Source: Spirochaetota bacterium
Lineage (GTDB): Bacteria > Spirochaetota > UBA4802 > UB4802
Assembly (NCBI GenBank): GCA_029907515.1
Contig: JARYLT010000013.1
Location: 1-46,563, forward strand
DNA length: 46,563 nucleotides
Direction of reading: 5' to 3'
Shown: one piece after another, positions 1 to 46,563 of the stretch
How the letters are laid out: the number at the start of each line of letters is the position of its first letter
How positions within the stretch are numbered: the stretch's first letter is position 1
Notes under the pieces: generated by a model
The model's input: only the letters and a program-made list of their open reading frames with translations
Database searches by the model: none
Told to the model about the DNA's origin: nothing
Translations under genes and position numbers: made by a program

Positions 1-585
1 TACGGAAAAAAAGATGACAAAAAGCCCAATAATTAAAATGGCACCCTGAACAATATCTGTTATTGCATCGGCAAGCAATCCACCTAATCCGGTATATAGA
101 ATAACAACTATCGCAGATATGGTAATGGAAATGGTTAATTCCAGTTCAGATGATGCAGATAACACCTGCCCAAATGCCCGTATCTGAGCTGCAGCCCAGA
201 GGAGAGATGTAGGAATAAGAATAATTGCGGTGAGTTTTTCTACAGTACTGTCATATGTATTCCGGAAAAAATCGGAGATAGTTGTTAGTTTCATATTCCA
301 CAGGCGGGATGCAAAAAAAAGGCCAAGTACAAAGAGAACTATCGCATACCCAAAAGGATCAGCAGTAACCCCAACAAGGCCGTCCTGATATGCCGCACCC
401 GAGGTGCCAATGCAGGATTCGGCACCAAACCATGTTGCAAAGACTGAAAATGTTACCAGAAGGTAGCCTAATGTTCTGCCTGCAAGGATAAAATCATCAT
501 CGGAATGGATCTTACGGGATACTATTATCCCCAGGATAAGCTGGAATATAATATATGCTAAAATTCCAATGAGATATCCTGACAC
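1..585 (-). CDS. Sodium:solute symporter family protein, partial (C-terminus beyond window)
   Basis: An open reading frame enters from the window edge on the minus strand. It starts at a GTG at 585, preceded by a GGAG/AAGGAAG Shine-Dalgarno stretch. The first about 195 residues are visible and are strongly hydrophobic. After the first membrane segment comes a DDDFILAGRTLG stretch, the loop typical of the SSS (PutP-like) family between helices 1 and 2, then ATWFGAESCIG and further helices. Family knowledge says these proteins carry a solute in together with Na+; the substrate cannot be told here. It is distinct from the second SSS gene at 1412-3226. Two copies of the AACTATCGC word lie inside it, both read as Ala-Ile-Val codons. 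Only the N-terminal third is present, so completeness cannot be judged. Confidence 0.85.
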   Translation of the reverse strand, partial: MSGYLIGILAYIIFQLILGIIVSRKIHSDDDFILAGRTLGYLLVTFSVFATWFGAESCIGTSGAAYQDGLVGVTADPFGYAIVLFVLGLFFASRLWNMKLTTISDFFRNTYDSTVEKLTAIILIPTSLLWAAAQIRAFGQVLSASSELELTISITISAIVVILYTGLGGLLADAITDIVQGAILIIGLFVIFFSV

Positions 586-816
586 CTTCCTTCACTCCGT
601 AGGTACTTGAAAAATACAATTGACATAGAATAGTATATATATTTTTTCAAGAAATATACTAAAAAAATTAACTAAAGATAATCTTACATAAAACATTTTT
701 TACAAAAAAAGTTATGTGATACACATGTTGTCTATTTATTGAATGCGTATATTCATAAGACACTGATTTTAAAGAATAGTTATTGAAAAAAAACTATCAA
801 ACAATATTTTTTTACC

Positions 817-1404
817 ATGGAATTTATGACAGATATTGTTAATACATTTATTTCAAATTACGGGACATTGTTTTTAATATTTGTTGCCCGTATTTTTGAC
901 GTATCCATAGGTACCATGCGCATTATTTTAATGGCTCGTGGATACCGGTCAATTGCTCCGGTTCTGGGATTTTTTGAAGTTTTAATATGGCTTGTGGCTA
1001 TTAATTCGGCTTTGAAGCATTTTGATGGTGCAATCAGTTATATTGTGTATGCTGCAGGATTTGCTACCGGTAATTATGTTGGGATGCTCCTTGAAGAAAA
1101 AATTGCCATTGGTTACCAATCAGTACGAATAATTACCAGTAAAGTTGTTTCTGCATTGCCGCTGGTGCTACGGCAGGAAGGATTTGGTGTTACTCAGATA
1201 GATGGAATTGGCATGAAAGGTCCTATTACCTTATTGTTTACCGTTGTGCCAAAGAAAGATGTGAAAAGAGTTGTTGAAATTGTACACCTGCTGGAACCAA
1301 ATGCATTTATTACCATTGAAGATGTTAAACAGCATCTTAGCGGTTTTTCAGTTCATAATGGATTTACTCAAAAATTTGCAGCTTTTATTACAAAGAAAAA
1401 ATAA
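817..1404 (+). CDS. DUF2179/DUF5698 (UPF0316, YebE-like) membrane protein
   Basis: The protein has 195 residues. Hydrophobic segments at about 15-35, 50-70 and 72-92 form an N-terminal three-helix membrane domain. It contains the family-typical pattern ARIFDVSIGTMRIILMARG and ends that part with GNYVGMLLEEKIAIG. The C-terminal half (about 105-195) is a soluble alpha/beta DUF2179 domain. No biochemical role is established for the family. No strong ribosome binding site precedes the ATG at 817. A second in-frame ATG at 826 is equally possible. The gene stands alone between divergent and convergent neighbours, so context gives no hint. Confidence 0.8.
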   Translation: MEFMTDIVNTFISNYGTLFLIFVARIFDVSIGTMRIILMARGYRSIAPVLGFFEVLIWLVAINSALKHFDGAISYIVYAAGFATGNYVGMLLEEKIAIGYQSVRIITSKVVSALPLVLRQEGFGVTQIDGIGMKGPITLLFTVVPKKDVKRVVEIVHLLEPNAFITIEDVKQHLSGFSVHNGFTQKFAAFITKKK

Positions 1405-1411
1405 TATATAA

Positions 1412-3226
1412 TTAGATAATTTTTATGACAGTTACTTTCCTGTTTATATCTAAATTTCCCTGTGTAATAAGATCCGACCCTAAAAATAGTACGTTATCAA
1501 CTCCCTGATGAGGCGTCCCGGCTTTGGCATGGATGGATCGTAATCCTCCTAACCACCAGCGTTCATCTGCTATATAAAGAATATCACCAGGTTTAGCCTG
1601 CAGATATTCCATCATCTTTGTACTTAAAGAAACACCTTCACTGGTCTCGGCTATGTAGCAATGGATAATTTTACCTTCATCAAAATCATCAGGTTCGCCG
1701 CCTTTAAATAAAACCTTTCCTTCATGAATGGTATCAACGACAAGACCGGGAATGTTAGATAATTCTTTTTCTTTTGACAGTACTGTAATAACAATACTGA
1801 CAGCGGTACAAACTAATAATCCATATAGCGCTCGTAAATACTGTAGCCCTTCGGGTGCAACACCGTGGGATAACAATGTTAATACTGATGGCCATTGTAT
1901 GGAGATAAGCATTGCTATACTGCCAATAACCAGAGTATAGATAGCAGCTTTTGTAGTGTATCGTTTCCATAAAATGCCAAATAAGATAGTTACTATCATT
2001 GGTGGAGTAACTGCAGCAATAAACGTCCCATGGGCCAGATAAATGGATTTGAACTGCATGAATAAGGGTACCAGTGCAACACCGATTACTGCAGCAGCTA
2101 AAGAAATGGTACGTGCCCATTTTAGGTAAAACGTATCTTCCCTATCAGGGACAAATTTTTTAACAATATCATTGACCCCAATTGCAGCCACTCCGTTAAT
2201 CAGAGTGTCAATTGTTGACATTAGTGCTGCAATTAAAGCTGCCATGATAAATCCAAAGATTCCTGGTTTTGTGATTCCAAAAGCTACATCAACAAATATA
2301 TGATTGGGGTCAGTACTGTTTGATAGTAGTCCTAAATTTTGCATTGACCGCCCTATCCACCCCGCATTTGCCACAGCAAACGCAGCCAGTGGCATGAGTA
2401 CAAGACAAACCAGAAACATTGCTTTCCTGCCATCGCGGGGAGAACGGACACTTAAGAAACGCATGAGTATGCCCTGATTCATAAAATAGAATGCCATGGA
2501 ACTGCCAAACGCATCCTGCCAGAATATGCCCACAAAATTGAAATCGGGTGGTTTGTTGAACGGTGAAAAGGGCAATTTAAATTCATAGGGTAAAGACTTC
2601 CAGAAGGCAGATATACTGCCAATTTTTTCAATTCCCAGAAAAAATACCAGGAATCCGGCTGAAAGCAGCATTAATGCCTGTGCCAGGTCGGTCATGATAA
2701 CTGATGTTTGGCCACCTGCATGCATGTATACTGCACACACAAAGGATATCAGTATGGCAGTAATCATGACATCCCAGCCAAACATGGCATTAAATGCAAC
2801 GCCAATTGTATAAAGATTAATACCTATGTAGCCTAATAAATACACTAAAAGTATAAATACACTGATTGTCCGTGTGGTACTGTTAAACCGCTTTTCAAAG
2901 TATTCAGGTATTGATGTTATCCGTGAATAATATATTATAGGAAGCCATATGAATATAAATAGTGGCAGGATGAACCAGTCATTGAGGTATGTCATTGTGG
3001 AAGAAAATCCGTACTGATATGCTACAGCTGAGTATTTAATAAAACTGTATGACCCTACCGTTGTTGCCACGCAGCTAAATCCAATAAGCCACCAGCTAAA
3101 ACGTTGACCGCCAAAAAAGAAATCTTTTGTACTTTTTACATATTTGCCAAAGAATGTTCCAAAACCCAGTATAAACAAAAAATAACATACAATAATGGCA
3201 AAATCAAGTACTGTACCCTTAATCAT
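1412..3226 (-). CDS. Sodium:solute symporter family protein with C-terminal soluble tail
   Basis: A 604-residue SSS-family permease. It begins with a hydrophobic helix followed by STKDFFFGGQRFSWWLIG, the SSS signature loop. About a dozen further membrane segments continue to about residue 490. The last about 110 residues are soluble and contain the stretch LQAKPGDILYIADERWWLGG; this extension is longer than in PutP-type proteins and resembles nothing I can name. The ATG at 3226 follows a GGAG that lies in the final codons of the preceding small gene, so the two are probably translationally coupled. Substrate unknown. It is the last gene of the operon starting at 4041. Confidence 0.88.
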   Translation of the reverse strand: MIKGTVLDFAIIVCYFLFILGFGTFFGKYVKSTKDFFFGGQRFSWWLIGFSCVATTVGSYSFIKYSAVAYQYGFSSTMTYLNDWFILPLFIFIWLPIIYYSRITSIPEYFEKRFNSTTRTISVFILLVYLLGYIGINLYTIGVAFNAMFGWDVMITAILISFVCAVYMHAGGQTSVIMTDLAQALMLLSAGFLVFFLGIEKIGSISAFWKSLPYEFKLPFSPFNKPPDFNFVGIFWQDAFGSSMAFYFMNQGILMRFLSVRSPRDGRKAMFLVCLVLMPLAAFAVANAGWIGRSMQNLGLLSNSTDPNHIFVDVAFGITKPGIFGFIMAALIAALMSTIDTLINGVAAIGVNDIVKKFVPDREDTFYLKWARTISLAAAVIGVALVPLFMQFKSIYLAHGTFIAAVTPPMIVTILFGILWKRYTTKAAIYTLVIGSIAMLISIQWPSVLTLLSHGVAPEGLQYLRALYGLLVCTAVSIVITVLSKEKELSNIPGLVVDTIHEGKVLFKGGEPDDFDEGKIIHCYIAETSEGVSLSTKMMEYLQAKPGDILYIADERWWLGGLRSIHAKAGTPHQGVDNVLFLGSDLITQGNLDINRKVTVIKII

Positions 3227-3229
3227 GTC

Positions 3230-3430
3230 TTACACTCCGGCAAAGATAATCATTGATGCATGAAATACGATAAAAAACAGATAGCCTGTGATAATTTCAA
3301 AGAGTATACGGCGCTCAGTAGGATGAGAAAGTGATATAACATCCTTCTTTATAGCTATCATTGTGGTGAAAATGAAGAATATGGTGAAAATACTGTACTG
3401 ATATATGAAAGGCAGCCAGGGTGAATTCAT
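3230..3430 (-). CDS. Small membrane protein, likely symporter partner
   Basis: A 66-residue protein with two hydrophobic segments (about 9-28 and 46-65) separated by a short polar loop. Its ATG overlaps the stop of the upstream phosphatase gene (ATGA) and is preceded by GGAGG. Its stop lies 3 nt before the start of the 604-residue symporter. This tight packing supports a real gene and suggests a small accessory subunit of the symporter, as seen for some SSS carriers with a short membrane partner gene. I do not recognise a named family, so the partner role is inference from position. Confidence 0.7.
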   Translation of the reverse strand: MNSPWLPFIYQYSIFTIFFIFTTMIAIKKDVISLSHPTERRILFEIITGYLFFIVFHASMIIFAGV

Positions 3431-4041
3431 GATAGATATTCCTCCGGAATTGTAAAGTGTGATGGCAATATGCGTATTTCAGCATTTGCAAAATGTGGTA
3501 AAGATTTAAACTGATGTGCAGCAAGACCACGGGTAACAGCATACAGAATTTGCAAGGGGTCACCATGTGATACCACAAGAATCTTTTGATTGGTAGGGTG
3601 TATTTCGGAATCAAGTAAAAATGATAGCATACGTCGTGCAACGGAATGAATAGGTTCAACATTATGGCAGGCAACATCATATTCTGATGAGCAATCCATA
3701 TCCCATACCTTGTGGTAATTTTCGCTGTTGGTTCCCTCAAACAGGCCAAAATAACGCTCACGCAGTCGTGCATCAGTTATGACAGGAACATTATTACAAA
3801 GCCGTGAAACAAGTATAGCAGTTTGATATGCGCGCAAAAAATCCGATGTATAGATGTATGATATGTTCTGCATTTCTTTATTAGTAACTATCGCCTCCAA
3901 CGCCTGACGTTCCCCTTCCTTTGTCAGCCCATAGTTGCTTATACCAGTTGCAGGGTCACTGATGATAATATGCTTTTCGTTGGCAGTGCTCTGGGCATGG
4001 CGCATGCAAAGGTATGTATTATGTAACACAATTGATTTCAT
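3427..4041 (-). CDS. Histidine phosphatase family protein (phosphoglycerate-mutase-like)
   Basis: A 204-residue protein of the histidine phosphatase superfamily. It has the catalytic RHAQS motif with R14 and the phospho-accepting H15, then TSDFLRAYQTA, a conserved acidic LRERYFG, and the second histidine in VVSHGDP near residue 160. The family removes phosphate from small molecules or proteins; the sequence does not fix the substrate. It is first in a three-gene operon: its stop overlaps the start of the small membrane gene by 4 bp, and the symporter follows. That context suggests, but does not prove, action on a compound taken up by the transporter. One AACTATCGC word lies in it. Confidence 0.82.
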   Translation of the reverse strand: MKSIVLHNTYLCMRHAQSTANEKHIIISDPATGISNYGLTKEGERQALEAIVTNKEMQNISYIYTSDFLRAYQTAILVSRLCNNVPVITDARLRERYFGLFEGTNSENYHKVWDMDCSSEYDVACHNVEPIHSVARRMLSFLLDSEIHPTNQKILVVSHGDPLQILYAVTRGLAAHQFKSLPHFANAEIRILPSHFTIPEEYLS

Positions 4042-4084
4042 ACATGTGCCACTATAGATAAAGAAAATATAAAATCAATATTTT

Positions 4085-4939
4085 TTAAATATAAAGAATA
4101 TCCCCTTCTTTTGCAGCAGTTATTCTGATGGGGAAAGACAATGATCGTGCTTTCTTTATTGCTCGGGTAATATCACGATCAGTATGATTGGGATCATGGT
4201 GGAATGTGATTAAATGCTTAACATTAAAACGTGAAGCAACGCCGGCAACGGATTCAATAGAAGAATGCCCCCAGCCTATGCGTGTTGCATACTCCTGGGG
4301 TGTATACTGGCAGTCAGCAACAAGTATATCGGCATCCTGTATTAAATTACCTATATTTTTAAGGTTATAATCCCCTAACTCCGGATCGTTTAATACTTCA
4401 TTATCACTGGCATACACAAAGACATGGTTATTGTATTCAACACGGAAACCCAATGATAATCCCGGATGGAAAAGATGGGTGTACCATATTGTAATATCGT
4501 TTATTGTGAATGGGTTGTGCGATAGCTCAACGAAATGGATGTTGGATGACAGCTCAAACAGGGTTACAGGGAAATACTCCCTTTCCATCTGGCCCAGAAT
4601 AAGCTTTTCAAGTGTTGAAACGCTATGCCCTCCATAAAAGTAAATAGAAGCATGTTTATTATATGCAAGGTCAAAAAACGGAAATCCCTGTATATGGTCC
4701 CAGTGAGTATGGCTTATGAAAAGGTGTACCGTAACAGGCTTACCAGAAAATTCTTTTGATAGTGCTTTCCCAAGCATTCTGATACCGGTACCAGCATCAA
4801 AGATAAGGATTGTTTGACCACATCTGAGTTCAACACATGAAGTATTCCCTCCATATTTAACAAAATCCTTACCCGGAGTTGGAATTGAACCTCTGACACC
4901 CCAGAAGCGGACATACATGTTGCTTTTATTTTTTTTCAT
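4085..4939 (-). CDS. MBL-fold metal-dependent hydrolase
   Basis: A metallo-beta-lactamase-fold hydrolase of about 284 residues. The metal-binding motif HTHWDH is visible with H77, H79, D81 and H82. An upstream DAGTGIR segment, an aspartate in VYASDNEV and a late GWGHSS/HHDPNHTD region supply further ligands. It starts with the segment VRFWGVRGSIPTPG, shared with PhnP/cyclic-nucleotide-phosphodiesterase-like MBL proteins. The substrate is not known. I chose the ATG at 4939, about 8 nt after an AAGG, over an adjacent TTG three bases upstream. It is separated from its neighbours by short gaps and probably has its own promoter. Confidence 0.82.
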   Translation of the reverse strand: MKKNKSNMYVRFWGVRGSIPTPGKDFVKYGGNTSCVELRCGQTILIFDAGTGIRMLGKALSKEFSGKPVTVHLFISHTHWDHIQGFPFFDLAYNKHASIYFYGGHSVSTLEKLILGQMEREYFPVTLFELSSNIHFVELSHNPFTINDITIWYTHLFHPGLSLGFRVEYNNHVFVYASDNEVLNDPELGDYNLKNIGNLIQDADILVADCQYTPQEYATRIGWGHSSIESVAGVASRFNVKHLITFHHDPNHTDRDITRAIKKARSLSFPIRITAAKEGDILYI

Positions 4940-5010
4940 CAAGACCTTGTGTTACATTTCTTATTGATATTTTACTCTTCGACATTTTCTGTGGCATTCT
5001 TCAAAAATAA

Positions 5011-5526
5011 TCAGTCAACAAATTGCACATATAATGTATCTGAAAAGGTATGGTGTACCTTCTGATTTTGTTTTTCGATAGTAACATGGATAACAAAGGG
5101 TAGTTTTAAAGTTTTAATACTATGCGTGTTGCGAATATCATCCCAGTATATTGTCTCAAGAAGGCTGCCTATAAGTGAAAACCCATATACAGTAGTTGTT
5201 ATTTTTTCCAGACGTTCAGCTTTGTATGTTGTATGTGTGGTTGGGTTTTCAAAATAGGCTGTTACGTTTGCCAATTCAATATTCTGATTGCATTGTATGC
5301 TAAAACACAGCGTGTCACCCTGAAAATAGATGTAATTGCTTACATCTTTCAATGACCTGCAATGAGTACATGGCTTGAAGGTGTAGGTAAGGGAATCATT
5401 GGCGATAGTTCCATTCATTGATACACTGCTGCCACACTCAGCCTTAATAATTATCAGTGGTTTGTTGGCGCAGGCAATGAAAAGAAAGATACCTGGCAAA
5501 AGATATATAATGTTACGCAATAACAA
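5011..5526 (-). CDS. Putative lipoprotein, function unknown
   Basis: The protein is about 171 residues, with an N-terminal hydrophobic stretch (about 4-18) ending in FLFIAC, which fits a relaxed spirochaete-type lipobox with Cys19 as the lipidated residue. The rest is rich in beta-forming residues and has a paired-cysteine segment (KPCTHCRSL). I do not recognise the family. The reading frame opens with TTG codons at 5526 or 5520 and overlaps the end of the upstream gene (stop at 5513-5515), so translation is probably coupled. No ATG gives a better start. One AACTATCGC word lies inside, read as Thr-Ile-Ala. Confidence 0.65.
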   Translation of the reverse strand: MLLRNIIYLLPGIFLFIACANKPLIIIKAECGSSVSMNGTIANDSLTYTFKPCTHCRSLKDVSNYIYFQGDTLCFSIQCNQNIELANVTAYFENPTTHTTYKAERLEKITTTVYGFSLIGSLLETIYWDDIRNTHSIKTLKLPFVIHVTIEKQNQKVHHTFSDTLYVQFVD

Positions 5527-6430
5527 GCTGCCACCATCCTTTCAGCATACATTGTTCGTCACGGGTGAGTGAATAGCGGTTGAAGTATTCCTTTGCCATT
5601 TGAATCAGATTGGGTGTGGGTACAAGCTTTTGATCTTTTATTGCAATGAGTTCAGGGAAATGAGCTTCTAATTCATGTAAAGAAATAATTGAATCAATTG
5701 GTATAAAGTGTGAAGCTATGATAAAAAAAAGTGGTTCAAAAATTATAACTGCGCGATCAAGTTCAAGAGGGATGGGGTTGGGAATATTCATGCATGCAGT
5801 ATAGTAATCCATGACAATAAAAGAGTAAAGATTTGATGGTATTGAAAAAATATCGGGTAATGTTTTTATAAATTCGTTCGTTATATTTGATGTGTCGATA
5901 TCATCAAACATTGCATACGTGTGAAAATACTGGTCTGATTCGGTAGTGATAGATTGAATAAGCTTTATTGGTGTTATTGGCGTTGAAGGATCTTTAAATG
6001 TAGGCACAAGTCGTGATTTATAATAAAGCCTGTTGGTTCTGTATGATGGATAGTAGTCATTATTGCCTGGTTCAAGTATTGCAGAGCTATCGCCACCAAA
6101 TTTAAAATCCACCCGCAATACATGATAAAAATTAATACACCTGCCTTCAAGCAGTCTAATAAAATGAAGACTATGCAGTTCATGTGCTGGCTGACGCTCT
6201 TCGAGCAAGGTATGACCAAATAAAAAAAGCGGAATAAGAGGGATGATAGTTTGTGCTATAGGTAACGCTTCGATATATGATAATTTTGATACCGGGATTT
6301 TAGGGATGCTTATTTCTTCATTGAGCATGATAAATTCGTTTTTCAAAACACTTATATATATATTCCCGGTCTTATTAGCATTTTGAGCATCTATAAGGCG
6401 GATATAATTGTTAATCTGGTTTAATGCCAT
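5513..6430 (-). CDS. Hypothetical protein, about 305 residues
   Basis: I do not recognise this protein. It looks cytoplasmic overall, with two mildly hydrophobic stretches (IAQTIIPLIPLFLFGH and AVIIFEPLFFIIASHF). There is no signal peptide or known catalytic motif. I moved the start to the ATG at 6430 because it has a strong AGGGGAAG ribosome binding site; an upstream TTG at 6484 has none. Its 3' end overlaps the putative lipoprotein gene. The pair forms a two-gene operon divergent from cheD. Nothing further about its job can be read from context. Confidence 0.65.
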   Translation of the reverse strand: MALNQINNYIRLIDAQNANKTGNIYISVLKNEFIMLNEEISIPKIPVSKLSYIEALPIAQTIIPLIPLFLFGHTLLEERQPAHELHSLHFIRLLEGRCINFYHVLRVDFKFGGDSSAILEPGNNDYYPSYRTNRLYYKSRLVPTFKDPSTPITPIKLIQSITTESDQYFHTYAMFDDIDTSNITNEFIKTLPDIFSIPSNLYSFIVMDYYTACMNIPNPIPLELDRAVIIFEPLFFIIASHFIPIDSIISLHELEAHFPELIAIKDQKLVPTPNLIQMAKEYFNRYSLTRDEQCMLKGWWQLVIA

Positions 6431-6559
6431 TCCCACTTCCCCTACTAAATTTATTCTAATAAATATTGCCTTTTGCCTTGACAAATATACATAATGAAGT
6501 AATTTTTTATCAAGATAATATTTAATGGAAATGGCAATTTTTTATAATTGGTAGACAGA

Positions 6560-7039
6560 ATGGATAATCTTATCAACATTGGTGTAGCACAGCTTGCAGT
6601 TGCTGAAAACCCTGCAGTGTTGCGTACCATTCTGGGTAGCTGTGTTGGTATATGTATTTTTGAGCGGAATAAAAAGATAGGGGGGCTTGCTCATATATTA
6701 TTACCCAAAAATCCGGGTGATAGCAATCCTGAAAAATATGCAGATACAGCAATCCCTATTCTGGTACAGCAGTTATTAAAAAAAGGGTGCAAAAAGGAAT
6801 TTATGTCTGCAAAAATTGCAGGTGGTGCTTCAATGTTTAAATTTAAATCAACAACGACACTGGCAAATATTGGTGAAAACAATATTGAGGCAACACGGCA
6901 GGCACTGGCAAAATTTGGTATTCCTATTGTAGCTGAAGATATTGGTGGCAGTGCTGGCAGGGTTATTGACTTTTTCCTGGATGATGGAAGGTTAAAAGTA
7001 AAAGCCAGTGGCCAGGAAAAAATGTATTATAAGGTTTGA
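6560..7039 (+). CDS. cheD: Chemoreceptor glutamine deamidase CheD
   Basis: A protein of about 159 residues with the CheD signature: LGSCVG with catalytic Cys28, then GGLAHILLP with His45. CheD deamidates glutamines on chemoreceptors and in many bacteria also stimulates the CheC phosphatase. Length fits the family. I prefer the ATG at 6560 to a TTG at 6548, because the Cys and His then fall at positions 28 and 45, next to the usual numbering. No other chemotaxis gene is in the window. It leads a run of five same-strand genes (HDOD, zinc-ribbon, methyltransferase, STAS). Confidence 0.9.
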   Translation: MDNLINIGVAQLAVAENPAVLRTILGSCVGICIFERNKKIGGLAHILLPKNPGDSNPEKYADTAIPILVQQLLKKGCKKEFMSAKIAGGASMFKFKSTTTLANIGENNIEATRQALAKFGIPIVAEDIGGSAGRVIDFFLDDGRLKVKASGQEKMYYKV

Positions 7040-7062
7040 TAGATGGATTGGAGATAATAATT

Positions 7063-7923
7063 ATGCATGAACATATACAACAGAGGATTCAGTCCATAAT
7101 TCAGAATGTTGACCAGTTACCTTCTTTGCCAGATGTGGTAAGCAGGATAATCAATATGGTCAATGACCCTAATGTCTCATTTAAGCAGGTTGCCGAAGAA
7201 ATAGCAAAAGATCAGGCAATCACCGCCAATATTTTAAAATTGTGCAATTCGGCTTATTTCAGCAAAGGTAAGGAAATATCTTCTATTGACCGTGCTATTG
7301 TCATCCTCGGGCTCAAAGAAGTAAAAGATATTGTTGTTCTTGCCACAACAAAATCGGTATTAAACAGGGTTATTTTGGGTTATGACCTGGCACGGGGTGA
7401 GTTGTGGAAACATGGTGTTGCAGTTGCAATGCTTGCAAAAAAGATTGCAAACGATTGTAACCAAAAGCAAGTAGCTGATATTGCTTTTACGGGTGGGATA
7501 ATACATGATGTAGGTAAAACGGTTCTGGCATTATTTGTCCAGAGTACATTTAAGGATATTCTTGCCACTGTAACCGAAAAAAATATCACATTCCAGGAAG
7601 CAGAAAAATTGATTATGGGATTTGACCATCAGCAGATTGGCCAGCAGGTTACCATAAAGTGGAAATTTCCAAAAGTGTTACAATCAATTGTTCGCTATCA
7701 TCACGAGCCCACAAATGCTCCTGATGAACACAAAAAAATAGTATCAATAGTCCATATAGCAAATACTCTGTGTCTCATGGCGGGCATTGGTATTGGAAGT
7801 GATGGGTTATATCATGAATTGAATCAGGATGCAGTAGTAATGCTTGGACTGCAGGACGCACACTTGGAAAAATTTTATAGTGATATCCCAGAATTGATGA
7901 ACAAAGCAAGGGATATCCTGTAG
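7063..7923 (+). CDS. HDOD domain protein
   Basis: A protein of about 286 residues with an HDOD domain over roughly residues 15-215: the LPSLPDVVSRIINMVNDPNVS opening, the DQAITANILKLCNSAYF segment and GGIIHDVGKTVLALF. HDOD proteins are HD-fold relatives usually thought to act in signalling rather than as cyclic-di-GMP phosphodiesterases. An HD pair (His-Asp in IIHDVGK) is visible here, so residual activity cannot be excluded. The ATG at 7063 follows GGAG with a 9-nt spacer; an upstream TTG reading is less likely. It lies 23 nt after cheD and probably shares its transcript, linking it to motility or chemotaxis control by inference. Confidence 0.85.
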   Translation: MHEHIQQRIQSIIQNVDQLPSLPDVVSRIINMVNDPNVSFKQVAEEIAKDQAITANILKLCNSAYFSKGKEISSIDRAIVILGLKEVKDIVVLATTKSVLNRVILGYDLARGELWKHGVAVAMLAKKIANDCNQKQVADIAFTGGIIHDVGKTVLALFVQSTFKDILATVTEKNITFQEAEKLIMGFDHQQIGQQVTIKWKFPKVLQSIVRYHHEPTNAPDEHKKIVSIVHIANTLCLMAGIGIGSDGLYHELNQDAVVMLGLQDAHLEKFYSDIPELMNKARDIL

Positions 7924-7932
7924 GATTTACGT

Positions 7933-8313
7933 ATGCATATTATAAAACCTTGCCCTGCCTGCGACATTAAGCTGCGGTTTCCTATTGATTCTGGAAAAAT
8001 TAAAGTACAATGTCGTTGTGGATATTCCTTTGTAGCAGATCCTGATGATCCGGTACTGTATAACGATGCAACGTTTGATTTAGCTTTGAAAAAAAAGCCC
8101 AAAACCAGATTATCGTATACAAGTATTATCAAAACAATAATTGAAAAATTATATTCATACTGGTATACACTTGGTAATTTTAGATTATTGCCAACAAAAG
8201 ATAAAATAAAGGTTATTGCTATTGCTTTAGTTATTATACTGCTTTTACTGCTTTTTGTTTATTATATATTCTTCTGGCATTCACAACCTCCAGAAAATGG
8301 TATCGTGATATGA
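7933..8313 (+). CDS. Zinc-ribbon/MJ0042-like membrane protein
   Basis: A 126-residue protein. The N-terminal 35 residues have two cysteine pairs (CPAC and CRCG) arranged as a short zinc ribbon similar to the MJ0042 type. A polar middle part follows, then one strong membrane helix at about 95-117 and a short tail. Such proteins probably anchor a metal-binding head at the membrane; the partner is unknown. It starts 9 nt after the HDOD gene and overlaps the methyltransferase start by 4 bp (ATGA), so it is firmly inside the operon. Confidence 0.7.
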   Translation: MHIIKPCPACDIKLRFPIDSGKIKVQCRCGYSFVADPDDPVLYNDATFDLALKKKPKTRLSYTSIIKTIIEKLYSYWYTLGNFRLLPTKDKIKVIAIALVIILLLLLFVYYIFFWHSQPPENGIVI

Positions 8314-9227
8314 TTCACATAAATAACACGAGCACCTATCATAAAGAGCAAATAACCACACTGGGGTGGGAGCTTACGGTTTGTAATATGCTCTATCCAG
8401 AAAACAGCCCCTGCAGGGAAGTAATTAAGAAAAATGCTCCCTATGGAACGCTGTTGTGTGAATTTCTTTCCAGTTTTATTGATATGAAACAGGTTAAAAC
8501 AATACTGGAAGCTGGTGGGGGATATGGCTTTTTAATGAAGGATTTTTTAGCTTGCTGCCCCCATGTACAAGCTATCATGGTTGATATATCTCCTGCAATG
8601 CTTGCAGAACAAAAGAAAAACATACGGGGTAATGTTTCATTTATTCATTCAGATTTTCTGGAACTGGATAATGCCTTGCTATCTGATATTGATCTTATTA
8701 TATGTAATGAGATAATAGGGGATTTTATTACAGTGTGTGATATAACGCATGACATACTGGAATCTTTTGCATTAGATGAGATAAAAGAATGCAAACGCCT
8801 TATTAATGAGTATAACCTTGAAATTAAAGCCAATCCATTTAATTTCAATTTAGGGGCGCTCCTTGCGATAGAAAAAATATGCAAAGCAGGAACAAAATAC
8901 ATATATATAAGTGAGCATAGCTGTGAATCAGAATCACAGGGCGAATTCAGGGAATGTGTGCCTGTAAGGCCAACCTTTAATCCATATGAAATACGGCTGT
9001 TTGGACATAGCGAATATACCATACGCTTTTCGCATCTTGAGGCTGTTGCAAAAAAATGGGGGTACACCATTCACAGAGGTGTATATAATGATATATTTGG
9101 TTGCCGTATGACACCAAAATTACAGTTTATTTTAAACAGCACTGCCAGTGCAAAGGATGAGTATGAAATATTACGGCAGTTTATAGGTGATATGTTTACC
9201 TATGAATACGTTGTGTGTTGTAAATAA
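8310..9227 (+). CDS. SAM-dependent methyltransferase-like protein
   Basis: A 305-residue protein with a Rossmann-type methyltransferase core. Motif I ILEAGGGYGFLMKDFL lies near residues 58-73, followed by a VDIS acidic loop for the ribose (motif II) and a DLIICNEIIGD motif IV-like strand. The C-terminal half is a less conserved cap. The substrate is not evident. The start overlaps the stop of the preceding zinc-ribbon gene (ATGA). The position in an operon with cheD invites a link to receptor modification, but the sequence does not look like CheR. Confidence 0.68.
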   Translation: MIHINNTSTYHKEQITTLGWELTVCNMLYPENSPCREVIKKNAPYGTLLCEFLSSFIDMKQVKTILEAGGGYGFLMKDFLACCPHVQAIMVDISPAMLAEQKKNIRGNVSFIHSDFLELDNALLSDIDLIICNEIIGDFITVCDITHDILESFALDEIKECKRLINEYNLEIKANPFNFNLGALLAIEKICKAGTKYIYISEHSCESESQGEFRECVPVRPTFNPYEIRLFGHSEYTIRFSHLEAVAKKWGYTIHRGVYNDIFGCRMTPKLQFILNSTASAKDEYEILRQFIGDMFTYEYVVCCK

Positions 9228-9298
9228 ATGGAGTGGAATTTACTCAATATGCAGCCATATATGTCCGAAAATCAGAACAGCAGTATATTATTACAATT

Positions 9299-9601
9299 AT
9301 GATATATGCATTTAATAAAACTGAACGGGGATACTTCCTCAAAATTGAAGGAGATCTTGATTTATATTCTTCTTATAATTTAAAGGAAGATGTAAAAAAG
9401 GCATACTTATCCGCTCCTGATGATTTAATAATTGATCTTTCAGGGTTAAACTATATTGATTCAGCAGGTATTGGATTTTTAATTGATATAAAAAAAACGA
9501 GTATCCAAAACGTTAAAAAATGTGAAATACAGAATATCCCTGAGGATATTTTAAAGATGTTTCGTTCTCTACGGGTAGATACCATTTTGCAAATCAAGTG
9601 A
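9299..9601 (+). CDS. STAS-domain anti-sigma factor antagonist-like protein
   Basis: A single STAS domain of about 100 residues. The strand-rich start (GYFLKIEGDLDLYSS) leads to IDLSGLNYIDSAGIGFLIDI, where the serine in DSAG is the usual phosphorylation site in SpoIIAA-like proteins. STAS antagonists bind and sequester an anti-sigma or switch kinase when unphosphorylated. The domain boundary supports the ATG at 9299; a GTG at 9233 would add 22 residues outside the fold and has no better ribosome site. It closes the cheD run. Its kinase partner is not next to it. Confidence 0.78.
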   Translation: MIYAFNKTERGYFLKIEGDLDLYSSYNLKEDVKKAYLSAPDDLIIDLSGLNYIDSAGIGFLIDIKKTSIQNVKKCEIQNIPEDILKMFRSLRVDTILQIK

Positions 9602-9694
9602 TACACAAAACATGTCTTGTCAATCATATCCTGCATCAGTTAATATTTGAAAAATAAAATGTTTTTTGCTATATATGTATCTTAACAGAATTGT

Positions 9695-9708
9695 TGACAA
9701 AATTGTCA
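9695..9708. promoter_or_regulatory. Inverted repeat overlapping a TTGACA box upstream of pckG
   Basis: TGACAA and TTGTCA are separated by two bases, making a 14-bp inverted repeat 67 bp upstream of the pckG start. The left arm overlaps a TTGACA at 9694-9699 that could be a -35 box, although no clear -10 hexamer follows at 16-18 bp. The symmetry and position fit a dimeric repressor or activator site. The binding protein is unknown. Confidence 0.35.
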
Positions 9709-9775
9709 TACCATACCACGGTAACGTCAATTTATGTATAAACCCCAATGTATACTGAAATAGAAAGGATAAGCT

Positions 9776-11596
9776 ATGAAATTAACAGAGCTGAAGCACA
9801 AAGCACTTAAAAAATGGGTTGAGGATGCAATTGCATTAATGCAGCCGGAAGATGTCTATGTATGCGATGGTTCGAAAGCTGAATATGACCGGCTGGCAGA
9901 GCAAATGGTTGCTGAAGGGCTGGCTATTCGTTTAAACCAGAAGAAACGCCCTGGTTGCCTTTTGTTCCGCTCAGACCCAAGTGATGTTGCACGTGTTGAA
10001 AACAGGACGTATATTTCTTCAAAAACGAAGGAAGCAGCTGGTCCCACTAACAACTGGATCGATCCTGTGGAGTTAAAACAAACCATGACCGATCTTTACC
10101 GTGGTTGTATGCGTGGACGTACCATGTTTGTTATTCCTTTCTCAATGGGCCCCGTTGGTTCACCTATTGCAAAAATTGGAGTGGAAATTACTGATTCACC
10201 GTATGTTGTTATCAATATGCATATTATGACCCGCGTGGGGGCAAAGGTGCTTGATGTATTGGGAACTGATGGTGAATTTGTTCCCTGCTTTCACTCAGTG
10301 GGTAAACCTTTGGCAAAAGGTGATAGTGACCATGGCAAATGGCCCTGTGCCCCACTTGAAAAAAAATATATTTCTCATTTTCCTGAAACTCGTGAAATAT
10401 GGTCGTATGGTTCAGGCTATGGCGGTAATGCGCTTTTAGGGAAAAAGTGTCTGGCACTCAGAATTGCATCAGTTATGGCGCGTGATGAAGGATGGCTTGC
10501 CGAACATATGTTGATACTGAAGATAACCAACCCGGAAGGTAGAACAAAATATATAGCAGGTGCATTCCCATCAGCCTGTGGGAAAACAAATTTAGCCATG
10601 CTTGTCCCTACAATCCCGGGATGGAAGGTTGAAACAGTTGGTGATGATATCGCCTGGTTAAAATTTGGAAGTGATGGGCGCTTATACGCAATTAACCCCG
10701 AAGCAGGTTTTTTTGGCGTTGCCCCTGGAACATCTGAGCAATCAAATTACAATGCTATGAAAACTATAGAAAAGAATACCATATTTACCAATGTTGCACT
10801 TACAAAAGACTTGGATGTATGGTGGGAAGGTATTGGTTATGATCCTGATGGTAAGCTTATAGACTGGACGGGTAAAGAATGGATTTATGATAAAAATAAT
10901 AAGGACCAGGCACCTGCCGCACATCCCAATTCACGGTTTACTACACCCGCCAGCCAGTGCCCATCTATTGCAAAAGAATGGGAAGACCCTGATGGAGTTC
11001 CTATCAGTGCATTTTTATTTGGTGGCAGACGTGCTCATACAATACCTTTGGTACTTGAATCCAAAAACTGGCTGCATGGTGTATTTTTGGGTTCGATAGT
11101 TGGTTCAGAGGTAACTGCTGCTGCACTGGACCTAAAGGTGGGGCAGGTCCGAAGAGATCCTTTTGCTATGCTTCCATTCTGTGGTTATCACATGGGTGAT
11201 TATTTTAAACACTGGATACAGATTGCACAAAAAACAACGCCCGATAAGTTGCCAAAAATATATTTTGTCAACTGGTTCAGAAAAACAGATGATGGTAAAT
11301 GGCTATGGCCCGGCTATGGTGAAAACAGCAGAGTATTAAAATGGATATTTGAACGATGTGATGGAAGTGGAAAAGCAGTTGAAACACCAATAGGTAATAT
11401 GCCCACAATAGATGCAATTGACAGGCCATCAAGCGTACCTGTTCAGGATATGGAAGTATTGCTGGAAGTTGACACCGAAGGCTGGCTACAGGAAGTTGAT
11501 GATATCCGTACCAACCATTATCCAAAATTTGGTAATCATCTTCCAAAAGAATTATATGCGTTGCTTGATGAAATGGAAAAAGGTTTACGTAAATAA
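9776..11596 (+). CDS. pckG: Phosphoenolpyruvate carboxykinase (GTP)
   Basis: A 606-residue enzyme of the GTP-dependent PEPCK family, which interconverts oxaloacetate + GTP and phosphoenolpyruvate + CO2 + GDP. The nucleotide-binding P-loop [13 protein letters not shown] lies near residues 263-275. Other family blocks are clear: [39 protein letters not shown] and [14 protein letters not shown]. Length matches the GTP class (about 600) rather than the ATP class (about 530-540). An AAAGGA ribosome site precedes the ATG. In an anaerobe it can run in either direction, for gluconeogenesis or for CO2 fixation to oxaloacetate. It is monocistronic, with an upstream inverted repeat that may regulate it. 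Confidence 0.97.
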
Positions 11597-11671
11597 CTAA
11601 ATGGAACATAAATGTTAATTAAAATTTCTCTATCCTGATAGTTTTCATTTTAAATCATTATTGAAGAATTA

Positions 11672-12541
11672 ATGAGGATTTTCTTGGATAAAGAGTATAT
11701 AATTTTCTGTGATGAATCTGAACAGAAGGGTAATTATTATTCAAATTTTTTTGGGGGTCTGATTGTTGGTTCTTCACAATATCAATTAATAAAACAGAAA
11801 ATAGAATGTATAAAATGCGAATTGAATATTTATGGTGAAATGAAATGGGAAAAAGTTACTGAACTATATTTGGAAAGATACTCCAAGGTTATATCAATTC
11901 TTTTTGAAGAAATTATAAAGGGAAATATTAGAATTAGGATTATGTTTAGACAAAATGCGTATGTTCCCTCTGGTCTTACCGCTGAACAAATTGAAAACGA
12001 ATATTTTTTACTTTACTATCAATTTATTAAAAATGCTTTTGGTTTAAAATATGTTTCCTCAATTACTGATAAAAGTATAAACCTGCGTATATATTTAGAT
12101 AAACTACCAGATACGTCTGAAAAATCAGAAAGATTTAAAAGTTACCTATTAGCTTTACAAAAAAGCAAAAATTTTAGGAAATCAATAATTATAAAAAAGG
12201 AGAATATAACGGAAGTTAATTCCCATGATCACGTTTTGTTACAATGTTTGGATATAGTTTTAGGTGCAATTCAATTTAGACTTAACAATAAACACAAAAA
12301 TAAAATTTCAGGTAGCAAGAAAAGAGGTAAGAGAACCATTGCTAAGGAAAAATTATATAAATTTATATTAAAAGAAATAAAGAAGATACATAAAAACTTC
12401 AATGTTGGTATTTCAACTAGTCTTAAAGGTGATGACTCTCAACAATGGTATTCACCTTATTTACATTGGAACTTTGTCCCTAAAAAAAGTAGATTTGATA
12501 ACTTTCTTACAAAAAAGTGTAATAAAATAAACCCCGTTTAA
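11672..12541 (+). CDS. DUF3800 domain protein
   Basis: A 289-residue protein. It opens with YIIFCDESEQKGNYY (D14, E15), the acidic start motif of DUF3800. It also carries the late SHDHVLLQCLDIVLGAIQFRLNNK block with acidic residues. The family is predicted to have an RNase-H-like nuclease fold and is often found with mobile or defence genes; activity is not established. The coding sequence is visibly richer in A+T and lysine than the metabolic genes on both sides. It has no operon partner and a weak ribosome site, and it is followed by a large inverted repeat and an AT-rich tract. Together these suggest horizontal acquisition, though no integrase or direct repeats were found. Confidence 0.78.
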   Translation: MRIFLDKEYIIFCDESEQKGNYYSNFFGGLIVGSSQYQLIKQKIECIKCELNIYGEMKWEKVTELYLERYSKVISILFEEIIKGNIRIRIMFRQNAYVPSGLTAEQIENEYFLLYYQFIKNAFGLKYVSSITDKSINLRIYLDKLPDTSEKSERFKSYLLALQKSKNFRKSIIIKKENITEVNSHDHVLLQCLDIVLGAIQFRLNNKHKNKISGSKKRGKRTIAKEKLYKFILKEIKKIHKNFNVGISTSLKGDDSQQWYSPYLHWNFVPKKSRFDNFLTKKCNKINPV

Positions 12542-12594
12542 CCTACTTTACACTCTCTGACGCATGACGTCAGACTTCAGTTAAACAGGGTTTA
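12528..12594. repeat. Large inverted repeat with nested hairpin at the end of the DUF3800 gene
   Basis: A 15-bp left arm at 12528-12542 pairs with 12580-12594 with a single mismatch (C4 run against CAGGG). Between the arms a second, perfect 6-bp stem (CTGACG/CGTCAG, loop CATGA) lies at 12557-12573. The left arm includes the DUF3800 stop codon. It could act as a transcription terminator, although no clean U-tract follows directly. It could also be a protein-binding or end sequence of an acquired segment. Confidence 0.6.
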
Positions 12595-12805
12595 AGAGAA
12601 TTAACTTAATTGTTTATATTATAAAAATAGATTAAAATAATGTAAATGTCAATAAAAATTAAAAAAAATTAAAAAAAAATTAAAAAAGAATTTTACAAAA
12701 TATTTTCAAAAATAAATAATTCAATACATATAATATAATTTTCAAAATTAAAAGAATTATTTTTTAATTTAAAATTTATTGTAATTATTAATTTGAGAGG
12801 TTACC
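12595..12805. other. Very AT-rich spacer with A-tract repeats
   Basis: This roughly 210-bp stretch is nearly all A and T. Near 12657-12690 it contains three to four imperfect copies of ATTAAAAAAA. I see no reading frame in it. It ends with GAGAGGTTACC, the ribosome site of the aminotransferase gene. Curved A-tract DNA of this kind often holds promoters or binds nucleoid proteins; no single promoter stands out above the background. Confidence 0.5.
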
Positions 12806-13987
12806 ATGTCAGTTGCCACCTATATTGCTGAAGCAATGACACGATCATCATGGATCAGAAAAATGTTTGAAGAGGGAGCCCGACTTAAGGCACAGTTTGG
12901 TGAGGAAAATGTCTATGATTTTAGCTTAGGTAATCCTGATGTTACACCACCGAAATCATTTTTTTCAACACTGCAATCGTTAGCGTCACAACCTGATCCA
13001 AAAGCACATGGCTATATGCCAAATGCAGGGTTTATGTCTGCACGCACCACCATTGCAAAAAAAGTTGCAAAGGATCATTCTATAGATATCAGCGGCGATT
13101 ATGTTATTTTAACCTGTGGTGCAGCAGGAGGACTGAATGTTGCATTGAAAACAATATTGAATCCCGGTGAGGAAGTTATAGTGCCTAAACCGTATTTTGT
13201 GGAATATGGATTTTATATTGCAAATCATAATGGTATCATAAACTTAGTTCCAACAAAATCTGATTTTGCTCTGGACATTGATGCAATAGAAAAGGCAATC
13301 AATGAAAAAACGCGTGCAGTGCTTATTAATTCTCCAAATAACCCAACAGGGGTTATCTATTCCCATGAAGATATAACCAGGTTAGCTGCATTACTGCAGC
13401 GTTACTCTGAAAAATTTGGAAAACCCATTTACCTGCTTTCGGATGAACCATACCGCGAACTGGTATATGATAATATTACAGTGCCAAGCATCCTTTCCCA
13501 TTACACACATTCAATGGTTGTCTCATCATTTTCAAAAACATTATCACTTCCCGGTGAACGAATAGGATACATTGCGATTAATCCTTCCATGCCAGAAGCT
13601 GATATTGTTATGGCGGGACTTATATTATGTAACAGGATATTAGGGTTTGTTAATGCGCCTGCCCTCATGCAGCGGGTTGTGGAAAAAATTGCATTTGACA
13701 CTGTTGATGTAAAAGCATATTCAACACGGCGGGATCTGATTTGTGAGGGATTGCAAAAGGCAGGATATTCCTTTGTTAAGCCAAAGGGGGCATTTTATGT
13801 GTTCTGCAAATCTCCACTGGAGGATGATGTGGTGTTTGTTAAACATCTGCTTAATTTTAATATACTGGCAGTTCCTGGTGTTGGATTTGGAGGCCCCGGG
13901 TTTTTTAGATTAGCTTTCTGCGTTCCAGAAAAGGTTATTGAAAAATCCATGCCGCAATTTAAAAAAGCCCTTGAATCACTTTCTTAA
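12806..13987 (+). CDS. Class I/II pyridoxal-phosphate aminotransferase
   Basis: A 393-residue aspartate-aminotransferase-fold enzyme. It shows SLGNPDVTPP near the N-terminus, INSPNNPTGV, LSDEPYRELVYD, and the PLP-binding lysine K244 in SSFSKTLSLPGERIGY, followed by the late FFRLAFCVP with the substrate-carboxylate arginine. It transfers an amino group between an amino acid and a 2-oxo acid; the exact substrate is unclear. The indolepyruvate/aryl operon 1.7 kb downstream makes an aromatic amino acid a reasonable guess, but the two are not cotranscribed. The ATG follows GAGAGG. The next gene starts 4 nt after the stop. Confidence 0.9.
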   Translation: MSVATYIAEAMTRSSWIRKMFEEGARLKAQFGEENVYDFSLGNPDVTPPKSFFSTLQSLASQPDPKAHGYMPNAGFMSARTTIAKKVAKDHSIDISGDYVILTCGAAGGLNVALKTILNPGEEVIVPKPYFVEYGFYIANHNGIINLVPTKSDFALDIDAIEKAINEKTRAVLINSPNNPTGVIYSHEDITRLAALLQRYSEKFGKPIYLLSDEPYRELVYDNITVPSILSHYTHSMVVSSFSKTLSLPGERIGYIAINPSMPEADIVMAGLILCNRILGFVNAPALMQRVVEKIAFDTVDVKAYSTRRDLICEGLQKAGYSFVKPKGAFYVFCKSPLEDDVVFVKHLLNFNILAVPGVGFGGPGFFRLAFCVPEKVIEKSMPQFKKALESLS

Positions 13988-13991
13988 AAAA

Positions 13992-14516
13992 ATGGCCATG
14001 ATTGAACAAAAAGATTCATTTAATGTTTTTGCTAAAGTTTTGTTTGCAGTGTTAGGGTTTATAGTTGGGTTTATTGCTATACGCCTTTTTCTTATTCCGG
14101 TAAAGATTGACAACGCCTTAATGGAACCCACTCTTGCAGTCAATGATTATGTGTGGTTTTATAAAACAAAAAAAGTTGATTCAGGTTCGATAGTTCTTTA
14201 CAAAAGCCCTCTTTCAGGAAAGCTTGTAGGCAGGATAATTGCCAGATCTGGTGAAACAGTAGAGATTATCAATAAACAGCTTTATATCAATGGTGTAAAA
14301 GCAGCACCTCAGTGGGCAATAAAAAAAAGTGATACACGGATATTCCCATCCAGATTTGTTAACCGGGACAATATGAACACGATAACCGTCCCTGATGGGC
14401 ATGTTTTTGTATTGAACGATAACTGGGATACTCCCAATGATAGCAGGCTATTTGGTGTGATTGCAATTGAAAATATTGTTGGGAAATACTTATTCAAAAT
14501 TTCACTTAAAAAGTAA
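13992..14516 (+). CDS. Signal peptidase I homologue lacking catalytic Ser and Lys
   Basis: The protein has about 174 residues: one N-terminal membrane helix (about 13-35) followed by an S26 signal-peptidase fold. Box B reads ALMEPTL, so the nucleophile serine of the SMxPT motif is replaced by Leu43. In box D the general-base lysine of the usual KRVxGxPGD is replaced by Gly80 (VGRIIARSGE). Box E is well kept (NDNWDTPNDSRLFG). Loss of both catalytic residues with a conserved fold predicts a non-cleaving paralogue, comparable to SpsA of Staphylococcus. It starts 4 nt after the aminotransferase stop. An upstream in-frame opening within that gene is unlikely. Confidence 0.8.
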   Translation: MAMIEQKDSFNVFAKVLFAVLGFIVGFIAIRLFLIPVKIDNALMEPTLAVNDYVWFYKTKKVDSGSIVLYKSPLSGKLVGRIIARSGETVEIINKQLYINGVKAAPQWAIKKSDTRIFPSRFVNRDNMNTITVPDGHVFVLNDNWDTPNDSRLFGVIAIENIVGKYLFKISLKK

Positions 14517-14565
14517 AATGTATAGTGATTATTAGACTGCCGATGGTAGCCTGGTGTAGAATTTT

Positions 14566-15387
14566 TTACTGCAGCTGTTTTTCTTTTTTATCCACAACAA
14601 ATCTGAAAGAACCTAACTGCTCAACCATTTCTTCGTTAAATTTCTTACGGGATAGAATGTAGATACTATTCTCCATTTCATTTGCAACCCACCATACTGA
14701 TTCAATTTCAAGAGCTTTCATTATATCTTCAAGTGCAGGAGTACCTACTGATTTAACCAGAAAATGTGATGCCCAGTAGCGTACCAGTGGGCTTTTATGT
14801 GTTAATGATTTGCGCATAAGCGCTTCATTTTCGGGCTTATTCTGGTTAAGCGTGTACTGGATATATGCAGCAATTACTTTAATTTCGGGGTCATCGCTGT
14901 TTGCAAGCTGAGCAATGTCTGATGCTAAGGAACTATCACAATATACGCTTGATACCATGAGTGCTTCCCATTTAATGTCTTTATTGGAATCAGCAAGGGC
15001 TTGCTTTACCACAGTTATAGCCTCAGGAGTGGGCTTAAAAAAACGAAGAGCAAAAATAATGGCGCGCTTAACTTCAGTGTTTTCTTCTTTTTTGTAGCGT
15101 TCAACTAAATAGGGTATTGCCCTGTCATCTTTAAGCCGTCCCAATGAAATAGCTGCTGCCTGGCGTACCCGTACTCCTAAAGACTGGTTTTCTGACTGGA
15201 ATGATTGGTCAAGATATTTAACTAAGTACCAGAAAGCCTTTTTGTTGCCGGAATAGCCTAATGTGTACATTGCAGTAATTCGCTGTTCCCAGGTACCGTT
15301 TTTCAGCATTTCAATATAATCATCTGCCAGAAGTACCTCTGTAAAAACAAATAATGAAATAACAAGTGATAGTAAGCGAAATTTCAT
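14566..15387 (-). CDS. Exported HEAT-repeat protein
   Basis: A 273-residue protein. The N-terminal signal peptide (KFR, hydrophobic core, likely cut after VLLA near residue 21) predicts export. The rest consists of tandem two-helix HEAT-like units, for example RVRQAAAISLGRLKDDRAIPYL, EVKRAIIFALRFF and PLVRYWASHFL. Such repeats form a curved scaffold for binding other proteins; no enzyme motif is present. It is convergent with the signal-peptidase homologue and is transcribed alone. Confidence 0.78.
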   Translation of the reverse strand: MKFRLLSLVISLFVFTEVLLADDYIEMLKNGTWEQRITAMYTLGYSGNKKAFWYLVKYLDQSFQSENQSLGVRVRQAAAISLGRLKDDRAIPYLVERYKKEENTEVKRAIIFALRFFKPTPEAITVVKQALADSNKDIKWEALMVSSVYCDSSLASDIAQLANSDDPEIKVIAAYIQYTLNQNKPENEALMRKSLTHKSPLVRYWASHFLVKSVGTPALEDIMKALEIESVWWVANEMENSIYILSRKKFNEEMVEQLGSFRFVVDKKEKQLQ

Positions 15388-15472
15388 GGTTGAGTCCCCT
15401 TATTATGATTGAATGTATGCTGTACACATATATACAATTCCTTTTGTTTACATACTGGAGTACAATATCAGT

Positions 15473-15481
15473 AACTATCGC
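15473..15481 (+). repeat. AACTATCGC word, intergenic copy
   Basis: This is one of two intergenic copies of a 9-mer that recurs through the window. Here it lies between the divergent HEAT and paaK genes. With its flanks it shares the 16-mer CAGTAACTATCGCCCT with the copy near 32930 on the opposite strand. Confidence 0.7.
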
Positions 15482-15592
15482 CCTTAAATATGGAATATGA
15501 TGGTGAATGTACACTGTTAATTCAAACATACCAGGGGTATAATAAAAAACTCAATTAAAATTTAATTTTTTTTCCTTGCATATACAAGGTTA

Positions 15593-15621
15593 TTGACAAT
15601 TTTAATAAATATAAATACAAT
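15593..15621 (+). promoter_or_regulatory. Sigma-70-type promoter for the paaK-iorAB operon
   Basis: TTGACA at 15593-15598, a 17-bp AT-rich spacer and TACAAT at 15616-15621. This is the clearest housekeeping promoter in the window. It leaves a leader of about 45 nt before the AAAGGAG ribosome site of paaK. Confidence 0.7.
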
Positions 15622-15671
15622 TTACTTTCTTAAAAATTAAAAAATATATAGCCATAAAAAAGGAGCCGGCA

Positions 15672-16973
15672 ATGTTTAATAAACAGTATGAAGCAATGGA
15701 AGTTAAAAAGTTAAAGGAATTGCAGCTTGAGCGATTGAAATGGTCGCTGAAGCATGCGTATAACAATGTCCCCTATTATCGCCAGTCATTTGATAAGGCT
15801 AAATTCAATCCTGATAAATTTTCTTCTCTTGATGATCTGAAACATGTGCCATTTTTAATGAAGCAGGCCATGCGTGATAGCTATCCGTTTGGCCTTTTTG
15901 CTGTTCCTATGGAAAAAGTTGTACGCATTCATTCATCATCCGGCACTACGGGCAATGCTACAGTAGTTGGATACACAAAAAATGACATTGAGGTGTGGGC
16001 TGAGGTGATGGCACGCACCATTGCTGCAGCTGGTGGTACTGAGAAGGACATTATTCAGGTGGCATACGGCTATGGTCTTTTTACTGGTGGTCTGGGTGTA
16101 CACTATGGTGCAGAAAAGCTGGGAGCTACCGTTATCCCAATTTCAGGCGGCAATACTGAGCGGCAACTGATGTTAATAAAAGATTTTGGTACAACGATGC
16201 TGGCATGTACACCTTCGTATGCAATCAACATGGCTGACTTTGTTGAAAAAAAGATGAAGGATTTTGACTTTAAAAAGACCAAACTGAGAGCAGGTATTTT
16301 TGGGGCTGAACCATGGACTGAAAGCATGCGAAAAGAGATTGAAAGTCGTATGGGTATTGATGCCTACGATATTTATGGCCTGAGCGAAGTGATTGGACCC
16401 GGCGTATCGTGCGAGTGCAGCGAAAAGTCCGGATTACATGTGTTTGAAGATCATTTTTATGTTGAAGTGATAGATCCTGAAACAGGTGAGGTGTTGCCGG
16501 AAGGGGAAAAAGGTGAGATTGTGTATACATCGCTTACCAAGGAAGCGTGCCCTGTTATACGGTATCGTTCACGTGATATTACCAGGATTTATCGTGATGC
16601 GTGCAAGTGCGGGCGTACTTTAATAAAGATGGAAAAGGTTACAGGCCGAAGCGATGATATGCTTATCATACGCGGTGTTAACGTATTCCCGATGCAGATA
16701 GAAGCAGTGCTCATGGAAATTGAAGGTACCGAACCACACTATCAGATTATTGTAGACCGCAAAGGTGCACTGGATGACGTGGAAATTATGGTTGAGGTAA
16801 ATGAAAAGATATTTACCGATGAATTGGGTGCCTTGAAGGGACTGGCAGAAAGAATTGAGCAGCGCATACGAAGTGCTTTAGGTATAAGTGCAAAGATTAC
16901 ACTGGTTGAGCCAAGCACGTTGCAGCGCAGTGAAGGCAAAGCAAAAAGAGTAATTGATAAGCGACAGCTCTAA
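15672..16973 (+). CDS. paaK: Phenylacetate-CoA ligase family protein
   Basis: A 433-residue AMP-forming acyl-CoA ligase of the PaaK type. It shows the ATP-binding motif [15 protein letters not shown], then [10 protein letters not shown] with the conserved YGxSE, and the hinge motif [20 protein letters not shown]. The C-terminal small domain is complete. PaaK-type enzymes join an aryl acid such as phenylacetate or indoleacetate to CoA, using ATP. Linked to iorAB, the expected role is handling aryl-acetate/aryl-acetyl-CoA in aromatic amino acid fermentation or, in reverse, aryl acid assimilation. AAAGGAG precedes the ATG. It is first in a four-gene operon. Confidence 0.93.
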
Positions 16974-17001
16974 TAAAAAGACTAATGAATGGAGGAAAAC
17001 A

Positions 17002-17433
17002 ATGAATGTTACACAATTATCGCTTTTTCTTGAAAACAAACCAGGGCATCTACTTAATGCTTTGAAAGTACTTGCAGATGAAAATGTTAATATACTCACA
17101 CTGACCATTGCGGAAGTAGCTGATTTTGGTATAGTCAGAATGATTGTAAACAAACCACAGAAAGCACTGGAAGCACTTCGGCAGCATAAATTTGTTTGTT
17201 CGCCAACTGATGTACTGGCAATTGAACTCGATGACAAACCTGGTTCATTGCTGAAAGCACTGGAAATATTTTCCAAACGCAATTTGAATATTGAGTATAT
17301 GTATGCATTTACTGAAAAACGAGGTGATAAAGCCGTAATGATATTTAAGTTTGCTGATATTGAAATAGCAAAGAAAGCTCTTCTTGAAGAAGGGTTTAAT
17401 GTCGTAAAAAAGATTGATCTGATTGGAGAATAA
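17002..17433 (+). CDS. Tandem ACT-domain protein
   Basis: The protein has about 143 residues and consists of two ACT domains (about 1-70 and 71-143). Each has the strand-helix opening typical of ACT, such as LSLFLENKPGHLLNALKVL and IELDDKPGSLLKALEIF. ACT domains usually bind amino acids. Position between the aryl-CoA ligase and iorA suggests it senses an aromatic amino acid and adjusts the pathway. The true start is the ATG at 17002 after GGAGG; an upstream in-frame start overlapping paaK has no such site. It ends 4 nt before iorA. Confidence 0.87.
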   Translation: MNVTQLSLFLENKPGHLLNALKVLADENVNILTLTIAEVADFGIVRMIVNKPQKALEALRQHKFVCSPTDVLAIELDDKPGSLLKALEIFSKRNLNIEYMYAFTEKRGDKAVMIFKFADIEIAKKALLEEGFNVVKKIDLIGE

Positions 17434-17437
17434 AAAA

Positions 17438-18994
17438 ATGCAAAAAAAGGTAATGCTGGGTAATGAAGCTATTGCCCGTGGTGCATATGAAGCCGGGTGT
17501 ATAGTTGCTGCTGCGTATCCCGGTACGCCCAGTACAGAAATCCTGGAAACAATAGCTGCAGAATATCCGGATATTAAAGCACAGTGGTCACCCAACGAAA
17601 AGGTGGCATTAGAGGTTGTAGCGGGTGCTTCGGTTGCCGGTGCCCGTGCAATGGCAGCCATGAAACACGTGGGATTAAATGTAGCAGCTGACCCACTTTT
17701 TACATTTTCATACACCGGGGTCAATGGTGGTTTCGTCATTATTAATGCGGATGACCCCGGAGCATGGAGTTCACAGAATGAGCAGGACAACAGACATTAT
17801 GCCCGTGCTGCAAAATTACCCATGATTGAGCCAACAAGCCCTGAAGAAGCGCGGAAATACACTAAATTAGCGTTTGAATTATCTGAACAGTTTGATCGTC
17901 CAGTTATTGTACGCATTACTACCCGTATTGCTCATTCTCAGGGTATTGTTACTTTAGAAGAACCAAAAAAATCCGAATTAAAACCGTTTGTACGAAATCC
18001 ACAAAAATATGTCATGATACCTGCACATGCCCGCCCACGACATGTTTTTATTGAAGAACAAATGCTGAAGTTGAAAGAATACTCAAATACCAGTGAACTG
18101 AATACTATAGAATGGAATTCTAAAAAGCGCGGGATTATTACCAATGGTGTTGCATACCAGTATGTTAAGGATGTGTGCCCGGATGCGTCTATATTGAAAA
18201 TTGGGGTAGCATGGCCTCTTCCTGATGCAAAAATTCATGAATTTTGTAGCAACGTTGAAGAGCTGTATGTTGTAGAAGAACTTGACCCATTTATTGAAGA
18301 TTATGTCCGTGCATTAGGATACAACCCAATAGGAAAAGAAATAATTCCTATATGTGGAGAGTTAACCCCTGAAATAATTGATATGGCAATTAATAAGAAA
18401 AGGCCAAAAAATGAAATACCGGTATATTCTGGTTCAATACCAGGAAGACCGCCGGCGCTGTGTAAAGGGTGCCCTCATGGCTTTGTATTTGAGGTATTAA
18501 AAAAATTAGATGTTGTTGTTAATGGCGATATTGGTTGCTATACCCTGGCAGTGTTGCCACCATATTCTGCAATGCACACTCAGGGTTGTATGGGTGCAAG
18601 CATTGGTATGCATTTAGGTTTTGAAAAAGCGCGTGGTGATGAAATGGCGCGAAACAGTGTTGCAGTCATTGGCGATTCAACTTTTGTTCATTCAGGAATT
18701 ACACCTTTGATTGATTTAGTCTATAATAAAGGCACAGGTACGGTCATAATACTGGATAACCGTGTAACAGCAATGACAGGCCATCAAGACCATCCAGCTA
18801 CAGGAAGGACGTTAAAAGGCGAAGAAACGCATGAACTGGATTTAGAGCTTTTATGTAAGGCAGTTGGTGTGAAACGAGTACGGAAAATTGACCCTAAAAA
18901 TACTGAAGAATTTGAAAAAGCTGTTCGTGAAGAGATAGCAGCTAAAGAGCCATCAGTGATTATTTCGTTGCGTAAATGTATTTTGACAAAGTAG
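17438..18994 (+). CDS. iorA: Indolepyruvate ferredoxin oxidoreductase, alpha subunit, lacking the ferredoxin domain
   Basis: The protein has about 518 residues. The N-terminal pyrimidine-type domain contains AAYPGTPSTEI. The middle carries PPALCKGCPHG. The TPP/Mg-binding part has NGDIGCYTLA and GDSTFVHSGITPLIDLVYN. IorA with IorB oxidises aryl pyruvates to aryl-acetyl-CoA with reduction of ferredoxin. Classic IorA is about 600-650 residues because a two-cluster ferredoxin module follows the TPP domain. Here the chain stops at SLRKCILTK with no CxxCxxC motif, so the module is absent or supplied by another protein. I chose the ATG at 17438, which follows a GGAG. Confidence 0.92.
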   Translation: MQKKVMLGNEAIARGAYEAGCIVAAAYPGTPSTEILETIAAEYPDIKAQWSPNEKVALEVVAGASVAGARAMAAMKHVGLNVAADPLFTFSYTGVNGGFVIINADDPGAWSSQNEQDNRHYARAAKLPMIEPTSPEEARKYTKLAFELSEQFDRPVIVRITTRIAHSQGIVTLEEPKKSELKPFVRNPQKYVMIPAHARPRHVFIEEQMLKLKEYSNTSELNTIEWNSKKRGIITNGVAYQYVKDVCPDASILKIGVAWPLPDAKIHEFCSNVEELYVVEELDPFIEDYVRALGYNPIGKEIIPICGELTPEIIDMAINKKRPKNEIPVYSGSIPGRPPALCKGCPHGFVFEVLKKLDVVVNGDIGCYTLAVLPPYSAMHTQGCMGASIGMHLGFEKARGDEMARNSVAVIGDSTFVHSGITPLIDLVYNKGTGTVIILDNRVTAMTGHQDHPATGRTLKGEETHELDLELLCKAVGVKRVRKIDPKNTEEFEKAVREEIAAKEPSVIISLRKCILTK

Positions 18995-19007
18995 AGGGTA
19001 GAAAAGT

Positions 19008-19583
19008 ATGAAGAATGTAATTTTTGCAGGAGTTGGGGGACAGGGGGTAATACTTGCAAGTAAAATCTTAATGCAGGTTGCTATGAATGCAGGGTATGAT
19101 GTAAAAGAGTCTGAGGTTCACGGCATGGCACAGCGTGGAGGTAGTGTTGATTGCCATGTCAGATTTGATAAAAAGGTATATTCACCACTTATTGAAAAAG
19201 GAACAGCCGATTTTGTGGTGGCACTTGAGTTGCTCGAAGCAATGAGAAAACTGGACTATCTGTCACCACAGGGGATGCTTATTGTTAACAGGTTTAAAGT
19301 AAACCCTGCCCCTGTGGAAGCAGGGCTTGCAAAATATCCTGATGATATTGAAAGCTGGCTATGCAGCAATGTCCCCCGATGCCATGTGGTTGATACAACG
19401 CAAGCATTAAAAGAAGCTGGCTCAAACAGGGCGCTCAATATTGTAATGCTTGGGGTTTTATCCAATTTTCTTGAATTTGACCAGAAGGCATGGGAAGAAG
19501 CAATACGACAGAGTGTTAAAGAAAAATTTGTAGATATGAACCTGAAAGCTTTTAATTTAGGGAAAAGTATTACTGTGTCCTGA
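19008..19583 (+). CDS. iorB: Indolepyruvate ferredoxin oxidoreductase, beta subunit
   Basis: A 191-residue gamma/beta-type subunit of the 2-oxoacid:ferredoxin oxidoreductase family. It starts with the glycine-rich FAGVGGQGVILASKIL, followed by SEVHGMAQRGGSVDCHVR, both diagnostic. It forms the CoA-binding half of the complex with IorA. The start lies 13 nt after the iorA stop, behind a GAGGG ribosome site. It is the last gene of the paaK operon. Length is normal for IorB. Confidence 0.93.
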   Translation: MKNVIFAGVGGQGVILASKILMQVAMNAGYDVKESEVHGMAQRGGSVDCHVRFDKKVYSPLIEKGTADFVVALELLEAMRKLDYLSPQGMLIVNRFKVNPAPVEAGLAKYPDDIESWLCSNVPRCHVVDTTQALKEAGSNRALNIVMLGVLSNFLEFDQKAWEEAIRQSVKEKFVDMNLKAFNLGKSITVS

Positions 19584-19739
19584 TTTTTATAAATTTAAAG
19601 AAAAGATATTTTGGGGCTTCCTATATCATAATGATCAAGAGGTAATATGCTTCTTTAGCCCCTTAGAGGCTGCTCTGATATTGAAGCTAAGGCTTTAAGT
19701 GAGTTAGTAAATCCTATTGTAAGGGAGGTAAGGCCATTG

Positions 19740-20387
19740 ATGGTATATTCACATTACAATCGGCTTTATAACATTTTTATTATTCTCATTACTTTGTCTA
19801 TATATATTACATGTAGTTCTGGAAGACCTAAAGAACTTCATGAAGATCTACCCAAGTTGAAAACCATCAAAAAAGTAGCTGTGATGGTTAGAATTCCATC
19901 AAGCAGCCCCATTGAGTATGCACGATATACAAAAACAATGCAGGCGATGATTGCTGGTTATAAACATACCAAAGAAATGATTGTTATTTCAGAGGACATA
20001 CCAGCACTTACTGTTTTTCAGTCAAATGATGACAGATTTTTTCAAACATCTCTGGATGGTGAGTTTTTATATTTCAAGGCATCAGGGATTGTGAACTCAT
20101 ATTGCTTTAAGAATAAAACTGAATTGCAATCGTTATTTGAAAAGTATGGATGTGATTTACTGGTAGTCTATGAGCCATATGGAGTAGTATCGTATGGAAT
20201 GGGATTCATAGATTATGATTCAGTCATGGTTATTTTAAATAAAGAATTGAAAATTACATATTTTGATTACAATCATGACCGAAAAGAAACAAATGAATTT
20301 TCCACTGAAGTATTGTGGGATTTTCTGCTGAATGAAATTAATACACGGTGTGTAAATACATTAATTGATCTTGGCTTTATTAAATGA
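19740..20387 (+). CDS. Putative lipoprotein, function unknown
   Basis: The protein has about 215 residues. The N-terminal hydrophobic stretch (about 10-24) ends in IYITCSS, a plausible relaxed lipobox. The remainder is a soluble alpha/beta protein without a motif I recognise. A GGGAGG ribosome site lies about 10 nt before the ATG at 19740; an adjacent TTG is less likely. The 156-bp gap after iorB contains only a weak 6-bp GGGGCT/AGCCCC inverted repeat. The stop falls 5 nt before the 3' end of the convergent tmRNA gene. Confidence 0.68.
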   Translation: MVYSHYNRLYNIFIILITLSIYITCSSGRPKELHEDLPKLKTIKKVAVMVRIPSSSPIEYARYTKTMQAMIAGYKHTKEMIVISEDIPALTVFQSNDDRFFQTSLDGEFLYFKASGIVNSYCFKNKTELQSLFEKYGCDLLVVYEPYGVVSYGMGFIDYDSVMVILNKELKITYFDYNHDRKETNEFSTEVLWDFLLNEINTRCVNTLIDLGFIK

Positions 20388-20392
20388 CTTTT

Positions 20393-20741
20393 TGGAGACG
20401 GCGGGAGTCGAACCCGCGTCCTGCAACACACACCTACAGCCTCTACATGCTTATCCTGTTCGTTTATCTTATCACTGGTTAGGGGAACAGGAACCCGCCT
20501 CAGTGAGCAAATCCTTAAAATTTCGCTATTGAGCCAGGATCAAAACTCAATAACTATCCTCTGTATCTCACGCCTTTATCATCCCCAGAGGAGCGGGATC
20601 GATAAAGACGCCCGCAGGGATTAAGCTGCGAGTGCTAAATCGTTGTTTGCACTTATTTTAACCTGCCAGTTTTTACGAGCCAGCAGAAACTCGGCATGCA
20701 ACTGTAGACACGCCATTGCAGTCGAAACCAAGATCGTCCCC
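20393..20741 (-). ncRNA. ssrA: tmRNA (transfer-messenger RNA)
   Basis: The RNA is about 349 nt. The 5' end GGGGACG pairs with the 3' CGTCTCC to make a 7-bp acceptor stem with one G-U pair. The T-arm near the 3' end includes GGGTTCGA. The tRNA-like 5' part includes GGTTTCGACTGCAATGGCG. It rescues stalled ribosomes by acting as alanyl-tRNA and then as a short mRNA for a degradation tag. The discriminator A is followed by AAAA, so CCA must be added after transcription. A sigma-70-type promoter lies directly upstream. Placement of the ends rests on the acceptor pairing. Confidence 0.95.
20621..20650 (-). other. tmRNA tag reading frame (ANNDLALAA)
   Basis: The resume codon GCA opens a nine-codon frame reading ANNDLALAA and a TAA stop; with the tmRNA-borne alanine the tag is AANNDLALAA. 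The LAA end is the usual ClpXP/ClpAP degron. From memory, leptospire tags have a very similar ANNxLALAA form; I could not check this. Confidence 0.88.
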
Positions 20742-20749
20742 TTTCATAT

Positions 20750-20779
20750 ATAATATACAATAAGATACACAAATGTCAA
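20750..20779 (-). promoter_or_regulatory. Promoter of ssrA
   Basis: On the minus strand TTGACA (20774-20779) is followed after 18 bp by TATTAT (20750-20755). This sits 8 bp before the predicted tmRNA 5' end at 20741. Spacing and position fit a sigma-70-type promoter. Confidence 0.65.
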
Positions 20780-21114
20780 TATTTATTGGGATAATTTTCT
20801 CCCATGTTATACTATTTTGACGTAAAATCATTGATATATCATTTCAAATAGTATAGTGATGACTTTCCAATGATCGTAATAACGGTGATTCTAGTTTGAA
20901 ATTGGGTCAGCAAGTCCATAGAAGTAGTGCTGAGGAAAGTAAATAAAATATTTTTCTAAGGGAAATTCAAAAAACAAGAAAAACCACAATGAAGATTTTA
21001 ATAATTATGTCGATAGTGACCGGTATATGTTGTTTTATTTTAAAATTAGATATTGAAGGAAAAAAGTAGTAGAATATTCTATTGTACTATGATGAATAAG
21101 TGTAATTTTGAAAT
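20780..21114. other. Intergenic region between ssrA and the nifU-like gene
   Basis: No convincing gene lies here. A 26-codon frame at 20989-21069 (MKILIIMSIVTGICC start, hydrophobic) has no ribosome site close to its ATG; it may be chance or a decayed lipoprotein leader. A CACTATCGAC word near 21010 is only a partial match to the recurring AACTATCGC word. Confidence 0.4.
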
Positions 21115-21483
21115 ATGAAAGATGATATTCTGAAAAACCATTTTTTGCATCCATGCAATGTGGGGATAGTGGAAAATTATGATCATAAAATTATTGTCAA
21201 AAGTGATCAATGTAATGATGTGATTACTTTTACAGTAACTATCACACATAATACAATTGATGATATAAAATTTGAAGCGTATGGATGTGGCTATGCGATA
21301 GCAGGTGCATCACTGGTGAGTGATGCTGTTAAAGGCAAAGATATTGATCTGGGGATACGCGATGTGGAAGAAATGCTCAACACAATGACAATTCCCGATT
21401 CTAATCTACGGTGCATACATCTTTCATTGAATGCCATAAAACAATTAAAGGATAACCTAATAGCACATGGACATACAGCTTGA
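21115..21483 (+). CDS. NifU/IscU-like iron-sulfur scaffold domain protein
   Basis: A 122-residue IscU/NifU-N-like protein. It has HPCNVGIVENYD at the start, and three cysteines in the scaffold positions: C33 (QCND, replacing CGD), C58 (YGCGYAIAGAS) and C100 (LRCIHLS). The aspartate two residues after C33 is kept. The usual GNPxCGD is degraded to SDQCND, so it is a divergent member. IscU-type proteins assemble Fe-S clusters or hand them on. No cysteine desulfurase is nearby. Its end overlaps fdhD by 17 bp, so it probably serves formate dehydrogenase or molybdenum-enzyme maturation. Confidence 0.78.
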   Translation: MKDDILKNHFLHPCNVGIVENYDHKIIVKSDQCNDVITFTVTITHNTIDDIKFEAYGCGYAIAGASLVSDAVKGKDIDLGIRDVEEMLNTMTIPDSNLRCIHLSLNAIKQLKDNLIAHGHTA

Positions 21484-22273
21484 AACGGTACAAAATGTAA
21501 AAGCTTTTCAGTATCAGGATAGCGCATTTGAGGAAGTAACTATACCGATAAGTACAGAGTATGGTATTACCATAGCAATCAACGGCAAGCCATTTGTTAC
21601 CATTGCGTGTTCAGGCTCAGAGCTTGTGGAGCTTGCTACAGGGTTTCTGGTTTCAGAAGGTATCATTACCAGTAAAAGTGAAATAGAAGGAATACTGTTT
21701 GATGAAAAAAATTTAACAATGCATGTTACAACAAAAGAAACAGATGCTATTGTTCAGCGTCTTTTTACCATTCGTTCTATAGTCTCAGGCTGTGGGAATG
21801 CATCGCAAAAATTTGAAGGATTAAAAAAATTAACACCACCAGAAGTTTCACCTGAAACCATTATACAAATTGGGAAACAGTTTTATCAAACATCAGAATT
21901 ACATAAGCTTACCCATGGTGTTCATAGTGCGGGTTTGTACAAAACTACTGGCGAATGTATTGCCTTTTATGATGAAATAGGAAGGCACAGTGCAATTGAT
22001 AAGCTGGTGGGGTATGCAGTATATAATGATATTCCACTCAATGACAAAATAGTGTATTCAACTGGAAGAATATCCGGTGAGATTATTCAGAAAGCCATTG
22101 TATCAGGATTCCCCATTATTGCAACCAAAGGCTCACCTACATCACTGGCAATACAACTTGCAAATGAGTACAATGTAATGTTGATAGCAAAGGTGAGAGT
22201 AAACCGTTTTAGTGTGTTTACAACGTCGATTGATCTTAAATCAGTATTTGGTGTGGGATTAACGCTCAGATAA
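21467..22273 (+). CDS. fdhD: Formate dehydrogenase accessory sulfurtransferase FdhD
   Basis: A 268-residue FdhD protein. It carries ELATGFLVSEGII, TIRSIVSGCGNAS, THGVHSAGLY, AFYDEIGRHSAIDKLVG and GRISGEIIQKAI, all family blocks. FdhD transfers sulfur from a cysteine desulfurase to the molybdenum or tungsten cofactor of formate dehydrogenase. The catalytic loop usually reads CxxC; here only the second cysteine (C109) remains and the first position is valine. It overlaps the NifU-like gene. No formate dehydrogenase is in the window. Confidence 0.92.
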   Translation: MDIQLETVQNVKAFQYQDSAFEEVTIPISTEYGITIAINGKPFVTIACSGSELVELATGFLVSEGIITSKSEIEGILFDEKNLTMHVTTKETDAIVQRLFTIRSIVSGCGNASQKFEGLKKLTPPEVSPETIIQIGKQFYQTSELHKLTHGVHSAGLYKTTGECIAFYDEIGRHSAIDKLVGYAVYNDIPLNDKIVYSTGRISGEIIQKAIVSGFPIIATKGSPTSLAIQLANEYNVMLIAKVRVNRFSVFTTSIDLKSVFGVGLTLR

Positions 22274-22289
22274 TTATTAAGGAAACATG

Positions 22290-22889
22290 ATGGATAACCT
22301 TTACCGAAAAGCATTAACATTATCATATTTTACAGTTGGGTATAATATATTAGAAGGTGTAGCCTCTGTTATTGCGGGTGCTTTTGCCGGAAGTATTGCT
22401 CTGGTTGGTTTTGGGCTTGATAGCTTTGTTGAGTCACTATCGGGCATAATCATGATATGGCGTTTTAGAAAACATGGCATTGTTTCACTGGAAGAGGAAG
22501 AGGAAATTGAACACAGAGCGCTGAAACTTGTGGGTTATACTTTTTTCATTTTAACAGCGTATATACTCTATGAGTCGGTAACAAAATTATATTATGTAGA
22601 AATTCCCGATACAAGCCTGGTTGGGATTATTATTGCCGTGCTATCAATTATTATTATGCCGATTCTCTACATTAAAAAGGTGCAGGTAGGGAAGACAATA
22701 GGCAGTAAAAGTCTGCTTTCGGATGCAAAAGAAACGTTGGCCTGCACATTTCTTTCATTTGCGCTACTTTCAGGTCTGGGACTTAATTACCTGTGGGGCC
22801 TGTGGCAGGCTGACCCCATTGTTGGAATTATTGTAGCACTGTATTTAGTAAAAGAGGGCAGGGAGATAGTTACCGGTGAAGAGGATTAA
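22290..22889 (+). CDS. Cation-diffusion-facilitator-like membrane protein, transmembrane domain only
   Basis: The protein has about 199 residues with five to six membrane helices. It resembles the transmembrane domain of CDF transporters: GFGLDSFVESLSG stands where CDF proteins carry their first metal-binding pair. A SDAKETLAC segment with an aspartate and LWQADPIVGIIVALYLVKEG follow. The cytoplasmic C-terminal domain of typical CDF proteins is absent. Substrate is unknown; a divalent metal is likely. I prefer the second of two adjacent ATGs, which is 6 nt after AAGGA. It follows fdhD by 16 nt and is probably cotranscribed, so metal supply to the molybdoenzyme or Fe-S system is possible. Confidence 0.78.
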   Translation: MDNLYRKALTLSYFTVGYNILEGVASVIAGAFAGSIALVGFGLDSFVESLSGIIMIWRFRKHGIVSLEEEEEIEHRALKLVGYTFFILTAYILYESVTKLYYVEIPDTSLVGIIIAVLSIIIMPILYIKKVQVGKTIGSKSLLSDAKETLACTFLSFALLSGLGLNYLWGLWQADPIVGIIVALYLVKEGREIVTGEED

Positions 22890-22892
22890 TAG

Positions 22893-22921
22893 TTGAAAAA
22901 AGCTTGTTATTTTTATATATT
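22893..22921 (+). promoter_or_regulatory. Putative promoter of purA
   Basis: TTGAAA at 22893-22898, a 17-bp spacer and TATATT at 22916-22921, about 60 bp before the purA start. Good spacing, moderate match. Confidence 0.45.
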
Positions 22922-22956
22922 CATGTAGCGTGGCAGGGTTGGCGTTACAATTATAA

Positions 22957-24249
<1,293 letters not shown>

Positions 24250-24253
24250 TTTT

Positions 24254-24691
24254 ATGAACAAAGAGCAGTTGATAGAATTATTAAAAGAATTTTTTACCAG
24301 GCATGAACACATGTGGCCGGTATCAATGGCTTTTTTGTACGGTTCATGGGCACATGATATGCAGAGAAATGATTCTGACATAGATATTGCAGTTATGTTT
24401 AAAGAGAATAACCCCAATGAAATTTTTGACTATATTAATGCAATTTCATTATCACTAAGTGATCATTTACATCGAGATGTTAACATTTTATATATAGATG
24501 ATGACATTTCAAAGCCCATGCTGCATTATAATGCTATTGTTAAGGGAGAAGTTTTGTATTTTGATGATTTCACTCACTATGTTGATGTATTGCTTAAAGC
24601 TCTGGAACAGATGGAAGATTTTAGCATGTTTGGATTATCCTGGCAAAAGCAAATTGCAGAAAAAAACTTAAAGGATTTAACTAATGCCTGA
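24254..24691 (+). CDS. MNT-type nucleotidyltransferase-fold protein
   Basis: A 145-residue protein with the minimal nucleotidyltransferase signature YGSWAHDMQRNDSDIDIAV: GS at 30-31 and the metal-binding pair D42 and D44. MNT proteins often pair with a HEPN toxin and act as antitoxins, in some systems by AMPylating the toxin. Here no HEPN gene follows, only a short in-frame remnant. It begins 4 nt after purA and probably shares its transcript. Whether it still has a partner elsewhere cannot be seen. Confidence 0.8.
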   Translation: MNKEQLIELLKEFFTRHEHMWPVSMAFLYGSWAHDMQRNDSDIDIAVMFKENNPNEIFDYINAISLSLSDHLHRDVNILYIDDDISKPMLHYNAIVKGEVLYFDDFTHYVDVLLKALEQMEDFSMFGLSWQKQIAEKNLKDLTNA

Positions 24692-24740
24692 GTTCAGTTA
24701 TGCAAAAGGAAGAATACTGGAATCAACAGCATCTGTTTAG
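24684..24740 (+). pseudogene. Possible remnant start of a gene following the MNT protein
   Basis: An 18-codon frame (MPEFSYAKGRILESTASV) opens at an ATG overlapping the MNT stop by 8 bp, as toxin-antitoxin partners commonly do, and then stops at TAG. It could be the 5' stub of a lost HEPN-type partner. It could equally be chance. No continuation in another frame was recognised in the 21 bp before the convergent radical SAM gene. Confidence 0.25.
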
Positions 24741-24761
24741 TGAGCTATAGAGTATCCTAAT

Positions 24762-25883
24762 CTATATAAAACTCTTTAAAATTTCCATCACCGCTTTGTC
24801 AATGTTGCCGTATTGATGTTTGATAGAATAATACAGCTGATCCACTTTGAAGTTTGGATAATAATCCTTTAAATATCGATATAGGCCCACTCTACGGCCA
24901 ACAATAAATTTTTCCTGATCTTCCTGTGGCATTGAAAGAAATTCGTCTATAGTTGCAAGCATGGTTGCTTTATCGTGAGGAAATGTTCCTTCTACATCTT
25001 CAAGTAAATTCATCATGTGGTCACTTGTCAGTGTGCTGCTGATGCCGTTACAATGTTCTATAAAGAGTCGTATTTCCTGTACTTTTTCAACTTCGGACAA
25101 TGGTGTCCATGTTCCTTGTTCCATCATTTCATACAGTGGTGTTCCCGGGATAGGCACGGTGCTGCGAAGTCTAACAAAGGTTGGATTTACATTATTTATA
25201 ACAAGGGCACTCTGAAGGGCGTTTTCTTCCATATGCTCTTTGCCGCCCAATCCTGGCATGTAGTAGTATGATACATCAAAGTTAGCTTCAACAGCCTTTT
25301 GCCCTGCATCAATGAGTTGCTGTTGTGTTGTTCCTTTGTTGACTAGTGCCAGCACGGTGTCAGAGCCTGATTCCATGCCTATATGAAGACGCGTGAGCCC
25401 TGCCTGGCGTATTGCCTTTAAATCATCCAGTGACTTTTTACTGATGGTGCTGGCCCTGGCGTACGATGTAATACGCTCAACGGTTGGGAAACGTTCTTTA
25501 ATGTGATTAAGAATAATACATAAATCGTTGGGCGATAGTATCAGCGAATTAGCATCCTGTAAAAAAACTGACTTCATGCCATACTGCAGCCAGAAGGCAA
25601 CCTGCTCGTAATAATACAGTGGCGTATCATCATTGCCTTTTGCTTTTTGCAATGTGTGCATGGTAATGCCATGAGAAGCTACATCCAGAATGCGCTGTGC
25701 CAGTGTATATATTGCATCAATATCAGCTATGACATCCTGGATAGGCCGCCGTGAAAATTGCTGTCCTTTATATGTATGGCAGAATGCACATTTGTTCCAT
25801 GGGCAATTGCGTGTAACACGAATCAATATGCTGTACGCTTCAGATGGAGGCCTGATGGGACCTAATTCAAATGTGTATGGCAT
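24762..25883 (-). CDS. Radical SAM protein with CX4CX2C motif
   Basis: A 373-residue radical SAM protein. The cluster-binding motif is C27, C32 and C35 in RNCPWNKCAFC, a CX4CX2C spacing rather than the canonical CX3CX2C; it is shared by a group of radical SAM proteins with the CPWNxC sequence. TIM-barrel features follow: FLQDANSL, RLHIGMESGSD and YYMPGLGGKEH. The C-terminal about 80 residues are helical. The reaction is unknown. An AGGAG lies before the ATG. It carries one ACTATCGC word. It is transcribed alone, convergent with the purA/MNT operon. Confidence 0.85.
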   Translation of the reverse strand: MPYTFELGPIRPPSEAYSILIRVTRNCPWNKCAFCHTYKGQQFSRRPIQDVIADIDAIYTLAQRILDVASHGITMHTLQKAKGNDDTPLYYYEQVAFWLQYGMKSVFLQDANSLILSPNDLCIILNHIKERFPTVERITSYARASTISKKSLDDLKAIRQAGLTRLHIGMESGSDTVLALVNKGTTQQQLIDAGQKAVEANFDVSYYYMPGLGGKEHMEENALQSALVINNVNPTFVRLRSTVPIPGTPLYEMMEQGTWTPLSEVEKVQEIRLFIEHCNGISSTLTSDHMMNLLEDVEGTFPHDKATMLATIDEFLSMPQEDQEKFIVGRRVGLYRYLKDYYPNFKVDQLYYSIKHQYGNIDKAVMEILKSFI

Positions 25884-26054
25884 GGCAATTTCTCCTGCTG
25901 GATTAATTAGTATATCAAAGAAAGAAAAAATTTTCCGAGAAATTGAGGGGATGTTGATAGGATTCTATGTTCAATGTTTAATTGATACTTGTAATATTTT
26001 ACAAAAAATTTGTTGAAAAGAGTGGTTGCAGGCAAAGAAAAGTATTATTGCAGT

Positions 26055-26063
26055 AACTATCGC
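26055..26063 (+). repeat. AACTATCGC word, intergenic copy upstream of lysS
   Basis: The second intergenic copy of the recurring 9-mer. It is followed immediately by TTGACA (26064-26069), a possible -35 box for lysS, although no good -10 lies at the right distance. With its flank it reads CAGTAACTATCGC, matching the copy at 15473 over 13 bases. Confidence 0.65.
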
Positions 26064-26133
26064 TTGACATAAAAAGATGAAAATATATGGTTTTATAGAT
26101 ATAATACTATTTATTTCCAGGGGATAACAGATA

Positions 26134-27618
26134 ATGAGTGAAGACATTAATGATTTGATTGTACAGCGCATTGAAAAGGTAAAAGCCCTTCGTGCAAAAG
26201 GTATAAATCCGTATCCAATACGATTTAAACGAACTCATACAGCAGCACAGATTAAAGAGTTATTTACCGAAGGGCAGGAATTGCAGGTAAAAGCTGCTGG
26301 CAGAATAAAGTCCAAACGCGTTATGGGCAAGGCAAGCTTTGCCCATATTGAAGATTTAAGCGGACTAATCCAGGTATATGCGCGCCTTGACAGGATGGGT
26401 GAAGAACAATATGAGCTGTTCAAGACGTTGGACCTTGGCGATATTATTGGCCTGTCGGGTCATGTGTTTAAAACCAAACAGGGTGAAATAACCATTGAAA
26501 TTAGCGATGTAGTGTTGCTTGCTAAATGTATACGGCCGATTCCTGTTGTTAAGGAAAAGGATGGCAGGGTTTTTGACGAATTTGCGGATAAAGAGCAGCG
26601 ATACAGGCAGCGCTACGTGGATTTGATTGTCAATACACAGGTGCGCCAGCAGTTTATTCTCAGAAGCAGGCTCATAACTGGCATACGGACGTTTTTAAAT
26701 CAAAAAGATTTTATTGAAGTGGAAACACCAATGATGCAGGCCATACCCGGTGGTGCGGCGGCTCGTCCGTTTATTACTCATCACAATGCACTGGATATTG
26801 ACCTGTACTTGCGCATTGCGCCGGAGTTATATTTAAAAAGGCTTCTGGTTGGTGGATTTGAAAAGGTGTATGAGTTAAATCGCAATTTCCGCAATGAAGG
26901 AATATCAACCCGCCATAATCCAGAGTTCACCATGCTTGAATTGTACCAGGCGTATGCGGATTACAACGATATGATGGACATAACCCAGGAGATGATAAGT
27001 ACACTGGCGCAGCAGTTACTGGGTAGTATGGTCATCCAGTATCAGGGTAACACAATTGACCTCACACCGCCGTGGCAAAAGATTTCATATGTTGATGCGC
27101 TGAAAAAATACACTGGCATTAATTTTCAGGAACTATCGCACAGCGAAGCGTTAAGGAAAGCAAATGAAATGGGCCTGGATGTTGATGAAAGCATGTCCAA
27201 GTGGAAAATAGCAGAAGAGATGTTTGAAGAAAAGGTTGAGGCTAATATCATTCAGCCTACTTTTATCATAGACTATCCCAAGGAACTATCGCCCCTTGCA
27301 AAAAGCAGGGATGATAATCCTGAGTTTGTTGAGCGCTTTGAGGTATATATTGCTGGAAGGGAAATGGCTAATGCATTCAGTGAATTAAATGACCCATTTG
27401 ACCAGCGTGAGCGCTTTGAACAGCAGGTGAAGATGCGCGAGGCTGGCGATGATGAGGCACAGATGATGGACATTGATTACGTTACGGCGCTTGAATATGG
27501 TATGCCACCGGCAGGTGGCCTTGGCATTGGCATTGACAGGCTGGCCATGCTTTTCATTGATACTGCGTCAATTAAGGATACCATTTTGTTCCCGCTGTTA
27601 AAACCAGAAAACCGGTAG
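26134..27618 (+). CDS. lysS: Lysyl-tRNA synthetase, class II
   Basis: A 494-residue class II synthetase that charges tRNA-Lys. The N-terminal OB-fold anticodon-binding domain (about 55-150) is followed by the catalytic domain. Motif 1 is in the [21 protein letters not shown] region, motif 2 in [18 protein letters not shown], and motif 3 in [13 protein letters not shown]. Length and order are standard. A GGGGATAACAG stretch lies before the ATG. Two AACTATCGC words fall in it about 150 bp apart, both read as Glu-Leu-Ser. It heads the lysS, VTT, transaldolase run. Confidence 0.97.
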
Positions 27619-27623
27619 TGTAT

Positions 27624-28268
27624 ATGGTTGCCCATTATTCTTATAAACAGTATGGATTGCATATTCACAGGTTTTTATATGACTGGGTCCTTTCGTGGGC
27701 GCATACACCATTTGGTGAGCGTGCATTATTTGTACTTGCACTGGCCGAGTCGTCTTTTTTTCCTGTTCCGCCTGATGTGCTGCTCATTGCGCTGGTACTT
27801 GGCAAACGAGAGACATTTGTGCGGCTTGCAACACTGTGCTCTATTGCTTCAGTAATTGGGGGGCTTGCCGGGTATGGTATTGGATATTTTTTATGGTATG
27901 ATGGCGATAGTTATTCAAAAATAGCCCTGTTCTTTTTTAATAATATCCCGGGGTTTACGGTTGAAACATTTACTGCTGCCCGTCAGCTATATGATGCCTA
28001 TTCATTCTGGATAGTGTTTACTGCCGGGTTTACGCCTATTCCGTATAAAGTCATAACCATCACCGCAGGTGTTGCCAATATCAATATATTTATATTTGTA
28101 ATAGCTTCGATGATCAGCCGTACACTGAGGTTTTTCCTTGTTGCTGGACTTATATGGAAATTTGGTGAACCAATTAATGCGTTTATTAATAAATGGTTTA
28201 ATGTATTATCTATAGTGTTTGTTATCCTGCTATTTGCAGGTTTTTATGTGTTAAAGTATATGGTTTAG
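27624..28268 (+). CDS. VTT-domain (YqaA/DedA-like) membrane protein
   Basis: The protein has about 214 residues with five to six membrane segments. The VTT signature is present: ESSFFPVPPDVLL in the re-entrant region, then GYGIGYFLWYD, and FTAGFTPIPYKVITITAG in the second re-entrant segment. DedA/VTT proteins are linked to lipid flipping or membrane homeostasis; the YqaA branch has no settled role. It begins 5 nt after the lysS stop, in the same transcript. I chose the ATG at 27624 over a GTG overlapping the lysS stop. Confidence 0.82.
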   Translation: MVAHYSYKQYGLHIHRFLYDWVLSWAHTPFGERALFVLALAESSFFPVPPDVLLIALVLGKRETFVRLATLCSIASVIGGLAGYGIGYFLWYDGDSYSKIALFFFNNIPGFTVETFTAARQLYDAYSFWIVFTAGFTPIPYKVITITAGVANINIFIFVIASMISRTLRFFLVAGLIWKFGEPINAFINKWFNVLSIVFVILLFAGFYVLKYMV

Positions 28269-28295
28269 ACATTTTATATTCAATGGAGGATTGGT

Positions 28296-29117
28296 ATGAA
28301 GATTTTTATTGATAGTGCGGATATTGATGAGATAGCAAAAGCGTATGAATGGGGTATTGTTGATGGCGTAACAACTAACCCTTCGTTGCTTAAGACTGCT
28401 GTTGATAGAAGTAAAGCTAAAGGCGAAAAGCTTGACCTGGAAGCATATATTGTAAAGCTTTTAGAAATATCAAAACCCAACCCGGTGAGTTTAGAAGTAA
28501 CAAAGCGCACTGCCCAGGAAATGATAGAGCAGGGACGCAACCTGTATAAGCGCTTCAACAGTATTGCAAACAATGTCAATATAAAGATTCCGGTTAATCC
28601 TGCCATGAAATCTGATGAGCAGTGTCACTTTGATGGAATTAATGCAGTAAAGGTGTTACAGTCGGAGGGCATCCCTGTTAACTGTACTCTTGTCTTTACT
28701 CCTGAACAGGCATTACTGGCAGCAAAGGCTGGGGCGGCATATATCAGTCCATTTGCTGGGCGTATTGATGACCTTATCCGCAGCAGGGCAAATATCAAAT
28801 TTGGTAAAAGTGATTATTTCCCTGAGGAAGGCATGGAACAGAATGGTGTATTGCTCAATGATAATGGTATTATTTCAGGAATTGACCTGGTTTCACAGTG
28901 TGTGGAAATACTGGGATACTATGACTATCAATCACAGATCATTGCTGCATCGCTGCGCAATCCACGGCAGGTAAGAGAAGCTGCACTTGCAGGTGCACAT
29001 ATAGCTACAGTACCATTTGGGGTGATAGCTGACATGCTGAAACATGAAAAAACATTTGAAGGTATGCAGAAATTTACTGAAGATATTGTTCCAGAATATG
29101 AAAAACTGATTGGATAA
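28296..29117 (+). CDS. Transaldolase family protein
   Basis: A 273-residue transaldolase/TalC-type aldolase. It has FIDSADIDEIAKAYEW, VTTNPSLLK, the Schiff-base lysine K97 in NVNIKIPV, the NCTLVFTPEQALLAAKAGA block and ISPFAGRIDD. Transaldolase shifts a dihydroxyacetone unit between sugar phosphates in the pentose phosphate pathway. The protein is about 55 residues longer than the compact 215-residue TalC/Fsa type and shorter than TalB; the extra sequence lies near 35-60 and 190-215. AATGGAGGA precedes the ATG. Confidence 0.9.
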   Translation: MKIFIDSADIDEIAKAYEWGIVDGVTTNPSLLKTAVDRSKAKGEKLDLEAYIVKLLEISKPNPVSLEVTKRTAQEMIEQGRNLYKRFNSIANNVNIKIPVNPAMKSDEQCHFDGINAVKVLQSEGIPVNCTLVFTPEQALLAAKAGAAYISPFAGRIDDLIRSRANIKFGKSDYFPEEGMEQNGVLLNDNGIISGIDLVSQCVEILGYYDYQSQIIAASLRNPRQVREAALAGAHIATVPFGVIADMLKHEKTFEGMQKFTEDIVPEYEKLIG

Positions 29118-29122
29118 GATAC

Positions 29123-29151
29123 TTGCCAAATTCTAAATATTTTTTTATATT
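29123..29151 (+). promoter_or_regulatory. Putative promoter of clpS-clpA-aat
   Basis: TTGCCA at 29123-29128, a 17-bp spacer and TATATT at 29146-29151. This lies just after the transaldolase stop and about 40 bp before clpS, giving the N-degron genes their own start of transcription. Confidence 0.5.
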
Positions 29152-29188
29152 TTGTATGTTAGCTCTATCATAAACCACGGGGATAACC

Positions 29189-29500
29189 ATGGCACATATA
29201 TTTGATAATGAAGGTGATCTCCAGGTAAAGAAAGACATACAGGTTAAAAAGCCCAGGATGTATAAGGTCATACTTCACAATGACCATTATACAACCATGG
29301 ATTTTGTTGTTGAGGTTCTGGTTAAGATATTCCATAAAAACGTTATGGAAGCTACAGAACTGATGTTACAGGTTCACAGAAATGGTTTTGGTATATGCGG
29401 AGTATATACATACGACATTGCGCAGACCAAAGCAAATCAGGTGCATTCATTAGCACGGCAGCGGGAGTTTCCGCTCAAGTGCACTGTTGAAGAAGCATAA
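29189..29500 (+). CDS. clpS: ATP-dependent Clp protease adaptor ClpS
   Basis: A 103-residue ClpS. After a charged, unstructured 25-residue tail comes the folded domain: YKVILHNDHYTTMDFVVEVL with the Asn-Asp that bind the N-terminal residue, then LMLQVHRNGFGICGVYTYDIAQTK. ClpS recognises proteins with Leu, Phe, Tyr or Trp at the N-terminus and delivers them to ClpA. It is directly followed by clpA and aat, the other parts of this pathway. GGGGATAACC precedes the ATG. Confidence 0.95.
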   Translation: MAHIFDNEGDLQVKKDIQVKKPRMYKVILHNDHYTTMDFVVEVLVKIFHKNVMEATELMLQVHRNGFGICGVYTYDIAQTKANQVHSLARQREFPLKCTVEEA

Positions 29501-29524
29501 TTAAATAATTCAGGGCATTTGCCA

Positions 29525-31753
29525 ATGGAAATAAGTACAGTACTTAATCAGATATTAATGGCTGCCTACAATGAGGCAAAAAACCGTAAACATGAATATC
29601 TTACTCCTGAGCATGTATTATTTGCATCTCTGTACTTTCCTGAGGGCAGGGAAGTAATAGAAGGATGTGGCGGTAATACTGAGCAACTCAAGCGAAATTT
29701 AGATAAACATCTTTCAACCCGCATACCGGTGGTTGAAGAAGGTGAGCCAATTCAATCTGTTGGGCTGCAGCATGTCATTGAACGTGCAATTATGCATATT
29801 AATTCTGCTCAAAAAGAGATACTTGATTTTGGAGATATCATCATTGCCATTTATGAAGAAGAAGAGTCATTTGCATCATATTTTCTGGCACGAGAGGGGA
29901 TAACTCGGTATGACCTTTTAAATTATATTTCTCACGGAGCACAGTTTGATGAAGATGAACTGGAAGACTTTGGCGATGAAATTGAAGAGGATACAGGAAA
30001 GAAAAGCAAAATACTTGAGCAGTTTACCGTTGAGTTGACTGAAAAAGCTCGCAGGGGTGAGCTTGATCCGCTCATTGGTAGAGAGGATATACTGGAACGA
30101 ACAATGCAGGTGCTATCGCGCAGGCTTAAAAACAACCCTGTCCATGTTGGAGAGCCTGGTGTGGGCAAAACCGCAATTACCGAAGGGCTTGCACAGAGGA
30201 TAGTAGAAGGTACCGTACCACCTGTTCTTAAAGATGCAAAAATTTACCGGCTTGATATGGGAGCTCTTATAGCCGGCACACGATTCCGGGGCGATTTTGA
30301 AGAACGTCTTAAACGGGTAATTGCGGAATTACAAAAAAAAGAAAAGGTTATCCTTTTTATAGATGAGATACACACCATAGTGGGTGCTGGGGCTGTCAGT
30401 GGTGGATCGATGGATGCTTCCAATATATTAAAGCCGGTGCTTGCTGATGGCAAAATACGATGCATTGGCACCACCACCTATGATGAATACAGAAAGTACT
30501 TTGAAAAAGACGGTGCATTATCGCGACGTTTCCAGAAGATTGATATTCATGAGCCATCGCATGAAGATACAATAAAAATATTGCAGGGGATAAAATCGCG
30601 GTATGAGGAGCATCACAGGGTTACCTATACCGATGAAGCATTAAAGCAGGCGGTGGAACTTTCAGCACGCTACATCACTGAACGAAAACTTCCTGATAAA
30701 GCCATAGATGTTATAGACGAGGCGGGTGCATTTGCCCGCATGTATGCACATGATGATGAAGAGCCAATTGTCACTGCCCATGATATTGAACGGGTAATTG
30801 CAAAGATAGCACGCATACCTGAAAGAACAGTTTCATCCAGTGAAATTCAAAAATTGCAGTATTTAGAAGACGAGTTGAAATCACAGATTTTTGGGCAGGA
30901 TGGTGCAGTGCAGAAGGTTGTAGAGGCCATAAAGCGCTCACGCGCTGGATTCAGGGAAGCCGAAAAACCCATTGCTTCATTTTTATTTGTTGGACCAACA
31001 GGAGTTGGCAAAACTGAGCTTGCACGGCAGCTATCGTTGATTATGGGTATTGAACTTATACGTTTTGATATGAGCGAGTATCAGGAAAAACATACTGTGG
31101 CACGGCTTATAGGAGCACCACCGGGGTATGTTGGATATGAAGAAGGCGGTCAGCTGACTGAAGCCATTCGTAAGCATCCTTACTGTGTATTATTACTTGA
31201 TGAGATTGAAAAAGCACACCCTGATGTATTCAATGCACTGTTACAGATAATGGATTATGCAACCTTGACTGATAACACAGGGCGAAAGACTGATTTCCGC
31301 AATACCATTATTATCATGACATCTAATGCAGGCGTGCGCGAAATGAACAAGAGGGTCCTTGGCTTTGAAATGGCTACCTATAATATGGATGCGGTCAACA
31401 AAGAATTGGAGCGACTGTTTGCGCCTGAGTTCAGAAATCGCCTTGACGCCATAGTGTATTTCAATGGCATTAATAAAGAAATGATGCGCAAGATAGTTAT
31501 AAAGAAGGTAAACGAATTTGCAAAACAGCTTGAAGAAAAAAATGTGCAGCTTGTCTGTACGGATGCATGTATCGACTGGATTTCAGAAAAAGCATATTCT
31601 CCCGTATTTGGCGCACGTGAGGTTGCCCGCATCATACAGGAACATATCAAGTCATACTTTGTGGATGCTGTGTTATTTGGGTCACTTAAAAATGGTGGCA
31701 GGGCAATAGCTGATGTTGTAAATGATCTGGTATCCATAACTATCGAACAATAA
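29525..31753 (+). CDS. clpA: ATP-dependent Clp protease ATP-binding subunit ClpA
   Basis: An AAA+ unfoldase of about 742 residues. A Clp-N domain (about 1-145) is followed by D1 with Walker [12 protein letters not shown] near residue 210 and D2 with Walker [12 protein letters not shown] near 490; FIDEIHT and LLDEIEKAH are the Walker B sites. There is no long coiled-coil middle domain, so it is ClpA rather than ClpB or ClpC. It unfolds substrates into ClpP, which is not encoded in the window. I chose the ATG at 29525 over a TTG six bases upstream. aat starts 2 nt after its stop. Confidence 0.95.
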
Positions 31754-31754
31754 T

Positions 31755-32486
31755 ATGTTGTATTACCTGGATAAGGATGTCATCTGGTTCCCGCCGGTGG
31801 AGGAAGCCATAGAAGATGGGTTGCTTGCATTTGGCGGGGATTTAACACCACGGTGGTTGCTTGAGGCCTACAGCAGAGGCATTTTTCCATGGTTTAATAG
31901 TGATAACTCTGAGATATTATGGTGGAGCCCCGATCCGCGTTTTATTTTGTTCCCGCAAGAATTAAGGCTACATCGTTCATTAAAGCAGGTAATGAAAAAA
32001 AAGATTTTTACCGTAAGTATGGACACAGCATTTCAAAAGGTTATAGCTGCATGTGCCATGCCACGGAAAAAAGAATCTGGTACCTGGATAACTGCACGAA
32101 TGAAAAAAGCATATATAAAGCTTCATGCTATGGGTTTTGCACATTCTGTTGAGGTGTGGCATGACGGCATGCTTGCAGGGGGCCTGTATGGGGTGTCTTT
32201 AGGGAATGCATTCTTTGGTGAATCCATGTTTACCAGTGTTGATAATGCTTCAAAGGTTGCTCTGGTTACTCTGAATGCAGTGGCACGAAGATTGGGTTTT
32301 GCATTTATTGACTGCCAGGTATATACAGATAATCTTAAACGCTTTGGTGCGCGGTTTATTGAGCGACAAGAATTTATGACCCTGCTCAATGCTTCCCTGA
32401 AACATTCAACACATCAGGGCAGCTGGAGTTCACTGATACACGATGGCTATGATTATCTGGAATGCCTTACTGGAGCAGGAGCTTAG
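31755..32486 (+). CDS. aat: Leucyl/phenylalanyl-tRNA-protein transferase
   Basis: A 243-residue transferase that moves Leu or Phe from tRNA to proteins starting with Arg or Lys, creating an N-degron. Family blocks are clear: FPPVEEAIEDGLLAFGGDL, AYSRGIFPWFN, LWWSPDPRFILFP, TWITARMKKAYIKLH, HSVEVWHDG, LAGGLYGVSLG, FFGESMF and FIDCQ. It is the last gene of clpS-clpA-aat. Its 3' end overlaps the convergent J-domain gene by 20 bp. Confidence 0.95.
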   Translation: MLYYLDKDVIWFPPVEEAIEDGLLAFGGDLTPRWLLEAYSRGIFPWFNSDNSEILWWSPDPRFILFPQELRLHRSLKQVMKKKIFTVSMDTAFQKVIAACAMPRKKESGTWITARMKKAYIKLHAMGFAHSVEVWHDGMLAGGLYGVSLGNAFFGESMFTSVDNASKVALVTLNAVARRLGFAFIDCQVYTDNLKRFGARFIERQEFMTLLNASLKHSTHQGSWSSLIHDGYDYLECLTGAGA

Positions 32487-33375
32487 ATTCAAGTAAATTT
32501 TCTTTTTTTGCTTTTATCTTTGTGTAACGGATTTTTGGATACTCCATGAGTGCGGTTACAAAAACAGAAAACATAAAATACAGTGACAGTGAAACAACAG
32601 CAACTGCAATCACCCCAATGATAAGAATAAATATCCTGGCATATGGTGCTGCTACAATACGTTGTGCTGAAGCAATAACCGCACCTGCATATCCCAGCAA
32701 AAGAAGGAATGCTGATGTAAATGTGCCATAGAATACCATTTTGCCCACCTTCATTGGTATGCCTTTAAGCTGTTCATTCATCCATGCAGCACCTTTTTTT
32801 ACATACTGTGTAAAAAGCTCAGCAATAATTTCAGCCACCCGTTTTATCATCAATGCAGTTATGATTATTCCAGCAATGATTGATGAGTATGATGCTATTG
32901 CTATGGCAAAAACAAAAAGGACAAGCAGGGCGATAGTTACTGTAATAAGAATACCTGCCATGACAAGAAGAGGAATGCATATACTGATAACAATTGACTT
33001 CAGCGAAGCTTTAATCAGTGCGATGGTGCTTTCAAAACGACTTAAGTAATCGTCAGGGTGAAGTACAAAGTATTCCCATTCCTGTGCGTACCGATCGTCA
33101 GGTGGACCAAAATCTTCAAAAACTGTCTCCACTTTTGGAGTTTGTGCATGATATTTCTTCCATGCTGAGTCATAACTTGCACGCTGGGATGTGTTTGTTA
33201 AAATATCATATGCTTCACGGATAAGGACAAACTGTGCGTAATTATTTTCTTTTGTACTGTCAGGATGGGTTTCTTTTGCTTTTTTCCTGAATGCCGATTT
33301 GATGGTATTAATATCTGAATTGGGGGGAATATCAAGAATCTTATAGTAATCTTTAAATGCTATGTCCATAAGCAT
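32467..33375 (-). CDS. J-domain membrane protein
   Basis: A 302-residue protein. Residues about 8-75 are a DnaJ domain with the HPD tripeptide in AKETHPDSTKEN, needed to stimulate an Hsp70 ATPase. A linker follows, then about four to five membrane segments between residues 120 and 290 with two amphipathic stretches between. There is no G/F region or zinc-finger domain, so it is a type III J-protein that would recruit DnaK to the membrane. It is the last gene of the minus-strand operon from 39080. One AACTATCGC word is read as Thr-Ile-Ala. Confidence 0.83.
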   Translation of the reverse strand: MLMDIAFKDYYKILDIPPNSDINTIKSAFRKKAKETHPDSTKENNYAQFVLIREAYDILTNTSQRASYDSAWKKYHAQTPKVETVFEDFGPPDDRYAQEWEYFVLHPDDYLSRFESTIALIKASLKSIVISICIPLLVMAGILITVTIALLVLFVFAIAIASYSSIIAGIIITALMIKRVAEIIAELFTQYVKKGAAWMNEQLKGIPMKVGKMVFYGTFTSAFLLLLGYAGAVIASAQRIVAAPYARIFILIIGVIAVAVVSLSLYFMFSVFVTALMEYPKIRYTKIKAKKENLLESKLLLQ

Positions 33376-33389
33376 CAGGAGATATTATA

Positions 33390-33776
33390 TTATATAGTTA
33401 TATACCTGAAATACTGAACGGCATCCACATCAGTATTGAATATTTTTATAAAGCTTCCAACCCTGACCACATCTAAGATATTCAGGATAGATTCATTAAC
33501 ACGAGCTAGCACAAGATCTCCATTATTTTTTCTGATTTGTTTTGTAGCTGAAATCAGGGTACTTATGCCACCGCTATCAATCTGGGATACCTTTTTTAAA
33601 TCAATAATTATTTTTTTTGCCCCACCATTGATCAGGGTGTTTAAGAATACCCACAATTGTCTTGACGTTTCAATATCAATTTTTTCAGGGTACGTAACAT
33701 AAAAGACAATTGTTTCATAATCAATTTTATCTTTGTTGATGAACGATAGATTTAATATTTCAACTTCAAAACTCAT
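33390..33776 (-). CDS. STAS-domain protein (second of a pair)
   Basis: A 128-residue protein with a STAS fold: the KKIIIDLKKVSQIDSGGISTLISA block has the serine that switch kinases phosphorylate. About 25 extra residues at the N-terminus precede the domain. The closing segment (IKIFNTDVDAVQYFRYITI) resembles that of the neighbouring STAS protein, so the two probably arose by duplication. It lies 25 nt after that gene and 14 nt before the J-protein, downstream of the SpoIIE-type phosphatase, which is its likely dephosphorylating partner. Confidence 0.82.
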   Translation of the reverse strand: MSFEVEILNLSFINKDKIDYETIVFYVTYPEKIDIETSRQLWVFLNTLINGGAKKIIIDLKKVSQIDSGGISTLISATKQIRKNNGDLVLARVNESILNILDVVRVGSFIKIFNTDVDAVQYFRYITI

Positions 33777-33801
33777 ACTGTACCACCATTAAAATAATAT
33801 A

Positions 33802-34179
33802 TTAGATATAACGGAAATAATGCAATGCTTCATCTATAGTGTTAAATATCTTCATAAATTTTTGAAGCTGTATTGGTTTAAATACAAGATGAATTCTTTC
33901 GGCCACATTTATCAGTACTGCATCGCCATCTTTTTGTTTACGTAATAATTTGGTTATTTCAATTAATGTTCCCATACCATAACTATCAATAAATTCAACT
34001 GCTTTCATATCAAATACAACTTTTTTTAAGCCACCGTTAATCAGGCAGGACAAAAGTATAAACAGGTCGTCATTTTTGTCCATATCAGCAACGTCAGCTA
34101 AATTTATAATCAGGACAATCCGGTTAAAGTTGATATCCTCGCTTTTTATACCTGGCAATTCACATATTGTGCATTTCAT
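33802..34179 (-). CDS. STAS-domain protein (first of a pair)
   Basis: A 125-residue STAS protein with KKVVFDMKAVEFIDSYGMGTLIEI; the serine in IDSYG is the usual phosphorylation site. Its C-terminus (MKIFNTIDEALHYFRYI) parallels that of the next gene. It starts 63 nt downstream of the kinase-phosphatase gene. In SpoIIE/RsbU-type systems a PP2C phosphatase activates such proteins, which then bind an anti-sigma kinase. No separate anti-sigma kinase or sigma factor is encoded nearby. Confidence 0.82.
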   Translation of the reverse strand: MKCTICELPGIKSEDINFNRIVLIINLADVADMDKNDDLFILLSCLINGGLKKVVFDMKAVEFIDSYGMGTLIEITKLLRKQKDGDAVLINVAERIHLVFKPIQLQKFMKIFNTIDEALHYFRYI

Positions 34180-34242
34180 ACATATAGTATGTTACATTAT
34201 TATCATAAAAAATCAACAATAAAACAAAATCATCTACCATAA

Positions 34243-36951
34243 TCAGGATAATTCTGCTAAAATTATAGTAACATCATCATGAAATGATTCTGATTGATTC
34301 ATCTCCCCCCATGTGTATAATGTATTAATCAAACCATTAATAAAAGCTTGAGGATTGGTGAGATAGTTAGTGTTAATATAATCTGTAAGCCTCTCGAAGC
34401 CAAATATTTTGTTATCAGTATTTCTGGCCTCTATTATCCCATCAGTGTAAAGTAAAAATTTATCTCCGGTTGAATAGGTAGTTGTTGTTTCTTCATATGT
34501 ACCATCTTCTATCCATCCTATGGGGAAACCTTTTACCCAGTTGTTGAATATTGAGCCATGTTTTTTAATAAGCAATGGGGACCAGTGGCCTGCTGAAGAT
34601 ACTGTTACAGTTTTGTTTTTGGTATCAATTAAGGCATATGCAGCAGTGATGTAATTTTCTTTTATATTATTACTCAAATCTTTATTAAGTTTAGTAAGCA
34701 GAACTGCCGGATGCTGTGCATATTCCTTATTGTTAGCAAAAGCCATTTTTAACATGGCACAAACAAGAGCAGCAGGAATGCCATGACCTGTTACGTCAGC
34801 TATCATAATACCGGTTTTATCTTCATCAATTTTAATAACATCATAAAAATCACCGCCCATTTCTCTGGTAGGGATGTAAGCGTAGGCAATATCCATGTTT
34901 TTTATCCTGGGTATATCCTGTACTACCACTGAACTGTGTATCTCGTGTGCAAGGCGTATTTCATGCTTTATCATGACAAATTCATTATGTTCTTCTACTG
35001 ACTTTTTCAGGGCAATAAGATTTGAAATGCGTGCAATTAATTCATCTTTGTTGAAGGGTTTGCTGAGATAATCATTTGCACCAATCCTGAAAGCTGTCAG
35101 TATTTCCTGAGTGCGGTGCTTTGATGTAATTATAATTATTGGTAGCTCATATAACGAATAACGTTTACGAATTTTTTCACATACCTGGAATGCAGAAGTT
35201 CCTGGCAAAACTGTATCCAGCAATACGATATCAGGCAACTTTTCCTGCTGTAACATAGAAAATAGGCCAGAATCTTCATGTGAAAATTCTACATAATAGC
35301 CTGCATCTGTCAGCATATCGTACAGTATTTTGACATTAACCGGGTCATCATCAACGATATAAATAAATCCCTGTGATTTTTCAAATTGGCTTTGCAGATA
35401 ATGCTCATCTTTACCTGAAGGATGTATGGTATATTCAATATAAGATTTAGTTGCTGCTAATTCTTTATCAATACTTGCTTCATCATAAGGAAAATACAAA
35501 GTTACTGTTGATCCTTTATCAGGTATTGATTCTATTGCAATTGTGCCATTGTGCAATTCCATCAGTTTTTTTGTAATAACAAGGCCAAGCCCCAATCCTC
35601 CATATGGGGTTTCTTGAAGTTTACTATCGTATCCAAAATCATCAATATGATGAATTAATTGCTCCGGAAATCCTCCTGCACTATCCTGTACTACAATAGA
35701 AAGGGTAGTATCATTGTGTTTTTCTGTAACAATGGATATGGTACCTTTTTGTGAATATTTAACTGCATTGCCTATAATATTTAACAGTATCTGTTGCAGT
35801 CTTTGTTCATCTGCAATGATGTGGGTTGCTTTTTTATCAATGTCTATTGTAATAGACAGGGATTTGCTACTGATAACTGGCTGTAATATTGATAATACAA
35901 AATTAACTACACCTGCTATATCAACAACTTTCTTATTCAGAATAATATCATTATTTTTCAACCGGGTAAAATCCAGTATATCGTCAATCATATAGGATAA
36001 TCTTAAGGCACTATTAGAAATCATTTCCAGAGAACTTGTAACAGCAGCGGTTTCACCGGTAGAGTAGCTATGGATAATAGAATTTGTTAAATGTGTTATG
36101 CTTTCAAGAGGTATTTTAATCTCATGCGATATATTGGCCAGGAAATCATCTTTGAGTTTATGAAGCCGTAACAATTCCATATTGGTTGAAGTTAATGCCT
36201 TTATTTCTAAATTAACCATATCTAACAGGTGCTGAGTTGTAATAGCCAGTTTTCCAATTTCGTCTTTCTGGTTTATTACAGGAATCTGAATGGATGTTGT
36301 ACCTTCATCAAATTTCTGCAAAGCATTAATAATAGCTTCCACAGGTCTGGAAAATTTATAACTAAATCCAAGTGCAGTAATATATGCAATAATTATAATG
36401 GAAGCAATACTTATGATGAATACTGTATAATTATGGTATACGGGTTTTAGCATCACTGATTCATTGTATTCCATATGCGTTAAACATGCTATCGCACTGT
36501 TTGCCAGGGATGTTTGTTCAGTAAATTCAAGCAGTTTTGTTTTATGCAAGGTTGAAAAAAACACAGCCGGTTGTTTTTGAATAGTATGTAAACGTTCTGG
36601 TGATATACGTGACAATGTTTTACCGTGAGGAATATCAACAAGCAATACACCATTATATGCCGGATTTGGTGTAATCAGAATAACCCGAAGGCAAACCAGC
36701 CCTGAGGCAAACATAGGGTTAAAACTGCTTATATATTCATTGGCATCTATACTTGTCTGAGGAATATTGCCACTGTTTAACAACAACATGGTAAGTATTG
36801 CATGTGATATCTGTTTTGCTCGTATAGTCCCTTCAGTAATAATGCTTTCATGCTGTTGTTCTATCTGTCTGTTGAGTATATATATAGGTACAGGTGTGGT
36901 AATGGCAATAATGATGATAAATGCAATAAAGAATTTATACCGTATTTTCAT
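34243..36951 (-). CDS. Hybrid histidine kinase - receiver - SpoIIE/PP2C phosphatase
   Basis: A 902-residue membrane signalling protein. TM1 is at about 7-27, an extracytoplasmic sensor at 28-175, TM2 at about 176-198 and HAMP at about 198-250. HisKA carries H276 in ANISHEIKIPLE. HATPase has the N box (QILLNIIGNAVKYS), DSAGG and GGLGLGLVI. The receiver near 535-650 has IVDDDP and the phospho-acceptor D579 in LLDTVLPG. The PP2C/SpoIIE domain from about 670 has EMGGDFYDVI and IADVTGHGIPAALV. Sensor kinase, receiver and Ser/Thr phosphatase lie in one chain, so the signal can pass internally to the two STAS proteins encoded just downstream. It begins 1 nt after the TPR gene. Confidence 0.92.
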   Translation of the reverse strand: MKIRYKFFIAFIIIIAITTPVPIYILNRQIEQQHESIITEGTIRAKQISHAILTMLLLNSGNIPQTSIDANEYISSFNPMFASGLVCLRVILITPNPAYNGVLLVDIPHGKTLSRISPERLHTIQKQPAVFFSTLHKTKLLEFTEQTSLANSAIACLTHMEYNESVMLKPVYHNYTVFIISIASIIIIAYITALGFSYKFSRPVEAIINALQKFDEGTTSIQIPVINQKDEIGKLAITTQHLLDMVNLEIKALTSTNMELLRLHKLKDDFLANISHEIKIPLESITHLTNSIIHSYSTGETAAVTSSLEMISNSALRLSYMIDDILDFTRLKNNDIILNKKVVDIAGVVNFVLSILQPVISSKSLSITIDIDKKATHIIADEQRLQQILLNIIGNAVKYSQKGTISIVTEKHNDTTLSIVVQDSAGGFPEQLIHHIDDFGYDSKLQETPYGGLGLGLVITKKLMELHNGTIAIESIPDKGSTVTLYFPYDEASIDKELAATKSYIEYTIHPSGKDEHYLQSQFEKSQGFIYIVDDDPVNVKILYDMLTDAGYYVEFSHEDSGLFSMLQQEKLPDIVLLDTVLPGTSAFQVCEKIRKRYSLYELPIIIITSKHRTQEILTAFRIGANDYLSKPFNKDELIARISNLIALKKSVEEHNEFVMIKHEIRLAHEIHSSVVVQDIPRIKNMDIAYAYIPTREMGGDFYDVIKIDEDKTGIMIADVTGHGIPAALVCAMLKMAFANNKEYAQHPAVLLTKLNKDLSNNIKENYITAAYALIDTKNKTVTVSSAGHWSPLLIKKHGSIFNNWVKGFPIGWIEDGTYEETTTTYSTGDKFLLYTDGIIEARNTDNKIFGFERLTDYINTNYLTNPQAFINGLINTLYTWGEMNQSESFHDDVTIILAELS

Positions 36952-36952
36952 G

Positions 36953-38029
36953 TTATTGCAGCTTCTGTATGGTTTCTTTTATCCGTTGTGACCGTACAAT
37001 ATAACCTTTAGCAACCGTATTATCAGGATCAATCAAAAGTACCGTATTCATTATTGTTATACATTTGTCATAATCTTTGCTATTAAATGCTTCAATGGCT
37101 TTTTGCTGAAGTTCGGGAATCTGTTGTTTAAGCTTATCCTGTAAATTTTTATAATCAATGGAAGCCTCTGCAATGTATTGGGATGAAGCAGCTAAAAGCG
37201 GCAGAGCATCAAAATCTTTTCCCTGCTTTATGAGTAACAGTGCAGCGTTATAGTGTTCTTGTGCCTGTGAGAGGAGAGTAACATACTGTAAAGATCCTTT
37301 GTGGTCAGGTTTAAGCGATAGTACCTGCTTAAATGTTTCCAGCGCATGTACATGGTCTTTTTTTTGTACATAGTCCATTGCAGCAGTATAAAGCTTTTTA
37401 ATGGTTTGTTCCCGTACTGCATTCTTTTCAGCTTCTTGAGAAATATAATAGTCTGGCTTATGCAGTGCAAACTGATATCCGGCTTTAAGGGAAAAAACAG
37501 TAGTCTGAAAATATGTGTGCGATAGCTCCGTTAGATGATACATACATTCAGCAATGAGTAGCGTCCGTTCAAATAGAGTCTTTGCTATTCCTGCATTTAT
37601 AAGAAAACCAGTTTTTGTAGTAGAATCATACGCATCAGTTTTTATAGCAGAAAGGGTATAATACTGTAAAGATACACCAGCCCCAGCATAAATGGTAGCA
37701 TTATAGGGAAGTACGTAATACAGTGACGGGGCGATAGTTATGCCAAACGACTGCATACTTGAATTGCTGCTCTGTGCAAGGGAAAACCGGTTGTACGCAA
37801 GCACTCCGTTAAGCAAGAATAAATCAGTTAAAGGTACAATTGAAAAAAAACCGGAATTTAATCCATTATTGAGACTATTACTGTAATAACCTGTTATTAC
37901 AGCATACCCTGCCTGTATGCCAACGGTCACATTCTCTTTAAAAGATGTTTGCGCAAATATATTGCAATTAAGTAAGACGACAGTAATGACACAAAATACA
38001 TACAAAAAATTTATAAGTTTTAATTTCAC
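36953..38029 (-). CDS. Outer-membrane barrel-like protein with C-terminal TPR repeats
   Basis: A 358-residue protein. A signal peptide (cut likely after NIFA near residue 26) leads to about 170 residues of alternating beta-strand sequence with aromatic ends, as in a small outer-membrane barrel. The C-terminal half (about 205-358) holds helical TPR-like units, for example DYVQKKDHVHALETFKQVLSLKPDH and KAIEAFNSKDYDKCITIMNTVLLIDPDN. No named family. It is directly upstream of the kinase-phosphatase, so it may supply or hold the sensed signal at the envelope; that is inference. Two ACTATCGC words lie in it. Confidence 0.68.
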   Translation of the reverse strand: MKLKLINFLYVFCVITVVLLNCNIFAQTSFKENVTVGIQAGYAVITGYYSNSLNNGLNSGFFSIVPLTDLFLLNGVLAYNRFSLAQSSNSSMQSFGITIAPSLYYVLPYNATIYAGAGVSLQYYTLSAIKTDAYDSTTKTGFLINAGIAKTLFERTLLIAECMYHLTELSHTYFQTTVFSLKAGYQFALHKPDYYISQEAEKNAVREQTIKKLYTAAMDYVQKKDHVHALETFKQVLSLKPDHKGSLQYVTLLSQAQEHYNAALLLIKQGKDFDALPLLAASSQYIAEASIDYKNLQDKLKQQIPELQQKAIEAFNSKDYDKCITIMNTVLLIDPDNTVAKGYIVRSQRIKETIQKLQ

Positions 38030-38072
38030 CTGTATTTACCAGCATGATTGTAATATATATTGAATACTACTA

Positions 38073-39080
38073 TTACCAGCACAAACCTAAAAGATGTAAT
38101 TTGTCATTGCAATTTCGGTCATTACTATATATCCATTCATAATTAGTTCTGTTATGTGCCCCACTTCGTCCTGTGAGTACGGGTATAACAGCTAGTGTTG
38201 AACTTGACGATGAAGTTATTGGAGATGTCCATGTATTGCAGGTATAGTCAGTATCGCAGGAACCATCCTGCAGACTACCCGACCACCAAAAACTATCGCA
38301 TACGCCTAAATTTTGTAGTTCACCAATAATTGTACCATCCAGTAGATCATTCCAGTTATATGCTATTAATAAACCGGTATCTGAATAAATGGGCCAGTTT
38401 GCAGGAATGCCATAATGTTCTGGAAAATTAATTATTGCATCAACACTGTCAATGCTAATGAAAGCAACATAATGATCCTGAGGCAGTGTAGGATTATTTA
38501 TTAATGATTGATGAATAAGATTATTAATATCCTGGCGTGCTGTACTGCTGGATGAAGCCATGGCACCGGTGTATGTGCCAGCACTGAAAAGATATATTCT
38601 GCCAATAGTGGTAAATGGTGCAGGAGTATAGATAGATATATTGTTATCAGGATCGCGCACACAGACATTTACAAAATATTGTTTTCCAAACAATAAATTT
38701 GTGATTATTTGTTCAGTTACAAGCTCATTGGACCATTTATCTTCATCAAGAAGTCCGGACTGAAGAATTTCTTCCAATGAAAAAAGAGTCAATGTGCGGC
38801 TAACAATAACCTGGTATTGTAATAATTCAGGGGGTGAGTTGTCAGTTGCTAACGTCCACTGTATTTTTGCTGAATTTTCAGTGATATTGGTTACTATTAA
38901 GAGCCCATTATTGCCTGGTTTAGGTGCAGTACTGTCAGGGCTTGTATTAGTATATGCGTTTTCCTGGTTAATTATACTATTAAAATTGTCATTTGAACAT
39001 GATGAAAAATAGATGATAGCAATAGCCATTAGTATAACGCTGGCTATCCTTTGTGACAAATGTATAAAAGTTTTTATCAT
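38073..39080 (-). CDS. Lipoprotein with FN3-like and DUF1554-like domains
   Basis: A 335-residue protein. A signal segment ends in IIYFSSCSND, a lipobox with Cys28. An Asn/Ser-rich linker follows, then a fibronectin-III-like domain (about 58-158: ITENSAKIQWTLATDN, GKQYFVNVCVRD). The C-terminal 175 residues (IYLFSAGTYTGAM, DSFWWSGSLQDG, CNTWTS, RNCNDKLHLLGLCW) look like DUF1554, a surface-lipoprotein domain best known from Leptospira. It probably sits on the outer membrane. It is first in the operon with the TPR/barrel and kinase-phosphatase genes, and carries one AACTATCGC word. Confidence 0.7.
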   Translation of the reverse strand: MIKTFIHLSQRIASVILMAIAIIYFSSCSNDNFNSIINQENAYTNTSPDSTAPKPGNNGLLIVTNITENSAKIQWTLATDNSPPELLQYQVIVSRTLTLFSLEEILQSGLLDEDKWSNELVTEQIITNLLFGKQYFVNVCVRDPDNNISIYTPAPFTTIGRIYLFSAGTYTGAMASSSSTARQDINNLIHQSLINNPTLPQDHYVAFISIDSVDAIINFPEHYGIPANWPIYSDTGLLIAYNWNDLLDGTIIGELQNLGVCDSFWWSGSLQDGSCDTDYTCNTWTSPITSSSSSTLAVIPVLTGRSGAHNRTNYEWIYSNDRNCNDKLHLLGLCW

Positions 39081-39378
39081 ACCAGTAACATGGTAAAATG
39101 GGCATTAGAATAAAAATTACCCCAAAACATATTAAGATAATAAAATTACTATATATTTACAACTTTTTTATTAAATTTTTTTAAAAATTTTTCATAAACT
39201 ATAATGTATCCTTATGTAACTAATATGGACAAATATAAAATATTGTACACTTCACCTATGGCAGATTATGGGTACAGTTCATGAAATGTCATCTAGAATT
39301 AGTAGTTCATTTTTTTATGAAAAATTTTTAAAATGATGTAATTTTTTGAAAAGTAGGAATAATTGAAGTATTTTTTAT
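39081..39378. other. AT-rich intergenic region, no gene seen
   Basis: About 300 bp of divergent intergenic DNA between the lipoprotein gene and the tRNAs. It is rich in A/T runs and has several short A-tract inverted stretches (for example near 39318-39340), but no reading frame with a ribosome site. It should hold the promoter of the minus-strand operon, which I could not place with confidence. Confidence 0.4.
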
Positions 39379-39408
39379 TTGACACTAAAATACTATTATT
39401 TATATAAG
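39379..39408 (+). promoter_or_regulatory. Promoter of the tRNA-Lys gene
   Basis: TTGACA at 39379-39384, a spacer of 16-18 bp and an overlapping TATATA/TATAAG at 39401-39408. It lies about 60 bp upstream of the mature tRNA. Confidence 0.55.
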
Positions 39409-39467
39409 GTTCATTCTTTTTCTTTATTTACAGTTTATTGTGATATATAAAAAACTGTATTGTACAG

Positions 39468-39540
39468 GAGTCGCTAGCTCAGTCGGTAGAGCAACTGCCT
39501 TTTAAGCAGTGGGTCCGGAGTTCGATTCTCCGGCGACTCA
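39468..39540 (+). tRNA. tRNA-Lys (UUU)
   Basis: A 73-nt cloverleaf. The acceptor GAGTCGC/GCGACTC pairs perfectly. The anticodon stem ACTGC/GCAGT encloses the loop CTTTTAA with anticodon TTT. The T-arm contains GTTCGAT and the discriminator is A. CCA is not encoded. Confidence 0.97.
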
Positions 39541-39574
39541 AAAAATAATATTGACAGTTTCAATATTATTTTTT
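39541..39574 (+). terminator. Intrinsic terminator after tRNA-Lys
   Basis: A 13-bp perfect stem (arms 39541-39553 and 39561-39573, loop ACAGTTT) whose right arm ends in a run of T. A TTGACA (39551-39556) falls in the left arm and loop, so the region could also supply a -35 box for tRNA-Glu, though no good -10 follows. Confidence 0.75.
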
Positions 39575-39595
39575 ATCTGGTCAGCATATTTAATT

Positions 39596-39668
<73 letters not shown>

Positions 39669-39672
39669 CATG

Positions 39673-39705
39673 AAAAAGCACCGTTTTTAAAAGCGGTGCT
39701 TTTTT
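39673..39705 (+). terminator. Intrinsic terminator after tRNA-Glu
   Basis: The stem AAAAAGCACCG/CGGTGCTTTTT (arms 39673-39683 and 39694-39704) is followed by T residues, directly after the tRNA-Glu end. Confidence 0.85.
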
Positions 39706-39826
39706 GCTATAATGCGGATAATTATTATAATAAACTTAGTTCAAAGAATAGTATTTAATTTACATGTTAAATTTTAGGATTTGAATATATAGTTAAAAAG
39801 CTATATTAAGCATGAAATATTATTTA

Positions 39827-40291
39827 CTAATTTTTATGATGTGAGGATTCTTGCAATATTGTATCAGAAAGACCAGCTATTGTATTTAAAAATTCTTTTG
39901 ATATAAAAATAGGTTTTCGAGTGATTTTGTCTATTATCACTGCACCCATTTCAATAATAGCTGCAATGGAATTATTATGACAAACTCTATGGAAAAAGCG
40001 AAAACTTTTATTTCCAATTTCACCAATTGTAGTATCAATTATTATCTCATCATCAAGGTGTAATTCTTTCATCAAATTTATAGCAACATCAGCTATAATA
40101 AGAGCAGAGTTGTCTCCTAAGTCATGTTCGTCAAAACCCAGTGAACGAAGTACATCCCTTCGTACCACATGAATTATTGCAATAATTTCTGGTATACCTA
40201 CGTGTCCCCACAGGTTAATGTCGTTAACATTAATCTTATAGTAACACGAAAAATTATAAGCTTTGAGTGCATTGAGCTGTATTCGTGGCAT
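39827..40291 (-). CDS. Hotdog-fold thioesterase (4HBT-like)
   Basis: A 154-residue single hotdog domain. The N-terminal segment VNDINLWGHVGIPEIIAIIHVVRRD matches the acyl-CoA thioesterase pattern in which the Asp before the GHV turn is catalytic. ELHLDDEIIIDTTIGEIGNKSFRFFHRV is the long central strand pair. Such enzymes cleave acyl-CoA or acyl-ACP thioesters; the acyl group is unknown. It is a single gene, convergent with the tRNA pair. No strong ribosome site is evident before the ATG. Confidence 0.75.
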   Translation of the reverse strand: MPRIQLNALKAYNFSCYYKINVNDINLWGHVGIPEIIAIIHVVRRDVLRSLGFDEHDLGDNSALIIADVAINLMKELHLDDEIIIDTTIGEIGNKSFRFFHRVCHNNSIAAIIEMGAVIIDKITRKPIFISKEFLNTIAGLSDTILQESSHHKN

Positions 40292-40430
40292 ATAACAACA
40301 ACCTTACATTGGTTTTTTGAATTATTTTGTAATAAACAAATTCTTATATGTCATTGTCAATAGTAATTTATTCATAATAGCGAAACATTGTTACGTTGTA
40401 TGAATAAATAGTATTGCTTGGTGAAGTGTA

Positions 40431-41489
40431 TTATACAGAACTACGTGATTTACTTTTTTCCCTGTACCAGTCATCCTGATCCTTTGGTGGCACTGTATCC
40501 TGAGATTTGTCTTTATGAATAAGGGTAATTGCATTATTTGGACAAGTAGAAACACAAAGCCCGCATCCAATGCATTTTTGCTGTATGATAGAACGCAGCC
40601 CATCGGTATTCTGTATAGCCTGAATCTGGCATCGTGTTTCACAGGTACCGCATTGTGTACACAATTCAGGATTAATGACTGCATAATAGTGAGCATTTAC
40701 TGTTTCAGGCATCCCAAATCGAGCTGCAATAAGCTGAACGCAGCAACAGCCACAACAATTGCATATAAAATAATGCCCTTCCTGTATATTGGCTGTCATA
40801 TGGACAAGTGCAGCATCCTCTGCCATTGTGAGTATTGATAGTGCTTCCTCTTTGGTGATAATTCTTCCTGCATGGGGATGATTATCAAAATAATTGGGTG
40901 ATTCTGAGATAGATAAACATACTTCGCGTGGTTTATTGCATCCTCTATTAAGAAGAGCTGTCTGCTTTTTGCATATACATTCATTCACTGCAAATGATCT
41001 TGAATTATTAATTATGGCAGATAACTGTTCATACGGCATAGGTGATGAGTGAGATTGCACATGCTGTTCAACGGGGATTACCTGCATAATCTGTGGTTTG
41101 GGTGTTAAAAAGTAAGGACCGACAGTTTTTATGTATTTTGCATGAAGGCGTGCAAATTCTTCATCTATAAACTTTTGCTGCAATTCGTAAATGCCAAGTA
41201 TCCATGGTACTGCATTGTAGGTTCTGGTGTTACCGGTGGTATGGCATTCAATAAGTCCTCGATTCCACATGCTTTCTAAATGGTTCGATAGATATTCTTT
41301 ATTCATTCCGGTACGAGCAGCTATCTGATCTATCGTTTCTTTTTTCAGTGTAAGTTTGCAAAAAAGTTCAGCATCCTCGGGTGTAAAAATTTTTTGTAAA
41401 AGTTTTAGTTCAATGCCTGTTTCAGTACGGGGGAATCCGTTAGGCATTGAATTGAGATAATCAGCTAATGTATGGTAACTATCGCTCAT
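40431..41489 (-). CDS. Winged-helix plus 2x[4Fe-4S] ferredoxin protein
   Basis: The protein has about 352 residues. An N-terminal helix-turn-helix region (about 35-90: TIDQIAARTGMNKEYLSNHLESMWNRGLIE) resembles a MarR/ArsR-type winged helix. A middle part has several cysteines (NECICKK, NRGCNKPREVC, CNCCGCCC). The C-terminal ferredoxin has two CxxCxxCxxxC motifs (CTQCGTCETRC and CIGCGLCVSTC). It joins a DNA-binding-like domain to electron-transfer clusters; redox sensing is possible, but similar proteins are annotated only as 4Fe-4S binding. I chose the ATG at 41489, 6 nt after TTGAGG; the reading extends 13 codons further upstream without a ribosome site. An AACTATCGC word covers codons 2-4. 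Confidence 0.8.
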   Translation of the reverse strand: MSDSYHTLADYLNSMPNGFPRTETGIELKLLQKIFTPEDAELFCKLTLKKETIDQIAARTGMNKEYLSNHLESMWNRGLIECHTTGNTRTYNAVPWILGIYELQQKFIDEEFARLHAKYIKTVGPYFLTPKPQIMQVIPVEQHVQSHSSPMPYEQLSAIINNSRSFAVNECICKKQTALLNRGCNKPREVCLSISESPNYFDNHPHAGRIITKEEALSILTMAEDAALVHMTANIQEGHYFICNCCGCCCVQLIAARFGMPETVNAHYYAVINPELCTQCGTCETRCQIQAIQNTDGLRSIIQQKCIGCGLCVSTCPNNAITLIHKDKSQDTVPPKDQDDWYREKSKSRSSV

Positions 41490-41582
41490 AAAAAACCTCA
41501 AGTCAAAAAATTGTATAAAAACATGCATAACAGTGTTATGTTATTTGTAAATAATTAATTTACTTTATAAAATAAAAAAATA

Positions 41583-41612
41583 TTGCTTTAAGCATACTGA
41601 TTACTGTACAAT
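41583..41612 (+). promoter_or_regulatory. Putative promoter of the OmpA-like gene
   Basis: TTGCTT at 41583-41588, an 18-bp spacer and TACAAT at 41607-41612, about 80 bp before the chosen start. Good -10, moderate -35. Confidence 0.4.
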
Positions 41613-41692
41613 AAAGAAGGTGTAAAATCCTGCTGTCACGGATGATTCTATTACAGTTATTTACAAATTTATTGTTCAGGAATAATACATTT

Positions 41693-42892
41693 ATGAAAAA
41701 CATCATGTACAATATTGCCTTTTATGGTATCCTGATCTTTGCAGTGCATGTATTTTCCCCTTCTGCTGTGCTGGCTATTACTCTTTCCTGGGATATTCCA
41801 CAAAATGAAAAGCTGGAATTTGTGTATGATGCCAATATTGAGTATTATGAAAATGGTATGCTTCGCAAAATATATGGTGAACGTAACATCATTGATTTAT
41901 TGTGTTATGATAAGGACACAAAAGGCCAGGCAGTCAGGGGCTCTTTTTCAGTATACAGAAAAAATATTAATGATTATGTTTACCGATTGGAAGAACAATA
42001 TTTTTCTGACTTTTATATTAACAGCAATGGTGTATATGTTGTGCCTGAAGGCATTTTTATGCCTAACTTACGGCATCTGCCAACATTCCCGGAGACGGAT
42101 GTGCATGTTGGAGAAGTCTGGAAAGCTCCTGTTAATATCGTATTTAATAATTTTTCAGTCCCTCTCATATTGCTGCTTGAAGCACACTATACTCTGCTAT
42201 TTATAAATGACCAAACTAAAGAAGCCTTTATACAATATTCCATACTCATAGATAAAACATTAAAAGACAAACCCTATCCTGAGGATTTGCCAATTAAAAT
42301 ATATGGGCAATATGCAGGTCAGGTAACATGGGACTTACAGAAAAATCAGTCAAAAAAATCGATTAATGCATATAACCTGCTATTGATTTTTGGCAGAACC
42401 GGGGAGTTAAGCACTATTGAATTCAAGATGTCTATTGATCAAACCAATAAGGCATATCTCCATGTACCAGAAGAGGAAAAGAAGAAGCAGCAAAAGGAAA
42501 TAGAGAAAGCATTAAAACAGGATGGTGTTTCTGTTGATTCTGATGCTCGTGGTATGATTATACGATTTTCGGATATTCTTTTTGATTTTGACAAATATAA
42601 CCTGAATGCTGATGCACGCAAAGTACTGGACAAACTGGTTGAAATAATAAAAGCAAAATACCCCAACAATGAGATCATCGTGGAAGGGCACACTGACAAT
42701 ATTGGTACTGATGAGTATAACCAGAATCTTTCTGAAAAGCGAGCCCAGACTGTGGCTACCATTCTTAAAAATAAATTAGGGCATGATAAAGTATCCTATC
42801 GTGGCATGGGGAAGAGCAGACCTATTGATGACAATTCAACAGCTGCCGGAAGGCAACGCAACCGAAGAGTAGAGATCATTATAAAGATGTAA
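41693..42892 (+). CDS. OmpA-family protein
   Basis: The protein has about 399 residues. The signal peptide ends near AVLA (residue 28). Residues about 30-265 form a beta-rich domain without a name I recognise. A charged helix (EEEKKKQQKEIEKALKQ) links it to the C-terminal OmpA domain (about 295-399): ILFDFDKYNLNADARKVLDKL, IIVEGHTDNIGTDEYNQNLSEKRAQTV and GRQRNRRVEIII, which binds peptidoglycan non-covalently. I chose the ATG at 41693, behind AGGAA, because it gives a classical signal peptide. It ends 1 bp from the stop of the convergent next gene. Confidence 0.86.
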   Translation: MKNIMYNIAFYGILIFAVHVFSPSAVLAITLSWDIPQNEKLEFVYDANIEYYENGMLRKIYGERNIIDLLCYDKDTKGQAVRGSFSVYRKNINDYVYRLEEQYFSDFYINSNGVYVVPEGIFMPNLRHLPTFPETDVHVGEVWKAPVNIVFNNFSVPLILLLEAHYTLLFINDQTKEAFIQYSILIDKTLKDKPYPEDLPIKIYGQYAGQVTWDLQKNQSKKSINAYNLLLIFGRTGELSTIEFKMSIDQTNKAYLHVPEEEKKKQQKEIEKALKQDGVSVDSDARGMIIRFSDILFDFDKYNLNADARKVLDKLVEIIKAKYPNNEIIVEGHTDNIGTDEYNQNLSEKRAQTVATILKNKLGHDKVSYRGMGKSRPIDDNSTAAGRQRNRRVEIIIKM

Positions 42893-42893
42893 A

Positions 42894-43637
42894 TTATTGC
42901 AAAATTCTCTGTGTTCTCCGTGTGAATCGTTTTGCTTCTGTCTTAAATGCCTGAGCAAGTTCTGCCAGTTCATCAAACCTTTTGACAACGAATAATGATT
43001 TTAACAAGTTTTTAATCTTTGCATCATCATTTATTTCATGAATCTGTTTATTGGATGCAATAAACGTTTCATTACAGAAGTTAAAATTTTTTTCAATAAG
43101 CTGGCCAACCGGTTCAGATATCTTTGCAAAAGGCATTCCTGTCTTGAGATGAACATTTTTTAATATAAGAGCAATAAGCGTTTTCATTGTGCGCTCTTTT
43201 GTGGCCTGTATATCCTGTTGCATTTTTTCAAATGCTTTCACTATCATCTGGTTTCTTTCTTTAATTAATCTGATGATTTCTCCTTTAATATCAGGTGGCA
43301 TTTTGGAAAATGATGGGCTGTGATGTGGAAATGCATATTTCAGGTATGCTGGTTGAAGCATAATACGTGCACACAATGTGTCATTAAGATTTTCGCCCTC
43401 AACCATTTGTGCAATATCCTCAGGGGTAAGTTTTAACAGCCCTTTTTGTTTTATCACATCAGGTATGGGCAATTGGTAGATGTATCCTGCAATAGCTTTG
43501 TTTTCGGATGTTTCCTCAGCAAAAAAATATTCGCAGAGAAGTCTGGGGAAACCTCTTGCAGGGTCACGCGAATCGGGATCTTCTTCAATATCAATAATTG
43601 CATCAATCAGGTTATGGTACGTATTATGTATTTCCAT
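42894..43637 (-). CDS. Hypothetical cytoplasmic protein
   Basis: A 247-residue, highly charged and mostly helical protein, with no signal peptide, membrane segment or motif I recognise. The middle (KGEIIRLIKERNQMIVKAFEKMQQDI) and the C-terminus are rich in Lys/Arg/Glu helices. It stands alone: convergent with the OmpA-like gene and 148 nt beyond the start of tsaD on the same strand, so possibly cotranscribed. The reading frame is long and codon use looks normal, so I take it as real. Confidence 0.65.
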   Translation of the reverse strand: MEIHNTYHNLIDAIIDIEEDPDSRDPARGFPRLLCEYFFAEETSENKAIAGYIYQLPIPDVIKQKGLLKLTPEDIAQMVEGENLNDTLCARIMLQPAYLKYAFPHHSPSFSKMPPDIKGEIIRLIKERNQMIVKAFEKMQQDIQATKERTMKTLIALILKNVHLKTGMPFAKISEPVGQLIEKNFNFCNETFIASNKQIHEINDDAKIKNLLKSLFVVKRFDELAELAQAFKTEAKRFTRRTQRILQ

Positions 43638-43785
43638 AGTATATAATTGATTAGTATGTATTCCTTAAAATATATTTGTTACTTAAAAAGGGTAAACACT
43701 AAAGCGTAAAGCAGAGCATACAGAATTTGATAGTTTAACTAAAATGAATAATACAATGATGTAATGAAAAAAGCAATAAATTTTT

Positions 43786-44781
43786 TTAAGGCCTGGCTTT
43801 TACATCAGTTGATAGAGGGCTGTATATACCCTTTTTATAATACTGATATCCTATCCCTGCAACCATAGCACCATTATCAGTGCATAATATGGGTGATGGG
43901 AAAAATATTGTATGGTATTCCTTTTTTTTCTCAAAAATTAATTCACGTAAGCGTTTATTGCTAGCAACACCACCTGCTATTACCAGTGTGTGTATCTTTA
44001 ACCGCTTGGAAGCATCAAAAAGCCTGCGCACTAATATTTCCAGGGCACGTTCCTGAAAGCTGTAAGCTATTTCGCTTATGTCAGCATCAGGATTATCATG
44101 GATATAATTAATTACTGCGGTCTTAAGGCCACTGTATGAAAAAGAATAGGTGTCATTGCTATCAGCAAGAATTTTTGGGAATATGGGTTTTTTTAACGTT
44201 GCCTGACTTGCAAGCTTTTCTATAATTGGCCCACCAGGATATCCTAATGACAAAAATTTTGCAACTTTATCAAATGCTTCTCCAACCGCGTCATCAGTTG
44301 TATTGCCCAAAAGCTCAAAATTCCCATAATCATGCACACAGTACAGGGCAGTATTACCACCGGAAACCAGTAAACCAATAAAAGGGAATTCAATGCCATG
44401 TCCTTCCAGAAACGGAGCGTATAAATGCGCTTCTAAATGGTGTACAGCTATCAGGGGTATTGACAGGGTATAGCTAATAGCCTTTGCTGATTGCAATGCA
44501 ACAAGCAGTGAACCAACAAGACCTGGCCTGTATGTAGCAGCAACATATGAAAGATCTTTGAAAGTGATTGATGCTTCTTTAAGGCAATGGTCAATTAAAT
44601 CATTAATGACCTCTAAATGGGCACGTGATGCAATCTCAGGTACTACTCCATAGTATTCTTTATGAAGATGGATCTGGCTGAAAATTGCATGAGACAGTAT
44701 TGTTTTTCCATCAGCAACTATCGCTACTGCTGTCTCATCACATGAACTTTCTAGTCCTATTCCTAAAATTTTATTGCTCAT
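43786..44781 (-). CDS. tsaD: tRNA N6-adenosine threonylcarbamoyltransferase TsaD
   Basis: A 331-residue ASKHA-fold enzyme that, with TsaB and TsaE, puts threonylcarbamoyl on A37 of ANN-reading tRNAs. It starts with GIGLESSCDETAVAIV. The metal-binding HHLEAHLYAPF lies near residue 112. GLLVSGGNTALY, DDAVGEAFDKVAKFLSLGYPGGP, SFSYSGLKTAV and VIAGGVASNKRLRE are all conserved. It overlaps the end of ctpA by 11 bp, so the two are cotranscribed. One AACTATCGC word is read as Ala-Ile-Val. Confidence 0.97.
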   Translation of the reverse strand: MSNKILGIGLESSCDETAVAIVADGKTILSHAIFSQIHLHKEYYGVVPEIASRAHLEVINDLIDHCLKEASITFKDLSYVAATYRPGLVGSLLVALQSAKAISYTLSIPLIAVHHLEAHLYAPFLEGHGIEFPFIGLLVSGGNTALYCVHDYGNFELLGNTTDDAVGEAFDKVAKFLSLGYPGGPIIEKLASQATLKKPIFPKILADSNDTYSFSYSGLKTAVINYIHDNPDADISEIAYSFQERALEILVRRLFDASKRLKIHTLVIAGGVASNKRLRELIFEKKKEYHTIFFPSPILCTDNGAMVAGIGYQYYKKGIYSPLSTDVKARP

Positions 44782-46138
44782 TAATTATTTTTATTGCCTC
44801 GGTTAACTGATTATCAAATTCAAGGTCATACAATGGCCGTTTTGTATAGCGGTATATTTCTGATTTTAAAATAAAATATGCCGTTGAATCAGAAAGCTTA
44901 ATGGAATTCTTTTCTAGAAGCTTTTTAAACTCCTGTTTTGTTGGCTCATCATATTTAGTGTGTGTACTTATAAATTTTTCCAGTATCTTTTCTTTTATCA
45001 GCATATTTATCTGCTTTTGTTCATCTTTGGAGATAGTTGCCATAGGAACAACGTAATCTGGCTGGATTCCTATACCGTGAATTGAAATACCAGAAGGTGT
45101 GTAATATTTAGCGATAGTCAGCGTAACACCAGTATTTTCATCTAAGTTAAAGAATTTTTGCACTGAACCTTTGCCAAACGTTTTTTCCCCTAATAATTTG
45201 GCTCGGTTGTTATCCTTTAGTGCACCGGATACAATCTCCGAAGCCGAAGCACTTCCTTTATTGACAAGAATAATGCATTTACCGGTGAATAACGGATTTG
45301 AAGATGCACGATATTCTTGCAATGTTTCCTTCCCGCCTCTTCCTTTAGTTGATACAATCATGGTCCCTTTTGGTAAAAACATATCGCTTATGGTAATAGC
45401 CTGATCCAATAACCCACCAGGGTTCCATCTGAGATCGATGATGCATTTTTTAATATTGTTGTTTTGAAAATACTGTAATGCCTTTTTTACCTCGGTTGAG
45501 GTATCTTCACTGAAGACTTTTACTCTGAGGTATCCAACACCAGTGTTATCGATTACAGCATAATTAACCGTTTGTAACTTTATTGGCAATCGTTCAAGTT
45601 CAACATCAATGGGTTCATCAATACCTTCACGAATAATAGAAAGAATGACTTTTGTATGGGGTTTACCCCGTATCATGGAAACGATATCATTAATGTTTTT
45701 ATTCTTTATTGGCTTGCCATCAATTTTATAAATAATATCACCAGGCTGAATTCCTGCTTTCATTGCAGGTGTACCTTCGATAGGAGATACAACAATAATA
45801 TCACCATTTTTTGCAGAAATTTCAATTCCCACGCCAATAAACTCACCACTGGTTTCTTCTTTTAGCTGGCTGTATTCCTGTTCATCTAAAAAACGTGAAA
45901 AAGGGTCATTTAGTGATGCAATCATGCCGCGAATAGCGCCATAAAAAAGGTTCTTGGAGTCAGGCTGTTCTACATATTCATTACGGATAAGCTGGTATAC
46001 TTGATGAAAGAAGTCTAAATATTTAAATGAAGGTTCTTGCGCAGAAACAGTAAACGCAATATTAACGCCAATAAAAATTCCTGCAAGAAAGGCAATAAAA
46101 GCAATATGAAATGAACGTTTGCGTAACCACTGTATCAT
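44771..46138 (-). CDS. ctpA: Carboxyl-terminal processing protease (S41)
   Basis: A 455-residue S41 peptidase. The N-terminal signal or anchor helix (about 11-33) places it in the periplasm. A PDZ domain (about 95-175: EFIGVGIEISAKNGDIIVVSPIEG, AGIQPGDIIYKIDG) precedes the protease domain. The latter has DLRWNPGGLLDQA, NKGSASASEIVSGALKDN with the catalytic Ser near residue 295, and GEKTFGKGSVQ with the catalytic Lys. It trims C-termini of envelope proteins. It is followed by tsaD with an overlap and preceded by a small lipoprotein gene 16 nt upstream. Confidence 0.95.
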   Translation of the reverse strand: MIQWLRKRSFHIAFIAFLAGIFIGVNIAFTVSAQEPSFKYLDFFHQVYQLIRNEYVEQPDSKNLFYGAIRGMIASLNDPFSRFLDEQEYSQLKEETSGEFIGVGIEISAKNGDIIVVSPIEGTPAMKAGIQPGDIIYKIDGKPIKNKNINDIVSMIRGKPHTKVILSIIREGIDEPIDVELERLPIKLQTVNYAVIDNTGVGYLRVKVFSEDTSTEVKKALQYFQNNNIKKCIIDLRWNPGGLLDQAITISDMFLPKGTMIVSTKGRGGKETLQEYRASSNPLFTGKCIILVNKGSASASEIVSGALKDNNRAKLLGEKTFGKGSVQKFFNLDENTGVTLTIAKYYTPSGISIHGIGIQPDYVVPMATISKDEQKQINMLIKEKILEKFISTHTKYDEPTKQEFKKLLEKNSIKLSDSTAYFILKSEIYRYTKRPLYDLEFDNQLTEAIKIINEQ

Positions 46139-46154
46139 AGTTTCCTCACTTGGT

Positions 46155-46430
46155 TTAAGGGTTTACATCAAAAAGTTTATATTTATCAGGATGTTTTGTT
46201 TTACAGTAACTGTAAAATGCCTGCTGGCTTACTTTAAAATCCTGTAACACTGTATCCATGATTTCTCGTCGCTGTTTTGATGATTGCTGTTCATCAAAAC
46301 TTTCAATAAATTCACGGGAAAGGTATTCTTGCCATAAAATTGAAAATTCTTCTTCGGATAACTTTTCACCAATACAGGCTGTAAAGTATCCTAACATAAT
46401 ACACAATATAAGGGCAAAAATTTTCTTCAT
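46155..46430 (-). CDS. Small lipoprotein, function unknown
   Basis: A 91-residue protein. The signal segment KKIFALILCIMLGYFTAC ends at Cys19 of a relaxed lipobox. The mature part is about 70 residues, acidic and helical. I do not recognise a family. It starts the operon with ctpA and tsaD; a small lipoprotein beside a CtpA-type protease could be an adaptor or a substrate, in the manner of NlpI and Prc, but no similarity to NlpI is seen. The 133 bp from its start to the window edge hold nothing I can call. Confidence 0.65.
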   Translation of the reverse strand: MKKIFALILCIMLGYFTACIGEKLSEEEFSILWQEYLSREFIESFDEQQSSKQRREIMDTVLQDFKVSQQAFYSYCKTKHPDKYKLFDVNP

Positions 46431-46563
46431 AGTTACAATCCTGGTATGTAAAATTATACATTAAATTATTTAATCATTTCACAAATGGTCAAGTCCAATT
46501 TAGTGTGTAATCCTACCAGAAACATAAAAAATTATTTACCACTCCAATGACTTTTCTTATTCC

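Follow-up and report, generated by a model that had tools for sequence, protein, structure and literature searches.

A chain in which a sensor histidine kinase, a receiver and a SpoIIE-type phosphatase are joined, encoded next to two STAS proteins, raises the question of whether phosphate passed from histidine to aspartate within the chain governs the phosphatase. The locus would then be a self-contained converter from two-component to partner-switch signaling, as a preliminary description had proposed. We analyzed it in a 46,563-nucleotide stretch of Spirochaetota DNA (contig JARYLT010000013.1), referred to below as the window. The proposal is partly supported: its phosphatase-STAS half stands, whereas its self-contained two-component half is doubtful in the genus concerned.

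The fused chain and its six-gene unit

The chain is encoded within a row of six genes that all run in one direction, with gaps of 43, 1, 63, 25 and 14 nt from the lipoprotein gene to the DnaJ gene:

38073–39080, minus strand: putative lipoprotein, first gene of the unit; fn3-like Pfam match of 20 bits, below the cut-off of 25
36953–38029, minus strand: outer-membrane-type OMP-TPR protein, separated from the downstream kinase gene by 1 nt
34243–36951, minus strand: 902-aa hybrid sensor histidine kinase, membrane-bound and ending in a SpoIIE/PP2C phosphatase domain; ATG start; assigned from Pfam and catalytic residues
33802–34179, minus strand: STAS1, anti-anti-sigma-type STAS protein, 125 aa; Pfam STAS 51 bits, phospho-serine predicted in IDSYG
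33390–33776, minus strand: STAS2, 128 aa; Pfam STAS 55 bits, phospho-serine predicted in IDSGG
32467–33375, minus strand: membrane protein with a DnaJ domain (Pfam DnaJ 63 bits), separated from STAS2 by 14 nt

The shared direction and the short gaps suggest that the six genes form one transcript. The layout first described stands for the two related downstream STAS proteins with their intact serines, but it had overlooked the upstream genes (36953–39080). The putative lipoprotein carries a cysteine behind a hydrophobic leader (FSSCSND), and a profile search found its gene also in the genus and in G011, G035, G029 and G021. The OMP-TPR protein combines a signal-peptide-like start, an OMP_b-brl-like N-terminal half (24.4 bits, below the Pfam cut-off of 28.7) and a TPR C-terminal half, in which TPR_2 exceeds its Pfam cut-off. 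STAS1 and STAS2 are 40% identical and are mutual best matches in a search of their own genome; against NCBIfam TIGR00377 (cut-off 53.45) they score 44 and 53.3 bits, respectively, the latter just short of the cut-off. Among the fetched relatives, all STAS proteins of the paired type retain the IDSxG serine. A further STAS protein, possibly another partner-switch node, is encoded at 9233–9598 on the plus strand of the window, about 1.3 kb past CheD-like and HDOD-like genes (6548–7923).

The 902-residue chain follows the order TM-sensor-TM-HAMP-HisKA(H276)-HATPase_c-REC(D579)-SpoIIE/PP2C:

Residues ~1–27: TM1
Residues ~28–175: periplasmic sensor
Residues ~176–258: TM2 and HAMP
Residues 262–335: HisKA, with H276
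Residues 378–490: HATPase_c
Residues 529–645: REC, with D579
Residues 646–690: helical linker
Residues 691–902: PP2C

Above the respective cut-offs, Pfam places SpoIIE at residues 709–900 (150 bits), HATPase_c at 381–490 (84 bits), Response_reg at 530–642 (83 bits) and HisKA at 267–333 (37 bits); HAMP, at 199–236, is sub-threshold (20.1 against a cut-off of 25). The domain layout read from the bare sequence is thereby confirmed, with HAMP below its cut-off, and both H276 and D579 were found where they had been placed. The domain matches of the chain and of the STAS proteins are far beyond chance.

The catalytic sites of the C-terminal half are complete. In the receiver, D579 and K631 are invariant in 34/34 aligned proteins, and the acidic pair D534/D535 and T609 are intact and essentially invariant among the 34 aligned relatives. 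In the PP2C domain of the window protein, GGD701, D719, H723, D837 and D892/D893 are intact, and these residues too are essentially invariant in the alignment. Loss of the metal-binding aspartates, which had been named as grounds for refuting the proposal, was not found: D701, D719, D837 and D892/D893 are kept in all relatives with coverage among the 34 aligned. The architecture as such is not unique and was already known. Many chains of about 1000–1150 aa with this tail occur in the phylum, and the present genome encodes a second HisKA-HATPase-REC-SpoIIE chain (G000:C171:57309-59369; open frame of 740 aa, match from HisKA onwards only).

Structure models of the sensor (residues 1–260; mean pLDDT 56) and of the OMP-TPR protein (mean pLDDT 44), both of low confidence, were each built from an alignment with one added relative (L062). 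The sensor model weakly resembles dCache/sCache domains and further ligand-binding domains of the periplasm, including the periplasmic domain of Chlamydia RsbU (6mab). Since the TM-scores of these matches are below 0.4, we call the sensor no more than tentatively Cache-like.

Kinase motifs and selection within the genus

The kinase core of the window protein retains H276, the N box, D423 and the G2 box GGLGLGL; in its HATPase_c domain the G1 box reads DSAGG rather than DxGxG. We compared it with its four counterparts in the genus, G003 (90% identical to the window protein), G004, G002 and G001. In the order window, G003, G004, G002 and G001, position 276 is H, Y, Y, H and Y (codons CAT, TAC, TAT, CAT and TAT), a distribution that needs three changes on the tree with either ancestral state. 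Outside the genus, histidine is absent from this position in one row only (Gln in L095). Position 280 is isoleucine in 5/5 genus members versus T/S in 30/30 outgroup rows; T280 is the threonine of the ExxT motif, on which phosphatase activity toward the phospho-receiver depends in HisKA kinases. The G1 box reads DSAGG in the window and G003, DTAGG in G004, DNAGG in G002 and STAGG in G001, and the G2 box, GGLGLGL in the window, G003 and G004, is GGLRLGL in G002 and GGSALGL in G001. G454 is thus replaced by R in G002 and by A in G001, which has also lost D423.

Two candidate diagnostics were dropped. The DxAGG form of the G1 box was not taken as proof of a dead kinase, since it occurs in working kinases elsewhere, nor does the L/T site of the G2 box serve as a marker, since L100 has the same letter together with an intact histidine. 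In another histidine kinase of the genome, with PAS-like sequence (L131 1030-2634; G000:C130), tyrosine also stands in place of the DHp histidine (AYELKVP), next to a G1 box that is otherwise canonical.

The view of the locus as a self-contained two-component converter does not sit well with tyrosine at position 276 in three of the five orthologs, a broken G2 box in G002 and Ile280 in all five. As the receiver and PP2C residues are preserved alongside these changes, phosphotransfer from His to Asp in cis seems to be dispensable for the chain. The window protein, which retains H276, may nevertheless have kinase activity. Its motif set, including D579 and K631, and its HisKA and HATPase_c scores above the Pfam cut-offs would fit a fully active, self-contained hybrid kinase in which H276 autophosphorylates, phosphate passes in cis to D579 and the phosphorylated receiver switches the PP2C domain acting on the two STAS proteins. 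The histidine is kept in nearly all relatives outside the genus, and split equivalents, RsfS-RsfR, operate in this way (PMC10950880). However, the 90%-identical ortholog and two other genus members carry tyrosine, G002 keeps the histidine but has R in its G2 box, the T280I exchange is genus-wide, and the DxAGG form of G1 seen in the genus was found in no other alignable kinase of the genome. We consider such an intact relay unlikely, though a serious contender.

All domains of the chain are under purifying selection. Between the window and G003, dN/dS is 0.03 for HisKA, 0.10 for HATPase, 0.06 for REC, 0.10 for PP2C and 0.26 for the sensor. As HisKA and HATPase thus remain at about 0.03–0.10 against a tyrosine-bearing sister, the kinase core is kept although the histidine is not; by this measure the kinase fold is preserved while, judging from the motifs, the chemistry is not. 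Columns that are conserved in the outgroup are altered in the genus at 24/55 positions in the kinase core, 12/34 in REC and 5/33 in PP2C. The kinase core differs in this respect from PP2C (p=0.009), whereas its comparison with REC and PP2C combined gives p=0.04 or p=0.26 depending on the counting rule; the latter value is obtained when the count is restricted to columns changed in at least four of the five members, and the excess in the kinase core is then non-significant.

Eroding kinase motifs could also reflect ongoing loss of the entire pathway from the genus. Two STAS genes would agree with such decay: an internal deletion has reduced STAS1 of G002 (L062 8690-9050) to a remnant, next to an intact STAS2, and STAS2 of G004 (L065 7131-7575) is frameshifted near its C-terminal third, possibly through an assembly error. 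The frameshift that splits the kinase gene of G001 was set aside, because two N bases at the break indicate that it may be an assembly gap. Low dN/dS in every domain (0.03–0.26) and in STAS2 (0.02), all between the window and G003, and PP2C and REC sites that are intact in 5/5 genus members speak against a decaying module, which we regard as most improbable.

DNA identity between the window and G003 is 86–94% through the ClpA, Aat, DnaJ, STAS2, STAS1 and kinase genes. From position 37001, shortly beyond the start of the kinase gene, it falls to 60–70% over the OMP gene; through the lipoprotein gene it is 73–81% (60–81% overall for 37001–39100), with dS rising from about 0.4 to about 1.0–1.1 over these surface genes. 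It looks as if the surface genes had been exchanged or had rapidly diverged next to a retained cytoplasmic part, and a drop at the kinase/OMP boundary is what a surface-exposed input might be expected to show.

Conserved neighbors and partner-switch genes elsewhere

To the window we added 33 related loci, selected by similarity of the kinase chain. The most widespread neighbor of the chain is the upstream OMP-TPR gene, not the downstream STAS genes. This conserved outer-membrane partner, missed in the preliminary description, adjoins the chain in 22 of these 34 loci, usually 0–40 nt away, and does so in seven families, six of the same order (f1, f2, f4, f5, f6 and f7) and one outside it (f22); in G095 it lies on the opposite strand, convergent with the chain. 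The STAS pair was found within 3 kb of the chain in 14/34 loci from three families (f1, f7 and f4), in two of the 14 upstream of the OMP gene, and a lone STAS gene of another kind adjoins the chain in several further loci. Conservation of the pair in three families upholds the proposed link between the chain and the two STAS proteins, whose dephosphorylation by the chain is suggested by this gene linkage. The DnaJ-domain gene adjoins STAS2 in the genus only. In a paralogous clade of the chain in f7 (L076, L079, L095, L096 and L097), one STAS gene of the EYMDSSGIG type lies just upstream, and such loci have a convergent downstream gene encoding HisKA and HATPase_c (checked in L076). A scan of genome contigs returned two loci only, one of them from a 70% relative on an uncultured MAG.

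As first reported, no sigma factor or anti-sigma gene stands beside the chain. The statement that there is no separate anti-sigma kinase holds for adjacent genes but not for the genome (3.49 Mb in 193 contigs, 98.6% complete), where the proposed search for orphan RsbW-like kinases found five unlinked loci, on G000 C136, C176, C107, C22 and C119. The genome has 24 SpoIIE, 22 STAS and 8 HATPase_c_2 matches, five of the latter being above the cut-off and hence counted as RsbW-like; one of these five is a stand-alone protein of 147 aa. No match in the genome exceeded the TIGR02980 cut-off for SigB/F/G-type sigma factors, and the best four sigma matches comprise one member of the FliA/WhiG family, two RpoD/RpoS-like proteins and one RpoD-like protein of 587 aa. 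A complete RsbU-RsbV-RsbW-sigma set, with a linked RsbW and a SigB/F/G sigma factor, was not found.

It had been proposed that the HATPase domain of the chain might serve a second role, which is possible. If it doubled as the STAS kinase, chain and STAS pair would make a complete switch without RsbW. A two-sequence profile, which distant members can escape, detected no RsbW-like gene near the cassette in the loci of the 33 relatives; the HATPase fold is under purifying selection where the histidine is lost; and HsbR and CrsR likewise combine PP2C and a serine kinase in one chain (PMC6482189). The domain is, however, a HisKA-linked HATPase_c rather than an RsbW-type HATPase_c_2, both G002 and G001 have a broken G2 box, D423 is also lost in G001, and five separate RsbW-like loci exist in the genome. 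We therefore regard this arrangement as highly unlikely.

A candidate signaling route and its relation to known systems

We favor, with moderate confidence, a reading of the unit as an envelope-to-cytoplasm input to a partner switch, in which the PP2C domain acts on STAS1 and STAS2 while the histidine kinase core drifts toward a DivL-like pseudokinase in this genus. The lipoprotein and the outer-membrane barrel/TPR protein would supply the periplasmic sensor with a signal, presumably through contact with the OMP; the latter could instead be a co-regulated target rather than an input. HAMP and the HisKA/HATPase dimer would relay the signal to the receiver and then, along the helical linker, to PP2C, which would strip phosphate from the conserved serine of STAS1 and STAS2. 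The opposing phosphorylation may be carried out by an RsbW-like kinase from another locus; once free of phosphate, the STAS proteins would bind this kinase or another target. In the genus, the kinase core may be losing, or have lost, phosphotransfer in cis and probably serves mainly as an allosteric transmitter, with the intact receiver possibly phosphorylated from outside. This route builds on parts that are observed: the domains, the intact PP2C, REC and STAS sites, the gene order, the loss of the histidine in relatives and purifying selection. Against a drift toward a pseudokinase, the window protein keeps H276, the N box and the GxGLG G2 box and may thus autophosphorylate, and nearly all relatives outside the genus look like active kinases. 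The stricter version, in which throughout the genus the OMP barrel-TPR protein signals via a kinase-dead DHp/CA dimer directly to PP2C and the STAS pair on which it acts, while the receiver provides another input through phosphorylation in trans, is put forward tentatively, as somewhat short of an even chance.

If this version applies, the repeated exchange between histidine and tyrosine in sister species would be a two-component system caught midway in turning into an allosteric partner-switch input. One conserved unit, in a lineage of poorly studied bacteria, would handle three signaling currencies, outer-membrane contact, His-Asp chemistry and serine dephosphorylation. Close relatives differ at the one residue deciding the His-Asp step and offer a clean natural experiment on kinase-to-phosphatase signaling by shape alone. 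Such signaling is predicted by the coiled-coil model of PPM phosphatases, for which control by varied or exchangeable N-terminal modules has been proposed (PMC12143880).

The literature searched yielded nothing specific on HK-SpoIIE proteins in spirochetes; split versions of the HK-REC-SpoIIE chain (RsfSR, RsbKY) have already been characterized. In Mycobacterium smegmatis, RsfS-RsfR/RsfB also comprises a membrane histidine kinase, a REC-PP2C protein and a STAS anti-sigma antagonist that is dephosphorylated, as we infer for the present pair. There, however, kinase and phosphatase are two separate proteins, the output is SigF through RsbW1, an outer-membrane partner is lacking and phosphorylation of RsfR lowers its phosphatase activity (PMC10950880). 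RsbK-RsbY of Bacillus cereus, in the outline given in the same paper, similarly pairs a hybrid kinase bearing a receiver with a REC-PP2C protein acting on a STAS protein, but as separate proteins and in control of SigB, whereas the present genome yielded no sigma factor of the SigB type. HsbR-HsbA and CrsR-CrsA share the REC-PP2C arrangement and the STAS partner; HsbR is fed by hybrid kinases through HptB, and its activity is raised by receiver phosphorylation (PMC6482189), the reverse of RsfR, so that either sign of regulation may apply to the present chain. Unlike the present chain, HsbR and CrsR carry a C-terminal serine kinase/anti-sigma domain, which is missing here, where the chain has its own sensor and histidine kinase core instead. 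Closest in architecture, sensor kinases of Beggiatoaceae and Cyanobacteria bear REC and a terminal SpoIIE domain in one chain; the part of PMC5108060 that treats them offers them as an example of domain shuffling and gives no function or STAS/OMP neighbors.

DivL, whose structure (PDB 4q20) was found as a match, has tyrosine in place of the DHp histidine within an otherwise preserved fold and signals without kinase activity (PMC4211667). The DivL-type tyrosine is present in G003, G004 and G001 and absent from the window protein, which has histidine. Neither a REC nor a PP2C domain is attached to DivL, whereas in the present genus both follow a kinase core whose decisive residue varies between species.
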